Shown here in pieces: positions 1 through 64,000 of a stretch of 64,000 bases of DNA (position 1 is the first letter of the stretch; each line of letters starts with the position of its first letter). The notes beneath the pieces were generated by a model. That model was not told the origin of the DNA and searched no databases. It saw nothing but the letters and a program-made list of their open reading frames with translations. The stretch comes from Caulobacter segnis (GTDB taxonomy: Bacteria; Pseudomonadota; Alphaproteobacteria; Caulobacterales; Caulobacteraceae), in assembly GCF_019931575.1 (NCBI RefSeq), contig NZ_CP082923.1, positions 1,674,001 through 1,738,000 of the forward strand, given 5' to 3'. The translations under genes and the position numbers were made by a program.

Positions 1-1068
1 GTCGAGGCGCTGAAAGGCGTCATGGCGACCGCCGCCGAAGAGGAAGGCCTCGTCGGCGGCAAGCTGAAGGACCTGCTGGCCAGCCTGCCGAACATGCCCG
101 CGCCGGAGGTTCCGGCGGGCGAGGACGAGCACGGCAATGTCGAGCAGCGCAGCTGGGGCGACGCCAAGGCTCTGCCGGCCGGCAAGCTGAACGCGCCCAA
201 GGACCACGTCGACCTGGGCGCGGCCCTCGGCGGCATGGACTTCGAAGCCGCCGCCCGCATGAGCGGCGCGCGCTTCGTGGTGCTCAAGAAGGAGATCGCC
301 CGCCTGGAGCGCGCGATCGGCCAGTTCATGCTGGACCTGCAGACGGTCGAGCACGGCTACACCGAGATCAGCCCGCCGCTGCTGGTGCGCGACGAGGCGC
401 TGTTCGGCACCGGCCAGCTGCCGAAGTTCGCCGATGACCTGTTCCACACCACCGACGAGCGCTGGCTGATCCCGACCGCCGAGGTTTCGCTGACCAACAT
501 CGTCCGCGAGCAGCTGGTGGCCGAGGAAGAGCTGCCAATGCGCCTGACGGCCCTGACGCCGTCGTTCCGCGCCGAGGCCGGTTCGGCAGGCCGGGACACG
601 CGCGGCATGATCCGCCAGCACCAGTTCTACAAGGTCGAGCTGGTTTCGATCACCACGCCCGACCAGTCGGACGCCGAGCATGAGCGCATGGTCGAGTGCG
701 CCGAGGCCGTGCTGAAGAAGCTGGAGCTGCCGTTCCGCACCATGCTGCTGTGCACCGGCGACATGGGCTTCGGCGCCCGCAAGACCTACGACCTCGAGGT
801 CTGGCTGCCGTCGCAAGACATGTATCGCGAGATCAGCTCGTGCTCGAACTGCGGCGACTTCCAGGCCCGCCGCATGGAGGCCCGCTACCGCAAGACCGGC
901 GAGAAGGGCGGCCACTTCGTCCACACCCTGAACGGCTCGGGCTTGGCCGTCGGCCGCACCCTGGTGGCCGTGCTGGAGAACTACCAGGACGAGGCCGGCC
1001 GCATCCACATCCCGGCCGCGCTGCAGCCCTATATGGGCGGCGTGACGCACATCGGGGGCGCTGCGTGA
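1..1068 (+). CDS. serS: Seryl-tRNA synthetase, C-terminal 355 residues (5' end outside window)
   Basis: Charges tRNA-Ser with serine in the cytoplasm. The reading frame is open from base 1, so the gene begins upstream. Visible parts are the end of the N-terminal coiled-coil arm, then the class II catalytic core: motif 2 ([18 protein letters not shown], near codons 190-207) and motif 3 ([13 protein letters not shown]) close to the C terminus, with the [13 protein letters not shown] segment typical of bacterial SerRS between them. The TGA stop overlaps the GTG start of surE, so the two are probably translationally coupled. Identity is secure; only the true start is unseen. Confidence 0.97.
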
Positions 1069-1856
1069 GGATCCTCCTCACCAACGACGACGGCATCAAC
1101 GCGCCGGGCCTGAAGGCCCTGGAGACGATCGCCCGCGCCCTGAGCGACGACGTCTGGATCTGCGCGCCGGAATACGAGCAGTCGGGGGCCAGCCGGGCCC
1201 TGACCCTGTCTGACCCGATCCGCGTGCGGAAGCTGGACGCCCGCCGCTTCGCCGTCGAGGGCACGCCGACCGACTGCGTGATGATGGCCGTGCAGCAGCT
1301 GATCGACGGTCCCCAGCCGGATCTGGTGCTGTCGGGCGTCAATCGCGGCCAGAACCTCGCCGAGGACGTGACCCTGTCGGGCACCGTGGCCGGCGCGATC
1401 GAGGGCATGGCCCACGGCATCCCGTCGATCGCCCTGTCGCAGACCATGACCTTCTTCCACGAGGAGATCGTCGCCCACTGGGAGACGGCCGAGCATTTCG
1501 GCCCCGGCATCGTCCGCCGCCTGCTGGAGGTGGGCTGGCCCGCCGACGTGGTGATGAACGTCAACTTCCCGGCTCTGGCGCCCGAGAAGGTCACCGAGGT
1601 CGAGGTCACCCGCCAAGGTTTCCGCGACGGCCTGCTGCGCAACATGGAAAAGCGCACCGACCTGCGCGGCCGCGACTACTACTGGATGGGCTTCTCGGCC
1701 AAGGCGTCGGAGCCGGCCGAGGGCACCGACCTGCGCGCCATCTACGAGGGCCGCATCTCGGTCACGCCGCTGCACATCGACCTGACGCACCATGAGACCG
1801 TCCACGCGTTGAAGGGCGTGCTGGGAGGCGCTCCGCCCAAGGTGAAGGACGCATGA
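1065..1856 (+). CDS. surE: 5'/3'-nucleotidase SurE
   Basis: Metal-dependent nucleoside monophosphatase of the stationary-phase survival family, 263 residues, the usual length. The start is GTG, overlapping the serS stop; the protein then begins [10 protein letters not shown], which contains the family metal-binding DD pair. GTPTDC and SGVNRGQN, also typical of SurE, follow around residues 65-90. Its stop overlaps the ATG of pcm (ATGA). The surE-pcm pair followed by a LysM/LytM protein is a common proteobacterial order in stationary-phase and envelope loci. Confidence 0.95.
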
Positions 1857-2521
1857 GCGGACGGACGACCAAGGCCGCCGAGAACGCCAAGGCCGACCTG
1901 CCGCGCCTGATGCAGGCCCTGCGCGACCAGGGGGTGACCGATCCTCAGGTGCTGAAGGCCATCGAGACCACGCCGCGCGACCTGTTCACGCCCGACCTGT
2001 TCAAGGACCGCTCGTGGGAGGACTCGGCCCTGCCGATCGCCTGCGGCCAGACCATCAGCCAGCCGTTCATCGTCGGCCTGATGACCCAGGCCCTGACCGT
2101 CGAGCCGCGCGCGCGCGTGCTGGAGATCGGCACGGGCTCGGGCTACCAGACCACGATCCTCAGCAAGGTCTCGCGCCTCGTCTACACGATCGAGCGCTAC
2201 CGGACGCTGATGAAGGAGGCCGAGGGGCGCTTCCACAAGCTGGGCCTGACCAACGTCATCACCAAGTTCGGCGACGGCGGCGAAGGTTGGGCCGAACAGG
2301 CGCCGTTCGACCGCATTATGGTCACGGCTGCGGCCGAAGATGATCCCAAGAAGCTGCTTTCGCAGCTGAAACCCAACGGCGTGCTGGTCGCGCCGGTGGG
2401 CAAGGGGCCAGTGCAGAGCCTTCGCCGCTACGCCGGCGACGGCAAAGGGGGCTTCCGGGTCGAGATCCTGTGCGACGTGCGCTTCGTGCCCCTGCTGGCC
2501 GGCGTCGCCAAGGACCAGTGA
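1853..2521 (+). CDS. pcm: Protein-L-isoaspartate O-methyltransferase
   Basis: Repairs damaged proteins by SAM-dependent methylation of L-isoaspartyl residues. It has 222 residues. The SAM-binding motif I is [12 protein letters not shown], the [14 protein letters not shown] segment is the family substrate-site signature, and the C-terminal motif is [12 protein letters not shown]. The start ATG overlaps the surE stop by 4 bases, so the two are translated as a unit. A 92-base gap separates it from dipM. Confidence 0.95.
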
Positions 2522-2554
2522 GTTTGGAGGGCGCGGCTTCCGTGTCCTTCGGTG

Positions 2555-2569
2555 TTAAAGATTGATTCA
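2555..2569 (+). promoter_or_regulatory. Possible CtrA-like box with an embedded GANTC methylation site upstream of dipM
   Basis: TTAA-N7-TTCA at 2555-2569 differs by one base from the Caulobacter CtrA consensus TTAA-N7-TTAA. GATTC at 2564-2568 fits the CcrM target GANTC. Both lie about 45-60 bases before the dipM start. A one-mismatch short motif can occur by chance, so this is only a candidate. Confidence 0.3.
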
Positions 2570-2613
2570 CCCTGGCGGAGCCCTCTGGTGGCCCCGGCGG
2601 GAAAGGAGACGTT

Positions 2614-4482
2614 ATGAGGCAGTTGTGGACGCAAGCGGCGGTGATCGCCCTGACGGCTGGAACGCTCTCCGCTTGTGCTACCGAGGCGCCGCAGTATCCG
2701 GCGCGCGAAGGCCAGACCGCGCCGCCGCCGCGCAGCATGCCGACGCCGAACTTCCCGATCAGCCAGGGCCCGGCCAGCCAATCCCAGTCCGCGCCCCAGG
2801 CCACGGCGCCCGCGACCGAAACCGACGCCGCCGAGGCCTTGCCGCCGGCCCAGCCGATCCCGACCCAGTCCCTGCCGCCGGTGACCCGTTCTGAGCTGCC
2901 GCCCGCGCCGGCGCCGCGCCCGGCCCCCGCGCCGCAGCCCGTGCTGCGCGCGGTTCCGCCCAGGACCGTGGTCACCACCAGCGTCACCGGTCCGGTGGTC
3001 GACGCGGCGGGCAAGCCGCAGGTGCATGTCGTGAAGTCCGGCGACACCCTGACCTCGATCGCCAAGCGCTTCGGCGTCAACGTCAACGACCTGGCCAAGG
3101 ACAACGACATCAAGAAGGGCCAGACCCTGCGTCTGGGCCAGAAGATCAACGGCCCCGCCAGCGAGCAGAAGGCCTATGTCGTCCAGACCGGCGACACCAT
3201 CTTCGCCATCGCCAAGCGCTTCAACGTCACCGCCGCGGCCCTGGCCGACGAGAACGATCTGAAGACTGGCTCGGCGATCCGCAAGGGTCAGAAGCTGGTC
3301 CTGCCGGACGGCTACAAGGACAAGGGTCCGATCAAGACCACCACGGTGGTTCCGGGGGCGCCGGGGTCTTCGACGGTCGTGGCGGACGAGACGCCCGCTC
3401 AGACCACGACGCGTCCGAGGGCGTCCACCCGCCCCGCGCCGATCGACGAGGAGCCCGCCACCGTCAGCACCACCACGCTGAGCGTGACCGGATCCGTCGT
3501 CTCGGTGGCCGGGCCGCGCCAGGTCCACACGGTGAAGTCGGGCGACACCCTGACCTCGATCGCCCGCAAGTTCGACATGAGCGTCAGCGAACTGGCCGAC
3601 GCCAACGACCTGAGCACCAAGAAGACCCTGCGTCCGGGGGCCAAGATCCGGGGGCCGGCGACCACCAACAAGGCCTATGTCGCCCAGAGCGGCGACACCC
3701 TGGGCGACATCGCCAAGCGCTTCAACGTCAGCGTCCGGTCGCTGGCGGCCGAGAACAACCTGCGCTCCACGGCCTCGGTCAAGAAGGGCCAGAAGATCGT
3801 CCTGCCGGACGGCTACAAGGACAGGGGCCCCATCAGGACCACGACCACGGCGGCCCGTCCGTCCGAGCCGTCGAACACCTACGCCCGGGCCGAGACGCCG
3901 ACCCCGCGCCCCGCGCCGACGCCCAGCACGCCGTCCGGCCCCGTGCCCTACACGCCCAGCGGCAACAGCTATCCGCGTCCCAGCGCGCCCGTCGCCGCCC
4001 AGCCTGTCACCCCGCCGCCGTCGGCCACGCGCCCGATCATCGAGAGCAGCGCCGCCCCGACCGAGGCCGAGATCATCGCTTCGGGCAAGGGCAAGTTCGC
4101 CTGGCCGGTGCGCGGCGAGATCATCTCCGGCTTCGGCTCCAACGGTCCGGGACAGCGCAACGACGGCCTGGACATCCGCGCGCCGCAGGGCACGCCGGTG
4201 CTGTCGGCCGCCGACGGCAAGGTGGCCTATGCCGGCAACCAGGTGCCGAGCTTCGGCAACCTCGTGCTGGTCAAGCACGCCGACGGCTGGGTCACCGCCT
4301 ACGCCCACCTCTCCAGCATCAACGTCAAGATGCAGCAGGACGTGCGCCAGGGCGAACCGCTGGGCGCCGTCGGCGCCACCGGCGGGGCCAACGAGACCAA
4401 GCTGCACTTCGAGATGCGTTACGCACCGACGGTCAAGGACAAGGCCAAGCCGGTCGATCCGGGCCTGGTGCTGCCGCGCTAA
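2614..4482 (+). CDS. dipM: DipM-like cell-division protein: four LysM domains and a degenerate LytM domain
   Basis: Envelope protein of 622 residues. The N-terminal signal ends in a lipobox-like LSAC near residue 20. A Pro/Ala-rich linker is followed by LysM repeats at about 137-180, 187-232, 304-345 and 353-398, each with a SGDT or TGDT motif, then a second linker and a C-terminal M23/LytM domain from about residue 490. Two zinc-ligand positions are changed: Asn516 stands where active enzymes have His in HxxxD (Asp520 is kept), and Lys596 replaces the first His of HxH (His598 is kept). It is therefore probably not a peptidase. Caulobacter DipM has this architecture and acts by controlling autolysins at the division site. 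Confidence 0.88.
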   Translation: MRQLWTQAAVIALTAGTLSACATEAPQYPAREGQTAPPPRSMPTPNFPISQGPASQSQSAPQATAPATETDAAEALPPAQPIPTQSLPPVTRSELPPAPAPRPAPAPQPVLRAVPPRTVVTTSVTGPVVDAAGKPQVHVVKSGDTLTSIAKRFGVNVNDLAKDNDIKKGQTLRLGQKINGPASEQKAYVVQTGDTIFAIAKRFNVTAAALADENDLKTGSAIRKGQKLVLPDGYKDKGPIKTTTVVPGAPGSSTVVADETPAQTTTRPRASTRPAPIDEEPATVSTTTLSVTGSVVSVAGPRQVHTVKSGDTLTSIARKFDMSVSELADANDLSTKKTLRPGAKIRGPATTNKAYVAQSGDTLGDIAKRFNVSVRSLAAENNLRSTASVKKGQKIVLPDGYKDRGPIRTTTTAARPSEPSNTYARAETPTPRPAPTPSTPSGPVPYTPSGNSYPRPSAPVAAQPVTPPPSATRPIIESSAAPTEAEIIASGKGKFAWPVRGEIISGFGSNGPGQRNDGLDIRAPQGTPVLSAADGKVAYAGNQVPSFGNLVLVKHADGWVTAYAHLSSINVKMQQDVRQGEPLGAVGATGGANETKLHFEMRYAPTVKDKAKPVDPGLVLPR

Positions 4483-4507
4483 GGTTTCCGCGCCGCTGCA
4501 TTCGGGA

Positions 4508-4538
4508 CGGCCCGCTTCGAGAGAGGCGGGCCGTTTTC
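4508..4538 (+). terminator. Rho-independent terminator of dipM
   Basis: Perfect 8-bp stem CGGCCCGC / GCGGGCCG (4508-4515 with 4526-4533), a 10-base loop, then TTTTCC. It sits 25 bases after the dipM stop and before the convergent GNAT gene, with the T-run on the dipM side. Confidence 0.85.
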
Positions 4539-4541
4539 CGT

Positions 4542-5006
4542 TCAGAGCGCCCGGGTCATGAAGACGCTGTTCGGGTCGGGCCTGTAGTCGCCGAACGGTT
4601 CGCATTCCGAGAAGCCGTTGCGGGCGTACATCGCCCGGGCTGGGACGAAGAAGTCGCCGGCCCCGGTCTCCAGGCTCAGGCGGGTCAGGCCCAGGGCGAC
4701 GGCGTGGGCCACCAGGTGGTCCAGCGTCGCCTGACCCACGCCCCGGCGGCGATAGGCGGCGGCCGTGTGCATGGACTTGATCTCGCCGTGCCCGCCGCCC
4801 AGCCGCTTGACCGCGCCGACGCCTGCCAGGGTCTCGCCGTCCCAGGCGGCGAAGAAGTCGAGGTCGGCCTCGCGCATGGCGTTCAGCGGCATGACGTGGC
4901 AGCTCTCTTCAGGCCCGGTCGAGCGCATGGCGGCGAAGTGGCCGGCCAGCAGGGCGGCGACCCGGGCGTCGTCGAAGTCGCCGGGAACGATGCGGAACGC
5001 GGTCAT
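4542..5006 (-). CDS. GNAT family N-acetyltransferase
   Basis: Small acetyl-CoA-dependent acetyltransferase of 154 residues. The acetyl-CoA pyrophosphate loop is visible as YRRRGVGQATLDHLV, followed by a MYARNGFSECEPF segment typical of the family's C-terminal half. The substrate cannot be told from sequence. It starts 3 bases after the stop of the XRE-cupin regulator gene on the same strand, so the two form a two-gene operon. XRE-cupin regulators are often paired with GNAT genes in Proteobacteria. Confidence 0.85.
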   Translation of the reverse strand: MTAFRIVPGDFDDARVAALLAGHFAAMRSTGPEESCHVMPLNAMREADLDFFAAWDGETLAGVGAVKRLGGGHGEIKSMHTAAAYRRRGVGQATLDHLVAHAVALGLTRLSLETGAGDFFVPARAMYARNGFSECEPFGDYRPDPNSVFMTRAL

Positions 5007-5009
5007 GGC

Positions 5010-5597
5010 TCAGGTCGTCGTGCTGTTGATGATCAGGTAGCGGGCTGGGACGGCGCCCGGATTGCCGATGCGGGTGGCGTCGACACCCCGGTGGCGCAGG
5101 CAGTCGCCGGGCGTCAGCGCGTAGGTCTCGCCCTCGACGTCCAGGCTGAGCGCGCCTTCCAGCAGGTAGAAGAACTGCTCGCGCCCCGGCGCCTGGCGGC
5201 CGTCATAGTGGATCTCGGCCCCAGCCGGCAGATCGCCCAGCGCCAGCTCGGTGGCGTAGTCCACGTTCGGCGGCGCGATCAGGGTGCGCAGATAGCCGCT
5301 CTCGGGATCGCGCCAGCGGGCGGCCTCGGCCCCGCGCAGCAGGCGAGGGCTGTTTTCCTCGACGGCCGCCATCAGCCGCGACATGGTCAGGCCATAGGCG
5401 CCGCACAGCCGGCCCAGGGCGTTGGCGGTCGGGCTGGTCTCGCCGCGCTCGATCCGCGAGATGGTGGCGCGGCTGAGGCCCGTCAGGCTGGCGGCGGTGT
5501 CCAGCGACAGGCCGCGCTCATGACGCAGCGCCTCGAGGCGCCCGGCCAGGGCCAGGTCGGAGGCGTCCGAGGGCGCGGGATCGGTTGAGAATCTCAT
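5010..5597 (-). CDS. XRE-family regulator with C-terminal cupin domain
   Basis: Transcriptional regulator of 195 residues. An N-terminal helix-turn-helix (ALRHERGLSLDTAASLTG, then SRATISRIERG) is followed by a sugar-binding-type cupin (QFFYLLEGALSLDVEG, then TPGDCLRHRG). Proteins of this build usually bind a small molecule in the cupin and repress nearby genes. I chose the ATG at 5597 over the in-frame ATG at 5633, because an inverted repeat that looks like an operator lies between them and would otherwise be coding. It is the first gene of a two-gene operon with the GNAT gene. Confidence 0.85.
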   Translation of the reverse strand: MRFSTDPAPSDASDLALAGRLEALRHERGLSLDTAASLTGLSRATISRIERGETSPTANALGRLCGAYGLTMSRLMAAVEENSPRLLRGAEAARWRDPESGYLRTLIAPPNVDYATELALGDLPAGAEIHYDGRQAPGREQFFYLLEGALSLDVEGETYALTPGDCLRHRGVDATRIGNPGAVPARYLIINSTTT

Positions 5598-5615
5598 AAT
5601 CGAGAAATATTCTCG
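5587..5615 (-). promoter_or_regulatory. Putative autoregulatory operator of the XRE-cupin gene
   Basis: CGAGAA-ATA-TTCTCG at 5601-5615 is a perfect inverted repeat with 6-base arms, ending 4 bases upstream of the chosen start codon. A second palindrome, GAGA-A-TCTC, lies at 5587-5595 and runs into the start codon. An AT-rich palindrome in a GC-rich genome, next to an HTH gene, suggests autoregulation. The binding protein is inferred. Confidence 0.55.
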
Positions 5616-5636
5616 AATTTGATCGTGGCGCAAGCC

Positions 5637-6383
5637 CTATCGCTTGAACCGCCCCGGCGACACGCCGAACTGCCGGACGAAGGCCTCGCTGAAGGCCGCC
5701 TGGCTCTGGTAGCCGCAGTCCAGGGCCGCCTCGGTGACGCTGGCCCCGGCCGAGAGGCGCACCACGGCGTGGACCAGCCGAGCCTTCTGCCGCCAGGCCT
5801 CCAGGGTCAGGCCGGTCTCGCGCGGGAAGAGGCGCTGCAGCGTCCGCAGGCTGGCGCCGGCGGCGCGGGCGGCTTCGGCGAGGTCGCGGGCGTCGGCGGG
5901 GCTTTCGCGCCAGGCCTCGGCCAGCCGCAGGGCGCGAGGATCGCGGGGCAGGGGCAGCGCCAGGTCCTCGGTCCGCGCCGCCAGCAGCAGGTCGACCAGC
6001 AGGCCCGCCAGGCGGTCGTGCTCGGGGCGATCTGGAGTCAGCATGCCGACCGACAGGATGTGCAGGATCAGCTCGCGCAGCAGCGGCGCGACGGCGATCA
6101 CGCGCGGCTGGGCGGGCAGGGGATCGGCGCGCGGCCGGTCGATATAGAGCGTGCGCATGGCCACCTCGCCACGGGCGACGATGGCGTGGCGCACGCCGGC
6201 GGGAGCCCAGATGGCCCGGGTCGGCGGCACGGTCCAGGCGGCGTCCTCGGTGATCACCTGCATGACGCCCGAGGCGGCGAAGATCAGCTGACCCCAGCCA
6301 TGGGCGTGGGCGGGCAGCACGGTCCCGGCGTGCAGTCCCGCTGCGTAGGTGCGGACGTCGAAGCCGTCGCCGCCCGAGGTCAA
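5637..6383 (-). CDS. AraC-family transcriptional regulator
   Basis: Regulator of about 248 residues. An N-terminal cupin-like sensor (LHAGTVLPAHAHGWGQLIFAASG) is followed by a C-terminal double helix-turn-helix (SLRTLQRLFPRETGLTLEAW, then SVTEAALDCGYQSQAAFSEAFVRQFGVSP). No ATG fits the start; a TTG at 6383 whose last bases form the TGA stop of the upstream VOC gene (TTGA) gives a natural start and implies translational coupling. It probably regulates the VOC gene or itself; the ligand is unknown. Confidence 0.85.
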   Translation of the reverse strand: MTSGGDGFDVRTYAAGLHAGTVLPAHAHGWGQLIFAASGVMQVITEDAAWTVPPTRAIWAPAGVRHAIVARGEVAMRTLYIDRPRADPLPAQPRVIAVAPLLRELILHILSVGMLTPDRPEHDRLAGLLVDLLLAARTEDLALPLPRDPRALRLAEAWRESPADARDLAEAARAAGASLRTLQRLFPRETGLTLEAWRQKARLVHAVVRLSAGASVTEAALDCGYQSQAAFSEAFVRQFGVSPGRFKR

Positions 6384-6757
6384 TCGAACACCCCGGGGTC
6401 GTACTGCATGGCCCCGACCAGATTGCCCTCGGTGTCCTCGAAATAGATCAGCTCGCCGACGCCCTCGATGCGATAGGGCGGCATGACGATCTTGCCGCCG
6501 CCGGCCTCGATGGCGGCGATGGTCGCCTTCAGGTCCTCGACGCCGAAGCTGGCCTCGTAGCCGGCCATGCGGACGCCCGGGACCAGTTCGCGCCGGCCCT
6601 GCAGGGCGCCCAGCAGGCCCTGGCCGGCGTTCTTGACCTGGTAGAAGTCCGGCGGCCCCCACGGGTCGAAGCGCCAGCCGAACACGCCTTCGTAGAAGCG
6701 CCTGGCGCGGGCGGTGTCGTCGGCGTTGATGGCGAAATGTCTGAACGTCGCGGGCAT
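6380..6757 (-). CDS. VOC (glyoxalase/bleomycin-resistance fold) family protein
   Basis: A 125-residue protein of the vicinal oxygen chelate superfamily, with one full module. FRHFAINADDTARARRFYEGVFGW is the typical first beta-alpha unit and GVGELIYFEDTEGNLVGAMQYD the typical last strand with its metal-ligand Glu region. Single-module members work as dimers. Substrate and true activity are unknown. Its stop overlaps the TTG start of the AraC regulator, so the two are co-expressed. Confidence 0.85.
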   Translation of the reverse strand: MPATFRHFAINADDTARARRFYEGVFGWRFDPWGPPDFYQVKNAGQGLLGALQGRRELVPGVRMAGYEASFGVEDLKATIAAIEAGGGKIVMPPYRIEGVGELIYFEDTEGNLVGAMQYDPGVFD

Positions 6758-6857
6758 GGCGCTCTCCTGGGGTCGCGAGGAGCCCAGTTAAGCGCGGCTT
6801 GCGCTGGCGCGCTTCAGGTCAAACGCCAAAATCCGACGACTACGCGCCACATTACGG

Positions 6858-7709
6858 TCAGGCGGGCAGCTTGACGCCCAGTTCGCCCGCCAGGTCGCGC
6901 ACGAACTGCCAGGCCACGCGGCCCGAGCGGGCCCCGCGCTGGGTCGACCACTGCAGGGCGCGCCGCTCCAGGTCGGGCGCCGAGAGCCCGAACTGCTCGA
7001 CATAGCCCCGGATGGCGGCCAGGTAGGTGTCCTGATCCATCGGCGGGAAGCCGATCCACAGGCCGAAGCGGTCGGAGACGCTCATCTCCTCCTCGGCGTT
7101 CTCGGCGGCGGCGATGGCGCCCTGGCGCTCGACGTGGTCGCGCGGCATCAGGTGGCGGCGGTTCGAGGTGGCGACGAACAGGACGTTCTCGGGCGGACCC
7201 GAGACGCCGCCCTCCAGCGCGGACTTCAGGGCCTTGGCGGCCGCGGCGCCGTCCTCGAAGGAGAGATCGTCGCAGAGCACCACGAAGCGCTCGGACCGGG
7301 CGCGCAGCAGGTCGAACAGCGGCGGCAGGGCCGCAACCTCGTCGCGATCGACCTCGATCAGCTTCAGGTCGGGGAATTCACGGGCCAGGGCGACGAAGGC
7401 GGCCTTGGTCACCGAGCTCTTGCCCGTGCCGCGCACGCCCCACAGCAGCACGTGGTTGCAGGGCAGCCCCACGGCGAAGCGGCGCAGGTTCTCGACGAAG
7501 CGCGTTTTCTGGCGATCGATCCCGACCAGCGAATCCAGCGGCAGCGGATAGTCCGGCGCGGGGACGAAGGCGCCGTCCCGGGGCTCGTGCCGGAAGAGGC
7601 GCGCGGCCCCGAAGTCCGGAGCGGGCGGGGGCGGCGGCGCCAGGCGTTCCAGGGCGTCGGCGATGCGGGCGAGCAGGGGCCCAGTGGAGGACGAGATCGC
7701 GTCAGTCAT
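6858..7709 (-). CDS. DUF815-type AAA-like ATP-binding protein
   Basis: A 283-residue P-loop protein. Walker A is WGVRGTGKSSVTKA and a Walker B-like strand is RFVVLCDDLSFE; CNHVLLWG before the P-loop and LFVATSNRRHLMPRD after it are hallmarks of the DUF815 family. The start at 7709 (MTDAISSS) is preferred over an ATG ten codons upstream. Cellular role is unknown; the fold suggests an AAA-type mechanoenzyme. It is transcribed divergently from yajC, sharing a 119-base intergenic region. Confidence 0.85.
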   Translation of the reverse strand: MTDAISSSTGPLLARIADALERLAPPPPPAPDFGAARLFRHEPRDGAFVPAPDYPLPLDSLVGIDRQKTRFVENLRRFAVGLPCNHVLLWGVRGTGKSSVTKAAFVALAREFPDLKLIEVDRDEVAALPPLFDLLRARSERFVVLCDDLSFEDGAAAAKALKSALEGGVSGPPENVLFVATSNRRHLMPRDHVERQGAIAAAENAEEEMSVSDRFGLWIGFPPMDQDTYLAAIRGYVEQFGLSAPDLERRALQWSTQRGARSGRVAWQFVRDLAGELGVKLPA

Positions 7710-7828
7710 GGGCACGCTGCATACCGGGTGCGCTTGCATTGCAAAAGGGGAGGCGAACGCATAGCTTCCGCCGACTTGGCGCGACCCTATCTAAAGGCGG
7801 CGCGCCTTACGGAATTCTCGGAGTCCCT

Positions 7829-8134
7829 ATGAACAACCTGAACGCTCAGATTATCCAGATCGCGCCCATCCTCCTGATGGTCGTGCTGTTCTACTTCATG
7901 CTGATCCGTCCCCAGCAGAAGCGCGCCAAGGAGCACCAGAACATGCTCTCCAACCTGAAGCGCGGCGACAGCGTCGTGCTTTCGTCGGGCGTGCTGGGCA
8001 AGATCGTGCGCGTCGAAGACAAGGAAGTGGGCGTCGAGATCGCCCAGGGCGTCACGGTGAAGGTCGTGAAGGGCATGATCACCGAGGTCCGCGCCAAGGG
8101 CGAGCCGGCCGCCGCCAACGACGCCAAGAACTAA
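7829..8134 (+). CDS. yajC: Preprotein translocase accessory subunit YajC
   Basis: Small inner-membrane partner of SecDF, 101 residues. One transmembrane helix (IIQIAPILLMVVLFYFML) is followed by the family signature IRPQQKRAKEHQNML and a basic cytoplasmic domain with RGDSVVLSSGVLGKI. It is the first gene of yajC-secD-secF; secD starts 53 bases later. The ATG at 7829 gives the standard N terminus. Confidence 0.95.
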   Translation: MNNLNAQIIQIAPILLMVVLFYFMLIRPQQKRAKEHQNMLSNLKRGDSVVLSSGVLGKIVRVEDKEVGVEIAQGVTVKVVKGMITEVRAKGEPAAANDAKN

Positions 8135-8187
8135 GGCGCTAACCCGTTCGCTAGGCGTTTTTGGCGCCGCCTGAAAAGTCCCGATCC

Positions 8188-9789
8188 ATGCTGACCCTTT
8201 CCCGCTGGAAGATCATCGCCGTAACCCTGTCGGTGATCTTCGGCATTCTGTTCTCCCTGCCCAACGTGCTTCCGCAGAAGACGTTGGACGCCATGCCCAG
8301 CTGGCTGCCGCACCAGAAGCTGAATCTCGGCCTCGACCTGCAAGGCGGTTCGTATCTGCTGTACGAGGTCGACACCGACGCCCTGCACCGCGAGCGCCTG
8401 TCGAACCTGGTGGAAGACGTTCGCACCCAGCTGCGCAACGAGCAGATCCCGTTCGGCGAGCTGGTTCAGCAGGGGGAAGTGGTCAGCGTCCGCATCGGTG
8501 ACGCCTCGCGCTACAACGACGCCCTGAACCTGCTGCGCAAGAACATCGGCGCGCCGATGACCGGCGTGATCGGCGGCAAGGACGTCTCGATCTCGAGCAA
8601 GGGCGACCAGCGCATCGAGATCCGCTACGTGCCGGAAGCCATCCGCGCCGACGCGGCCAAGGCCGTCGAGCAGTCGATCGAGACCATCCGTCGCCGGATC
8701 GACAGCCTGGGCACCAAGGAGCCCTCGATCAACCGCCAGGGCGACAACCGGATCATGATCCAGGCGCCCGGCGAGAGCGATCCGGAGAAGCTGCGCAGCG
8801 TCATCGGCAAGACCGCCAAGCTGACCTTCCAGATGGTCGACGAGACGGTGACGCCGGAAGACGTCCAGGCCGGCCGCATCCCGCCCGGCTCGGAAGTGCT
8901 GCAGAGCGAGGACGCGTACTCCCCGTACTACGTGCTCAAGAAGCGCGCCCTGGTCTCGGGCGAGGAACTGACCAACGCCCAGCAGCAGTTCGACCCGCAG
9001 ACCGGCCACCCGGTCGTGCAGTTCACCTTCAACGGCGTGGGCGCCCGCAAGTTCGGCGACGCCACGGCCCGCAACGTCGGCAAGAAGTTCGCCATCGTCC
9101 TCGACAAGAAGGTGATCTCGGCGCCCGTGATCAACGGCGCGATCACCGGCGGCACCGGCATCATCACCGGCAACTTCACGGTCGACAGCGCCAACGAGCT
9201 GTCGCTGCTGCTGCGCTCGGGCGCTCTGCCCGCGCCGCTGAACGTGGAAGACCAGCGCACCGTGACCGCCGAGCTCGGCGCCGACGCCGTCAAGGCCGGC
9301 TCGATCTCGCTGGCCATCGGCGCGGCGGCCATGTTCGTGTTCGTGATCCTGGCCTACGGCCTGTTCGGCGGTTTCGCGGCCATCGCCCTGGTCGTCAACG
9401 TGCTGCTGATCATCGGCATCATGTCGATGACCCAGGCGACCCTGACCTTCCCGGGCATCGCCGGTCTGATCCTGACCCTGGCTGTCGCCGTCGACGCCAA
9501 CGTGCTGATCTATGAGCGCATGCGCGACGAGGCCAATGCGGGCAGGACGCCCATGGCGGCGGCCGACCACGGCTATCGCCTGGCCCTGACCTCGATCCTG
9601 GACGCCAACATCACCAGCCTGATCTCGGGCCTGATCATGTTCAGCTTCGGCTCGGGCCCGGTGAAGGGCTTCGCCTGGACCCTGGTGATCGGCGTGTTCA
9701 CGTCGCTGTTCACCGCCATCTTCATCACTCAAGTGCTCATCGGCTGGTGGTTCAAGACCACGAAGCCGAAGCAGCTGCCGATCGCATAG
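8188..9789 (+). CDS. secD: Protein translocase subunit SecD
   Basis: Inner-membrane subunit that, with SecF, uses the proton gradient to pull exported proteins into the periplasm. It has 533 residues: a first transmembrane helix near residues 10-28, the motif LGLDLQGGSYLLYEVD, a large periplasmic P1 domain, then five further helices in the C-terminal third. The conserved AVAVDANVLIYERMRDE segment carries the membrane Asp needed for proton coupling. The ATG at 8188 is chosen over an upstream in-frame TTG. secF starts 11 bases after its stop. Confidence 0.96.
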   Translation: MLTLSRWKIIAVTLSVIFGILFSLPNVLPQKTLDAMPSWLPHQKLNLGLDLQGGSYLLYEVDTDALHRERLSNLVEDVRTQLRNEQIPFGELVQQGEVVSVRIGDASRYNDALNLLRKNIGAPMTGVIGGKDVSISSKGDQRIEIRYVPEAIRADAAKAVEQSIETIRRRIDSLGTKEPSINRQGDNRIMIQAPGESDPEKLRSVIGKTAKLTFQMVDETVTPEDVQAGRIPPGSEVLQSEDAYSPYYVLKKRALVSGEELTNAQQQFDPQTGHPVVQFTFNGVGARKFGDATARNVGKKFAIVLDKKVISAPVINGAITGGTGIITGNFTVDSANELSLLLRSGALPAPLNVEDQRTVTAELGADAVKAGSISLAIGAAAMFVFVILAYGLFGGFAAIALVVNVLLIIGIMSMTQATLTFPGIAGLILTLAVAVDANVLIYERMRDEANAGRTPMAAADHGYRLALTSILDANITSLISGLIMFSFGSGPVKGFAWTLVIGVFTSLFTAIFITQVLIGWWFKTTKPKQLPIA

Positions 9790-9800
9790 GAGACCCGACC

Positions 9801-10747
<947 letters not shown>

Positions 10748-10748
<1 letters not shown>

Positions 10749-11101
10749 TGCGGCAGCCGCCGTCCATCGACGCCTGGGGCGGCGGCGGCTTTCGGGTCGC
10801 CGGCGACTGGCGGCCCGGCTCGCTGCTGGTCCTCGACGACCAGCCGCGCGACTGGCATGTGACGGCCCTGGCCGACCTCAAGCCCGAGGACTTCGCCGAG
10901 GTCCTCGCGGCCGGCGCGGCGGTGGAGTTCATCCTGCTGGGCACGGGCCTCGTCAACGCCCTGCCGCCGCGTCCCGTGCGCGACGCGCTGAAGGCCGCGG
11001 GCGTGGGCCTGGAGTTCATGAGCACCGAGGCCGCCGCCCGCACCTATAACGTCCTGGCCAGCGAGGGCCGCCGGATGGCGGCGGCGCTGATCGCGGTCTA
11101 A
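10748..11101 (+). CDS. Mth938-like (DUF498, NDUFAF3-related) domain protein
   Basis: A 117-residue single-domain protein of the Mth938 family. Typical parts are GGGFRVAGDWRPGSLLVLDD near the N terminus and EFILLGTGLVNALPP in the middle. The human relative NDUFAF3 helps assemble respiratory complex I, and its alphaproteobacterial relatives sit next to secDF, as here. Its start overlaps the secF stop by one base. Function in this organism is inferred from the family. Confidence 0.85.
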
Positions 11102-11103
11102 GA

Positions 11104-11619
11104 CTAAGGCTCCCAGCCCTCAGGGGCGGGCTCGATGGCCGTATATCGCTCGATCCAGGCCGTGAAGCTGTCGGCGGCGACCGTCACGCTGCCATCGTCA
11201 TGATCCCAGAACCATACGGCCGATCGGTCCGCACCGGGACGGGAGTCGAAGCAGAAAAGGTTGCCGCCGCAATCGTTGGCGAAAGCCACAAGATGGTCCG
11301 GCATGCCGCCGCCCCGCCAATCGTCGGTCAGCCGGATTATCTCCTCGGGATTGAAGAAGCCCGACACGTCGGCGAAGTCCGCGTTGGCCGCGAGTATGCC
11401 GTCGAGCAGGGCGATGCCCGGCCGAGGGAGGCCGTACGCCAGGACCGCCTGCCGGTAGTCCGGTGGTAGCATGAAGCCGAACCGCGCTTCGACGGCGTCC
11501 AGGTCGGGCTCTGCGACCTTTTCCGGCGGATAGTCCGGGTGGGTCCACTTTCCGGTGAACTGTTCAAGGGACAAGCGACGCTCCCATCTTCGCGGCGTAG
11601 AAGCCGGACGGTAAACCAC
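11104..11619 (-). CDS. SMI1/KNR4 family protein
   Basis: A 171-residue cytoplasmic protein. The middle contains the family pattern: LDAVEARFGFMLPPDYRQAVL, then GFFNPEEIIRLTDDW, then HLVAFANDCGGNLFCFD. In bacteria many SMI1/KNR4 proteins are immunity proteins against secreted toxins, but no toxin or secretion gene is visible nearby, so that role is not supported here. It is convergent with the Mth938 gene, ending 2 bases from it. The start is uncertain; a later in-frame codon could also serve. Confidence 0.75.
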   Translation of the reverse strand: MVYRPASTPRRWERRLSLEQFTGKWTHPDYPPEKVAEPDLDAVEARFGFMLPPDYRQAVLAYGLPRPGIALLDGILAANADFADVSGFFNPEEIIRLTDDWRGGGMPDHLVAFANDCGGNLFCFDSRPGADRSAVWFWDHDDGSVTVAADSFTAWIERYTAIEPAPEGWEP

Positions 11620-11746
11620 ACCGCTTTAGCCGAGGCCGCAACAGCCTCGAGTCGCCTTGGAAGACCCCCGTTTCCCGGAACTTTGCCGACTCCCCCGAAC
11701 AGTCCTATGGTCGCGCCCAAGCAATAGGGATCCGAGGGGGAAACCG

Positions 11747-12361
11747 ATGTCTGGACTGCTTTCGAACTTCCGCAACACCATCATCGTCAGCGTCATCCTG
11801 GCGCTGGTGATCGTCATCGGCTACGGGCACAGCCCGCACGGCCATGACAGCAGCTACTTCCAGGCCATCTTCCGCCTGCTGCACGTCTGGTTCGGCATCC
11901 TGTGGATCGGGCTGCTGTACTATTTCAACTTCGTGCAGATCCGGGTGATGCCGCAGATCCCGGCCGAGCTGAAGCCGGCGGTCAGCAAGTACATCGCGCC
12001 CGAAGCGCTGTTCTGGTTCCGCTGGGCGGCCCTGGCCACCTGGGTGATGGGCGTGATCCTGGCGTTCAGCCGCGGCTACCTGCTGGAAGCGGCGACCCTG
12101 GGCCTTGCCGGCGGCTATACGCCCGGCGTCGACATGGGCTTCACCTTCATCGGCACCGGCATGTGGCTGGCCACGGTGATGTTCTTCAACGTCTGGGTCT
12201 TCATCTGGCCGAACCAGAAGATCGCCCTGGGCCTGGTCGAGGCCGACGCCGACGCCAAGGCCAAGGCGGCCAAGACGGCGATGCTGTTCTCGCGCACCAA
12301 CACCCTGCTCAGCATCCCGATGCTGGCGACCATGGCGATGAACCAGACGCTGTTCGGCTGA
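11747..12361 (+). CDS. PuuD/urate-oxidase-N-type integral membrane protein
   Basis: A 204-residue protein with about five transmembrane helices. The segment LLHVWFGILWIGLLYYFNFVQ and the later GMWLATVMFFNVWVFIWPNQ match the membrane domain of the PuuD urate hydroxylase family (Urate_ox_N). It lacks the C-terminal cytochrome c domain of true PuuD, so uric acid oxidation cannot be assumed. The ATG at 11747 is chosen because the hydrophobic N terminus begins there. A terminator hairpin follows it. Confidence 0.75.
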   Translation: MSGLLSNFRNTIIVSVILALVIVIGYGHSPHGHDSSYFQAIFRLLHVWFGILWIGLLYYFNFVQIRVMPQIPAELKPAVSKYIAPEALFWFRWAALATWVMGVILAFSRGYLLEAATLGLAGGYTPGVDMGFTFIGTGMWLATVMFFNVWVFIWPNQKIALGLVEADADAKAKAAKTAMLFSRTNTLLSIPMLATMAMNQTLFG

Positions 12362-12388
12362 CGCCGGAGAAAATTGGTGTAAGGGGAG

Positions 12389-12420
12389 GGCCCGCCGCGA
12401 TCCGGCGGGCCTTCTTCGTT
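12389..12420 (+). terminator. Terminator hairpin after the PuuD-like gene
   Basis: Perfect 9-bp stem GGCCCGCCG / CGGCGGGCC (12389-12397 with 12403-12411), a 5-base loop, then TTCTTCGTTT. It ends just 9 bases before the next start, so the downstream gene needs read-through or a promoter inside this region. Confidence 0.7.
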
Positions 12421-12428
12421 TCGAGACC

Positions 12429-13142
12429 ATGGCCGACACCGAAACCCTCGACGACCTCGTCCGCCGCGTCGATCCCGACCGCTGGCTGGCCAGCCGGTTC
12501 ATCGGCGACGCCGCCGCCCGGGCCGACGTCATCGCGCTCTACGCCATGAACTACGAGCTGGCCCGGGTGGCCGGCGGGGTCTCCAACGCCCTGATGGGCG
12601 AGATCCGCCTGACCTGGTGGCGCGAGGCCATGGAAGAGATCGCGGCCGGCAAGACCCCGCGCAAGCATCCCAATGTCGAGGCGCTGGCCGCCTCGGGCCT
12701 CGATCCGAACGTCTTGGCGACCCTGGCCGACGCCCGCTTCACCGACCTGGACGAGGGCCCCCTGAGGGACGAGGCGGCGGTGCTGGCCTATGTCGACGGC
12801 ACGGCCGGGGCGCTGGCGGTGCTGGCCGCCCGGCGGCTGGACGCGAGCGCCGACCCGCACGCGGTCAAGGGCGCGGCGCGGGCCTGGGGGCTATCGGGCC
12901 TGTGGCGGCTGAAGCAGGCGGGCCGCGACCGACTGCCGGCGGACTGGACGCAGGCCGACCTGAAGCGCCGTGTCGAGGCGCAGCTGAAGGCCGCGCGAGG
13001 CGAGGTGAGGGGGCTGCCGGTGGCGGCCTTCCCGGCCGTGGCCCCGGCGGCCCTGGCGCGCGCCTATGTCGGCGGCCGCGAGATGGGCGAGCTGGAGAAG
13101 AAGGCGCGGCTGACGTTCGCGGTGGCGACCGGAAGGCTGTAG
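12429..13142 (+). CDS. Squalene/phytoene synthase family protein (NDUFAF6-like)
   Basis: A 237-residue member of the trans-isoprenyl diphosphate synthase-like family. LYAMNYELARV and MGEIRLTWWREAMEEI fit the conserved first half, but the second Asp-rich motif of true synthases is not apparent (YVDGTAGAL stands in that region). This suggests the branch related to NDUFAF6, a complex I assembly factor, rather than a carotenoid enzyme. The nearby Mth938 (NDUFAF3-type) gene supports this. Two unrelated genes now lie between them. Confidence 0.75.
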   Translation: MADTETLDDLVRRVDPDRWLASRFIGDAAARADVIALYAMNYELARVAGGVSNALMGEIRLTWWREAMEEIAAGKTPRKHPNVEALAASGLDPNVLATLADARFTDLDEGPLRDEAAVLAYVDGTAGALAVLAARRLDASADPHAVKGAARAWGLSGLWRLKQAGRDRLPADWTQADLKRRVEAQLKAARGEVRGLPVAAFPAVAPAALARAYVGGREMGELEKKARLTFAVATGRL

Positions 13143-13160
13143 CTCGCCCATACTCCAACA

Positions 13161-13268
13161 CCGCTCATCCCCGCGAAAGCGGGGACCCAAGCTGACTCTC
13201 GGGCTATGGCGAGGCGGTGACTAAGATCCAACCTCGGCTTGGGTCCCCGCTTTCGCGGGGATGAGCGG
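13161..13268. repeat. Intergenic palindromic (REP-like) element with perfect 32-bp arms
   Basis: The 32 bases at 13161-13192 are the exact reverse complement of 13237-13268. Each arm contains its own hairpin, CCCCGC-GAAA-GCGGGG. The 44-base spacer is unrelated. The element fills the convergent gap between the squalene-synthase-like gene and the S9 peptidase gene. It resembles REP-type dispersed elements of Proteobacteria; copy number cannot be judged here. Confidence 0.85.
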
Positions 13269-13287
13269 ATAAGGGGAGGTCAGGCGA

Positions 13288-15381
13288 TCACTTCCCCGGC
13301 CGCGTGTTCCCCGTCCACTGATCCAGCCAGTCCAGTACTTCCTTGTGCCACTGGACCGAGTTCTGGGCCTTCAGGACCCAGTGGTTCTCGTTGGGGAAGT
13401 ACAGCAGCTTGCTGGGCACGCCCTTGCGCTGCAGGGCGGTGAAGGCCGAGAGGCCCTGCTCGACCGGGATGCGGTAATCCAGCTGGCCCTGGATCACCAG
13501 CTGCGGCTTGGTCCAGTTGGCCACGTGGTCGACCGGGTTGAAGGTCTGGAAGGTGTTGCCCGGCGTCCAGGGCGTGCCGCCGTTCTCCCACTCGGTGAAC
13601 CAGAGCTCCTCGGTGGCGTAGCCCATCGAGCGGGTGTCGAAGACGCCGTCGTGGTCGACCAGGCACTTCCAGGGCGCGTTCCAGTTGCCGGCGATCCAGT
13701 TGATCATGTAGCCGCCGTACGAGGCGCCCAGGGCGCAGGCGCGGTCGGCGTCCAGGAAGCCGTACTTCTGGGTCGCGAAGGCCCAGCCCTTCTGCAGGTC
13801 CTCCAGCGGGCGGTCGCCCCAGTGCTGGCTGATCGCGTCGGTGAAGGCCTGGCCGTAGCCGGTCGAGCCGTGGAAATCGACCATCACCACGGCGTAGCCG
13901 GCGTTGGCGTAGACCTGCGGGTTCCAGCGGTACGACCAGCTGTTGCTGAACGAGCCCTGCGGACCGCCGTGGATCAGGAAGGCCACCGGATACTTCTTGG
14001 CCGGGTCGAAGTTGGCGGGTTTCAGCACGAAGCCGTGCACGGTCTCGTCGTTCCAGCCTTTGAAGTCGAACTGCTCGGGCTCGCCCCAGGCGACGTCTTT
14101 CAGCGTCTCGCTGGAAACGCTGGCGATCTTCACCGGCGGGCCCTTCTTGGCCAGCAGGAACAGCTCGGACGGGCTTTTCAGCGAGTCGGAGGCATAGACG
14201 ACGCCGGCGGGCGAGACGTCGAAGGCGGTGACATGGCCCTCGCCGGTCAGGGCGGTGACCTTGGCGGTCTTGACGTCGATGGCGAACAGCTTGCCCTGAC
14301 CGACGTCCAGGGCCGTGGCGTAGATCGTCTTGCCGTCGGCGCTCCAGGCGATGGAATCGGCCGAACGATCCCAGGTCGGGGCCAGCTCGCGCACCTTCTG
14401 GGTCGTCTCGTCATAGATCATGATCGCGAAGCGGTCGGCCTCGAAGCCCGGCCGCTTCATGGCGCGATAGGCGATCAGCTTGCCGTCCGGCGACGCGATC
14501 CCGGTCGTGTCCCAGGCCTTGTTGTCGGCGGTGTAGTTGACCGGCTTGGCCGAACCGTCCAGCGGGACGCCCCACATGTCGTAATTGGTGGTCCAGGGCT
14601 CGTCCTTGCCCGCCACCTTGGCCGAGAAGACCACGGTCTTGCTGTCGAAGCTGACCGTGAAGTCCTCGTCGCCGCCATAGGGCTTGGTCGGGGTGTCGCC
14701 GTCGAAACCCTTCATCAGGTCGACCGGCTGGCCCATCGCCACGCCGTCCGGGCCCAGGGTCCAGGCGAAGAGGTGATTCTTGGTCCCGTCGTTCCACGTA
14801 TCCCAGTGGCGGACGAACAGGCGGTCATAGACCACGCCGGTGGCCTTGGTCGCGGTCTTGGCCGCCAGCTTGGCCTCGGTGCAGGCGAAGTCGGCGCAGT
14901 CGGGGAACACGGCCTGGGCGACGACGATGGTCTTGCCGTCCGGGGCGACCTTGTAGGCGAGGACGTCGAACGGAGCCTTGGTCACCTGGGTCGCCGTCTC
15001 GCCCGTCACGTCGGTGCGGAACACCTGCTCGGTCCCGCCCGCGCGGCCGGACGAGAAGTAGATGGCCTTGCCGTCGGCGCTCCAGCGGCCGCTCGACGCG
15101 CCGCCGTCCGAGATCTTCAGCCGACGCGGGGCCATCTTGGTCTTCAGGTCGGCGACCCACAGCGACATCGAGGCCTTGTTGGCCGGATAGTCCAGGGTCC
15201 GCACCGTATAGAGCACGTAGCGGCCGTCCGGCGAGACCCGCGGATCGCTCAGCCGGTCCAGGCTGGCCATGTCCTTGGCGGTGAAGACGTGAGGCTTTTG
15301 GGGAGCCTGGGCGTGGGCCGCGCCGGCCAGGGCGACGGCGAGGACGGCGGCCGAGGCCGCGAAACGCAAGCTCTTGATCAT
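13288..15381 (-). CDS. Exported S9-family (prolyl oligopeptidase/acylaminoacyl) peptidase
   Basis: A 697-residue serine peptidase. A Sec signal peptide (VLAVALAGAAHA, cleavage near residue 24) is followed by a seven-bladed WD40-like propeller with repeated SPDG and SADGK motifs, then an alpha/beta-hydrolase domain. The nucleophile lies in GASYGGYM, and the catalytic His is in FPNENHW near the C terminus. It probably degrades oligopeptides in the periplasm. ATG at 15381 is preferred to a TTG three codons upstream. Confidence 0.9.
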   Translation of the reverse strand: MIKSLRFAASAAVLAVALAGAAHAQAPQKPHVFTAKDMASLDRLSDPRVSPDGRYVLYTVRTLDYPANKASMSLWVADLKTKMAPRRLKISDGGASSGRWSADGKAIYFSSGRAGGTEQVFRTDVTGETATQVTKAPFDVLAYKVAPDGKTIVVAQAVFPDCADFACTEAKLAAKTATKATGVVYDRLFVRHWDTWNDGTKNHLFAWTLGPDGVAMGQPVDLMKGFDGDTPTKPYGGDEDFTVSFDSKTVVFSAKVAGKDEPWTTNYDMWGVPLDGSAKPVNYTADNKAWDTTGIASPDGKLIAYRAMKRPGFEADRFAIMIYDETTQKVRELAPTWDRSADSIAWSADGKTIYATALDVGQGKLFAIDVKTAKVTALTGEGHVTAFDVSPAGVVYASDSLKSPSELFLLAKKGPPVKIASVSSETLKDVAWGEPEQFDFKGWNDETVHGFVLKPANFDPAKKYPVAFLIHGGPQGSFSNSWSYRWNPQVYANAGYAVVMVDFHGSTGYGQAFTDAISQHWGDRPLEDLQKGWAFATQKYGFLDADRACALGASYGGYMINWIAGNWNAPWKCLVDHDGVFDTRSMGYATEELWFTEWENGGTPWTPGNTFQTFNPVDHVANWTKPQLVIQGQLDYRIPVEQGLSAFTALQRKGVPSKLLYFPNENHWVLKAQNSVQWHKEVLDWLDQWTGNTRPGK

Positions 15382-15667
15382 GAAACCCAATTTCCCGGAA
15401 ACGGTTATCCCATCTGGCGGCGGAGCCTAGTCCGGCTTTTCGCCACCCGCTAGGGGAGCGAGGCAAGAGAATCCCGAGCACGGATCGCCGATCGGCGTTC
15501 TGTTTCGACGCATGCGCGATCGTAATAAAAGTGAAACAAAGTCAGTCGCTTAGCGCGTAACAATCCGAAACAGGACTTGCTTTGCCGCGACGCAGCATCC
15601 TTCCTACATGGTTAGCCGGGGCGATAGGATGGCCGTAGAGCCTTCCGTCCAACGATAAGGGTCTCTG
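15382..15667. promoter_or_regulatory. Divergent intergenic region between the S9 peptidase and lpxC
   Basis: 286 bases without a credible gene. It must hold the promoters for the peptidase (minus) and lpxC (plus). A GANTC site (GAATC, 15469-15473) is present. The part at 15500-15545 is AT-richer than its surroundings (ATCGTAATAAAAGTGAAAC). I could not assign clear -35/-10 boxes. Confidence 0.4.
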
Positions 15668-16564
15668 GTGTCGGCTTCGGGTTATTTTCAGCACACGGTC
15701 GCAGGACCGGTGATCTTCGCGGGGATCGGCCTGCACACCGGCGCGCACGTGCGCGTCGCGGTGCGTCCGGCGGCTCCCGACGCGGGGATCGTCTTCGTGC
15801 GGACCGACGTGCACGACCGTGACAATCGCGTCCCCGTCACCGCCCAGGCGGTCTGCCAGACGCAACTGGGCACGGTCATCGGTAACGGCGACGACGTCCG
15901 CGTCTCGACCATCGAGCACCTGATGGCGGCCCTGGCGGCCCTGTCGATCGACAACTGCGTCGTCGAGTTGGACGGCCCGGAAGTGCCGATCATGGACGGC
16001 TCGTCCGAGCCCTTCGTCCAGATCCTGGACCGAGCCGGCCGCCGCAAGCAGGAAGCCGTTCGCCAGTACATCGAGATCCTGGCTCCGATCACGGTCGAGG
16101 AGGGCGACAAGCGCGCCAGCCTGCTGCCGTCGGACCGTTTCGAGGTCGCCTTCGAGATCGCCTTCGGCAGCAAGGCCATCGGTCGCCAGGCCGTTGACCT
16201 GACCGTCGACGAAGAATCGTTCCGCGCCGAGCTTTCCGAGTGCCGGACCTTCGGCTTCGTCCGCGACGTCGAGGCCCTGCGCGCCATCGGCCTGGCCCGC
16301 GGCGGCTCGATGGAGAACGCCGTGGTCATCGACGGCGACCGCGTGCTGAACCCGGAAGGCCTGCGCCGCCCGGACGAATTCGTGCGCCACAAGGCCCTGG
16401 ACGCCATTGGCGACCTCTATGTGCTGGGCAAGCCGATCCTCGGCCGCTTCGAAGGCGTTCTGGCCGGTCACGGCCTCAATAACGCCGTGGTTAGAGCGTT
16501 GCTGTCCCAGCCGCGCGCCTGGCGCCTTCGCGCTCTCGCGTCGGAACTGGCTGAAGCGGTCTAG
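15668..16564 (+). CDS. lpxC: UDP-3-O-acyl-N-acetylglucosamine deacetylase LpxC
   Basis: Zinc-dependent enzyme for the first committed step of lipid A synthesis, 298 residues. Zinc ligands are visible: His84 in STIEHLMAAL, and His241 and Asp245 in HKALD; His268 in LAGHGLNNAV is the catalytic His. The numbering runs close to that of E. coli (79, 238, 242, 265). The start is GTG. The gene is followed by bamD after about 100 bases. Confidence 0.97.
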   Translation: MSASGYFQHTVAGPVIFAGIGLHTGAHVRVAVRPAAPDAGIVFVRTDVHDRDNRVPVTAQAVCQTQLGTVIGNGDDVRVSTIEHLMAALAALSIDNCVVELDGPEVPIMDGSSEPFVQILDRAGRRKQEAVRQYIEILAPITVEEGDKRASLLPSDRFEVAFEIAFGSKAIGRQAVDLTVDEESFRAELSECRTFGFVRDVEALRAIGLARGGSMENAVVIDGDRVLNPEGLRRPDEFVRHKALDAIGDLYVLGKPILGRFEGVLAGHGLNNAVVRALLSQPRAWRLRALASELAEAV

Positions 16565-16661
16565 GGGGCTACCCGGCTCCGCGTTCGGCCTTCGCATTTG
16601 CGCCTTTCACGGCGTGGTGTAGAAGCCTTGCACGGCGCTGGGGCGCGCGTTTGCTTCGAAG

Positions 16662-17591
16662 GTGAGAGACTCCGTGCTTCGTAATTTTTCGGGACGTTCG
16701 GCCGTCACCATCGCCGCTGTGCTCGCCGCCGTGTCGGTGGCGGGCTGCGCCGGCAAGTCCAAGAAGCCGACCCTCGCCTACGAAGAGCGTCCCGTCGAAC
16801 TGCTGTATTCCACGGGCGCCGATCGCCTGGACCGCGGCAACTGGAACGAGGCCGTCGACTATTTCCGCGAGGTCGAGCGCCAGCACCCCTATTCGGAATG
16901 GTCGCGCCGTTCGATCCTGATGACCGGCTACGCCCACTACATGGGCAACCAGTACAACGACGCCATTGGCGACGCCGACCGGTTCATCTCGCTGTATCCG
17001 GGCAATCCGTCGGCCCAGTACGCCTTCTATCTGAAGGCCATCTGCTACTTCGAGCAGATCGTCGACGTGAACCGCGACCAGGCCGCCACCGAGCAGGCCC
17101 TGGCGGCCTTGCGCGACGTGGTCCAGCGCTATCCGAACACCGAATACGCCACCGACTCGCGCCTGAAGATCGACATGGTCAACGACCAGCTGGCCGGCAA
17201 GGAAATGGCCATTGGTCGCTACTATCTGAAGAACGGCCAGACCCTGGCCGCGATCGGCCGGTTCAAGACCGTGATCGAGCGCCACCAGACCACCTCGCAC
17301 ACGCCCGAGGCCCTGTTCCGCCTGGTCGAGGCCTATCTGACCCTGGGCCTGAACGAGGAAGCCAAGCGCAACGGCGCGGTCCTCGGCTACAACTTCCCGG
17401 GCGACCGCTGGTACGCTGACGCCTACAAGCTGCTGAACGACAACGGTCTGCGGCCCGCCGTCGAGCCGCTGAAGGCCGGCGCCAAGCGCAACGCCCTGGA
17501 GCGCGCCCTGTCGCGCGACAAGAGCAGCACCCTGGCGCCTCCCGGCGAAAAGAAGGCCAAGAAGGGCCTGATGGGCGTCCTGGGCATGTAG
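16662..17591 (+). CDS. bamD: Outer-membrane assembly lipoprotein BamD (ComL)
   Basis: Essential lipoprotein of the BAM complex, which inserts beta-barrel proteins into the outer membrane. It has 309 residues. The lipobox VAGC ends a signal peptide near residue 29; five TPR-like helices follow, including GNWNEAVDYFREVERQHPYSEW, and RYPNTEYATDS matches the family. The basic C-terminal tail is longer than in E. coli BamD (245 residues). GTG at 16662 or a later GTG at 16674 could be the start. Confidence 0.92.
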   Translation: MRDSVLRNFSGRSAVTIAAVLAAVSVAGCAGKSKKPTLAYEERPVELLYSTGADRLDRGNWNEAVDYFREVERQHPYSEWSRRSILMTGYAHYMGNQYNDAIGDADRFISLYPGNPSAQYAFYLKAICYFEQIVDVNRDQAATEQALAALRDVVQRYPNTEYATDSRLKIDMVNDQLAGKEMAIGRYYLKNGQTLAAIGRFKTVIERHQTTSHTPEALFRLVEAYLTLGLNEEAKRNGAVLGYNFPGDRWYADAYKLLNDNGLRPAVEPLKAGAKRNALERALSRDKSSTLAPPGEKKAKKGLMGVLGM

Positions 17592-17686
17592 CCGCGACGG
17601 GGCCGACGCCAGTATCGGACGGTCGGTCCTGTTTCGTTCTACCTTTGCGCTTTCAAAAACCCTGATTCCCGGCGATCTTGCGCAAC

Positions 17687-19381
17687 ATGCTGATCGGCCT
17701 CTCCATCCGTGACGTCGTGCTCATCGAGAGCCTGGACCTGGCCATCGGCGAGGGCCTGACCGCGCTGACCGGCGAAACCGGGGCCGGCAAGTCGATCATT
17801 CTCGACGCCCTGGGCCTGGCCACCGGCGCGCGCGCCGACGCCGGCCTGGTGCGCCGAGGGGCCGCCGGCCACGCCTCGGCCACGGCGATCTTCGCCCTGC
17901 CGGCCGACCATCCCGCCTTCGCCTATCTGGACGACAAGGGCCTGGACTACGCCCGCGACGAGGACCTGGTCCTGCGCCGCCAGCTGTCGCCCGACGGCCG
18001 CTCCAGAGCCTTCGTCAACGACCAGGCCACCAGCGTCGGGGTGCTCAAGGACCTGGGCGGCCTGCTGCTGGAGGTCCACGGCCAGCACGAGACCGTCGGC
18101 CTGCTGGACCCCAAGACCCACCGGGGCCTGCTGGACACGTTCGGCGGCGTCAGCGTGGGCGCGGTCGCCTCGGCTTGGAGCGCGTGGCGCGCCGCCCGCG
18201 AGAAGGCCGACGCCCTGCGCGACCTGGCCGGCCGCGCCGCCGCCGAGACCGAGGAGCTGACGCTCCGTCTGTCCGAACTCGACCGCCTTGATCCTCGCGA
18301 GGGCGAGGAAGAGGCGTTGGCCGAGGAGCGGGCGCTGCTGAGTTCGGCCGAGAAGGTCATCACCGACGTCGCCTCGGCCCAGGACGCCCTGGGCGGCGAT
18401 TTCTCGGGCAAGCTGGCCCAGGCCTATCGCGCGCTCGAACGCGCGCGAGATCGGGCCCTGCAGGCTGGCGCGCCCGCCGACGGGGCGGCCATGGTCCGGC
18501 TGCAGGCTGCCTGCGACGCCGTCGACCGCGCCCTGGTCGAGGCCCAGGAAGCCAGCGCCGCCATCGACGCCGTGGCCGAATCCTTCGAATTCGAGCCCGA
18601 CCGCCTGGAAAAGGCCGAGGAGCGCCTGTTCGCCCTGCGCGGCATGGCCCGCAAGCTCAACGTCCTGGTCCAGGACCTGCCGGCCAAGCGCGCCGAGTTC
18701 GCCGCCCGCCTGCAGGCCATCGAGACCTCCGAGGACGCCCTCAAGGCCGCCGACCAGGAGGCCGCCGAGGCCCGCGAGGCCTATCTCTACGCCGCCGAGG
18801 CCCTGTCGGCCGAACGCCGCGCCGCCGGCGACACCCTGGCCAAGGCCGTCGAGGCCGAGCTGGCGCCGTTGAAGCTGGAAAAGGCCAGGTTCCGCGTCGC
18901 GGTCGAGGCTCTGCCCGAGGATCGCGCCGGTCCGACCGGCCTGGACCGCATCGCCTTCGAGATCTCGACCAACCCCGGCGCGCCGTTCGGTCCGATGGAG
19001 ACCATCGCCTCGGGCGGCGAACTGGCCCGTTTTGCTCTTGCGCTGAAGGCCGCCCTGGCTGGTCGCGGCGGCGGTCCGCAGCCCTTGATGATCTTCGACG
19101 AGGTGGATCAGGGCGTCGGCGGCGCCGTGGCCGACGCCGTGGGCCTGCGCCTGCAGCGCCTGGCGGCCAACGCCCAGGTTCTGGTGGTGACCCACTCGGC
19201 CCAGGTCGCCGCGCGGGGCGACGCCCACTGGCGGATCTCCAAGTCCGGGGACGACACCTCGACCCGCACGCGGGTCGAGCCGCTGAGCCCCGCCCAGCGC
19301 GAGGAGGAGATCGCCCGCATGCTGTCGGGGGCCGAGGTCACCGAGGCCGCGCGGGCGGCCGCCCGGGCCCTGATGGCCTGA
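17687..19381 (+). CDS. recN: DNA repair protein RecN
   Basis: SMC-like ATPase that helps repair double-strand breaks, 564 residues. Walker A is GETGAGKSII at residues 29-38. Long charged coiled-coil arms occupy the middle. The ABC signature region is ASGGELARFALALK, and Walker B is LMIFDEVDQGVGG. ATG at 17687 gives the standard MLIGLSIRDVVLIE start; a TTG three codons upstream is also possible. ligA follows after 70 bases. Confidence 0.95.
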   Translation: MLIGLSIRDVVLIESLDLAIGEGLTALTGETGAGKSIILDALGLATGARADAGLVRRGAAGHASATAIFALPADHPAFAYLDDKGLDYARDEDLVLRRQLSPDGRSRAFVNDQATSVGVLKDLGGLLLEVHGQHETVGLLDPKTHRGLLDTFGGVSVGAVASAWSAWRAAREKADALRDLAGRAAAETEELTLRLSELDRLDPREGEEEALAEERALLSSAEKVITDVASAQDALGGDFSGKLAQAYRALERARDRALQAGAPADGAAMVRLQAACDAVDRALVEAQEASAAIDAVAESFEFEPDRLEKAEERLFALRGMARKLNVLVQDLPAKRAEFAARLQAIETSEDALKAADQEAAEAREAYLYAAEALSAERRAAGDTLAKAVEAELAPLKLEKARFRVAVEALPEDRAGPTGLDRIAFEISTNPGAPFGPMETIASGGELARFALALKAALAGRGGGPQPLMIFDEVDQGVGGAVADAVGLRLQRLAANAQVLVVTHSAQVAARGDAHWRISKSGDDTSTRTRVEPLSPAQREEEIARMLSGAEVTEAARAAARALMA

Positions 19382-19415
19382 TCCCGACCTCGCGCGGTCC
19401 GGGCGAGGTTGCTAA

Positions 19416-22414
<2,999 letters not shown>

Positions 22415-22533
22415 GGCGCATCGCCGCAAGTCGAAATCCCGCCTCGTTTTCGCCTTCGGCCTTGTCCTGACTGGGCGGATCGCGCAACGAGGGACCCAAA
22501 CGCGCGTTTCAACCGCGCACTAGGGAGACACAT

Positions 22534-22950
22534 ATGCTTCGCACCGCCTTGATCGCCGCCGCCTTGACCTTCGCGTCGGGCTCGGCCTTCGCCGCCGACG
22601 TCACCGGCCTGTGGGCCACGCCCAGCAATGGCGGCCAGGTCGAGATCGCCCGCTGCGGCAACAGCCTGTGCGGCAAGCTGGTGACCTCCGATCCCATCAA
22701 GGCCGATCCGGGCCGCAAGGACGCCAAGAACAAGGACGCCGCCCAGCGCGGGCGACCGCTGAAGAACCTGCAGATGCTGTACGACTTCACCGGCGGCCCG
22801 ACCAAGTGGACTGGCGGCAAGGTCTATAATCCCGAGGATGGCGGCGTCTATTCGGGCACGATCGAGCTGCTCAGCGACAACGAACTGAAGCTGAAGGGCT
22901 GCATCGTCGCCCCGCTGTGCAAGACCCAAAAGTGGACGCGGTTGAAGTGA
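22534..22950 (+). CDS. Exported DUF2147 domain protein
   Basis: A 138-residue periplasmic or secreted protein. The signal peptide (LIAAALTFASGSAFA, cleaved near residue 20) is followed by the DUF2147 pattern: VTGLWATPSNGGQVEIARCGNSLCGKL, then GGKVYNPEDGGVYSG, then ELKLKGCIVAPLCKTQKWTR. The four Cys residues could form two disulfides. Family function is not established. It has its own upstream region of about 120 bases. Confidence 0.85.
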   Translation: MLRTALIAAALTFASGSAFAADVTGLWATPSNGGQVEIARCGNSLCGKLVTSDPIKADPGRKDAKNKDAAQRGRPLKNLQMLYDFTGGPTKWTGGKVYNPEDGGVYSGTIELLSDNELKLKGCIVAPLCKTQKWTRLK

Positions 22951-22957
22951 CAGATTT

Positions 22958-23081
22958 CCTTCTCCCCTTGCGGGAGAAGGTGTCATCCGCAGGATGACGG
23001 ATGAGGGGTTTCTCGGCGCGCCCGACGCGACCCCTCACCCGACCCACTCGTGGGCCACCCTCTACCGCAGGGGGAGAGGGA
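22958..23081. repeat. Intergenic mosaic palindromic element
   Basis: Series of hairpins: CCTTCTCCC / GGGAGAAGG (22958-22966 with 22972-22980), GTCATCC / GGATGAC (22982-22988 with 22992-22998), and, after a spacer, CCCACTCGTGGG and a CCCTCT...AGAGGG arm. The whole left half is an imperfect inverted copy of the right half (GAGGGGT ... ACCCCTC). It lies between convergent genes. The layout recalls the dispersed RIME-like intergenic elements of Alphaproteobacteria. Confidence 0.7.
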
Positions 23082-23087
23082 TTTAGG

Positions 23088-24899
23088 TCATAGCGGCGCG
23101 CAGGCTTCTTCCATCCACGCCCGCACTTCCGGCTCCACCCGAGGCCCGATCTCGCGCAGCACGCGCGCGTGATAGGCGTCGAACTGCGCCACCTCCTCGG
23201 GCGTCAGCAGGGTCTTGTCGACCAGGCGGCGATCGATCGGGGCCAGGGTCAGGGCCTCGAAGCGGTGCATCGGACGGTCACCGTCTCCGACCGGCTCGGC
23301 CGGCATGACGACCTCCAGGTTCTCGATCCGGATGCCGTATTCGCCGTCCTTGTAGTAGCCGGGCTCGTTCGAGACGATCATGCCGGGCTGCAGGGCGATG
23401 ACGTTCGGGGCCTTGGAGATCCGCTGCGGGCCCTCGTGGACGCCTAGATAGACACCGACGCCGTGGCCGGTGCCATGATCGTAATCCAGGCCGTGGGCCC
23501 ACAGCGCCATCCGCGCCAGGGCGTCGATGGCCGACCCGGTGGTGCCGGCCGGGAAGCGCAGGCGGGCGATGGCCAGGTGGCCCTTCAGGACCAGGGTGTT
23601 GCGCTGGACCATCTCGGCGCTGGGCTGGCCGATCGCCACCGTGCGGGTGACATCGGTGGTGCCGTCCAGGTACTGGCCGCCGCTGTCGACCAGCAGCAGC
23701 GAGCCCAGGGCGGCGCGCTGGTTGCTGCGCTCGGTCGGGCGATAGTGGGGCAGGGCCCCATGGCCGTTGGCCGCGCCGATGGTGTCGAAGCTGAGGTCCT
23801 TCAGCACGCCCGTGGCCTCGCGGAAGGCCTCCAGCTTGGCGACCGCCTCCTTCTCGTCCGGCGGATTGACCTGGCCCTCGGTGGCCAGCCAGTGCAGGAA
23901 GCGGGTCAGGGCCGCGCCGTCGCGCCTGTGCGCCTCGCGCGTGCCGTCCAGCTCGATGTCGTTCTTGCAGGCGCGGGGCAGGGTGCAGGGGTCCATGGCC
24001 CGCACGATCCTCGACCCGGCGGCGGCCAGCATGTCGAAATACCAGGCCGAGGACTGGCCAGGATCGACCAGCACGCTCTTGCCCGAGAGATCGCCTAGCG
24101 CCTCGGCCAGCTTGTCCGGCGTTTCCAGAGAGACCTGGTTGCCCAGCCAGGCGGGCAGGTCGGTGGTGACCTTGGCCGGCTCGATGAACAGGCGGGCCGT
24201 GCCGTCGGCGTTCAGGATGGCCTGCGACAGCGGCAGGGGCGAGCGAATGACGTCGCCGCCGCGGATGTTGAACAGCCAGGCGATCGAGGCCGGGGCGGTG
24301 ATCACCGCCGCGTCCGCGCCCAGGGCCGCGACCGAAGCGCCGACGCGGGCGCGCTTGGAGCTCGACTCCTCGCCGGCGTATTCGACGAAGTGCGGCACGA
24401 TGGGGGCCATCGGCTGGGCGGGGCGGGCCTCGCCCCAGGCCTGGTCGACGGGATTGGCGGCGACGGGCTTGAGCACCGCGCCGGCGCGGCTGGCGGCGGC
24501 CTTCAGACCCTCCAGGGCGGCAGGGCTGTGCAGGCGGGCGTCGTAGCCGATGATCGCGCCCTGCTCGGCGGTCTCGAGATAGGCGGGCACGCCGCCCTCG
24601 ACGAGGTCGCGGATCTCGAACACGCCCTGGTCGACCTGTTCGCGGACCTGCAGGGTGTAGCGGCCGTCGACGAAGACGGCGGCGCGGTCCTTCAGGATCA
24701 CGCCCGCGCCGGCCGAGCCGGTGAAGCCGCTGGCCCACGCCAGGCGGTCGTTGGCGGCGGGCAGGTATTCGTTCTGGTGCTCGTCCTCGTGCGGCACAAG
24801 GAAGCCGTCCAGCCCCTGCGCGGCCATGGCGGCGCGGATCAGCGGGACGTGCTTGGGGCCGAAGGACGGGTCGGTGGATTCATCGAAGGTCTGGCGCAT
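23088..24899 (-). CDS. Xaa-Pro aminopeptidase (aminopeptidase P, M24 family)
   Basis: Removes N-terminal residues that precede proline. It has 603 residues: two creatinase-like N-terminal domains and a pita-bread catalytic domain. Metal ligands are visible in LLVDSGGQYLDGTTDVTRT (two Asp), GTGHGVGVYLGVHEG (His), NEPGYY (Glu) and IRIENLEVV (Glu). The length and C-terminal extension fit the long eukaryote-like APP1 form. ATG at 24899 (MRQTFDES) is preferred to a start 11 codons upstream. Confidence 0.92.
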   Translation of the reverse strand: MRQTFDESTDPSFGPKHVPLIRAAMAAQGLDGFLVPHEDEHQNEYLPAANDRLAWASGFTGSAGAGVILKDRAAVFVDGRYTLQVREQVDQGVFEIRDLVEGGVPAYLETAEQGAIIGYDARLHSPAALEGLKAAASRAGAVLKPVAANPVDQAWGEARPAQPMAPIVPHFVEYAGEESSSKRARVGASVAALGADAAVITAPASIAWLFNIRGGDVIRSPLPLSQAILNADGTARLFIEPAKVTTDLPAWLGNQVSLETPDKLAEALGDLSGKSVLVDPGQSSAWYFDMLAAAGSRIVRAMDPCTLPRACKNDIELDGTREAHRRDGAALTRFLHWLATEGQVNPPDEKEAVAKLEAFREATGVLKDLSFDTIGAANGHGALPHYRPTERSNQRAALGSLLLVDSGGQYLDGTTDVTRTVAIGQPSAEMVQRNTLVLKGHLAIARLRFPAGTTGSAIDALARMALWAHGLDYDHGTGHGVGVYLGVHEGPQRISKAPNVIALQPGMIVSNEPGYYKDGEYGIRIENLEVVMPAEPVGDGDRPMHRFEALTLAPIDRRLVDKTLLTPEEVAQFDAYHARVLREIGPRVEPEVRAWMEEACAPL

Positions 24900-24941
24900 G
24901 CCTCGATGTAATCCCCCGACCCGGCCCTGCAAAGGGGACGT

Positions 24942-25376
24942 TTATTGCTGCGGTTGGGTCGGCGGATTGTCCGGCGAGGCCGCCTGGTTGTTGGGGCTGG
25001 ACGTGGCGCGGTCGGCGGCGTCCTGGGCCGACTGGTTGGCGTTGGCGGCGGCCCGCTCGGTGTCGCGGCGCACCTGGTCGGCGGTCGAGCGCGCGTCGCG
25101 GGCGGCGTTCTCGGCGGCGACCTGGGCGGCCTGGGTGGCCGACTGCGCGCCCTCGACCAGACCGGCCTGGCGGCCCTGCTCCTGGGCTTGCTGGATCTGG
25201 TTGGGATCGGTCCCGGCCGGGCGCATCAGCAGGAAGCCGACGGCGATCACGGCCACGATGGCGATCATGCCGGCGATCAGCCAGCCGGCGCTGCCGCCGC
25301 TGCTGCGCTCGCGAATCTCGACATGACGCTCCACGGGGCGTTCGGGCGGCGGGATGTTCGGGTCGGTGTAGGTCAT
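24942..25376 (-). CDS. Hypothetical single-pass membrane protein with Ala-rich coiled coil
   Basis: Not recognised as a named family. The 144 residues comprise a charged cytoplasmic N terminus, one transmembrane helix (WLIAGMIAIVAVIAVGFLLM, about residues 31-50), then an Ala/Gln/Arg-rich region with heptad character (AQVAAENAARDARSTADQVR) and a Pro/Asn/Gln-rich tail. The repetitive helix would lie in the periplasm. It sits between prmA and the aminopeptidase gene on the same strand. Confidence 0.7.
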   Translation of the reverse strand: MTYTDPNIPPPERPVERHVEIRERSSGGSAGWLIAGMIAIVAVIAVGFLLMRPAGTDPNQIQQAQEQGRQAGLVEGAQSATQAAQVAAENAARDARSTADQVRRDTERAAANANQSAQDAADRATSSPNNQAASPDNPPTQPQQ

Positions 25377-25437
25377 CGAGGCGGCTCCTCCAGCCATTGT
25401 TCTGGCTGGAGAAACGTGAGCCCCGAGGCGGAGGTTC

Positions 25438-26304
25438 CTACGGCCGCTGCAGGACCAGGGTCGCCCAGGCGTCGCGGTGTATGCGGCTCACGACCTTGAA
25501 GCCGCGCGACAGGTAGGCGGCCTTGACCATCCGCTCCTGGGTGCGCAACAGGCCCGACAGGATGACCGTGCCGCCAGGGACCAGGGCATGCTTGATGTCC
25601 TGAGCCAGGCTGATCAGCGGACGGGCCAGGATGTTGGCGAACACCAGGTCGTAGGGCGCGTTCTGGGCCACCAGCTTGTTCGACAGGCCCGAGGCGTGGA
25701 CGAAGCGGGCGTTGGCCTTGTTGACCTGGGCGTTTTCCTTGGCGATCCGGACGGACGGCTTGTCGATGTCGGTGCCGACCGCCAGCTTGGTGCCGGTGCG
25801 GGCGGCGGCGATGGCCAGCAGGCCCGTGCCGGCGCCGACATCCAGCACCTTGTTGAACTTGCGCGCCTTGATCAGGCGGTCATAGGCCTGCAGGCAGCCG
25901 ACCGTGGTGCCATGGTGGCCCGTGCCGAAGGCCGCCCCGGCCTCGATGCGCAGGTTGACCGTGCTGGCCGGCAGGCGGCCACGATCGTGCATGCCGTAGA
26001 CGAAGAAGCGGCCGGCGCGCACCGGCGGCAGGCCCGACAGCGCCATGGCCAGCCAGTCGGCGTCGGCCAGGGTGTCACGCGTGACCTTCAGGTCGTACCC
26101 GGCCAGCAGGGCCATCAGGCCCTCGTCTTCCTCCTCGGTGGTGGGGAAGGCGTCGATGCGCCAGACGTTCTTGTCCTCGTCCTCTTCCAGGATCGAGTAG
26201 GTCGCGCCTTCCAGGCCGGGATGGTTGTCGATGGCGTCGGCGGCGGTCTCGGCGTCGGCGCGCGCGCCGCGGGCGACGATCTGCTGGGGCGTATAGTCGG
26301 TCAT
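25438..26304 (-). CDS. prmA: Ribosomal protein L11 methyltransferase PrmA
   Basis: SAM-dependent methyltransferase that trimethylates ribosomal protein L11. It has 288 residues, with an N-terminal substrate-recognition domain and a C-terminal Rossmann domain: [21 protein letters not shown], motif [18 protein letters not shown], and [13 protein letters not shown], the NxL/I catalytic-site signature. Start ATG at 26304. Confidence 0.92.
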
Positions 26305-26343
26305 GCCGCCCCGTTAGCGGCAAAGGGCCGAAAAAGCGAGCCT

Positions 26344-26844
26344 TCAGCGCGTGGTCATGCCCACCGCCGCCGCATCGGCCAGCACCGTCGGGACCGGTTG
26401 CGGCGCTCGATCCTCCGGCAGGGAGACGTCGAGGATGTCGCCGCGCTCGGACGCCCAGTGGGATGCGTCGTCGGACGGTGGCGGCGTGGCGGGGCCATGG
26501 CGGCCGGACACATAGGGCGGCACGTCGGGCGCGGGCGCCGGCGCGTAGTCAGGCTCGTACGACACCATCTGAACCGGCGGCGGTCGCGTCGCCTCCAGGA
26601 AGTCGGTGCCGACGACATAGTCGGGGACCTTGCCGGCCGGCCAGGCGATCGGCTCGGCATAGTCCTGCTGGGCGACGCGCGTGGGCTCCATCTCCGGATT
26701 GTATGGCTCCAGCTGCGGGCCGGGACGCATGGCCAGCCCGGCCAGGACGCCCACCACGGCGAAGGCCGGCGCGCCATAGGTCACGGGCCGGGTGACGGCG
26801 AAGGTCTTCAGGCTTTCCAGGATCTGTTCGAGGCGCTGGTCCAT
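26344..26844 (-). CDS. Hypothetical anchored protein with Pro-rich tail
   Basis: A 166-residue protein not assignable to a family. A short N-terminal amphipathic part (MDQRLEQILESLKTFAV) precedes one hydrophobic segment (TYGAPAFAVVGVLAGLAM, about residues 22-40), followed by a long low-complexity, Pro- and Asp-rich region that would be periplasmic. The ATG at 26844 is used because the reading frame further upstream runs antisense through the LtrA gene. It is 39 bases from the prmA start, on the same strand. Confidence 0.65.
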   Translation of the reverse strand: MDQRLEQILESLKTFAVTRPVTYGAPAFAVVGVLAGLAMRPGPQLEPYNPEMEPTRVAQQDYAEPIAWPAGKVPDYVVGTDFLEATRPPPVQMVSYEPDYAPAPAPDVPPYVSGRHGPATPPPSDDASHWASERGDILDVSLPEDRAPQPVPTVLADAAAVGMTTR

Positions 26845-26931
26845 ATCGCGATAGCGCGCGAGGCTGGCAATTGGTTCTAAGCGGGACGAAAGCCCTCGCG
26901 GGACTCGGGGCGACGGCTCTAGGTTGCCGCC

Positions 26932-28104
26932 ATGACCAACCGCCGCCCGCTGCTGCGCGAACGCCACGCGCACGAACACGCCCGCGTCACCTATGTGGAG
27001 CTGTTCTTCGACCTCGTCTTCGTGTTCGCGGTCACCCAGCTGTCGCATGGCCTGATCGCCCATCCCACGGGCCTGGGCGTGCTGCACACAGGCCTGCTGC
27101 TGCTGGCCGTCTGGTGGGCCTGGGTCTACACGGCCTGGGTCACCAACTGGATGGACCCCGAGCGGACGCCGGTGCGGATCATGCTGTTCGTGATGATGGC
27201 CGCCGCCCTGGTGCTGGCCGCCGCCATTCCGGACGCCTTCGAAGGCCGGGGCCTGGTCTTCGCCTGCGCCTATGTCTTCATCCAGGTGGGGCGGACCCTG
27301 TTCTTCCTGGTCGGCGTCTGGCGCGAGCCCGCGCACCGGGTGAACTTCGTCCGCATCCTGTCCTGGTTCGTGGTTTCCGCGGTCTTGTGGATCGCGGGGG
27401 CCTTCCAGCAGGGCGAGGCGCGCCTGCTGGTCTGGGCCGTGGCCATGGCCATCGAGTACGCCGCGCCGGCCATGGGCTATTGGACGCCGGGAATCGGACG
27501 CTCGAACGCCACGGACTGGAGCGTCGAAGGCGCGCATCTGGCCGAGCGCTGCGCCCTGTTCACGATCATCGCCCTGGGCGAGTCGATCATCGTCGCGGGC
27601 GCCACCGTCGTCGGCCTGCCCTGGAGCGCCGAGGTCATCGCCGCCTTCGCCAGCGCCGTGGTCTGCAGCATAGCCATGTGGTGGATCTACTTCTCGGCCA
27701 CGGCCGAGGCGGCCAGCGAGGCCATCGCCCATTCAGCAAATCCCGGCGCCATCGCCCGCGTGGCCTATACCTACAGTCACCTGCTGCCGGTCGCGGGGAT
27801 CATCGTCACGGCGGTCGGCGACGAGTGGGTCATCCACCATCCGCTGGGCCACGCCGACTTCAAGACCGCCGCGGCCGTGATCGGCGGGCCGGCGCTGTTC
27901 CTGTTCGGCTCGCTGGTCTTCAAGCTGGCGGTGTTCAGGCGCTGGTCGCCGACGCGGATCTCGGGACTGGCCCTGCTGGCGGTCCTGGCGCTGGCGGCGG
28001 GATATCTGAGCCCGCTGGTCCTGTCGGTCCTGACGACCCTGGTCCTGGTGCTGGTGGGGGGCTGGGAGACGGCGCTGTCGGCGCGTCAGAAGGCCCCTGC
28101 CTGA
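26932..28104 (+). CDS. Low temperature requirement protein A (LtrA) family membrane protein
   Basis: A 390-residue integral membrane protein with about ten to twelve helices. The N-terminal motif VTYVELFFDLVFVFAVTQLSH and the central AERCALFTIIALGESIIVAGATV are family signatures. The founding member was linked to cold growth in Listeria; the activity is not established. It has its own promoter region opposite the anchored-protein gene (87 bases). Confidence 0.88.
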   Translation: MTNRRPLLRERHAHEHARVTYVELFFDLVFVFAVTQLSHGLIAHPTGLGVLHTGLLLLAVWWAWVYTAWVTNWMDPERTPVRIMLFVMMAAALVLAAAIPDAFEGRGLVFACAYVFIQVGRTLFFLVGVWREPAHRVNFVRILSWFVVSAVLWIAGAFQQGEARLLVWAVAMAIEYAAPAMGYWTPGIGRSNATDWSVEGAHLAERCALFTIIALGESIIVAGATVVGLPWSAEVIAAFASAVVCSIAMWWIYFSATAEAASEAIAHSANPGAIARVAYTYSHLLPVAGIIVTAVGDEWVIHHPLGHADFKTAAAVIGGPALFLFGSLVFKLAVFRRWSPTRISGLALLAVLALAAGYLSPLVLSVLTTLVLVLVGGWETALSARQKAPA

Positions 28105-28129
28105 AAGGGATTTGGGGCCGAAAAACCTG

Positions 28130-28156
28130 AATTCAAGAATTGGCGAGCGGCCAATT
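28130..28156 (+). promoter_or_regulatory. Overlapping palindromes upstream of arr
   Basis: AATTC-AA-GAATT at 28130-28141 overlaps AATTGGC-GAGCG-GCCAATT at 28138-28156. Both are perfect inverted repeats with AT-rich ends in a GC-rich region, 65-90 bases before the arr start. They could be an operator or part of a hairpin; no regulator gene is adjacent. Confidence 0.45.
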
Positions 28157-28220
28157 GTGCGCAGTCTGTAGCGCCTTCGCAGGGGACTTTGGGGTCCCGC
28201 CACGCAAGGGCCGTTGACCG

Positions 28221-28631
28221 ATGACCGCTACGCCATTCGCCCCGTCGTTCTTCCACGGCGCCAAGGCCGACCTGAAGGAAGGCGACCTGATCGGGTCTGG
28301 CTTCGCCTCCAACTATGGAGCGCGCAAGCAAGCCGCCTTCGTCTACCTGACCGCCACCCTGGACGCCGCCGTCTGGGGCGCGGAGCTGGCGGTCGGGGAG
28401 GGGGCGGGCAGGATCTACGTCGTCGAGCCGACCGGGCCACTGGAGGACGACCCGAACCTGACCGACCAGAAGTTTCCCGGCAATCCGACCCGGTCGTATC
28501 GCTCGCGCGATCCGCTGCGGATCATCGGCGAGGTGATCCACTGGCGGGGGCATGCGCCGGAGCAGCTCCAGGCCATGAGAGACGGCCTGGCCGAGCTGGA
28601 CCGGCGGGGCGTCGAGGCGATCGAGGACTGA
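28221..28631 (+). CDS. arr: NAD(+)--rifampin ADP-ribosyltransferase Arr
   Basis: A 136-residue enzyme that inactivates rifamycins by ADP-ribosylation of a hydroxyl group. The family pattern is present from end to end: FFHGAKADLKEGDLIGSGFASNYG, the GRIYVVEPTGPLEDDPNLTDQKFPGNPTRSYRS block (split over about residues 67-99) and DPLRIIGEVI. Length matches known chromosomal Arr proteins. In environmental Proteobacteria such genes are intrinsic and do not by themselves show clinical-type acquisition. The overlapping palindromes upstream may control it. Confidence 0.93.
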   Translation: MTATPFAPSFFHGAKADLKEGDLIGSGFASNYGARKQAAFVYLTATLDAAVWGAELAVGEGAGRIYVVEPTGPLEDDPNLTDQKFPGNPTRSYRSRDPLRIIGEVIHWRGHAPEQLQAMRDGLAELDRRGVEAIED

Positions 28632-28634
28632 GCC

Positions 28635-28901
28635 TTAATAGGCGGCGGGATCCCGGGTCTTCACGGCCCGGCGATCCAGCTTCTCGATCCGCCCGGCGGC
28701 GCTCACCTCTATGGTGGTGACGTCCATCGAGGCCAGCAGGCTGTCGTGCACCTTGATCCAGCGCAGGCGTTCACGGCCGTCCGGCAGCGGCTGGCGCAGG
28801 GTGGGCTGACCATACGGCTGAAGCGCTTCGGCCAGAGTACGGGCTGGAGCCGCGGGCGTCGCCAGGGACTGGGCTTCCTGTACGGGCAGGTCAAGGACCA
28901 T
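28635..28901 (-). CDS. Small hypothetical protein downstream of plsY
   Basis: An 88-residue protein without a recognised domain. A strong Shine-Dalgarno sequence (AAGGAGGT, about 6 bases upstream) supports the ATG at 28901. The C-terminal half (LRWIKVHDSLLASMDVTTIEVS, AGRIEKLDRRAVKTRD) looks like a small beta-rich fold; no signal or membrane segment. It begins 11 bases after the plsY stop on the same strand, so it is probably co-transcribed. It ends convergent with arr, 3 bases away. Confidence 0.65.
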   Translation of the reverse strand: MVLDLPVQEAQSLATPAAPARTLAEALQPYGQPTLRQPLPDGRERLRWIKVHDSLLASMDVTTIEVSAAGRIEKLDRRAVKTRDPAAY

Positions 28902-28912
28902 CGCCAACCTCC

Positions 28913-29596
28913 TTAAGAGCCTCGCGAATGCTGCCGCACATTGAGCGCGCTGTCGCCTCCCAGGCGTGGCTCGGTTCCGGCCAGCAGCCGCTGGATGTTG
29001 GCGCGGTGGCGGGCGATCACATAGACGCCGCCGGCGATGACCAGCAGGCGATAGGCCAGCGGATGCTCCAGGCCGCAGACTAGGGCGATGGCGGTCACGG
29101 CGGCCAGCATCGAGCCCAGCGAGACGATCCGGAACGCCGCCACCACGACGATGAATACCGCCGCCGCGCCGAGGCCGACGGGCCAGGAGATCGCTAACAG
29201 CACGCCCAGGCCCGTTGCCGCCGACTTCCCGCCGGTAAAGCCCAGCCAGATCGAACGGGCGTGTCCGAGCAAGACGGCGAGGCCAGCCAGGCATATTCCC
29301 CAGGGTGTCCATGTCTGCAGGGCGGTCGGCGTGACGGTCGGCAAGCCGGAGAGCCCATGATAGAGCGCGCGGGCCAGCAGCACGGCCGCGACGCCCTTCA
29401 GGATATCGACCGTCAGCACGATCAGCCCGGGACCGACGCCGAGCGTGCGCAGGGCGTTGGTGGCGCCGGTGGACTTCGAGCCCAGCTCCCGGATGTCGAC
29501 GCCTTTCACCAGCCTACCGGCCCAATAGCCGGTGGGCGTCGCGCCGAGCAGATAGGCGGCCGCCAGGAGAGCGAGGCTCGCGAGCCAGACGGTCAT
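28913..29596 (-). CDS. plsY: Glycerol-3-phosphate acyltransferase PlsY
   Basis: Membrane enzyme that transfers acyl groups from acyl-phosphate to glycerol-3-phosphate, the first step of phospholipid synthesis. It has 227 residues and about five helices. The three family motifs are present: GSKSTGATNALRTLG, GHARSIWLGFTGGKSAATG and ARHRANIQRL. ATG at 29596 (MTVWLAS) begins the first helix; upstream in-frame codons are not convincing. The 220 bases before it hold no gene. Confidence 0.93.
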   Translation of the reverse strand: MTVWLASLALLAAAYLLGATPTGYWAGRLVKGVDIRELGSKSTGATNALRTLGVGPGLIVLTVDILKGVAAVLLARALYHGLSGLPTVTPTALQTWTPWGICLAGLAVLLGHARSIWLGFTGGKSAATGLGVLLAISWPVGLGAAAVFIVVVAAFRIVSLGSMLAAVTAIALVCGLEHPLAYRLLVIAGGVYVIARHRANIQRLLAGTEPRLGGDSALNVRQHSRGS

Positions 29597-29781
29597 GACG
29601 CTTCCCCCCGAGGCTTTGGAGGAGCTTGCGCCCAAAACTCCCGCGCTCATAGAGAGAGGGGAGAGCGCGTCTGTCCTCGGCGTTCGCGAGGTTGAATGCA
29701 GCGAAATCAACGCCTTGTCGATTTCGGGCGCCGCTGATGATCCGCGTTCAGCCTCGCCCCATATTCAATGCGCGTGGCTAA

Positions 29782-29806
29782 AATCCTCCCCCAGCGGGGA
29801 AGGATT
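29782..29806 (-). terminator. Terminator of the uvrD/pcrA gene
   Basis: On the minus strand AATCCT-T-CCCC / GGGG-AGGATT forms a 10-bp stem with one bulge and a 4-base loop, then TTTTAG. It begins 11 bases after the helicase stop codon. Confidence 0.75.
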
Positions 29807-29816
29807 GGATTGAGCC

Positions 29817-32237
29817 TCAGCCCTTCTCGACGAAGCTGTCGATGACCTTTTTCTCGCCGGCCTTGTCGAAGGCGACGGTCAGCTTGTTGCCTTCGATCCC
29901 CGTCACCTTGCCGTAGCCGAACTTGACGTGGAACACGCGGTCGCCCCGCGAATAGGCGCTGTTGGTCGGGGCCGAGACGGCGACCAGGCGGCCTTCGCCC
30001 TCGATCGGCGCCGAGCGGGCCGACGAACCGGCGCGCGCGGTGTTCGCGCCGCGCCAGCTGTTGCCGCCGCGTTCGCCGAAGCCCGCCGTGCGTTCCTGGG
30101 CCCGTTTCCAGCCGGGGCTGTCGTAGCTGCCGGCCTGGAAGGCGCTCGTGCCGGGATCGTCCCAGCGCGAGGCGGCTGTCGACTGCATGCCCGGGCCGCC
30201 GCCGTAGTAGCCGGTCTCGGACGCCGCATCGACGTGGGCCAGGGGCAGCTCGTCGACGAAGCGGCTGGGCAGCTGGCTGGTCCAGCGGCCATAGACCTGC
30301 CGGTTGGCCACGAAGCTGATCCGGGCCTCCTCGCGGGCGCGGGTGATGCCGACATAGGCCAGGCGGCGCTCTTCCTCGAGGCCCTTCTCGCCCTTGTCGT
30401 CCATGCTGCGCTGGCTGGGGAACACGCCTTCCTCCCAGCCAGGCAGGAAGACCAGCGGGAACTCCAGGCCCTTGGCCGAGTGCAGGGTCATGATCCAGAC
30501 GGCGTCGCCGGTGGCTTCGCGGTCCAGGTCCATGACCAGCGACACGTGTTCCAGATAGGCCTCCAGCGTGTCGAAGGCGCCCATCGACTGGACCAGTTCC
30601 TTCAGGTTCTCGAGCCGCGTCTGGCTGGTCGGACCCTTGTCGAGGCGCAGGGCGTCGGTATAGCCGCTCTCCTCCAGCACGGTCTCCAGCAGCCGCTGGT
30701 GATGCGTCGAACCGATCAGCGAGCGCCAGCGGTCCAGGTCGCGGATGAAGTTGGAGAGCGCGGTGCGTGTGCGGGCCGGCAGTTCGTCGCTGAGGATGAT
30801 CTGGCGGGCCGCCTCGGTGGTCGAGACGCCGTTCAGCCGGGCGATCTGCAGCAGCTTCTGCACGGAGGTGTCGCCGATGCCGCGCTTGGGGGTGTTGACG
30901 ATGCGCTCGAAGGCCAGGTCGTCGTCTGGCGACTGGATCAGGCGCAGATAGGCGTGGGCGTCGCGGATCTCGGCCCGCTCGAAGAAGCGCGGGCCGCCGA
31001 CCACCTTGTAGGGGATCTGCAGCAGCACGAAGCGCTCTTCGAAGGCGCGCATCTGGAAGCTGGCGCGGACCAGGATGGCCATCTGATTGTACTTGCGGCC
31101 GGCCTTCTTGGCCCGCTCGATCTCGTCGGCGATCAGGCGGCTCTCGGCCTCGCCGTCCCAGACACCGCTGACCTTGACCTTCTCGCCGCCCTTGGCCTCG
31201 GTCCACAAGGTCTTGCCCAGGCGGCCCTTGTTGGTGGTGATCAGGCCCGAGGCGGCGGCCAGGATGTGCTCGGTCGAGCGGTAGTTGCGCTCCAGCCGCA
31301 CGACCTTGGCGCCGGGGAAGTCGCGCTCGAAGCGCAGGATGTTGTCGACCTCGGCTCCGCGCCAGCCGTAGATCGACTGGTCGTCGTCGCCGACGCAGCA
31401 GACGTTCTGGCGGCCCTGGGCCAGCAGGCGCAGCCACAGGTACTGGGCGACGTTGGTGTCCTGGTACTCGTCGACCATCACGTATTTGAAGCGGCGCTGG
31501 AACTCCTCCAGCACGTCCGGATGGCCGGTGAACAGGCTGATATTGTGCAGCAGCAGGTCGCCGAAATCGCAGGCGTTCAGGATGCGCAGGCGTTCCTGGT
31601 ACTGGCGATAGAGGCTGATTCCCTTGCCGTTGGCGAACTCGCCGGCCTCGCTGGCCGGGACGCGGTCGGGCGTCCAGCCGCGGTTCTTCCAGCCGTCGAT
31701 GATCTGGGAGAGAATCCGCGGCGTCCAGCGCTTGGCGTCGATGTTCTCGGCCTCGATCAGCTGCTTGAGCAGGCGCTCGTTATCGTCGGTGTCGATGATC
31801 GTGTAGTTCGACTTCAGACCCACCAGTTCGGCATGGCGGCGCAGGATCTGGGCGGCCACCGAGTGGAAGGTGCCCAGCCAGCGGAGCCCTTCCGCCTCCG
31901 GGCCGATGATGTGGGTGATCCGCTCGCGCATCTCGCGGGCGGCCTTGTTGGTGAAGGTGACGGCCAGCAGCTCCCAGGGGCGGGCCTTCCCCGTCGCCAG
32001 GATGTGGGCCAGGCGGGTGGTCAGCACGCGGGTCTTGCCGGTGCCGGCGCCGGCCAGGACCAGCAGCGGGCCCTCGGTCGTCTCGACCGCCTCGCGCTGC
32101 TCGGGGTTCAGGCCGTCCAGATAGGCCGGCGCGCCGCCCTGTCCCATTGGGGGCGCCGGCGGGCGGGCGCGGGCGAGGTCGGAGATGCGGGGAGAGGGGA
32201 GGTCGCCCGGAAAGGTCGAGTCGTCGTCGGGATACAT
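29817..32237 (-). CDS. uvrD: UvrD/PcrA-family ATP-dependent DNA helicase
   Basis: Superfamily 1A 3'-5' helicase for nucleotide excision and mismatch repair, 806 residues. Motifs seen in order: Q-motif LNPEQREAV, Walker A AGAGTGKTRV, Ia TFTNKAAREMRERI, II VDEYQDTN, III GDDDQSIYGWRGA, IV VVRLERNYRSTEHI, V MTLHSAKGLEFPLVF, VI RRLAYVGITRA. The C-terminal YGKVTGIEGNKLTVAFDKAGEK is the Tudor-like domain that binds RNA polymerase in PcrA/UvrD. ATG at 32237 is used. A LexA-like motif abuts the start. Confidence 0.94.
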   Translation of the reverse strand: MYPDDDSTFPGDLPSPRISDLARARPPAPPMGQGGAPAYLDGLNPEQREAVETTEGPLLVLAGAGTGKTRVLTTRLAHILATGKARPWELLAVTFTNKAAREMRERITHIIGPEAEGLRWLGTFHSVAAQILRRHAELVGLKSNYTIIDTDDNERLLKQLIEAENIDAKRWTPRILSQIIDGWKNRGWTPDRVPASEAGEFANGKGISLYRQYQERLRILNACDFGDLLLHNISLFTGHPDVLEEFQRRFKYVMVDEYQDTNVAQYLWLRLLAQGRQNVCCVGDDDQSIYGWRGAEVDNILRFERDFPGAKVVRLERNYRSTEHILAAASGLITTNKGRLGKTLWTEAKGGEKVKVSGVWDGEAESRLIADEIERAKKAGRKYNQMAILVRASFQMRAFEERFVLLQIPYKVVGGPRFFERAEIRDAHAYLRLIQSPDDDLAFERIVNTPKRGIGDTSVQKLLQIARLNGVSTTEAARQIILSDELPARTRTALSNFIRDLDRWRSLIGSTHHQRLLETVLEESGYTDALRLDKGPTSQTRLENLKELVQSMGAFDTLEAYLEHVSLVMDLDREATGDAVWIMTLHSAKGLEFPLVFLPGWEEGVFPSQRSMDDKGEKGLEEERRLAYVGITRAREEARISFVANRQVYGRWTSQLPSRFVDELPLAHVDAASETGYYGGGPGMQSTAASRWDDPGTSAFQAGSYDSPGWKRAQERTAGFGERGGNSWRGANTARAGSSARSAPIEGEGRLVAVSAPTNSAYSRGDRVFHVKFGYGKVTGIEGNKLTVAFDKAGEKKVIDSFVEKG

Positions 32238-32238
32238 G

Positions 32239-32253
32239 GAACATATGTAGCAC
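32239..32253 (-). promoter_or_regulatory. Possible LexA box just upstream of uvrD
   Basis: On the minus strand the sequence reads GTGC-N7-GTTC, one base off the alphaproteobacterial LexA operator GTTC-N7-GTTC. It ends one base before the uvrD start codon. A single motif with one mismatch is weak evidence. Confidence 0.35.
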
Positions 32254-32384
32254 AAAGCGCGCGGAGCTTAAGCCCCCACGGGCGGCCGGGGGACCGTCGA
32301 AGCGGAACCTCCAGCGTCGCGTACCGTTGATCCGCCAACAGCAACGGAGCCGGCCAAACGGAGCCGGACAATGCGGAGACTCTC

Positions 32385-32594
32385 ATGGCCGAAGGAACCA
32401 GCAACAGCGGCGGGGGCAACAGTGGCTTGGCGTTCATCGTGGGCGGACTTGTCGTCATCGTCGCCGTGCTCGCCTTCTTCATGATGTCCGGCGGCTTCAC
32501 CCACAAGAAGCAGGTCGACGTGAACATCTCGGCCTCGGCGCCCAAGCTGCCCGACGCGCCGAAGCTGCCTGACGCGCCCAAGGCGCCGGGTTGA
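32385..32594 (+). CDS. Tiny membrane protein with Pro-Asp-Ala repeat tail
   Basis: A 69-residue protein of unknown family. A Gly/Ser-rich N terminus precedes one helix (LAFIVGGLVVIVAVLAFFMM, about residues 15-34), followed by KKQVDVNISASAPKLPDAPKLPDAPKAPG, which repeats KLPDAP. The tail is probably periplasmic. The ATG is preceded by GGAGA at a good distance. The next small membrane gene begins right after its stop, so they form a pair. Confidence 0.65.
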   Translation: MAEGTSNSGGGNSGLAFIVGGLVVIVAVLAFFMMSGGFTHKKQVDVNISASAPKLPDAPKLPDAPKAPG

Positions 32595-32602
32595 GGCCGG
32601 CG

Positions 32603-32860
32603 ATGAAGACGCTCGCGCATAATGGACACCCGGCGGCGCCTGGCGACGGCGCCGGCGGCGTCTGGGCCGCGCTGCTGGTCCTGATCGTGCTGGGCCTGGC
32701 GGTCTGGGGCGCTTGGCGCCTGGGCGTCATGGCCGGCGACAAGGTCGACCTTCGTGAGGGCCTGGCCAATATGCCCTCGGTCCTGCGCCAGGCGCCCAAT
32801 CCGCAACCGATGCCGATCCCGACGCAGCGGCGTCCGGCGGTGGCGGCGGAGCGGCGCTAG
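32603..32860 (+). CDS. Second small membrane protein of the pair
   Basis: An 85-residue protein with one transmembrane helix (VWAALLVLIVLGLAVWGAWRLGVMAG, about residues 20-44) and a Pro/Arg-rich C terminus (NPQPMPIPTQRRP). No family recognised. It starts 8 bases after the preceding stop; a TTG overlapping that stop (32591) is an alternative. Two adjacent, coupled single-helix proteins might form a complex, but nothing shows a function. Confidence 0.6.
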   Translation: MKTLAHNGHPAAPGDGAGGVWAALLVLIVLGLAVWGAWRLGVMAGDKVDLREGLANMPSVLRQAPNPQPMPIPTQRRPAVAAERR

Positions 32861-32861
32861 C

Positions 32862-33062
32862 CTAGCCGGCGGCCCGCGCCAGGGCGAACACGCGGCAGGC
32901 CGAGGCGAGGGGGCGATCCCCGCGCTCCAGGTCGATCCTTTGGATCAGGCCGGCGAGGCTCAAGGCCTCGTCGGCCGCCGCGCGTTCCAGGGCCGCCCAG
33001 AACTCCGGCTCCAGGGCCAGCGAGGTCGCGTGGCCGGCCAGGTTCACCGACCGCTTCTTCAA
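32862..33062 (-). CDS. Ribbon-helix-helix domain protein
   Basis: A 66-residue protein of the RHH type. KKRSVNLAGHATSLALEPEFWAAL gives the N-terminal strand and first helix, and DEALSLAGLIQRIDLER the second helix, as in the alphaproteobacterial RHH_4 family. It starts with TTG at 33062, 13 bases after the DUF4169 stop; an upstream CTG is also possible. In Alphaproteobacteria this pair is often conserved side by side. Whether it binds DNA is unknown. Confidence 0.75.
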   Translation of the reverse strand: MKKRSVNLAGHATSLALEPEFWAALERAAADEALSLAGLIQRIDLERGDRPLASACRVFALARAAG

Positions 33063-33075
33063 GCCAGCCAGGGTC

Positions 33076-33252
33076 TCAGTCCTCGCGCTTGGCGCCGTCG
33101 AGGTCGCGCTTGAGCTTGTCGGCGCGAGCGGCCTCGATCGTCTTCTCGCCCTTGGTGCGGCCGAACTTGGCGCGGTTCTCGGCCGCGCGGGCCTTGTCGT
33201 CGGCCTTGGCCTTGGCCTTCCGGGCTTGGTTCAGATTGACGATGTCGGCCAT
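33076..33252 (-). CDS. DUF4169 family small basic protein
   Basis: A 58-residue protein, highly charged and almost entirely helical. It starts MADIVNLNQARKAKAKADD and ends LKRDLDGAKRED; the MADIVNLxxARK start and the central NRAKFGRTKGEK are typical of DUF4169. Function is unknown; basic charge suggests nucleic-acid or ribosome contact. It lies 8 bases after the DUF6807 gene stop and 13 before the RHH gene, all on the minus strand. Confidence 0.8.
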   Translation of the reverse strand: MADIVNLNQARKAKAKADDKARAAENRAKFGRTKGEKTIEAARADKLKRDLDGAKRED

Positions 33253-33260
33253 GGCGGGAC

Positions 33261-34163
33261 TCAGGGTTTCTTCTTGGCGCTGAACGGACGGATCACCACG
33301 GTCTCCTGCAGCCGCAGCGCCTCGCCCTTCTTCAGGACCAGCGGCGCGCGGCCGGGGAAGACGCAGTTCTGCATCGAGCGGTCATTATACAGCATCCAGC
33401 GCGTCACCGCCTGGCCGTTCGCCTTGCAGGCCAGGCCGACCGTCCAGGCCGGAGAGGCCTCGCCGGTCCAGGCGAAGCCCATCGACGCGCCGGCCGTGAT
33501 CGCCCCGCCGTTCGGCGTGATCGTCTTGCCGCCCGAGGAAAAGGTCAGGTGCTCGGGATCCACCAGACGCATCGAGAAGCCGCCGAAGCCCCGATCGTCC
33601 TCGCTGCCGCCCAGGCCCAGGGCGTCGACGCGCGAGGTGATCGTGGTGTCGAACTCCACCCGCCGCGCCCCGGCCTTGAGCGGACGCACGGTGACCTTGG
33701 TGGTCTCGGTGGCGACATAGACGAGTTCCGGACCGGAATTGACCATCCAGTCGACGTCGACCGTCAGGGTCCCGCCGCCCTCGGCGTCGCCCAGGAAGCG
33801 CTTCTCGCGGACGAAATAGCTGAGGCCCTTCATGTACCAGCCGTCGGCGACGGTCTTGCCGCCCGCCTGCACCTTCATCCAGGCCCACCAGACGCCGCGC
33901 TGGTGCGGGTGGTCGCCGGGCCTGTCCTCGATGAGGGCCGTACCGTCCGGCGCGTAGAGCGCCCCGACATAGTTGGCGCGCCCGGGCTCGGCCGTCGGGT
34001 CCAGCGGCTTGGTCCGGTACGCCAGTACGGTCTTGCCGGCCTCGGTCAGGGTCACCGAGTCGTCGGCCAAGACGGCGTCGACGCGCTTGCCGATCGCCGG
34101 ATCGGCCAGGGCGGGTCCGGCGATCACGATCAGGGCGGCGGCGAGAAAGGCGCGGAAGCTCAT
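33261..34163 (-). CDS. Exported DUF6807 (PmoA-like) family protein
   Basis: A 300-residue protein with a signal peptide (FLAAALIVIAGPALA, cleaved near residue 20). The mature part matches the family annotated as DUF6807 or "methane oxygenase PmoA"; GDHPHQRGVWWAWMKV and AVTRWMLYNDRSMQNCVFPGRAP are the clearest blocks. The fold is probably a beta-sandwich of the sugar-active type, and the PmoA name is misleading. It is first in a minus-strand row with the DUF4169 and RHH genes. Substrate unknown. Confidence 0.75.
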   Translation of the reverse strand: MSFRAFLAAALIVIAGPALADPAIGKRVDAVLADDSVTLTEAGKTVLAYRTKPLDPTAEPGRANYVGALYAPDGTALIEDRPGDHPHQRGVWWAWMKVQAGGKTVADGWYMKGLSYFVREKRFLGDAEGGGTLTVDVDWMVNSGPELVYVATETTKVTVRPLKAGARRVEFDTTITSRVDALGLGGSEDDRGFGGFSMRLVDPEHLTFSSGGKTITPNGGAITAGASMGFAWTGEASPAWTVGLACKANGQAVTRWMLYNDRSMQNCVFPGRAPLVLKKGEALRLQETVVIRPFSAKKKP

Positions 34164-34297
34164 GCCTCGGTCCTCGGAAACGTTCGGAACGTATCAAGAA
34201 CAATCTTGGCGTGCATGCAAGCTGAAACTTGGCCGCGGGCGCGACCGTTGTTGGCGCGAGGGGTCACGCCGATCCCGCTCAACCCTGGAGACGACGG

Positions 34298-34534
34298 ATG
34301 ATCGACCTCTCGCAGATCAAGGAACACCACGAAGTCGTCGGTTCAGACGGCGGCCATGTCGGCCGCGTCGATCACATCGCCGGCGGCGATATCGAGCTGA
34401 CCAAGCTGGACCTGGGCTCGGGCTTCAAGCACCACCTGATCCCGCTGTCGTGGGTGGAGTATATCGACGACGACAAGGTCCACCTCAGCGTCACCAAGGA
34501 CGACGCCAAGGCCCAGTGGCGCGAGAAGCACTGA
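34298..34534 (+). CDS. DUF2171 domain protein
   Basis: A 78-residue cytoplasmic protein. MIDLSQIKEHHEVVGSDGGHVGRVDHI, then DIELTKLD, then HHLIPLSWVEYI form a PRC-barrel-like small beta fold typical of DUF2171. Such proteins are often stress-linked, but the function is unknown. The start has GGAGA about 6 bases upstream. A strong terminator follows 22 bases after the stop. Confidence 0.8.
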   Translation: MIDLSQIKEHHEVVGSDGGHVGRVDHIAGGDIELTKLDLGSGFKHHLIPLSWVEYIDDDKVHLSVTKDDAKAQWREKH

Positions 34535-34556
34535 GCCTGACCGGCTGGTGATTTCG

Positions 34557-34590
34557 AAGGCCTCCGCTCCAAAGGGCGGGGGCCTTTTTC
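34557..34590 (+). terminator. Terminator of the DUF2171 gene
   Basis: Stem AAGGCCTCCGC / GCGGGGGCCTT (34557-34567 with 34576-34586, one G-T pair), an 8-base loop, then TTTTTC. Confidence 0.85.
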
Positions 34591-34655
34591 TTGCGCGCTT
34601 GACCGTCCGCCAGAAGCAGCCGCCTATCCGCGCCACCAAAGCGGAGGGGTCTGGC

Positions 34656-35291
34656 ATGTACACGCTCTACGGTTCGCCCAGCACGGCCGGCACGGCCATC
34701 CATTGGATGCTGCTGGAGCTGGAGGTCCCGTTCGACCTGAAGCTGCTCGACTTCGACAAGGGCGAGCACAAGACGCCGGAATACCTGGCGCTCAATCCCG
34801 ACGGCGTGGTGCCGACCCTGGTCGTCGACGGCGCGCCGGTCACCCAGATGGCGGGCATCGCGACCCTGCTGGCCGAGCGCCACCCCGAGGCCGGCTTCGC
34901 GCCGCCGCCGGGCTCGCCGGCCCGGGCCGAGTATCTGACCTGGACCCTGTGGCTGGCCAACAGCTTCCAGCCGCACTTCCGGGCCTGGTTCTATCCGCAC
35001 GAGCCCGCCGGCGAGGCGGCGCAGGAAGGCGCCAAGGCCGCCGCCCGCGAACGGATCGAGGCCGGCCTGGCGCGGCTGGACGCCCGTCTGGCCGATCGCG
35101 ACTGGCTGGTCGGCGACCACTTCACGACGGTCGACCTCCTGGCCACGATCCTGTGCCGCTGGAGCCGCAACATGCCCAAGCCGGCGACCGCGTGGCCGAA
35201 CCTCAAGCGCTATCTGGACCGCGTCCGCCAGCGCCCGGCGCTGCGCGAAGTCCACGCCCGCGAGGGCCTGACCGACTGGATCGACGGCTAG
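34656..35291 (+). CDS. Glutathione S-transferase family protein
   Basis: A 211-residue GST. The thioredoxin-like domain starts MYTLYGSPSTAGTAIHWMLLE, where the catalytic Ser/Cys region is expected. NPDGVVPTLVVDG contains the cis-Pro, and the all-helical domain carries the conserved DWLVGDHFTTVDLLATILCRW. Substrate is unknown; bacterial members act in detoxification or redox metabolism. ATG at 34656 is just after the terminator of the previous gene. Confidence 0.88.
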   Translation: MYTLYGSPSTAGTAIHWMLLELEVPFDLKLLDFDKGEHKTPEYLALNPDGVVPTLVVDGAPVTQMAGIATLLAERHPEAGFAPPPGSPARAEYLTWTLWLANSFQPHFRAWFYPHEPAGEAAQEGAKAAARERIEAGLARLDARLADRDWLVGDHFTTVDLLATILCRWSRNMPKPATAWPNLKRYLDRVRQRPALREVHAREGLTDWIDG

Positions 35292-35326
35292 CTCGGAAGC
35301 CTCGACGCCAGGGCTCTTGTCTTCGT

Positions 35327-35360
35327 GTAACTTAAGGGTTACATGTAACCTCAACGTTAC
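35327..35360 (+). promoter_or_regulatory. Two tandem operators, GTAAC-N6-GTTAC
   Basis: Perfect inverted repeats at 35327-35342 and 35345-35360, both GTAAC-N6-GTTAC, with centres 18 bases apart. The inner half-sites also form GTTACATGTAAC. The pair lies 22 bases before the membrane-protein start and upstream of the XRE gene of the same operon. The regular spacing points to cooperative binding by the XRE regulator, which is inferred. Confidence 0.7.
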
Positions 35361-35382
35361 ATGATCGTTGGGGCAAGAACCG

Positions 35383-35835
35383 ATGCGTGGAGTGGGTCTG
35401 GTCGGCAAGGCCGAGCGGTTGGCCAAGCGGCGGGCGCGAATGTTCGCGGTGCTGGCCGTGGCCTTCCTGGGCCTGCAGACGGTCTACATCTCGAGCGGCG
35501 CGCTGCACGAGAACACCGCGCTGGCGCATTTCAAGATCGGGGCATGGGCGCTGAACGCCCTGGGGCTGCTGATCGCCCTGGCCACGGGCGGCGTCTTCTT
35601 GACGGGGCGCGACGTGCGCCACCTGATGAATGACGAGACGACCCTGGCGCACCGCCGGATCGCCATCGCCTGGGGCTTCTGGGCGATGATGGCGACGGGC
35701 TTTGGCCTTTACTTCCTGAGCCAGTTCGAGGCGGTGACGACCCGCGAAGCGCTGCACATGGTGATCACCTTCGGGACCGCCGCGCCGCTTCTGGTGTTTT
35801 CGTATCTGGAGCGACGCGCTTACCGCGATGCATGA
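35383..35835 (+). CDS. Hypothetical four-helix membrane protein, partner of an XRE regulator
   Basis: A 150-residue protein with about four transmembrane segments (MFAVLAVAFLGLQTVYI, ALNALGLLIALATGGVFL, IAIAWGFWAMMATGFGLYFL, MVITFGTAAPLLVFSYL). No catalytic motif is seen and no family is recognised with confidence. Its 3' end overlaps the XRE gene by 8 bases, so both are made together. Small membrane protein plus short XRE pairs occur widely; the membrane protein may sense a signal and control the regulator. Confidence 0.7.
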   Translation: MRGVGLVGKAERLAKRRARMFAVLAVAFLGLQTVYISSGALHENTALAHFKIGAWALNALGLLIALATGGVFLTGRDVRHLMNDETTLAHRRIAIAWGFWAMMATGFGLYFLSQFEAVTTREALHMVITFGTAAPLLVFSYLERRAYRDA

Positions 35836-36034
35836 ACGGCTGAACAACCGCCTGCGTGACGCCCGGACGGCGAAGGGGCTGACCCAGGCGGACCTGGCCG
35901 AGCGGGCCGGCGTCTCACGCAAGACGATCAACACCGTCGAGAACGGGGTCTTCGTACCCTCGACCATCCTGGCGCTGACCCTGGCCAGGGTGCTGGAAAC
36001 CAGCGTCGAGGACCTGTTCCAATTGCCGGAGTAG
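35828..36034 (+). CDS. Short XRE-family transcriptional regulator
   Basis: A 68-residue protein that is almost only a helix-turn-helix. NRLRDARTAKGLTQADLAERAGVSRKTINTVENGVFVPS carries the domain; VLETSVEDLFQLPE ends it, as in the YozG/MJ1243 type. It overlaps the membrane-protein gene by 8 bases. It is the natural candidate to bind the two GTAAC-N6-GTTAC sites upstream. Confidence 0.88.
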   Translation: MHERLNNRLRDARTAKGLTQADLAERAGVSRKTINTVENGVFVPSTILALTLARVLETSVEDLFQLPE

Positions 36035-36042
36035 CGGCAAGG

Positions 36043-36073
36043 AAAAAGGGGACCGGCACGGGCCGATCCCCTT
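36043..36073 (-). terminator. Terminator of the aspartate aminotransferase gene (possibly bidirectional)
   Basis: Stem AAGGGGACCGGC / GCCGATCCCCTT (36046-36057 with 36062-36073, one mismatch), a 4-base loop. On the minus strand it is followed by five T (complement of 36043-36047). It lies between two convergent genes. Confidence 0.8.
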
Positions 36074-36098
36074 CGTCGTTTCAACAGCTTGGCTGCGC

Positions 36099-37493
<1,395 letters not shown>

Positions 37494-37567
37494 TCACCGG
37501 CAAGGTGACGGTCCTCGCGGGGGAAACGCTGGCCGCTCGAACGGCCAAAAGGGGGAGGAACACCACC

Positions 37568-38158
37568 GTGAAGCTGAGGATTCTGTACATCGCCCTGGCC
37601 GTGCTGGCGCTGGCGGTGGGCGCGGCCTCGCCCGGCTTCGCCCGCCAGTCGGGCGACGGCGACATCATGCAGAGGGCGATCAACAAGCCCTCGGCCAACT
37701 GGTCGGTCTACGGCGCGGGCCAGCAGACCAGCGCGATCAAGGACAAGTCCGTCCAGGGCGGCGGGGCGATGAAGGTCGAGGTGCAGGCGGCCAGCGACAA
37801 GCCCTGGGGCGTCGGCGCCGCCCAGCCCATCACGGGCAAGGTCACCAAGGGCGACGTGCTGCTGGTGGCGTTCTGGGCCAAGGCCGAGAGCGTCGACGGC
37901 GGTCCGGCGACCGCCGACATCTCGGCCGTGCGCGTGCAGCAGTCGGCCGCGCCTTACGACGCGGCGATCCAGGGCGGGGTCAAGGTCGGCGGCGAGTGGA
38001 AGATGTACACCGTGCCCGGACGGGCCGCGATCGACATCCCGGCGGGCGAGGGCAGCGTCGGGCTGCACCTGGGGGCGGCCAAGCAGACGGTGCTGTTGGG
38101 CGCGGTGTTCGTGCTGGACTTCGGGCCGGACTACGACCTGAACAAGCTGGCCAACTAA
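37568..38158 (+). CDS. Exported protein of unknown function, CBM-like beta-sandwich
   Basis: A 196-residue protein. The GTG at 37568 has a good ribosome site (GGGGGAGGAA) and opens a signal peptide (YIALAVLALAVGAASPGFA). The mature part (NWSVYGAGQQTSAI, AMKVEVQAASDKPWGVGAAQPI, LLVAFWAKAES, GEWKMYTVPG) has the alternating strands of carbohydrate-binding-like modules found beside glycoside hydrolases. No hydrolase is adjacent. It ends overlapping the convergent reductase gene by 4 bases. Confidence 0.7.
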   Translation: MKLRILYIALAVLALAVGAASPGFARQSGDGDIMQRAINKPSANWSVYGAGQQTSAIKDKSVQGGGAMKVEVQAASDKPWGVGAAQPITGKVTKGDVLLVAFWAKAESVDGGPATADISAVRVQQSAAPYDAAIQGGVKVGGEWKMYTVPGRAAIDIPAGEGSVGLHLGAAKQTVLLGAVFVLDFGPDYDLNKLAN

Positions 38159-38694
38159 CCCCGCGCGCGGAGGGCCGCCGCGAAGCTGGCCAGGTGACGC
38201 GCGATCGCCTGGCGAGTGCGCTCGTCGGTCAGGACGCCGTTCTCGAACTTGGTGTGGGCCTGGCCGACCAGGATGTCCGACAGGGGCGTCAGGTCGCAGC
38301 CGGCCCGCTTGAGGTTCAGGCGCAGGGCGTCCTGGGCGCGGACCGTGCCGGTGATCCCGGGGCTGGCCCCAAGGGCGCAGGCCAGCTTGCCGTCCAGCGG
38401 CGCGGGCTTGCCGCGCGAAGCCCAGTCGATGGCGTTCTTCAGCACCGCCGTTAGGCCGCCGTTGTATTCGGGGCAGGCGATCAGCAGGCCGTCGGCGGCG
38501 CGGACGGCGTCCTTCCAGGCGGCGACCGGCGCGGGATCGCCCTGGTCCTCGACGTCCTGGTTGAAGAACGGCAGCTCGCCAAGGCCGAAGACCTCGATCG
38601 TCAGTTCGGCGGGGGCCAGGTCACGCGCGGCGTGGAGCAGGGCGGTGTTGTACGAGGCGGCCCGCAGGCTGCCGGAGACGGCGAGAATCTTCAT
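38155..38694 (-). CDS. NADPH-dependent FMN reductase
   Basis: A 179-residue flavodoxin-like enzyme. GSLRAASYNTALL binds the FMN phosphate, and PEYNGGLTAVLKNAIDWAS contacts the flavin ring; both are hallmarks of this family (YieF/ChrR type). It probably reduces quinones, azo compounds or metal oxyanions with NADPH; the natural substrate is unknown. Confidence 0.9.
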   Translation of the reverse strand: MKILAVSGSLRAASYNTALLHAARDLAPAELTIEVFGLGELPFFNQDVEDQGDPAPVAAWKDAVRAADGLLIACPEYNGGLTAVLKNAIDWASRGKPAPLDGKLACALGASPGITGTVRAQDALRLNLKRAGCDLTPLSDILVGQAHTKFENGVLTDERTRQAIARHLASFAAALRARG

Positions 38695-38831
38695 GCGGCC
38701 TAGTTAGCCGGGCGGGCGACCGGATGTCTCGCCGGGCGGGCGCCGGAAAAACGCCGTGATCGCGGCGGATGTCCGCCCGTCGTTTCCGCGGCGCCGCTTG
38801 ACCCTGGACGGCGCTTGCGCGAGGAGAACCC

Positions 38832-39551
38832 GTGATCCGCCGCCTCATCGACTTCGTCACCAACATGGACGCCCGCGCCTGGCGCACGGTGGCGGTCTCG
38901 TTCGTGCTGTTCGGCGGGGTGGGGCTGGTCTTCCTGTTCGGGGCGCAGCTGCTGGGCGTCAACGGCGAGACCGCCGTCGAGCACTGGCTGGGCGCGGCCA
39001 GCGGGCCGTGGGCCCTGCCGATGGCCGTGGCGGCCTTCGCGGTCATGGCGTTCCTGGGCGTGCCGCAGTTCGTGCTGATCGCCGCGGCGGTGGTGGCCTT
39101 CGGGCCCTGGACCGGCTTCGCCTACAGCTGGATCGGCACCCTGGTCTCGTCGCTGGTCGGCTTCTGGCTGGGCCGCGCCTACGGCGCGCGGATCCTGCGC
39201 GACTTCGCCGGCGAGGGCGTCAACAAGTTCATGCGGATGATCGGCAAGAACGGCTTCATGGCCAGCCTGATCGTGCGCCTGGTGCCGTCGGCGCCGTTCA
39301 TCGTCGTCAACATGGCCGCCGGCGTGACGCCGATGAAGCTTCGCTACTTCGCCGCCGGGACCGCCATCGGTATCGTGCCCAAGATCGCCCTGACCGCCTT
39401 CGCCGGCAATTCGATCGTCCAGGCCATGAAGGGCGGCGGCAAGCAGCACATCGTCATGATCGTGCTGGCCATCGTCATCTGGCTGGGCATGGGCCTGGTC
39501 AGCCGCGCCTGGCTCAAGCGGCGCGAGGCGGGGGACGATGCGCAGGACTAA
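38832..39551 (+). CDS. TVP38/TMEM64 (VTT domain) membrane protein
   Basis: A 239-residue protein with about six helices. The VTT signature includes VMAFLGVPQFVLIAAAVVAFGPWTGF, GFWLGRAYG, LIVRLVPSAPFIVVNMAAG and AAGTAIGIVPKIAL. Relatives include DedA-like lipid scramblase candidates, so a role in lipid movement or envelope homeostasis is possible. The start is GTG at 38832. No partner gene is apparent. Confidence 0.88.
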   Translation: MIRRLIDFVTNMDARAWRTVAVSFVLFGGVGLVFLFGAQLLGVNGETAVEHWLGAASGPWALPMAVAAFAVMAFLGVPQFVLIAAAVVAFGPWTGFAYSWIGTLVSSLVGFWLGRAYGARILRDFAGEGVNKFMRMIGKNGFMASLIVRLVPSAPFIVVNMAAGVTPMKLRYFAAGTAIGIVPKIALTAFAGNSIVQAMKGGGKQHIVMIVLAIVIWLGMGLVSRAWLKRREAGDDAQD

Positions 39552-39727
39552 AAGGCGCCCGTCGATGTCGCATCCCGCGAACGGATCATCGGTCTTTCGC
39601 TCTGGTTTTGATGCGCCTGTCGCAGGTAAAGCGGCGATCCTGGAAGAAATTTGCGCGACCTGCGGCGGATCGCGCCGTCGGCGCAAATTGCTTGCTCGAT
39701 TCCGGGGCGCTGTGTAGAAAGTCGGTC
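39552..39727 (+). promoter_or_regulatory. Upstream region of the leuA leader
   Basis: 176 bases without a credible protein gene, between the VTT gene stop and the leader peptide. The promoter of leuA must lie here; an AT-richer stretch near 39685-39720 (TTGCTT ... GTGTAGAAAG) is a possible site but the spacing does not fit a consensus well. Confidence 0.35.
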
Positions 39728-39784
39728 ATGACTGTCGCGCGCGACCTGCTTTCGCTTCGGCTTATCAGCCCCTGGGCGCTCTAG
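39728..39784 (+). CDS. leuL: leuA leader peptide (18 residues)
   Basis: Short reading frame coding MTVARDLLSLRLISPWAL, followed by a TAG stop, 85 bases before leuA. Five of 18 codons are Leu (CTG CTT CTT CTT CTC); CTT is rare in this GC-rich genome, where CTG dominates, as expected for a leader that senses charged tRNA-Leu. AGAAAG precedes the ATG at a fair distance. Too short for usual gene finders, so support comes from codon content, position and the hairpins around it. Confidence 0.75.
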   Translation: MTVARDLLSLRLISPWAL

Positions 39785-39805
39785 GGGCCGCGCATCGTCG
39801 TGGCC
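39768..39805 (+). promoter_or_regulatory. Putative leuA attenuator hairpins
   Basis: Two stems share bases 39786-39788 and so exclude each other: GCCCCT / AGGGGC (39768-39773 with 39783-39788) and GGCCGCG / CGTGGCC (39786-39792 with 39799-39805, one G-T pair). The first overlaps the end of the leader peptide, where a translating ribosome would melt it. No T-run follows, so the switch may act on translation or through Rho rather than by a classic terminator. Confidence 0.5.
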
Positions 39806-39869
39806 GGGCGCACAGGGGACATTTGACCCGCAGCCCGCACGCCACACACCCCATTCGACGAGTACTTCC

Positions 39870-41444
39870 ATGACCTCCGTATCCGCTAGCGCTTCCGACA
39901 AGCGCGACAACGTCGTCATTTTCGACACCACCATGCGCGACGGCGAGCAATCGCCCGGCGCGTCGATGTCGCTGGAAGAGAAGCTGGAACTGGCCAAGAT
40001 CCTCGAGGAGATGGGGGTCGACATCATCGAGGCCGGCTTCCCGATCGCCTCGAACGGCGACTTCGAGGCCGTCCGCGAAGTGGCCAAGATCGTCAAGAAC
40101 TCGACCATCGCCGGCCTGTGCCGCGCCCACCAGGTCGACATCGACCGCTGCGCCGAGGCCCTGAAGCCGACGCAGCGCGGCCGGATCCACGTGGTCATCG
40201 CCACGTCCGACCTGCACATGAAGCACAAGCTGCAGATGGAGCCGGATGCCGTCATCGACGTGATCGCCCGCTCGGTGGCCCACGCCCGCAACCTGCGCGA
40301 CGACGTCGAGTGGTCGGCCGAGGACGCCACCCGCAGCGACCGCCAGTTCCTGCGCCGCGCGGTCGAGACCGCCATCAAGGCCGGGGCCACGACGATCAAC
40401 CTGCCCGACACGGTGGGCTACACCTATCCGTCGGAATACGCCGACCTGTTCAACTGGATGGTCAGCAACGTCGAGGGCGCCGACAAGGTGATCTTCTCGA
40501 CCCACTGCCACAACGACCTGGGCCTGGCCGTGGCCAACAGCCTGGCCGGGGTGCAGGGCGGCGCCCGCCAGGTGGAATGCGCCATCAACGGCCTGGGCGA
40601 GCGCGCCGGCAACGCCGCGCTGGAAGAGATCGTCATGGCCCTGAAGGTGCGCGGCGACCGCCTGCCGTTCCGCACGGGCATCGACACCACCCACATCACC
40701 CGCGCCAGCCGCTACGTCTCGGCCATCACCGGCTTCCCGGTGCAGTACAACAAGGCCATCGTCGGCAAGAACGCCTTCGCGCACGAGAGCGGCATCCACC
40801 AGGACGGCATGCTCAAGAACCGCGAGACCTACGAGATCATGACGCCGGAGTCGGTGGGCCAGGCCCCGTCGAGCCTGGTCATGGGCAAGCACTCGGGCAG
40901 CCACGCCTTCCGCGCTAAGCTGAAGGACCTGGGCTACGAGCTGGGCGAGAACGCGCTGAAGGAAGCCTTCGGCCGCTTCAAGGACCTGGCCGACCGCAAG
41001 AAGCATGTCTACGACGACGACATCATCGCCCTGGTCGACGACGCCCTGGCGCGCGGCTCGGAGAAGATCCGCGTCGCCCACCTGCGCGTCGTGGCCGGCA
41101 CCGAAGGCCAGTCGGCCGAGCTGACCCTGGACGTCGATGGCGTCTCCAGCACCGCCGAGGCCACCGGTGACGGTCCGGTCGACGCCGTGTTCAACGCCAT
41201 CCACAAGATCGTGCCGCACAGCGCCGCCCTGCGCCTCTTCCAGGTGCACGCGGTGACCGAGGGCACCGACGCCCAGGCCCAGGTCTCGGTGCGTCTGGAG
41301 GAGGACGGCCGCATCGCCACCGGGGCGGCCGCCGACACCGACACCCTGACGGCCTCGGCCAAGGCGTACGTCAACGCCCTCAACAACCTCTTCGCCCGCA
41401 AGGAGAAGAGCCGGCCCGAAGCGGCGATCGCCAGCGGCTTCTAG
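39870..41444 (+). CDS. leuA: 2-Isopropylmalate synthase LeuA
   Basis: First enzyme of leucine synthesis: condenses acetyl-CoA with 2-oxoisovalerate. It has 524 residues, with an N-terminal TIM barrel ([16 protein letters not shown] metal site, [31 protein letters not shown]), a linker and a C-terminal leucine-binding allosteric domain (about 390-510). The leader peptide upstream gives a second level of leucine control. No other leu gene adjoins it. Confidence 0.96.
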
Positions 41445-41491
41445 AGCGCGATAGCCAAAAGTGGCTGCCGGTTTTGGCGGCCATCGCGCTC
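41444..41491. repeat. Palindromic element with AAAAGTGGCTGCCGGTTTT core
   Basis: GAGCGCGAT at 41444-41452 pairs with ATCGCGCTC at 41483-41491; inside, GCCAAAA pairs with TTTTGGC, giving an imperfect long hairpin. The layout, an AAGTGG...CCGGTT core between GC-rich palindromic arms, resembles intergenic repeats common in Alphaproteobacteria. It begins on the last base of the leuA stop codon and ends 6 bases before the next gene, and may help end leuA transcription. Confidence 0.65.
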
Positions 41492-41496
41492 CAGAG

Positions 41497-41973
41497 TTAA
41501 GCGGCTTCGCGACGCGAGCTGAAAGGCCGCGTCGCCAGGATCTCGGCCCCCAGGTGCGCATGGGGCTGAACCTCCAGGCCCAGTTCCCGCAAACTGTCGG
41601 CGAGCGCCCTGCGGGGCGTCTCGTCCAGCAGGGCGCCGGCGTCCACGACCAGCGTCCCGCCGGGGCGCAGCATCGTATAGGTCGCGGCGATGACGGCGCG
41701 TGCGTCCGGCAGGGTCTGGCAGCCCAGCACCAGCAGCAGATCGCTGCGTTCGTCGGCCGCCCCGCAGGTGGCCCGGCGCGCGGCCTCGACGCGCTGGTAG
41801 CCGCGCCGCCACAGCTGGCACATGGCTTCACCGGCTCCAGGGCCGGCGACGGCCACGAAGCACAGCGGCGTGGCCTGGGCCAGCTCCAGCATGCGGTCCA
41901 GGGCGGGATTGATCCCCTCGGTGGGCACGCCCAGCAGGAACTGGGCGGCTTGCCTAAGCGGATGGGGTGACAT
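41497..41973 (-). CDS. Methyltransferase-like hypothetical protein
   Basis: A 158-residue Rossmann-like protein. PLCFVAVAGPGAGEAMCQLW stands at the position of SAM motif I, and YTMLRPGGTLVVDAG resembles the post-motif III strand of class I methyltransferases. The glycine-rich loop is atypical, so catalytic activity is doubtful. It is divergent from the SAM methyltransferase gene at 42102 with 128 bases between. Function unknown. Confidence 0.6.
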   Translation of the reverse strand: MSPHPLRQAAQFLLGVPTEGINPALDRMLELAQATPLCFVAVAGPGAGEAMCQLWRRGYQRVEAARRATCGAADERSDLLLVLGCQTLPDARAVIAATYTMLRPGGTLVVDAGALLDETPRRALADSLRELGLEVQPHAHLGAEILATRPFSSRREAA

Positions 41974-42101
41974 GGTCGGTAAGCCTTCTTCTGACGCGGC
42001 CCGCCACGCGGCGAGCCCGCGTCCATGCTTCTGCGCGCAAGGCCCGCAAGGGCTCCATTCGGAAACAGGCCCTTCGACATAAGGGCCGCGTAAGGAACGA
42101 C

Positions 42102-42680
42102 ATGATGTTCGGCGACCATGAACACGCCGCGCCGCCGGCCTGGACCGAGATCCGGGCGCGCTCGACCGCGCTGGGCTTCGACATGCCTTCCGAGGCGAAC
42201 ACCGGCGCGCTTCTGCGCCTCCTGGCGGCCTCCAAGCCCGGTGGGCGGATGCTGGAGCTGGGCACTGGGACGGGCCTGGCCACCGCCTGGCTGATGGACG
42301 GCCTGGACGCCTCGGCCAGCTTGGTCAGCGTCGACGTCGATCCGGCCGTGCAAGACGTCGCGCGCGGACATCTGAAGGACAGCCGCCTGCGCTTCGTGCT
42401 GGCCGACGGACTGGACTATGTCCGCGAGCAGGCGCCGGAGAGTTTCGACCTGATCTTCGCGGACGCCTGGCCCGGCAAGTACGAGGGGCTGGACGAGACC
42501 CTGGAGCTGCTGAAGCGGGGAGGGCTGTACGTGATCGACGACATGCTGCCCCAGCCGAATTGGCCTGAGGGGCATCAGGCGCGGGTTGACGATCTGGCGG
42601 CGCGGCTGGAAAGCCGTCCGGACCTGATCGTGACGCGTCTGGCGTGGGCGTCGGGCCTGATCGTCGGGGCGAAGGCATGA
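42102..42680 (+). CDS. O-methyltransferase-type class I SAM-dependent methyltransferase
   Basis: A 192-residue enzyme. GGRMLELGTGTGLATAWLMDGL is motif I, SLVSVDVDP the acidic post-I strand, FDLIFADAWPGKYEG motif II, and LLKRGGLYVIDDMLP motif III, all as in the methyltransferase_24 / COMT-like group. Substrate unknown. Its stop overlaps the start of the EamA transporter gene (ATGA), so enzyme and exporter are co-translated. Confidence 0.88.
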   Translation: MMFGDHEHAAPPAWTEIRARSTALGFDMPSEANTGALLRLLAASKPGGRMLELGTGTGLATAWLMDGLDASASLVSVDVDPAVQDVARGHLKDSRLRFVLADGLDYVREQAPESFDLIFADAWPGKYEGLDETLELLKRGGLYVIDDMLPQPNWPEGHQARVDDLAARLESRPDLIVTRLAWASGLIVGAKA

Positions 42681-43555
42681 TCTGGATTCCCATCACCGTG
42701 GGCGCGGCCGCCCTGCAGGTCGCCCGCAACGCCGCCCAGCGCTCGATCATGGGCGGGGCGGGGCCCTGGGGCGCGACCCTGGTCCGCTTCCTGTTCGGCC
42801 TGCCGTTCGCCACGCTGTTCGCCCTCGTCGCCTGGCTTGCGACACCGGGCGCGGTCGCCCATCCCACGCCGACCTTCTGGCTGGCCTGCGCGGCCGGAGC
42901 GGCGTTGCAGATAGGCGCGACGGCGGCGCAGCTGACGGCCATGCACCGCTCGACCTTCGCCCTGGGCACGGCCATGCAGCAAAGCGGCCTCCTGTTCGCC
43001 CTGGGGTGGGGCGCGCTGTTCTTCGGCGACAAGGTCGGGCCGGTGACCTGGTTGGGCGCCCTGGTCGCCACGGCGGGCCTGGCCGCCCTGACCTGGCCGC
43101 GGGGCGAGATGGCGATGCGCCGGGGCGCGGTGACGGCCGGGCTGGGGGCGGGGGCGATGTTCGCGCTGTGCGCCAACTGCTTCCGCCAGGCCGGTCTGGC
43201 CTTCGAGCCCGCCCATCCGGCCGCCTCGGCCTTCGTGACGGTGATGGTGGTGCAGGCCATGCAGACGGTCGCGCTGAGCGCCTGGCTGGCCTGGCGGAAT
43301 CCAGACGCCCTGAAGGCGGTGGTCGCCGCTTGGCGCCAGTCGCTGGGCGCGGGCTTTTGCGGCGCGGCGGCCTCGGGCCTGTGGTTCACGGCGATGACGC
43401 TCTCGCCGGTCGGGCCGGTGAGGGCGGTCGGGGTGGTCGAGATGCCGATCGCCGCCATCGCCGGACGTCGTCTGTTCAAGGAACGTCTGTCGACGCTTCA
43501 GATGATCGCGGGACTGATAACCGCCGTCGGGGTCGCCATGGCCGCGCTCGGCTAG
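42677..43555 (+). CDS. EamA/DMT-superfamily transporter
   Basis: A 292-residue membrane protein of about ten helices in two repeats, each with an EamA-like end (GALFFGDKVGPVTWLGALVATAGLAAL, and the C-terminal RRLFKERLSTLQMIAGLITAVGVAMAAL). It probably exports a small metabolite or amino acid. Start overlaps the methyltransferase stop. Confidence 0.88.
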   Translation: MIWIPITVGAAALQVARNAAQRSIMGGAGPWGATLVRFLFGLPFATLFALVAWLATPGAVAHPTPTFWLACAAGAALQIGATAAQLTAMHRSTFALGTAMQQSGLLFALGWGALFFGDKVGPVTWLGALVATAGLAALTWPRGEMAMRRGAVTAGLGAGAMFALCANCFRQAGLAFEPAHPAASAFVTVMVVQAMQTVALSAWLAWRNPDALKAVVAAWRQSLGAGFCGAAASGLWFTAMTLSPVGPVRAVGVVEMPIAAIAGRRLFKERLSTLQMIAGLITAVGVAMAALG

Positions 43556-44952
<1,397 letters not shown>

Positions 44953-45003
44953 TTCTAGGGTCCCTCTAGAGGCGCCTCGGGGGGCGCCGGGAGACGAAAG
45001 TTC

Positions 45004-46083
45004 GTGCCCTTTCGCGAAGGTCCCCTCGGCGACCTGAAAGTGCCGCTTACCTGGACGGCGGCGGTGGCCCTGGTCGTGGCGGCCGTCATCGCCGTCGCCT
45101 TCCTACTGGCCGATCGCCGCGAGACCCTCCAGGACCAAGCGTACGGCGTGACCCGCCAAACCGTCGACGTGGTGGCCAAGCCGGTCAGCGGCGCTATTTC
45201 GGCGCCGGGGCGCTGGACGGGCCTGGGGCTGGACTACGTCCGCAGCTATTTCTTCACGGCCAGCGAGAACCGCCGCCTGAAGGTCGAACTGGCCGAGATG
45301 CGACAGTGGCGTGACCGCGCCCTGGCCCTGCAGGACCAGAACGAGCGCTTCAAGTCGCTGATGGGTCTGCGGACGGATCCGCCGATCCCGATGGCCGCCG
45401 CCCGCGTGGTCAGCGACAGCCGCGGTCCCTTCGCGAACACTCGCCTGGCCGACGCCGGGGCCGAGCGCGGCATCCAGGTCGGCAATCCGGCGCTGAACGA
45501 GCGCGGCCTGGTCGGCCGCGTGGTCGGCGTCTCGCATGGCGCCAGCCGCATCCTGCTGCTGACCGACATCGCCTCGCGCACGCCGGTGATGATCGACCGC
45601 ACCAACGCCCGCGCCATCCTGACCGGCGACGGCGGTCCCAATCCCAAGCTGGAATACCTGCGCGGCGTCGATCCGATCCAGCAGGGCGATCGCGTCGTCA
45701 CCTCCGGCGACGGCGGCGTGGTGCCGCGCGGCCTGCCGGTGGGCGCGGCCGTGAAGGGCCTGGATGGCCGCTGGCGTGTGGTGCTGTTCGCCGACCAGTC
45801 GTCGATCGACTACGTCCGCATCCTGTTGTTCAAGGACTTCGCCCAGCTGGCCGACGAGAAGGAGCTGCAGGCCAAGACCCTGCCGCCGGTGACGACCGAG
45901 GATCCGCAGACCTCGATCCTGTCGGCCCCGCCACCGCCGGCGACGCCGCCCGCCGCCGTGCCGACCCCGACGACGCCCCCGGCCGCAGCGACCGCGCAAC
46001 CCAAGCCAGCCGCGCCGAAGCCGGCCGCGCCCAGGCCGGCCGCCGCCACGCCGCCGCCGGCGTCGACCGGAGCGCCCCGATGA
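45004..46083 (+). CDS. mreC: Rod shape-determining protein MreC
   Basis: Periplasmic scaffold of the elongasome, 359 residues. One N-terminal transmembrane helix (TAAVALVVAAVIAVAFLLA), a short coiled coil (about 75-115) and two beta domains with VGRVVGVSHGASRILLLTD and GGVVPRGLPVG. The last 60 residues form a Pro/Ala tail, longer than in many homologues. GTG start at 45004; mreD overlaps its end (ATGA). Confidence 0.94.
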   Translation: MPFREGPLGDLKVPLTWTAAVALVVAAVIAVAFLLADRRETLQDQAYGVTRQTVDVVAKPVSGAISAPGRWTGLGLDYVRSYFFTASENRRLKVELAEMRQWRDRALALQDQNERFKSLMGLRTDPPIPMAAARVVSDSRGPFANTRLADAGAERGIQVGNPALNERGLVGRVVGVSHGASRILLLTDIASRTPVMIDRTNARAILTGDGGPNPKLEYLRGVDPIQQGDRVVTSGDGGVVPRGLPVGAAVKGLDGRWRVVLFADQSSIDYVRILLFKDFAQLADEKELQAKTLPPVTTEDPQTSILSAPPPPATPPAAVPTPTTPPAAATAQPKPAAPKPAAPRPAAATPPPASTGAPR

Positions 46084-46595
46084 GCGTGGGCGGCGCGCGG
46101 CCTCTCAATCCTGGCCGCTGGCTGGGCGTGCCGATGCTGCTGAGCGTGGTGGCGACGGTCCTGTTCGCCGCGCCGATCCGCGTCTGGGGCCTGCAACTGC
46201 CCGAGCCGGTGTTCGCCATGGTCCCGGCCTTCGCCTGGGCCATGATCCGCCCCTCGATCCTGGCGCCGTTCGCGCTTCTGCTGCTGGGCCTGTTCCTCGA
46301 CATCTTCTGGGGCGGACCGACCGGCCTGTGGGGCCTGTCGCTGCTGGTCGCCTACGCCGTGGTGCTGATCCTGCGCAACGCCGTGAGCGGCCAGAGCCGC
46401 CCGATCATGTGGGTCTGGTTCGCCGGTGTCACGGCCATCGCCATGACCGCAGGCTTCCTGTTCACCATGCTCGACAGCCTGGCCATGCCCAGCCTGCTGG
46501 CCGTATTCTGGCAGTTCCTGGTCACGGCGCTGCTCTTCCCGTTCGCCCACCGCCTGGTCGATCGCTTCGAGGACGCCGACGTGCGGTTCCGGTGA
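46080..46595 (+). CDS. mreD: Rod shape-determining protein MreD
   Basis: Inner-membrane elongasome protein, 171 residues with about five helices. The family pattern ALLLLGLFLDIFWGGPTGLWGL (split here at about residues 64-85) is present. It overlaps mreC by 4 bases, and the pbp2 start is 4 bases beyond its stop, which fits tight co-translation. Confidence 0.9.
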   Translation: MSVGGARPLNPGRWLGVPMLLSVVATVLFAAPIRVWGLQLPEPVFAMVPAFAWAMIRPSILAPFALLLLGLFLDIFWGGPTGLWGLSLLVAYAVVLILRNAVSGQSRPIMWVWFAGVTAIAMTAGFLFTMLDSLAMPSLLAVFWQFLVTALLFPFAHRLVDRFEDADVRFR

Positions 46596-46599
46596 GGCC

Positions 46600-48633
46600 A
46601 TGAGCGAACCGTCCATCTTCTTCTTCGAGGTCAACGAGCGTCAGGGGGTCTTCCACCGGCGCGCGTTCCTGCTGGGCGGCTTCACGGGCGCGGGCCTGCT
46701 GGCCCTGGGCGGTCGCCTGGCGCAGCTGCAGCTGGTCGAGGCCCAGCGCTACCAGAAGCTTTCGGCCGGCAACCAGTTCAACTACCGCCTGGTCCCGCCG
46801 CCGCGCGGCCTGATCCTGGATCGCAACGGCGTGTCGCTGGCGTCCAATCGGCCCAACTTCCGGCTGATGATCAACAAGGACAAGGGGCTGGATGCCGAGG
46901 CCGTCATGGACGACCTGGCCAAGCTGGTCCCGATCGACGGCAGTCGTCGCGCCCGCGTGCTGAAGGAGCTGGACCGCGCGCCGCGCAAGGCCCCGGTCGT
47001 GGTCATGGAGGACCTCTCCTGGGAGGAGTTCTCGCGCGTCAACATCCGCGCGCCGGAACTGCCCAACGTCACCGCCGACATGGGCGAGGTGCGAGTCTAT
47101 CCGTTCGGCGGCGCCTTCGCCCACGTGATCGGCTACGTCGCCAAGGTTTCGGACCGCGACCTTGACGCGGCCAAGGACGACGCGACCCAGGACCAGGAGC
47201 TGCTGCACCATCCGGGCTTCCGGATCGGCAAGCAGGGGGTCGAGAAGGCCTTCGACAAGGATCTGCGCGGTCGCGCCGGCGCGACCAAGGCCGAGGTCGA
47301 CGCCCAGGGCCGCGTCGTGCGGCTGGACCCGGCCGGCGACATCCCGCCGGCGCCGGGCAAGGAGATCCGCCTCACCCTGGACGCCGACATCCAGAACCGC
47401 GCCCTGGAGGTGATGGGCGACGAGAGCGGCGCCATCGTCGTGATGGACGTGCGCAACGGCGACCTGCTGGCCATGGTCTCGGCTCCCAGCTTCGACGCCA
47501 ACCGCTTCGTCAAGGGCCTGTCGGGCGCGGAGTACAAAGCCCTGGCCGAGTACGAGCGCAAGCCGCTGCTGGACAAGTCGATGACCGGCCTGTTCCCGCC
47601 GGGCTCGACCTTCAAGCCCACGGTGGCCTTGGCGGCGCTGACGGCGGGCATCGACCCGGAGCTGCGGATCAACTGTCCCGGCAGCTGGTACTATGGCGGC
47701 CGCGTCTGGCGCTGCTGGGAAAAGGGCGGCCACGGCCCCCAGAACATGCACGACGCGATCAAGAACTCCTGCGACGTCTATTTCTACCAGACGTCGCTGA
47801 AGGTCGGTCCCGACGCCATCGCCAACGCGGCGCGCGCCATGGGCTTCGGCCAGCTGTTCGACATCGGCATTCCCGGCCAGAAGAAGGGCAACGTTCCCGA
47901 CCGGGCCTGGAAGAAGCGGGCCTTCAAGAAGAATCCGGCCAACCAGATCTGGTTTCCCGGCGAGACCCCCAGCTACGGGATCGGGCAGGGGGCCCTGACG
48001 GTCAACGCCCTGCAGCTGGCGGTGATGACCTCGCGCCTGGCCAACAGCAAGAAGGCGCTGGTGCCGCGCCTGATCAAGTCCGTGGGCGGCAAGGAGCAGC
48101 CCAGCGGCGCGGAAGTGCCCGACCTGCCGTTCTCGCAGGAGCACCTGAACTATGTGCGCGGCGGCATGGCGGCCGTGGCCAACGACGTGCGCGGCACGGC
48201 CTACAAGCAGAGCCAGCTGGGCCTGGGCGACGTGCAGATGGCCGGCAAGACCGGCACCGCCCAGGTGCGCAGCTATGACGGCGTCGCCAACCGCAAGGGC
48301 GCCGGCACCATCTGGCGGCTAAAGGACCACAACCTGTTCGTGGCCTTCGCGCCCTACGACGACCCGCGCTACGCCGTGGCGGTCATCGTCGAGCACGGCG
48401 GCATGGGCGGCGCCACGGCTGGCGCCCCGCGCGCCCGCGAGGTGATGCGCGTGGCCCTGCTGAAGGATCCGGAGATCCGCGCCCGCATCGAACGCCCCGC
48501 GCCCCTGCCCGAGGCCGCGCCCGAGGACGTGATGGAGGGCGTCGCGCCGGAGGATCCGATCGAGACGCCGACGCCGCAGCCGGACGTCGCGCCGACCCCC
48601 ACGCCCGCCACGCCTCAAGGAGGCCCGAGATGA
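46600..48633 (+). CDS. mrdA: Penicillin-binding protein 2 (elongation transpeptidase)
   Basis: Cross-links peptidoglycan during elongation, 677 residues. One N-terminal helix (FLLGGFTGAGLLALGG), a pedestal domain starting PPPRGLILDRNGV, then the transpeptidase domain with nucleophile Ser336 in PGSTFKPTVAL, SCD in IKNSCDVYFYQ and KTGT in MAGKTGTAQV. A Pro-rich tail of about 50 residues extends past the domain. It is coupled to rodA by an ATGA overlap. Confidence 0.97.
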   Translation: MSEPSIFFFEVNERQGVFHRRAFLLGGFTGAGLLALGGRLAQLQLVEAQRYQKLSAGNQFNYRLVPPPRGLILDRNGVSLASNRPNFRLMINKDKGLDAEAVMDDLAKLVPIDGSRRARVLKELDRAPRKAPVVVMEDLSWEEFSRVNIRAPELPNVTADMGEVRVYPFGGAFAHVIGYVAKVSDRDLDAAKDDATQDQELLHHPGFRIGKQGVEKAFDKDLRGRAGATKAEVDAQGRVVRLDPAGDIPPAPGKEIRLTLDADIQNRALEVMGDESGAIVVMDVRNGDLLAMVSAPSFDANRFVKGLSGAEYKALAEYERKPLLDKSMTGLFPPGSTFKPTVALAALTAGIDPELRINCPGSWYYGGRVWRCWEKGGHGPQNMHDAIKNSCDVYFYQTSLKVGPDAIANAARAMGFGQLFDIGIPGQKKGNVPDRAWKKRAFKKNPANQIWFPGETPSYGIGQGALTVNALQLAVMTSRLANSKKALVPRLIKSVGGKEQPSGAEVPDLPFSQEHLNYVRGGMAAVANDVRGTAYKQSQLGLGDVQMAGKTGTAQVRSYDGVANRKGAGTIWRLKDHNLFVAFAPYDDPRYAVAVIVEHGGMGGATAGAPRAREVMRVALLKDPEIRARIERPAPLPEAAPEDVMEGVAPEDPIETPTPQPDVAPTPTPATPQGGPR

Positions 48634-49787
48634 CCCTGAGCGGCGGCCTGACCCGTCCGGGCGAACGCGATCGCCCGATCATCAAGTTCATGGAGATCGA
48701 CTGGACCTTCTGCCTGGTCCTGGCCCTGATCGCGGGGACGGGCGCGCTGATGCTGTTCTCGATCGCCGGGGCCTCCTGGGAGCCCTGGGCCGACAAGCAC
48801 CTGCTGCGCTTCGGCGTCTATTTCATCATCATGATCATCCTGGCCCTGTGCGACCTGCGCTGGTGGTTCAACGCGGCCTATCCGGTCTATGTGGTCGGGG
48901 TGCTGCTGCTGGTCGCCGTCGACTTGGTCGGGGACATCTCGCTGGGCGCCCAGCGCTGGCTGCAGGTGGGGCCGCTGCGCTTCCAGCCGTCCGAGGTGAT
49001 GAAGATCGGCCTCGTGCTGGCGCTGGCCCGCTTCTATCACGGGCTTTCGGCAGACCGGGCCCGGATGTCGTGGTGGCTCCTGATCCCGGCGGCGATGATC
49101 GGCGTGCCGTTCCTGCTGGTGGCCAAGCAGCCCGACCTGGGCACCGCCATCCTGCTGGGGGCGACGGGCGCGGCGATCATGGTCCTGGCCGGCCTGTCCT
49201 GGCGGATCATCGCGGCCATGGCCGGCGCGGCGGCCCTGGCCATTCCGCCCTTCATCATGTTCGGGCTGCACGACTACCAGCGCAACCGGATCCTGACCTT
49301 CCTGAACCCCGAGCAGGACCCGTCCGGCGACGGCTATCACATCCTGCAGTCCAAGATCGCCCTTGGCTCGGGCGGCCTGCTGGGCAAGGGCTTCGGCCTG
49401 GGCTCGCAGAGCCAGCTGAACTTCCTGCCCGAGAAGCAGACCGACTTCATCTTCGCCACCCTGGCCGAGGAGTTCGGCTTCATCGGCTGCTTCGGCGTGC
49501 TGTTCCTGTACGGCGCGGTGATCTTCATGGCCCTGCGTATCGCCTCGATCAGCCACAGCCACTTCGGACGCTTGGCGGCGGCCGGGGTGACGGCGACCTT
49601 TTCGCTGTACGTGCTGATCAACGGGGCCATGGTCATGGGCTTGGCCCCCGTGGTGGGCGTGCCCATGCCGATGCTGTCGTACGGCGGCACCGTCATGCTG
49701 ACGGTCATGGTCGGCTTCGGCCTGGTGCAGTCCGTGCGCGTGCACCGCTACACCGAGGTGACCAGCGGCAAGGGCTCGCTGGTCTGA
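48630..49787 (+). CDS. rodA: Rod shape-determining glycosyltransferase RodA
   Basis: SEDS-family peptidoglycan polymerase that works with PBP2, 385 residues and ten helices. Conserved blocks are AQRWLQVGPLRFQPSEVMKI, LVAKQPDLGTAILLGATG (with the catalytic Asp), NPEQDPSGDGYHILQSKIALGSGG, EKQTDFIFATLAEEFGF and PMLSYGGTVMLT. The start overlaps the pbp2 stop and its stop overlaps the GNAT start. Confidence 0.97.
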   Translation: MTLSGGLTRPGERDRPIIKFMEIDWTFCLVLALIAGTGALMLFSIAGASWEPWADKHLLRFGVYFIIMIILALCDLRWWFNAAYPVYVVGVLLLVAVDLVGDISLGAQRWLQVGPLRFQPSEVMKIGLVLALARFYHGLSADRARMSWWLLIPAAMIGVPFLLVAKQPDLGTAILLGATGAAIMVLAGLSWRIIAAMAGAAALAIPPFIMFGLHDYQRNRILTFLNPEQDPSGDGYHILQSKIALGSGGLLGKGFGLGSQSQLNFLPEKQTDFIFATLAEEFGFIGCFGVLFLYGAVIFMALRIASISHSHFGRLAAAGVTATFSLYVLINGAMVMGLAPVVGVPMPMLSYGGTVMLTVMVGFGLVQSVRVHRYTEVTSGKGSLV

Positions 49788-50335
49788 TGACCGCCGAGGA
49801 CGAGGACGGGGCCGAGCTGCTGCCGGTCCTCGTCACGCCGCGCCTTCGCCTCCGCTGTTTCCGGCCCGAGGATGCTCCGGCCCTGTCCGCCAACCTGACG
49901 CCGCCGGTGATCCGCTGGCTGACCTCGTGGCCGGATCCCGTCACGGTCGAGGTCGCCGCCCGCCGCATCGCCGAGGCGCGCGAGGGCGCTCGTCAGGGCT
50001 GGCACGTGGGCTACGCGATCGAGCGCCTGTCGGACGGTCGGCTGATCGGCGGCTTCGGCGGCGGCGCGCCCGACGGCGGGGTCGAGATCGGCTATCATCT
50101 GGCCGAGCACGCCCAGGGCCAGGGCTACATGCTGGAGGCGGCCCGGGCGGGGCTGGCGGCGATGTGGGATCTTCTGCCGACGCCAACGATCGTGGCCCAG
50201 GCGCATCCGGACAACGCCGGCTCGCGGGCGATCCTGACCCGGCTGGGCATGCGCATGACGGGCGAGGGGCCGGCCTATGCGCCGGCGCGCGGGATTTGGG
50301 AGCCCGGCTGCTTCTACGAGATCGCCCGGCCCTGA
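49787..50335 (+). CDS. GNAT acetyltransferase (RimJ/RimL type) coupled to rodA
   Basis: A 182-residue acetyltransferase. VTPRLRLRCFRPEDAPAL opens the domain, EIGYHLAEHAQGQGYMLEAARAGL is the acetyl-CoA loop, and HPDNAGSRAILTRLGMRM is the motif B region, as in ribosomal-protein N-acetyltransferases. The target is unknown. Its ATG overlaps the rodA stop by one base (TGATG), so it is expressed with the elongation cluster. Confidence 0.87.
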   Translation: MTAEDEDGAELLPVLVTPRLRLRCFRPEDAPALSANLTPPVIRWLTSWPDPVTVEVAARRIAEAREGARQGWHVGYAIERLSDGRLIGGFGGGAPDGGVEIGYHLAEHAQGQGYMLEAARAGLAAMWDLLPTPTIVAQAHPDNAGSRAILTRLGMRMTGEGPAYAPARGIWEPGCFYEIARP

Positions 50336-50342
50336 GCCGACC

Positions 50343-51332
50343 CTAGCGGAGCAGCGCCGCCTCGGTCGCCCGCACCAGGCCGTCGATGACGCCCGGCTCG
50401 GTCGAGGCATGGCCGGCGTCCCAGACGATGTCGAACCGCGCCTCGGGCCAGGCCTTGTGCAGCCGCCAGGCGCTGTCCAGCGGCGTGACCACGTCGAAGC
50501 GGCCCTGGACGATCCAGCCGGGGATGTGGCGGATCCTGTCGATGTTCTTCAGGATCCAGTCGTCGTGATCGAAGAAGCCCTTGTTGGTGAAGAAGTGGCA
50601 CTCGATCCGCGCGAAGGCGATCGCGAAGTCCTCTTCATTGAATTTCGGGGGGCGGGCCTCCGGCCCTCGCAGCGAGATGGTGTCGCCTTCCCACTGGCTC
50701 CAGGCCGAGGCGGCTTCCAGCTGCACGCGGCGGTCGGGAGACACCAGCCGGCGGTGATAGGCGGCCATCAGGTCGCCGCGCTCGTCCTCGGGGATCGGGG
50801 CCAGGAACCGCTCCCAGGCGTCCGGAAACAGCATCGAGGCGCCTTCCTGGTAGAACCAGCGCAGCTCGCGCTCGGTCAGCAGGAAGATGCCGCGCAGGAC
50901 CAGGCCGTCGACCCGGTCGGGGTGGGCGATGGCGTAGGCCAGGGCCAGGGTCGATCCCCACGAGCCACCGAACACGGTCCACTTCTCGACGCCCAGGTGC
51001 TCGCGCAGGCGCTCGATGTCCTCGATCAGACTCCAGGTGGTGTTGTCGTCCAGGCTGGCGTTCGGCCGCGAGCGGCCGCAGCCGCGCTGGTCGAACAGGG
51101 TCATGCGCCACTTGGCCGGGTCGAAGAACCGCCGCATGGTCGGATTGACCGCGCCGCCCGGACCGCCGTGCAAGATCACGCAGGGCTTGCCGCGCGGGTT
51201 GCCGCATTCCTCGTAATAGATCTCGTGCGGACCGCCGGTCCGCATCCAGCCGAACGAGAACGGCTCGACCTCGCGAAAGAGGCCGCGACGACCGACGGAA
51301 CTCATGGCGGCGGCGGAAGCGTTACGATCCAT
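50343..51332 (-). CDS. pip: Prolyl aminopeptidase (proline iminopeptidase, S33)
   Basis: Releases N-terminal proline from peptides. It has 329 residues, an alpha/beta hydrolase: VILHGGPGGAVNPTMRRFFDP is the oxyanion-site block, the nucleophile is in VFGGSWGSTLALAYA, FDQRGCGRSRP is the family signature, and the C-terminal GRFDVVTPLDSAW and WDAGHAS supply Asp and His. An ATG nine codons downstream (51305) could be the real start. It converges with the GNAT gene (7 bases apart). Confidence 0.92.
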   Translation of the reverse strand: MDRNASAAAMSSVGRRGLFREVEPFSFGWMRTGGPHEIYYEECGNPRGKPCVILHGGPGGAVNPTMRRFFDPAKWRMTLFDQRGCGRSRPNASLDDNTTWSLIEDIERLREHLGVEKWTVFGGSWGSTLALAYAIAHPDRVDGLVLRGIFLLTERELRWFYQEGASMLFPDAWERFLAPIPEDERGDLMAAYHRRLVSPDRRVQLEAASAWSQWEGDTISLRGPEARPPKFNEEDFAIAFARIECHFFTNKGFFDHDDWILKNIDRIRHIPGWIVQGRFDVVTPLDSAWRLHKAWPEARFDIVWDAGHASTEPGVIDGLVRATEAALLR

Positions 51333-51421
51333 GACGCGAACCCTAACTTGGTTTGCATTGGCCTGTGAACGGCGGATCGAGCCGGCTTCATGCTTTCGTC
51401 TGGTTCTGTATGTTGGCGATC

Positions 51422-51685
51422 ATGACTCAGTCGCTTCCGCCCGAAGACTATTCCGACGACGAACTGCTCGCGATGCTCAATCCCGTGCAACTGGCCGAGC
51501 TGGACCGCCAGATCGGCGAGATGTTCGGGGCCGAGGGCGTTGACCGGGTCGAGGCCCTGATCGCTATGGCCAATGTCTACAGCCTGCGCGCCGCCGAGCG
51601 TGACGAGGTCTCGGCGCTGGCCATGCTGCAGCTGGCGGCCGCCATGCGCCGTCGCGCCGACGCGATGCTGGCCTCGCGGAATTAG
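51422..51685 (+). CDS. Small helical hypothetical protein
   Basis: An 87-residue acidic, mainly helical protein without a recognised domain (SDDELLAMLNPVQLAELDRQIGEM, DRVEALIAMANVYSLRAAERDE, LAMLQLAAAMRRRADAML). ATG at 51422 is chosen; an ATG 4 codons upstream (51410) is possible. It diverges from pip and ends overlapping the convergent epoxide-hydrolase-like gene by 4 bases. Confidence 0.6.
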   Translation: MTQSLPPEDYSDDELLAMLNPVQLAELDRQIGEMFGAEGVDRVEALIAMANVYSLRAAERDEVSALAMLQLAAAMRRRADAMLASRN

Positions 51686-52674
51686 AGCGGGAACTTCCGG
51701 TCCAGCCACCCCAGGATGGCCGCGTTGACCTCGGCGGGCTTCTCCTGCTGAGTCCAGTGGCCGCTGCCCTCGATCAGCACCTTCTCCAGATCCTCGATCT
51801 GCTCGCCCATGCGGTCGGCCATGGCCGGCGGCAGGACGACGTCCAGTTCGGCCATGATCATCAGGCAGGGGACGCCGTCGATCCGCCGGGGCAGGCTCTC
51901 GGCCTTCTCCCAGTTGCGGGTGAAGTTGCGGTACCAGTTGATGCCGCCGGTGAAGCCCGTGCGCCGGAAGGCCTGGACGAAGACGTCCAGCTCCTCGGGC
52001 GACAGGAACTGGTGCTGGTCGGTCGCTGGATTGTAGCTGGCCAGGGCGTCCTGCAAGGCCAGGTTCCGGCGTTCGGCCGGCCGGGCCTCGAACTCGGCCA
52101 GCGCGCCCTTGGGCAGGCGCATGAAGAAGCGGAGGGTCTTCTCGGCGTCCGCGCCCAGCTGGGCGTCGGCGACGCCGGGCTTCTGGAAGTGGACGATGTA
52201 CATGTCCTCGCCATAGGCGTTGCGGAACATCTCGATCGGGTCCAGCGGCAGGCGCGGCGTGAAGGGGGTGTTGAGGCCGATGACCCCGGCCACGCGGTCC
52301 GGATGCAGCAGCGGCATGGCCCAGACGACGATGCCGCCCCAGTCGTGGCCGACGAAGATCGCCTTCTCGACGCCGAGATGGTCCAGCAGGCCGACGAGGT
52401 CGCCGGTCAGGTGGTCCATGTCGTAGGTCTCGACCGCCTCCGGACCGGGGGTGAGGCCATAGCCCCGCTGGTCGGGCGCGATCACCCAGCGGCCGGCGGC
52501 GGCCAGGGCGGCGATCTGGTGACGCCAGGAAAAGGCCAGCTCGGGGAAGCCGTGGCAGAAGACGATGGGGACGCCCTGGCGCGGACCGGCCTCGTAATAG
52601 GCCAGGCGGATCCCGTTGACGTCCGCGAACTTGGGAGCCGGCAGGGGCGGGGCCTTGGGATGCTCAACCGTCAT
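51682..52674 (-). CDS. Alpha/beta hydrolase, epoxide-hydrolase-like
   Basis: A 330-residue hydrolase. FCHGFPELAFSWRHQIAAL provides the oxyanion HGFPE motif, Asp is the likely nucleophile in FVGHDWGGIVVWAMPLL, and GSGHWTQQEKPAEVN holds the catalytic His. A cap domain with Tyr residues lies between, as in soluble epoxide hydrolases; a dehalogenase or ester role is less likely. Promoters of this gene and the MFS transporter share the 112-base gap at 52675-52786. Confidence 0.88.
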   Translation of the reverse strand: MTVEHPKAPPLPAPKFADVNGIRLAYYEAGPRQGVPIVFCHGFPELAFSWRHQIAALAAAGRWVIAPDQRGYGLTPGPEAVETYDMDHLTGDLVGLLDHLGVEKAIFVGHDWGGIVVWAMPLLHPDRVAGVIGLNTPFTPRLPLDPIEMFRNAYGEDMYIVHFQKPGVADAQLGADAEKTLRFFMRLPKGALAEFEARPAERRNLALQDALASYNPATDQHQFLSPEELDVFVQAFRRTGFTGGINWYRNFTRNWEKAESLPRRIDGVPCLMIMAELDVVLPPAMADRMGEQIEDLEKVLIEGSGHWTQQEKPAEVNAAILGWLDRKFPL

Positions 52675-52786
52675 GACCGTTCGTCCTCCCGCCGTTTATA
52701 TGATTGGCGATAACCTGAAGGTCGCCCGCCATGCGGGCAAGCATCATTTGAGGTTTCCGTAGGGTCGAACGGGCGTAAAAGGCGCC

Positions 52787-54004
52787 ATGACCGACGCCGC
52801 CCCGCCGCCCGCCGCCGTTCCATGGCGTCTTGTTCTGCTCCTGGGCGCGCTGACGGCCTTCGCGCCGATGTCGATCGACATGTATCTGTCCAGCCTGCCG
52901 TCGATCGGCCGGACCCTGCACGCGGGGCCCGACCAGACCCAGGCGACCCTGGCTGCGTTCTTCGCCGGCATGGCCATCGGCCAGTTCGTCTATGGCCCGG
53001 CCTCGGACCGGTTCGGCCGCCGCCTGCCGCTGCTGATCGGGATCGGCGTCTTCGTCGCCGCCTCGGTGGTCTGCGCCCTGGCCCCGAACATCGAGACCCT
53101 GATCGCCGCGCGCTTCGTCCAGGCCCTGGGCGGTTGCGCCGGGCCGGTGATCGCCCGCGCCGTGGTCCGCGATCGCTTCAGCCACGCCGACACCGCCCGG
53201 GTGCTGTCGCTGATGACCCTCATCATGGGCCTGGCCCCCGTGCTGGCCCCGCAGCTGGGCGGCGTGGTGCAGTTCTTCGCCGGCTGGCGCGGCGTGTTCT
53301 GGAGCCTGGTGATCTTCGGCGCGCTGATCGGCCTGTGGGTCATCGCGAGCCTGGCGGAATCCCGCTCGGCCGAGACCGAGGCCCACGCCCGGAGCGAGAA
53401 CCCGTTGAGGGCCTATGTCGCCCTGTTCGGCATGCGCCGGCTGATGGGCTACGCCCTGGCCGGGGCTCTGAACGGCGCGGTGCTGTTCACCTACATCTCG
53501 GGCGCGCCGGACCTCGTCATGGGGACCTATGGCCACACGCCGCTGGTCTTCAACATCATCTTCGCCTTCAACGCGGTCGGCATCATCGGGGCCAGCCAGG
53601 TCAATCGCTGGCTGCTGCGCCGCTCGACGCCGGATCAGGTGCTGAGCAAGGCCAGCATCGCCTCGATCGTCGCGGCCTTCCTGCTGACCGTGGCGGCCTG
53701 GACCGGCTGGGGCGGCCAGTGGACGGTGATGCCGCTGCTGTTCGCGGCCCTGTCGATCTATGGCCTGATGGGCGGCAACACCATGGCGGGCGCGCTCAGC
53801 GTCGACCCGCGCCGGGCCGGCTCGATCTCGGCGCTGATGGGTTCGGCCTCGTTCGGGGCGGGGGCGCTGGCCTCATGGGCCGGCGGCCTGCTGCACGACG
53901 GCACGCCCAGGCCGGTGGCGGGCGTGATGTTCGCCTGCCTGGTCGGTTCGGCCCTGGCCATCTTCTTCCTGGCCCTGCCGGGCGCGAAGAAGGTCTCCGC
54001 CTAG
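52787..54004 (+). CDS. Bcr/CflA-family multidrug efflux MFS transporter
   Basis: A 405-residue transporter with twelve helices. FAPMSIDMYLSSLPSIGRTLHAG is the Bcr/CflA N-terminal signature, GPASDRFGRRLPLLIG is MFS motif A, and GCAGPVIARAVVRDRF is the family motif of helices 4-5. It exports drugs or natural small molecules by proton antiport. Its end overlaps the convergent DUF423 gene by 4 bases. Confidence 0.92.
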   Translation: MTDAAPPPAAVPWRLVLLLGALTAFAPMSIDMYLSSLPSIGRTLHAGPDQTQATLAAFFAGMAIGQFVYGPASDRFGRRLPLLIGIGVFVAASVVCALAPNIETLIAARFVQALGGCAGPVIARAVVRDRFSHADTARVLSLMTLIMGLAPVLAPQLGGVVQFFAGWRGVFWSLVIFGALIGLWVIASLAESRSAETEAHARSENPLRAYVALFGMRRLMGYALAGALNGAVLFTYISGAPDLVMGTYGHTPLVFNIIFAFNAVGIIGASQVNRWLLRRSTPDQVLSKASIASIVAAFLLTVAAWTGWGGQWTVMPLLFAALSIYGLMGGNTMAGALSVDPRRAGSISALMGSASFGAGALASWAGGLLHDGTPRPVAGVMFACLVGSALAIFFLALPGAKKVSA

Positions 54005-54390
54005 AGGGCTGGAGCCTGATCGTTCCAGCTGAAGCCGCGCCAGGCCAGCACGGCCCAGCCGATCATGAACGACAGCCCGCCGATCGGCGTGATCGCCCCC
54101 AGGATGCGCGGCGCGCCCAGGGCCATGGCGTAGAGCGAGCCGGAGAAGACCAGGGTCCCGAACAGGAAGAGGCCGGCGGCCAGTCCCATGCCCTTGATCC
54201 CGACCCGGTGCAGCGCGACCGCGCCGATCACGGCCAGGGCGTGGACCATCTGGTAGTGCGAACCCTTGGTCAGCCACTCGACGGGCTTGGGCTCGGTGAC
54301 GCCGTGCGCGGCGAAGGCGCCGAAACCCACGGCCAGCAGGCCGCTGATCGCCGCCAGGCCGGTCCAGATGCGGGGAGTCCACGCCTTCAT
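54001..54390 (-). CDS. DUF423 family membrane protein
   Basis: A 129-residue protein with four helices. GLLAVGFGAFAAHGV, EWLTKGSHYQMVHALAVIGAVAL, and GLFLFGTLVFSGSLYAMAL followed by ITPIGGLSFMIGWAVLAW are characteristic of DUF423 (YgdD-like). Function is unknown. It stands alone on the minus strand. Confidence 0.88.
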   Translation of the reverse strand: MKAWTPRIWTGLAAISGLLAVGFGAFAAHGVTEPKPVEWLTKGSHYQMVHALAVIGAVALHRVGIKGMGLAAGLFLFGTLVFSGSLYAMALGAPRILGAITPIGGLSFMIGWAVLAWRGFSWNDQAPAL

Positions 54391-54509
54391 CCGCTTTACG
54401 TCCCGTCACCGTTGCAATCGCGAGTCATGACCCTAACGTCGGCGGTCTGGACGTAAAGCGACGCCGCCTCCTTACGCATCAGAGCGCCGCGAGTTCAGGG
54501 GAGGACGGC

Positions 54510-55616
54510 ATGGCGCTCACCTGGGGCGACGACTACCCGATCCATCAGACGCCCGAGCCCGTGGCCTACGCCGGGACGGATCGGAACTTCTACGACCGCT
54601 ATTTCTTCAACGGCTACGCGCCGCAAGGCGACGGGAACGACCTGTTCTTCGCCGCCGCCTTCGGGGTCTATCCGCACCTCAACATCGCCGACGCGGCCTT
54701 CTGCGTGATGAAGGACGGCCGCCAAGTGAACCTCCACGCCAGCCGCTGGCTGCGCCTGGAGCGGATGGACCTGACGGTGGGGCCGATCGCCATCGAGGTC
54801 GTTCAACCCCTGCAGCGCCTGAAGCTGACGGTGGCTGCGCCCGAGCAGGGTATCGCCGCCGAGATCGTCTTCGAAGGGCGGTCCTTCCCGATCGAGGAGC
54901 CGCGCTTCGTCCGCCGCAACGGCCCGCGCACCTTGCTCGACTACACCCGCCTGACCCAGAACGGCCGCTATGCCGGCTGGATCGAGGTCGACGGCGTGCG
55001 CACTTCGGTCGACGGCTTCGTCGGCACCCGCGACCGCTCGTGGGGCGTGCGGCCGGTGGGGGCGCGCGACCCGCAGGAACTGGCCCCGCCGGCCCTGCCG
55101 CAGTTCTTCTGGCTGTGGGCGCCATGCAATTTCGAGGACGGCAGCCTCTTCTTCCACACCAATGACGACGAGCTGGGTCGGGCCTGGAACCGCCGCGCCG
55201 TCTGGCTGGCGGACGGCGAGCGCGAGGACGACTTCGGCGGCTTCGCCGAGGCCGCCTGCGCCATCGCGTGGAAGAGCGGGACCCGGCACGCGTCCGGGGC
55301 GACCCTCGACCTCGGCGCCGATGGTTCGGTGACCATCGCGCCGAAGACCGAGTTCTTCATGCTGGGCCTGGGCTACAACCATCCGGTCTGGGGGCACGGC
55401 CTGAACCACGGCGAACTGAAGGTCGAGCGCGAGGACTTCGCCGCCGCCGACCTCGACCGCAAGATGCCGCACCTGCTGCACGTCCAGGCGCTCAGCGACG
55501 TGACCTGGGTCGACGGCAAGGGCCGCGCGCGGAAGGGCAGGGGCGTCTTCGAACAGCTGGCCATCGGCCCGCACGCGCCGTCCGGCTTTACCTCGATCCT
55601 GGACATGGCGCCATGA
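54510..55616 (+). CDS. Uncharacterised lipocalin/hydroxyneurosporene-synthase-like protein
   Basis: A 368-residue soluble protein, mostly beta strands, with two repeated-looking halves. Conserved-looking blocks are FYDRYFFNGYAP, LHASRWLRLERMDLTVGP, GFVGTRDRSWGVRPVG and GYNHPVWGHGLNHGELKVE. This resembles the AttH/CrtC-like fold family but no active site can be named. There is no signal peptide. Its stop overlaps the phosphotransferase start (ATGA), the first link of a coupled three-gene cassette. Confidence 0.6.
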   Translation: MALTWGDDYPIHQTPEPVAYAGTDRNFYDRYFFNGYAPQGDGNDLFFAAAFGVYPHLNIADAAFCVMKDGRQVNLHASRWLRLERMDLTVGPIAIEVVQPLQRLKLTVAAPEQGIAAEIVFEGRSFPIEEPRFVRRNGPRTLLDYTRLTQNGRYAGWIEVDGVRTSVDGFVGTRDRSWGVRPVGARDPQELAPPALPQFFWLWAPCNFEDGSLFFHTNDDELGRAWNRRAVWLADGEREDDFGGFAEAACAIAWKSGTRHASGATLDLGADGSVTIAPKTEFFMLGLGYNHPVWGHGLNHGELKVEREDFAAADLDRKMPHLLHVQALSDVTWVDGKGRARKGRGVFEQLAIGPHAPSGFTSILDMAP

Positions 55617-56641
55617 GCGGCCCCCTCACGATGAGCTTGGCTGAACGCCTGGAGGCGTATCTCACGCGGATCTGGCAACAGCCGGTGACGGTCGCCGACC
55701 TGTCGCGCATCCCCGGCGGGGCCAGCCGCGAGACCTATCGCTTCGTCGCGAAGGTGGACGGCGAAGCCAGGCCCCTGATCCTGCGCCGCGACCCGCCCGG
55801 CAGCCTGATCGAGACCGACCGCAGCCTGGAATACCTGGCCCTGGAGAGCTTCCATCCCCTGGTCCCCGCGCCACGTCCGGTGGCCATGGACGCCGAGGGC
55901 GCGGAGCTGGAGCGGCCGTTCTTCATCATGGAGCGGATCGAGGGCGGGGCGGTGGCCTCGCCGTTCACGGTCATGCCCTATGGCGACCACGCCCGAACGA
56001 TCGGAGAGGCGTTCTTCGACATCCTGGGGCGGATCGCCGGCGCCGACCCCGCCGGCCTGCCGCTGGCCAGGGCCGCCGAGACGCCGGCGCCGGAAGATTG
56101 CTGGCGGATCGCGGTGGACCACTGGGCCGGCGTCATCGAGGCCGACGAGCTGCATCCCCAGCCGATCGTCCGCGCCGCCATCCGGGCCCTGCGCCGCAAG
56201 CCGCCGCCGCCGCCCCGCGCGGTGCGGGTGGTCCACGGCGACTATCGCGGCGGCAATTTCCTGCACGGGCCCGACGGCGCGATCCTGGCGGTTCTGGACT
56301 GGGAGATGGTCCACCTGGGCGATCCGCTGGAGGACCTGGCCTGGGCCATCGACCCGCTGTGGAATCCCTTCGACGCGACCACCGTCGCCGCCATGATCCC
56401 GCGCGACGAGGCCCTGGCGATCTGGTCGCGGGCCAGCGGCCTGGCGGTCGACGAGGCGGCTCTGGCCTGGTGGTCGCTGTTCGCCGCCGTGAAGGGCCAG
56501 GCGATCTGGACCTCGGCGGCCAAGGAGTATCGCGACGGCGGCTTCAAGGAGCCGATCCTGGCGGTCTCGGGCTGGTACACGGCCCGGCGGCACGACGAGA
56601 TCCTGGCCGCCGCCCTGATGCGCCTGGAGGGCCTATCATGA
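55613..56641 (+). CDS. Phosphotransferase family protein (APH/choline-kinase fold)
   Basis: A 342-residue kinase-like protein. LSRIPGGASRETYRFVA is the nucleotide-loop region, RPLILRRDPPGSLIETDRSLEYLALE continues the N lobe with the ATP-binding Lys/Arg, VVHGDYRGGNFLHG is the catalytic loop with Asp, and AVLDWEMVHLGDPLEDLAW the metal-binding Asp block. The group is often linked to fatty-acid or xenobiotic degradation gene sets; the substrate is unknown. It is coupled to both neighbours by ATGA overlaps. Confidence 0.88.
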   Translation: MSGPLTMSLAERLEAYLTRIWQQPVTVADLSRIPGGASRETYRFVAKVDGEARPLILRRDPPGSLIETDRSLEYLALESFHPLVPAPRPVAMDAEGAELERPFFIMERIEGGAVASPFTVMPYGDHARTIGEAFFDILGRIAGADPAGLPLARAAETPAPEDCWRIAVDHWAGVIEADELHPQPIVRAAIRALRRKPPPPPRAVRVVHGDYRGGNFLHGPDGAILAVLDWEMVHLGDPLEDLAWAIDPLWNPFDATTVAAMIPRDEALAIWSRASGLAVDEAALAWWSLFAAVKGQAIWTSAAKEYRDGGFKEPILAVSGWYTARRHDEILAAALMRLEGLS

Positions 56642-57063
56642 CGCCCAGCCTTCCCGACATCCTGGTCGGCAACTTCATGTGCATGGCCGATCCCGGACCG
56701 CCCGAGCAGCAGGGCGAGTTCATGGCCGGCAAGGTCGGCTTGGTGGCGCTGCTGTCGCTGCTGGCGGCCCAGGAGGCCGAGCGCGGCGTGGCGGCGCGGG
56801 TCGAGGAGAACGCCCTGATCCGGGCGATGCTGGACGAAGCCGCGGCCGACCATGGGCTGGATGTCGCCGGTCTCCCCGCGACGGACGCGCTGACCATCTC
56901 GGCGCTGGACGGGGGCAACGCCGTCCTGCGCAAGGCCCTGATCGGCCTGCACGAGGCGGTCGAGGCGAGGGACGACACCGCGCGTCACCACGCGATCTTG
57001 CGACTGTACGTGAAGATGGCGGAGCTGCGCCGGCTGGATTTGCCGCCCCTGCCGGCGCGCTGA
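56638..57063 (+). CDS. Helical hypothetical protein, third gene of the cassette
   Basis: A 141-residue, helix-rich protein (MAGKVGLVALLSLLAAQEAERGV, VEENALIRAMLDEAAADHG, LRKALIGLHEAVEARDD). Family not recognised. Its ATG overlaps the phosphotransferase stop. Small helical proteins of this kind often sit behind this phosphotransferase type, suggesting a fixed complex or chaperone role; that is inference. Confidence 0.6.
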   Translation: MTPSLPDILVGNFMCMADPGPPEQQGEFMAGKVGLVALLSLLAAQEAERGVAARVEENALIRAMLDEAAADHGLDVAGLPATDALTISALDGGNAVLRKALIGLHEAVEARDDTARHHAILRLYVKMAELRRLDLPPLPAR

Positions 57064-57144
57064 GCGCGCCGGTCGGTGCTGGAAGACGGCGCGCTAGGCG
57101 CGCCGGTCGGTGCTTGAAGACGGCGCGCTAGGCGCGCCGGTCGG
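57064..57144. repeat. 34-bp tandem repeat with GGCGCGCC-type hairpins
   Basis: A 34-base unit starting GCGCGCCGGTCGGTGCTGGA occurs at 57064, 57098 and (partial) 57132, with one base different between the full copies. Each junction forms CGGCGCGC-TAG-GCGCGCCG, a perfect 8-bp stem with a 3-base loop. The array fills the gap between two convergent genes and may end transcription from both sides. Copy number could vary between strains. Confidence 0.85.
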
Positions 57145-57882
57145 CTACTTGTGCTTGTTGTGCTGGGCCAGTTCGTCGGGGCTGATGTCCAGCGGGGCCG
57201 GGGCGGCGGCGTTGTAGGCGGCGGTCTTGTGCAGGTCCATGACCACGCTGCGGTGACCTTCCCAGATCATGTGCAGGGCGACGTACAGCACGATCGCCAG
57301 GCCGACGAAGCCGATCCAGCGGTGCTTGTGCAGCAGGTTGGCGATGGCGCTGGCGGCCAGGCCCATCAGGATGATCGACAGCAGCAGGCCGAAGATCAGG
57401 ATCCCCGGGTGTTCGCGCGCGGCGCCGGCGACGGCCAGCACGTTGTCCAGCGACATCGAGACGTCGGCGATCAGCACCTGGATGAAGGCCTGTTTGAACG
57501 ACTTGGGCTGGCGGACGGTCGTCGGCTCGGTGTTGGGATCGCCGTCGACGCAGGCCACGGCGTCGGCCTCGGCGGCCTGCTCGCGCAGCTCGCGCCACAT
57601 CTTCCAGCACACCCACAGCAGCAGGAAGCCGCCAGCCAGCAGCAGGCCGATGACGCCCAGCAGCCAGGTGGTGATCAGCGCGAAGCTGATGCGCAGCACG
57701 ACCGCCGCGCCCAGGCCGTACAGGATGACCTTCTTGCGGTCCTTGGCCGGCAGGCCGCCGGCGGCCAGGCCCACGGCGACGGCGTTGTCGCCGGCCAGGA
57801 CCAGGTCGATCATCAGGACTTGCAGCAGAGCCGTCAGCGGACCTTGCAGGCCGGCGAGGTTGGCGGTCAGGGCTTCGAACAT
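57145..57882 (-). CDS. TerC-family membrane protein (probable metal exporter)
   Basis: A 245-residue membrane protein with seven helices. MIDLVLAGDNAVAVGLAAGGL and IADVSMSLDNVLAVAGAA carry the acidic LxxDN motifs expected to bind a divalent metal. Relatives of the YjbE type are linked to manganese export or loading of exported enzymes. A manganese riboswitch of the yybP-ykoY kind was not recognised in the 118 bases upstream. Confidence 0.87.
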   Translation of the reverse strand: MFEALTANLAGLQGPLTALLQVLMIDLVLAGDNAVAVGLAAGGLPAKDRKKVILYGLGAAVVLRISFALITTWLLGVIGLLLAGGFLLLWVCWKMWRELREQAAEADAVACVDGDPNTEPTTVRQPKSFKQAFIQVLIADVSMSLDNVLAVAGAAREHPGILIFGLLLSIILMGLAASAIANLLHKHRWIGFVGLAIVLYVALHMIWEGHRSVVMDLHKTAAYNAAAPAPLDISPDELAQHNKHK

Positions 57883-58000
57883 GGGTCCTCAATGCGGTGA
57901 CGCGCGCGGCGATGCAAGGCGCAATAGGCGCGGGCGGGGCGCAAAATCAAGAACGCTTCGCAACCCCGCTCGCGACGAAATCAGAACGCCGGGAGAAGCT

Positions 58001-58837
58001 TCACGACCCCGGAACGTCTCGCGTGCGGACCCGCGCGGCCTCGTAGAGCGCGACCGCGGCCGCGGCCGAGACGTTCAGGCTCTCGAAGCCGCCCGGCATC
58101 GGGATCTTGCCCAGGGCGTCGCAGTGCTCGGCGACCAGCCGGCGGACGCCTTCGCCCTCCGAGCCCAGCACCAGCACGGTGGGCTGGTGGTCGAGGACCT
58201 CCTCGAGGCTCTCTTCGGCCTCGCCGGCCAGGGCCACGGCCCGCCAGCCCAGTTCGGCCAGTTCCTCCAGCGCGCGGGACAGATTGACCACGCGCGCGTG
58301 CGCGACCTTGTCGACCGCGCCGACGGCGGTCTTGGCCAGGACGCCCGACAGCACCGGCGCATGGCGATCCTGCAGGATCACCCCCTTGGCCCCGAACGCG
58401 GCGGCCGAGCGGAAGATGGCGCCGATGTTCTGCGGGTCGGTGATCTGGTCCAGCATCACCAGCAGGCCTTCGGCCGGCGTCCCCATCTCGGCGATCGACA
58501 GCGCCTCGGGTTCGTCGATCTTCAGGGCCAGGCCCTGGTGCACGGCGCCCTGCGGCAGCTGCTTGGCGATCTCCTGGCCTTCGATCACCTGGAGACAGGC
58601 CAGTTTCTGAAGATTGGGGCTGAGTCGCTTGGCCCGGTCCGGAGTCGCTAGGAGGCGCTTCGGGGCCGGCCGAAGCGGGTTGGAAAGGGCCGCCTCTACG
58701 GCGTGAATCCCCCAGATCCAGTCCTTGGCGTCGCCTTGGCCGCGAGAAAAGTCGTTCTGTTTCCGTGGCTTGGAACGAAAATCGCGTCCTTGTGCAGAAG
58801 GGCGTTTCCGGTCGTTGCGTTCGGAATGAGAGGACAC
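58001..58837 (-). CDS. rlmB: 23S rRNA 2'-O-methyltransferase RlmB (TrmH/SpoU family)
   Basis: Methylates the ribose of guanosine 2251 (E. coli numbering) in 23S rRNA. About 278 residues: an N-terminal basic tail, the L30e-like substrate domain (WGIHAVEAALSNPLR) and a SpoU knot domain with DQITDPQNIGAIFRSA (motif 1), LVLGSEGEGVR (motif 2) and PMPGGFESLNVSAAAAVALYEA (motif 3). Start is uncertain: GTG at 58837 is used, since further upstream the frame runs antisense through tRNA-Tyr. Confidence 0.88.
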   Translation of the reverse strand: MSSHSERNDRKRPSAQGRDFRSKPRKQNDFSRGQGDAKDWIWGIHAVEAALSNPLRPAPKRLLATPDRAKRLSPNLQKLACLQVIEGQEIAKQLPQGAVHQGLALKIDEPEALSIAEMGTPAEGLLVMLDQITDPQNIGAIFRSAAAFGAKGVILQDRHAPVLSGVLAKTAVGAVDKVAHARVVNLSRALEELAELGWRAVALAGEAEESLEEVLDHQPTVLVLGSEGEGVRRLVAEHCDALGKIPMPGGFESLNVSAAAAVALYEAARVRTRDVPGS

Positions 58838-58952
58838 TATAAGACGCGCTCCGATTTGGGGCCCCAAGGGTTTCTCGGGCCGGCCGGCGCTGCTCTTAGC
58901 ACTGTCCGTCACCGGCCAAAGAAGCTTTTGTTCCACTTCGAAGTTCAACGGC

Positions 58953-58979
58953 TTGCCGTTGGTCGTCGAAACGGATAAA
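58953..58979 (+). promoter_or_regulatory. Weak candidate promoter for the tRNA-Tyr/tRNA-Gly/tuf unit
   Basis: TTGCCG at 58953-58958 and GATAAA at 58974-58979, spacer 15 bases, about 33 bases before tRNA-Tyr. The spacer is short, so confidence is low. Confidence 0.3.
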
Positions 58980-59011
58980 GGCCGCCGGCTTCGGAACTCC
59001 GTCGCGTGCTT

Positions 59012-59097
59012 GGGGGAATGTCCCGAGTGGCAAAGGGGGGGGACTGTAAATCCCCTGGCGTAAGCCTTCGTAGGTTCGAGTCCTACTTCCCCCACCA
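59012..59097 (+). tRNA. tRNA-Tyr (anticodon GTA)
   Basis: 86 bases including an encoded CCA. Acceptor stem GGGGGAA pairs with TTCCCCC (59012-59018 with 59087-59093), anticodon stem GGGGA / TCCCC, anticodon GTA at 59046-59048, a long class II variable arm and a T-loop GTTCGAG. It is upstream of tRNA-Gly and tuf on the same strand. Confidence 0.97.
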
Positions 59098-59189
59098 TGC
59101 ACGCGACGAGTTCGGAAGGCAGGCGCTGTCTGAGGCAAGGGGGCGTCCCAGAGCCAGAGACCGGGAGCCGACGCGACCCCGCAAGCTTG

Positions 59190-59263
59190 GCGGGTATAGC
59201 ACAATGGTAGTGCAGCAGCCTTCCAAGCTGAGGATGCGGGTTCGATTCCCGCTACCCGCTCCA
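59190..59263 (+). tRNA. tRNA-Gly (anticodon TCC)
   Basis: 74 bases including an encoded CCA. Acceptor stem GCGGGTA pairs with TACCCGC, anticodon loop CTTCCAA with TCC at 59222-59224, T-loop GTTCGATTC. The outer pair of the anticodon stem appears to be a G-A mismatch. It lies 92 bases after tRNA-Tyr and 53 before tuf. Confidence 0.97.
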
Positions 59264-59316
59264 GCTCCCCGAGAATTACTTCCCAACAACCAGCCGCCGG
59301 CGCGAAGGTAGAGACG

Positions 59317-60507
<1,191 letters not shown>

Positions 60508-60544
60508 TCGACCTTCTTCAGCACACGCTGAACTGATCTAAGCG

Positions 60545-60576
60545 AAGGCCCCGGAGAGCAATCTCCGGGGCCTTTT
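60545..60576 (+). terminator. Terminator of tuf
   Basis: Perfect 13-bp stem AAGGCCCCGGAGA / TCTCCGGGGCCTT (60545-60557 with 60562-60574), a GCAA tetraloop, then TT. One of the strongest hairpins in the window. Confidence 0.95.
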
Positions 60577-60676
60577 GCTAAGGCGGTTGGGCCGACTTAA
60601 GGTTGTAAAGTCCGTGTCGGCGTGCTGCTATCACGCTCCGGCGGTTGCGCTGGCGGGGGAAGCTTGGGGCGCGCGC

Positions 60677-62698
60677 GTGTTCGGTGAAGAGAGTTTGGGA
60701 GGGCGGTTCGAGATCGCCGCTCCTGCAGCGTGGGTGCTTGCCCCGCCATTCGTTCGTAACCTGGAGCCGCCGGCCGACAGCATCGACGGCGGCCGACGTT
60801 TCTGGCTTTCGGACACCCAGATAGACCTGCGTGGCGGCGGCCAGGCCTGGTTCTCGCGCGTGGTGTCCGAGGTGGTCACCGCCGACGGCCTGCAGCCGAT
60901 CGGCCAGATCAGCGTCGACTTCGATCCCTCGTACGAGCGGCTGGTGCTGCACCATGTCCGGATCATCCGCGGCGACGAGACGCGTGAGATCGAGCTGCGC
61001 CCGTTGGTGAACGTCTTACGGCGCGAACGCGATCTCGAGCGCGCCATGTACGACGGCCGCTACACTGCCCACTTGGTCGTCCCGGATGTCCGGGTCGGCG
61101 ACATCGTCGACTACGCCTATACGCTGCATGGCGCCCATCCCAGCTTCCAAGGCCTGTTCAACGCCGAGTTCGGCTTGCAGTGGTCCTGCTGGATCGCCCT
61201 GACCCGCGTCCGCCTGCTGGCCGATGCGGCGCGCGTGCTCGACACACGGACCTGGAATGACGCTCCCGCCGCCGAAACGCGCACGCTTGAGGACGGCGCC
61301 GTGGAAAGGCTCTGGAGCGCCCTGAACCAGGTGGGCGCGCAATCGGAGCGGGACGTGCCGGGTTGGGTGCGTGACCGCAAGGCGCTGCGCGTCGCCGACC
61401 GCGCGACCTGGAGTCAAATCGCCGACTTGTACGCCTCGGGATACGAGACGTCCCAGCCGCTGCCGGAGGATCTTGAAGCGCGAGCCGCCGAGATCGAGGC
61501 GGAGGCGAGCGATCCGGCGGTCCGCGTCGTGACGGCTCTGCGGCTGATCCAGCACGGCCTGCGCTATCACTCCATCAGCCTGGGCGACGGCGGGTTCGTG
61601 CCCCGTAGCCTGGACCGCATCTGGACGGTGCGGGCAGGGGACTGCAAGGATTCCAGCCGGCTGCTGGTCGCGCTGTTGCGCCGTCTGGGCATCGAGGCCG
61701 ATCCGGCTCTGGTCCATACTTGGTTGGGCCAGAGCCTCGAGGCCGATCCCCCTGCCGCCAACGCCTTCAACCACTGCATCGTCCGGGTGCGCGTCGCCGG
61801 CCAGATCTATTGGCTGGACCCGACCCGCTATCCGCAGGGCGGCGCGCTGGAGAAGGTATCCCAGGCGCGCTATGGCTGGGCCTTGCCCCTGGTCGATGGC
61901 GCCGTGCTCGAGGCGATGGGGCGCGACACCCCGACGCCCATATATGAAGCCAAGGAACGCTTCGAGCTGGATCCGGCGCCCGAGGGGCGTGGCCGGCTGA
62001 CCGTCAACACCTATTACAGAGGCTGGCGTGCTGACGACATCCGCCGTCGCCTGGCTTCCGAGGGGCCCGACACGGTGGCGCGCAGCTACCGGGAATACTA
62101 CGAGCGGGTCTACGGCGCGGCGATGGAGCAGTCGCCGATGACGGTCGAGGACGATCTCGAAGCCAATGTCATCCGCATCGGCGAAAGCTATGAGCTCGCC
62201 AAGCCCTGGGAAAAGCTGGACGAGACACGCGGTCGCTTTCAGCCGCTGGACGACATCTTCGCGCCGCATCTGACGACCCAGAGGTCAGCGCAGCGCCGTC
62301 ATCCGATCGATCTGGGAACGCCCAGGAGTATTTCGGTCGAGACGCTGATCAAGATGCCGAAGGCCATCACGATCACGGGGTGGGACGACGAACATGAGGC
62401 GCCGGGCATGCGGGCTTCGTCGCGGTTCGAGGCCGCCGACCAGACAGGCACGTTGTTCCGGCTATCGCGCGGGCTGACGATCTCCCGGACCGAAATCTCG
62501 CCCGAGGATGCGGAGGCGTACTTCAGTCTGCGCGAGGGCGCGCTGAATGGATCTGTTGTCATCACGGACAGTAAGGACGCGCCGAAGCCCAAGTCCGAGG
62601 GCTTCATGCTCGGTGACTTCCACTTCGACTACCGCACGATCTGGGTCATCGTCTGGCTGGTGCTCATGTTGCTGGGCGCGATCGCCCGATCACGCTAG
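60677..62698 (+). CDS. DUF3857/transglutaminase-like domain protein with C-terminal membrane helix
   Basis: A protein of about 673 residues. The DUF3857 region comes first (SDTQIDLRGGGQAWFSRVVSEVV, VGDIVDYAYTLHGAHP), then a transglutaminase-like domain with Cys323 in RAGDCKDSSRLL, His in AFNHCIVRV and Asp in YWLDPTRYP, then a beta-rich domain and one helix at the very end (WVIVWLVLMLLGAIARS). A signal peptide is not seen. The start is uncertain: GTG at 60677 is used; other GTG/TTG codons lie up to 102 bases upstream, inside the tuf terminator region. Confidence 0.75.
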   Translation: MFGEESLGGRFEIAAPAAWVLAPPFVRNLEPPADSIDGGRRFWLSDTQIDLRGGGQAWFSRVVSEVVTADGLQPIGQISVDFDPSYERLVLHHVRIIRGDETREIELRPLVNVLRRERDLERAMYDGRYTAHLVVPDVRVGDIVDYAYTLHGAHPSFQGLFNAEFGLQWSCWIALTRVRLLADAARVLDTRTWNDAPAAETRTLEDGAVERLWSALNQVGAQSERDVPGWVRDRKALRVADRATWSQIADLYASGYETSQPLPEDLEARAAEIEAEASDPAVRVVTALRLIQHGLRYHSISLGDGGFVPRSLDRIWTVRAGDCKDSSRLLVALLRRLGIEADPALVHTWLGQSLEADPPAANAFNHCIVRVRVAGQIYWLDPTRYPQGGALEKVSQARYGWALPLVDGAVLEAMGRDTPTPIYEAKERFELDPAPEGRGRLTVNTYYRGWRADDIRRRLASEGPDTVARSYREYYERVYGAAMEQSPMTVEDDLEANVIRIGESYELAKPWEKLDETRGRFQPLDDIFAPHLTTQRSAQRRHPIDLGTPRSISVETLIKMPKAITITGWDDEHEAPGMRASSRFEAADQTGTLFRLSRGLTISRTEISPEDAEAYFSLREGALNGSVVITDSKDAPKPKSEGFMLGDFHFDYRTIWVIVWLVLMLLGAIARSR

Positions 62699-62731
62699 CC
62701 CTTCGCCCGCAAAAGATGGAAGGAGAGGGGC

Positions 62732-63358
62732 ATGGCGATGATCACCGACCCCGACGACTTCTTCACCAAGGGCTGCGGCCGGTGCGACCGTTCGCGACGC
62801 CGGATTGCTCGACCCGGCCGTGGATCGAGGGCTTGAACGCCCTGCGCCGGATCTGCGTGGACATGGGGCTGGAGGAGACGGTGAAGTGGGCGCACCCTTG
62901 CTACATGCACGCCGGGCGCAACATCGCGCTGTTCGGGGCGTTCCGGGGGCGACTTCCGGCTGACGTTCCTGAACGCCGGGCTGCTGGTCGATAACGAGGG
63001 CGTGCTGGAGCCGCAGGGGCCCAACAGCCAGACGCCGGGCATGATCCGCTTCACCGCCAATGACCGGGTCGCCGAGCTGGAGCCGGTGATCCGGGCCTAT
63101 CTGCGCCAGCTGATGGACCACGCCGAGGCCGGGACCAAGCCGCCGAAGACCGAGCGCGAGATCGATACGCCCGACGAGCTGACCGAGGCGCTGGACGCCG
63201 ATCCGGAGCTGGCCGAGGCCTTCCACGCCCTGACGCCGGGCCGGCAGAAGAGCTACCTGTTCGCGCTGAACCAGGCCAAGCAGCCGGCCACCCGCTTCGC
63301 GCGGATCGAAAAGTTCCGCGACAAGATCATCGCCGGAAAGGGCGCGCTGGAGCGGTAG
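62732..63358 (+). pseudogene. YdeI/DUF1801-like gene with two compensating frameshifts
   Basis: Reading starts MAMITDPDDFFTKGCGRCDR, then the expected continuation FATPDCSTRPWIEGLNALRRIC is in another frame from 62791. A second shift in the run of five G at 62945-62949 returns to the first frame, with DFRLTFLNAGLL next and ending RDKIIAGKGALER. So one base appears lost near 62790 and one gained in the G-run; neither frame alone covers the protein. Sequencing error, at least for the G-run, is as likely as true decay. An intact gene would code for about 208 residues of unknown function. Confidence 0.8.
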
Positions 63359-63359
63359 T

Positions 63360-63662
63360 TCAGCCCACGAATCTCGGGATCGGCCCGACCTGCGGCGTCT
63401 GGTCGGGCAGCTCGACGAACTCCTCGTCGACGAAGCACCAGCCCCAGCCCTCGGGCGGGTCATAGCCCTCGATGATCGGGTGCTTGGTCGCGCGGAAGTG
63501 GGCGGTGGCGTGCTTGCTGGGGCTGTCGTCGCAGCAGCCGACGTGGCCGCAGGTCCGGCACAGGCGAAGGTGGACCCACCAGCCGCCGGACTTCAGACAT
63601 TCCTCGCAACCCTTGGAGCCGGGCGTGACCGGGCGGATGGCGTCGCCGTGCGTGCAGGTCAT
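63360..63662 (-). CDS. UBP-type zinc finger protein
   Basis: A 100-residue protein that is essentially one ZnF-UBP domain. Ligands are visible in KGCEECLKSGGWWVHLRLCRTCGHVGCCDDSPSKHATAHF (spread over residues 20-56) and FRATKHPIIEGYDPPEGWGWCFVDEEFV. In eukaryotes this finger binds the ubiquitin C terminus; in bacteria its ligand is unknown. ATG at 63662 has GGAG upstream. It starts 10 bases after the stop of a reductase gene, so the two form an operon. Confidence 0.88.
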   Translation of the reverse strand: MTCTHGDAIRPVTPGSKGCEECLKSGGWWVHLRLCRTCGHVGCCDDSPSKHATAHFRATKHPIIEGYDPPEGWGWCFVDEEFVELPDQTPQVGPIPRFVG

Positions 63663-63672
63663 CGGGGTCTCC

Positions 63673-64000
63673 TCAGGCCTCGGCCAGATAGGCGTGGATG
63701 GCGGCGACCGCCTGGGCGCCTTCGCCGACGGCGGCGGCCACGCGCTTGACCGAACCGGCCCGGACGTCGCCGATCGCGAACACGCCCTTGCGGCTGGTCT
63801 GCAGCAGCGGATGGCCGGGGGCCAGGTCGGTTCCGGTGCGGACGAAGCCGTGGTTGTCCAGCTCGACATGGCAGTGGGTCAGCCAGGCGGTGTTGGGCGC
63901 GGCGCCGATGAACAGGAAGAGGTGGCTGATCGCCTGGGTCGTCTCGACGCCGTTCGGGCCGCGCCAGCGGACGGCCGACAGCTGGCCGCCCTTGCCCTCG
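63673..64000 (-). CDS. FAD-dependent thioredoxin-reductase-like oxidoreductase, C-terminal part (cut by window end)
   Basis: The last 109 residues of a flavoprotein are visible. HLFLFIGAAPNTAWL is the NAD-domain to FAD-domain return, and GVFAIGDVRAGSVKRVAAAVGEGAQAV is the conserved GD motif that binds FAD, as in thioredoxin reductases. The rest lies beyond base 64000. It is upstream of and co-directional with the UBP zinc-finger gene. Confidence 0.85.
   Translation of the reverse strand, partial: EGKGGQLSAVRWRGPNGVETTQAISHLFLFIGAAPNTAWLTHCHVELDNHGFVRTGTDLAPGHPLLQTSRKGVFAIGDVRAGSVKRVAAAVGEGAQAVAAIHAYLAEA

Follow-up and report, generated by a model that had tools for sequence, protein, structure and literature searches.

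The window analysed here, a stretch of 64,000 nucleotides from Caulobacter segnis, contains a leuA gene whose product scores over the NCBIfam cut-offs as 2-isopropylmalate synthase, and the closest named leuA loci are those of Caulobacter, with LeuA identities of up to 98% (among the best 80 of 593 loci). Upstream of leuA lies a short reading frame of 18 codons with five leucine codons (CTG, CTT, CTT, CTT, CTC), the stop of which is separated by 85 nt from the leuA ATG at 39870 (Table 1). CTT accounts for 3.2% of the 1615 leucine codons in 45 mechanically chosen open reading frames of the window, and the binomial probability of at least three CTT among the five leucine codons of the leader is 3e-4. 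An earlier reading of the letters alone, the sequence-only reading, had described the frame in these terms, with three of its five leucine codons being the rare CTT, and the sequence bears this out in all particulars.

Upstream regions of Caulobacteraceae contain, as judged by eye, a CTTGC-like box and a TA-rich box near the leader ATG; the corresponding boxes of the window end 7 nt before the ATG, and no match to an E. coli-type sigma-70 promoter was found at them. Because these promoter-like boxes adjoin the leader ATG so closely, transcription may start at or beside this codon if the boxes are used, and the leader mRNA may then be leaderless. Sinorhizobium trpL has been described as leaderless (PMC10117765). 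Just upstream of the leader, at 39653-39675, the minus strand contains a hairpin and a T-run that together resemble a terminator. On the plus strand no terminator-like site was found in 39560-39960, in agreement with the statement of the sequence-only reading that a T-run is missing.

Table 1. Positions of the leader, its RNA stems and leuA in the window
Feature	Position	Strand	Basis
Promoter-like TTGCTC-17-TAGAAA, directly 5' of the leader ATG	39692..39720	+	By eye, Caulobacteraceae upstream regions
Leader peptide frame, 18 codons, MTVARDLLSLRLISPWAL and stop	39728..39784	+	Reading of open reading frames; frame kept in relatives
Entire conserved element, match of model R1, 62 bits, E 2.3e-11	39746..39824	+	Same genome's locus is among the 55 seed sequences of R1
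Possible P0, joining UGCUUUCG (Leu codons) to 39856-39864 by 8 pairs with one bulge, -7.5 kcal/mol with flanks, weak	39747..39754	+	Not better than chance in the window's genome
CTTA, near-invariant last Leu codon plus A	39761..39764	+	Present in 96 of 100 (non-redundant set) and in 72 of 80 (further elements)
Alternative hairpin H1, exclusive with P1 and P2, window's clade only	39768..39788	+	Folding, masked fold
P1 5' arm, CCCCTGGGCGCTC	39769..39781	+	Alignment, RNAalifold, folding
Inner hairpin P2 (39786-39792 with 39799-39805)	39786..39805	+	Folding
P2 loop and 3' strand, UCGUCG, complementary to 39856-39861	39795..39800	+	Suggestive
P1 3' arm, GGGCGCACAGGGG	39806..39818	+	Alignment, RNAalifold, folding
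Candidate ribosome-binding site, CGACGAGTA, 6-14 nt 5' of the leuA ATG	39856..39864	+	Clade conservation
leuA, 2-isopropylmalate synthase	39870..41444	+	NCBIfam

The sequence-only reading had furthermore proposed two hairpins, here H1 and P2, that exclude each other and thereby act as a switch. Both do fold, at -14.3 and -11.4 kcal/mol respectively, they overlap at 39786-39788, and H1 covers the end of the leader frame. The second of them forms the inner part of a conserved structure, being enclosed by the stem P1, and the whole of 39769-39818 folds at -34.2 kcal/mol. P1, the main stem and the part that is conserved across Alphaproteobacteria, had been missed, and the first hairpin turned out to be specific to the clade: the core of H1 is confined to the window's own clade, with 19 occurrences among the 131 collected elements, and in an alignment of this clade 18 of the 19 distinct sequences have the whole of H1 and the remaining one has it shortened by one base. 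Of the candidate leuA ribosome-binding site, ACGAGTA is kept in all 19 distinct clade sequences and the preceding CG is lost in one.

Conservation of the element and its reading frame

For comparison, 110 leuA loci were assembled, 30 from relatives (36 of the 60 relatives searched for leuA share the window's genus) and 80 (the best of 593) from a collection of public genomes. In most of them leuA is preceded by the same pattern, consisting of leucine codons, CTTA, four bases, CCCCTGAGCG, an inner hairpin and CGCTCAGGGG. The element was found in 77 of the 110 loci with a strict pattern and in 89 with R1, a covariance model with nested stems only that was built from an alignment of 55 leaders; it was absent from the Pelagibacteraceae loci examined. 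RNAalifold recovered P1 from this alignment unaided. P1 covaries: among the 55 seed sequences 96.0% of the P1 cells are paired and six of the 11 pairs show double changes, with 31 double-change cells as compared to 6.4 in shuffles, and structures slid along the alignment drop to 30-60% paired. The first four pairs of P1 hardly vary, and the inner hairpin is variable in sequence and length. Outside the seed, pair 8 of P1 is kept in 59 of 67 elements versus 44.7 in shuffles, with GT, GC, AT and CG as pair types, in elements retrieved by R1, a model that by its nature favours pairing. A short hairpin of CUUA with UGAG, seen by eye, was rejected as it is not retained in every lineage. A programmed frameshift at CTTA was also considered and set aside.

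Surveys of the class and of the phylum were conducted with stricter Infernal filters. Among 385 alphaproteobacterial genomes drawn across the class, 123 contain a total of 125 R1 matches, 123 of which precede a leuA. Specifically, 109 are followed on the same strand by a leuA at a distance of 13-221 nt (among the leuA matches listed), and the other 16 comprise eight before an ordinary leuA, six before a divergent leuA and two weak ones (26 bits) before no leuA. The six divergent genes have 24-28% identity to the leuA of the window, and the two that were checked against NCBIfam score above the cut-off of TIGR00970 (leuA_yeast); in these loci (L150-L155, two of six checked) the leader thus stands before a leuA of the yeast type. 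As the element precedes ordinary and divergent leuA genes, it follows function across two leuA families. In two of the eight loci with an ordinary leuA, L158 and L160, a small frame starting with M(K/H)(T/K)INL(A/S)EKLS sits between leader and leuA, and the target of the leader would there be the ribosome-binding site of the intervening small gene. Of 150 genomes with a leuA among the matches listed, 40 had no R1 match. In a phylum sample of 299 genomes, for which the share outside the class is not given, 54 match R1, all of them Alphaproteobacteria and none from outside. Within the window's own genome R1 has the one strong match given in Table 1 and its next best place reaches 19 bits, so that no strong further copy was found. 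No Rfam 15 family matches at the element in the window and 16 other loci, and a permissive Rfam scan of 39600-39900 yielded two matches, both far below their gathering scores.

Two sets of elements were used. The first was derived from the 131 collected elements (L093-L095, L100 and L103-L110 were left out when elements were collected with R1 from the 110 loci), which were reduced on the basis of shared 8-mers to 100 non-redundant ones, 94 of these with a leuA start that could be recognised 30 nt or more downstream. The second consists of 80 further elements from the survey, 69 of them non-redundant and 67 usable, which brings the combined number to 161. Starts of leuA were chosen by script via the best Shine-Dalgarno match; gene starts in the window are mechanical.

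Selection acts on the leader as a reading frame. Within the nine codons up to the CTT, the first set has on average 4.84 leucines in frame versus 0.17 and 0.60 in the other two frames (100 non-redundant elements), and the second set has 3.90 versus 0.26 and 0.57 (69 non-redundant elements). A stop codon follows exactly 12 nt after the CTT, within the 5' arm of P1, in 85 of the 100 elements (TGA in 69, TAG in 11 and TAA in five) and in 61 of the 69. The remaining 15 of the 100, including the clade of the window, have the tryptophan codon TGG at the stop position and a stop 6-24 nt further on. In most of the class the peptide consequently ends inside P1, and a proline codon usually precedes the stop; in the window's clade (39769-39784) the frame ends 9 nt after the TGG that replaces the stop. 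The tetranucleotide CTTA is rarely replaced by CTAA or CTTC and is near-invariant although the codon that starts with its A varies. It bears a likeness to the CCUUA end of the anti-Shine-Dalgarno sequence. When the invariant codon is excluded, CTT still represents 38% of the leucine codons in the leaders versus 7.8% in the 5' part of leuA (161 elements). Two marks of leader-peptide attenuators of amino-acid operons are found, a short frame in which codons for the product of the pathway abound and a conserved RNA structure over the end of this frame. That the frame encodes a leucine leader peptide, as the sequence-only reading had it, is strongly supported by the conservation of frame, leucine codons, stop position and gene context. 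As regards recurrence in relatives, on which that reading had made its case depend, the leucine- and CTT-rich frame and the paired stem P1 do recur before leuA, but the first of its hairpins is found in the window's clade only.

Leucine codons and the leuA ribosome-binding site

Outside Caulobacteraceae, statistics over the class show complementarity between the run of leucine codons and the leuA ribosome-binding site of the same species. The duplex of the leucine run with the ribosome-binding site of the same species has a mean energy of -11.77 kcal/mol versus -9.7 kcal/mol when the sites are swapped between species (n=94; z -6 to -9 between runs). With swaps matched for GC content the difference is -2.0 (se 0.42, n=88, Wilcoxon P 4e-5), and relative to dinucleotide-shuffled ribosome-binding sites the mean z is -1.0 (se 0.13), with 22% of the elements at or below the 5% rank. 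The first set of 94 elements had suggested this pairing and is therefore not independent of the idea. The second set of 67 is independent and has no sequence in common with the R1 seed, though it was found with R1; held out in this way, it gives -11.90 kcal/mol for matched versus -9.51 (sd 0.33) for swapped pairs, a difference of 2.4 kcal/mol (z -7.3, n=67).

The excess peaks at the two segments in question. In the first set nothing of it is left once the leader window is shifted upstream by 50-90 nt or the window for the ribosome-binding site is shifted 24-48 nt into leuA, and a smaller excess persists at a leader offset of -30 (z -3.8); in the held-out set weaker excesses are seen at a leader offset of -50 (z -3.1) and with the ribosome-binding site window 12 nt into the gene (z -4.5). 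Among the 148 elements from outside Caulobacteraceae, for which the leucine run and the ribosome-binding site give a z of -10.1, a scan with windows of 14 nt peaks at the leucine codons just 5' of CTTA (z -11.8, with neighbours at -6.6 and -7.9), and the windows in P1 and P2 reach only +1.3 to -2.1. The contacts have their maximum at positions -10 to -1 of the leader and at positions -13 to -9 of the ribosome-binding site. Predicted folds of individual loci (L159, L141, L063, L129) link the leucine codons to the start region of leuA across P1, and in folds of full length the leucine run is paired with the ribosome-binding site in 56 of 94 elements, as compared to 30-37 of 94 with swapped sites. 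When a stalled ribosome was simulated by masking the leucine codons, the start region opened by more than 0.1 in 40 of the 94 and closed in five; with swapped ribosome-binding sites 16-22 opened. The rank of the species' own site has a median of 0.26 over all 161 elements and falls into the best tenth in 31% of them, so the signal is clear in the mean and not in every genome. This share, together with the swapped pairs that fold together in 30-37 of 94 cases, indicates that part of the pairing is generic.

The partner of the ribosome-binding site in Caulobacteraceae

Pairing of the leucine run is unsupported in Caulobacteraceae, where three of 13 scored elements have a rank of at most 0.08 and the other ten range from 0.34 to 0.94, the window being at 0.89. 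Of 43 ribosome-binding site stretches of other genes in the window, defined by mechanical gene starts, 38 pair better with the leuA leader than that of leuA itself, and a simulated stall in the window does not open the leuA site, for which the unpaired value is 0.58 in the free RNA, 0.44 with a stalled ribosome and 0.56 with a ribosome at the stop. The ribosome-binding site in this family tends to match the loop and 3' strand of P2 rather than the leucine codons, a modest and suggestive signal. Perfect runs of complementarity between these two segments are 8 long in L026 and L029, 7 in L022 and L030 and 6 in the window, where UCGUCG at 39795-39800 matches CGACGA at 39856-39861 with P 0.033 for the longest run and 0.06 for the energy, as judged against shuffled ribosome-binding sites. 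Against such shuffles, P is at or below 0.05 for the P2 strand in five of 14 Caulobacteraceae by run and in six by energy, these being related sequences; for the same 14 the leucine run reaches this level in two and three, and two other segments in zero and one each. In the swap test the P2 strand of this family reaches a z of only about -2. L023 has no match in P2 and has instead a match of six bases to leucine codons (CUACUC with GAGUAG).

In the family of the window the partner of the leuA ribosome-binding site would, on this weaker ground, be the 3' strand of P2 and not the leucine codons. If the P2 strand is indeed the partner, formation of P1 and P2 would decide whether the leuA site is free: P1/P2 would hide the 3' strand of P2 and thereby free leuA. 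For the class, two data sets support a translational mechanism; in Caulobacter such a mechanism is possible, and its switch could run in either direction.

Mechanism, alternatives and known attenuators

From the matched pairing of the leucine run with the ribosome-binding site and the folds under a simulated stall we infer translational attenuation, and we consider it rather likely that leuA is preceded by a leucine-responsive cis-regulatory leader that works in this way. Peptide and hairpin together would probably enable the cell to sense a shortage of leucine and to respond by opening leuA for translation rather than by stopping transcription. When leucine is plentiful, ribosomes would clear the leucine codons, which would be free to pair, over the bridge formed by the P1 hairpin, with the leuA ribosome-binding site and keep leuA closed. 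When charged Leu-tRNA is scarce, a ribosome would stall on the leucine codons and cover the anti-Shine-Dalgarno sequence they constitute, and leuA would be translated. In a more far-reaching version, for which we see the chances as evenly balanced, the element would be a sensor for the whole class, in which the leucine run doubles as leuA anti-Shine-Dalgarno sequence, its codons co-evolve with the ribosome-binding site species by species, two divergent leuA families are served, and in Caulobacteraceae the sequestering strand has moved to the inner hairpin with peptide and P1 kept. Co-evolution of leucine codons with the leuA ribosome-binding site would, within this version, be the reason for the rare CTT. 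In translational attenuation of the erm type a ribosome stalled in the leader frame frees a sequestered ribosome-binding site, the stalling being brought about by an antibiotic. The leuA leaders would be unlike erm leaders in that the ribosome would be stalled by hungry leucine codons, and these same codons would sequester the site.

Several other explanations have to be weighed against translational attenuation. Classic transcription attenuation by an intrinsic terminator is suggested by the peptide rich in the regulated amino acid and the mutually exclusive stems, as in known attenuators, and a review describes leader peptides with terminator hairpins before branched-chain genes in various Gram-negative species (PMC6123439). 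However, sites with a hairpin and a U-run between leucine codons and leuA number 7 in 161 elements versus 7.05 in shuffles, and an intrinsic terminator after P1 or anywhere before leuA was rejected for want of an excess. Nor does the 3' arm of P1 have a general alternative partner downstream, as the classic 3:4 terminator would require (0.546 versus 0.523 in shuffles; z -0.3 outside Caulobacteraceae). We consequently regard this explanation as highly improbable, in line with the suspicion of the sequence-only reading that the mechanism may differ from classic attenuation. The region downstream of P1 has a folding energy slightly below that of shuffles (mean z -0.35, se 0.12), and the 3' strand of P2 has a small pairing excess with the downstream 40 nt (z -3.1, 0.6 kcal/mol). 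Termination could alternatively depend on Rho: with a stalled ribosome P1 and P2 would form and hide a region for Rho loading, and with plentiful leucine a ribosome at the stop would block P1 and Rho would end transcription before leuA. A stop inside the 5' arm of P1, as present in 85 of 100 elements, would fit, since a ribosome terminating there should disrupt P1; U-rich stretches follow P1 in just 6 of 100, and the downstream region is somewhat rich in C (C 0.31 versus G 0.25, C exceeding G in 68 of 100). Yet C exceeds G equally often inside leuA (70 of 100), and the matching of leucine codons to the ribosome-binding site of the same species would be left unexplained. We regard Rho-dependent attenuation as possible and rather unlikely.

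A third possibility is an RNA that binds a protein or a metabolite and in which the reading frame is incidental. Such an RNA might account for the near-invariance of CTTA (96 of 100) and of the first four pairs of P1, which goes beyond what a bare stem needs, but it is hard to reconcile with a strong enrichment of leucine in a single frame, a fixed stop position and an inner hairpin that varies in sequence and length, and we would be surprised if it were correct. Compatible with translational attenuation, and a sub-case of translational control, is a switch specific to the clade between two states, P1/P2 on the one hand and H1 with a long hairpin from the 3' half of P2/P1 to the leuA ribosome-binding site on the other. 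The masked fold of the window yields H1 and a long hairpin from the P2 strand to this site, and the 3' strand of P2 is complementary to the site in several Caulobacteraceae (L026, L029, L022, L030 and the window). However, the part of the long hairpin formed by GUGGC with GCCAC is kept in only some members of the clade, as seen by eye, independent sequences are few, L023 and L035 (two of 14) have runs of only 3, and P1/P2 alone is very stable at -34.2 kcal/mol. Such a switch is accordingly put forward tentatively, as possible and rather doubtful.

In known systems, translational attenuation as proposed here has its closest counterpart in Actinobacteria, where for the LEU element before leuA a run of leucine codons was proposed to pair with the leuA Shine-Dalgarno sequence around a pseudoknot (Seliverstov et al., 2005; PMC1262725). 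Both have an upstream frame with leucine codons before leuA and a base stem formed by the leucine run and the leuA Shine-Dalgarno sequence (PMC1262725). This pairing is found in the class outside Caulobacteraceae and is not supported in the window and its family. The inner part differs: a pseudoknot or an alternative hairpin was considered for the LEU element, for which its authors favoured a binding protein (PMC1262725), whereas the alphaproteobacterial element has a hairpin, nested stems being what was modelled, with the stop in its 5' arm in 85 of 100. Moreover, the LEU element belongs to another phylum, and the alphaproteobacterial pairing is backed by the statistics of species swaps. The leader of E. 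coli leuABCD acts by ribosome-mediated transcription attenuation with a terminator hairpin (PMC6123439), and attenuation has been described for Caulobacter ilvBN in a paper whose main text does not contain the word leuA (PMC4117421). The leuA leaders resemble these two in a short frame with codons for the end product, in alternative RNA structures and, as proposed, in a stalled ribosome as the sensor of starvation (PMC6123439, PMC4117421); but the E. coli leuABCD and Caulobacter ilvBN leaders act through a terminator hairpin, and the alphaproteobacterial leuA leaders have none above chance. No treatment of a leuA leader in Alphaproteobacteria was recognised among the papers listed from the open-licence literature, as judged mostly by titles and the beginnings of abstracts.

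In a large part of Alphaproteobacteria, with Caulobacter and many Rhizobiales among others, leucine control appears to depend on an RNA element without a match in Rfam 15. If the proposed mechanism is true, the leaders would provide a natural series of matched pairs of codon run and ribosome-binding site for translational attenuation, a reason for the persistence of the rare CTT in leaders, and an attenuator that works without a terminator. The alphaproteobacterial element would at the same time be a testable counterpart to the unresolved LEU element of Actinobacteria.
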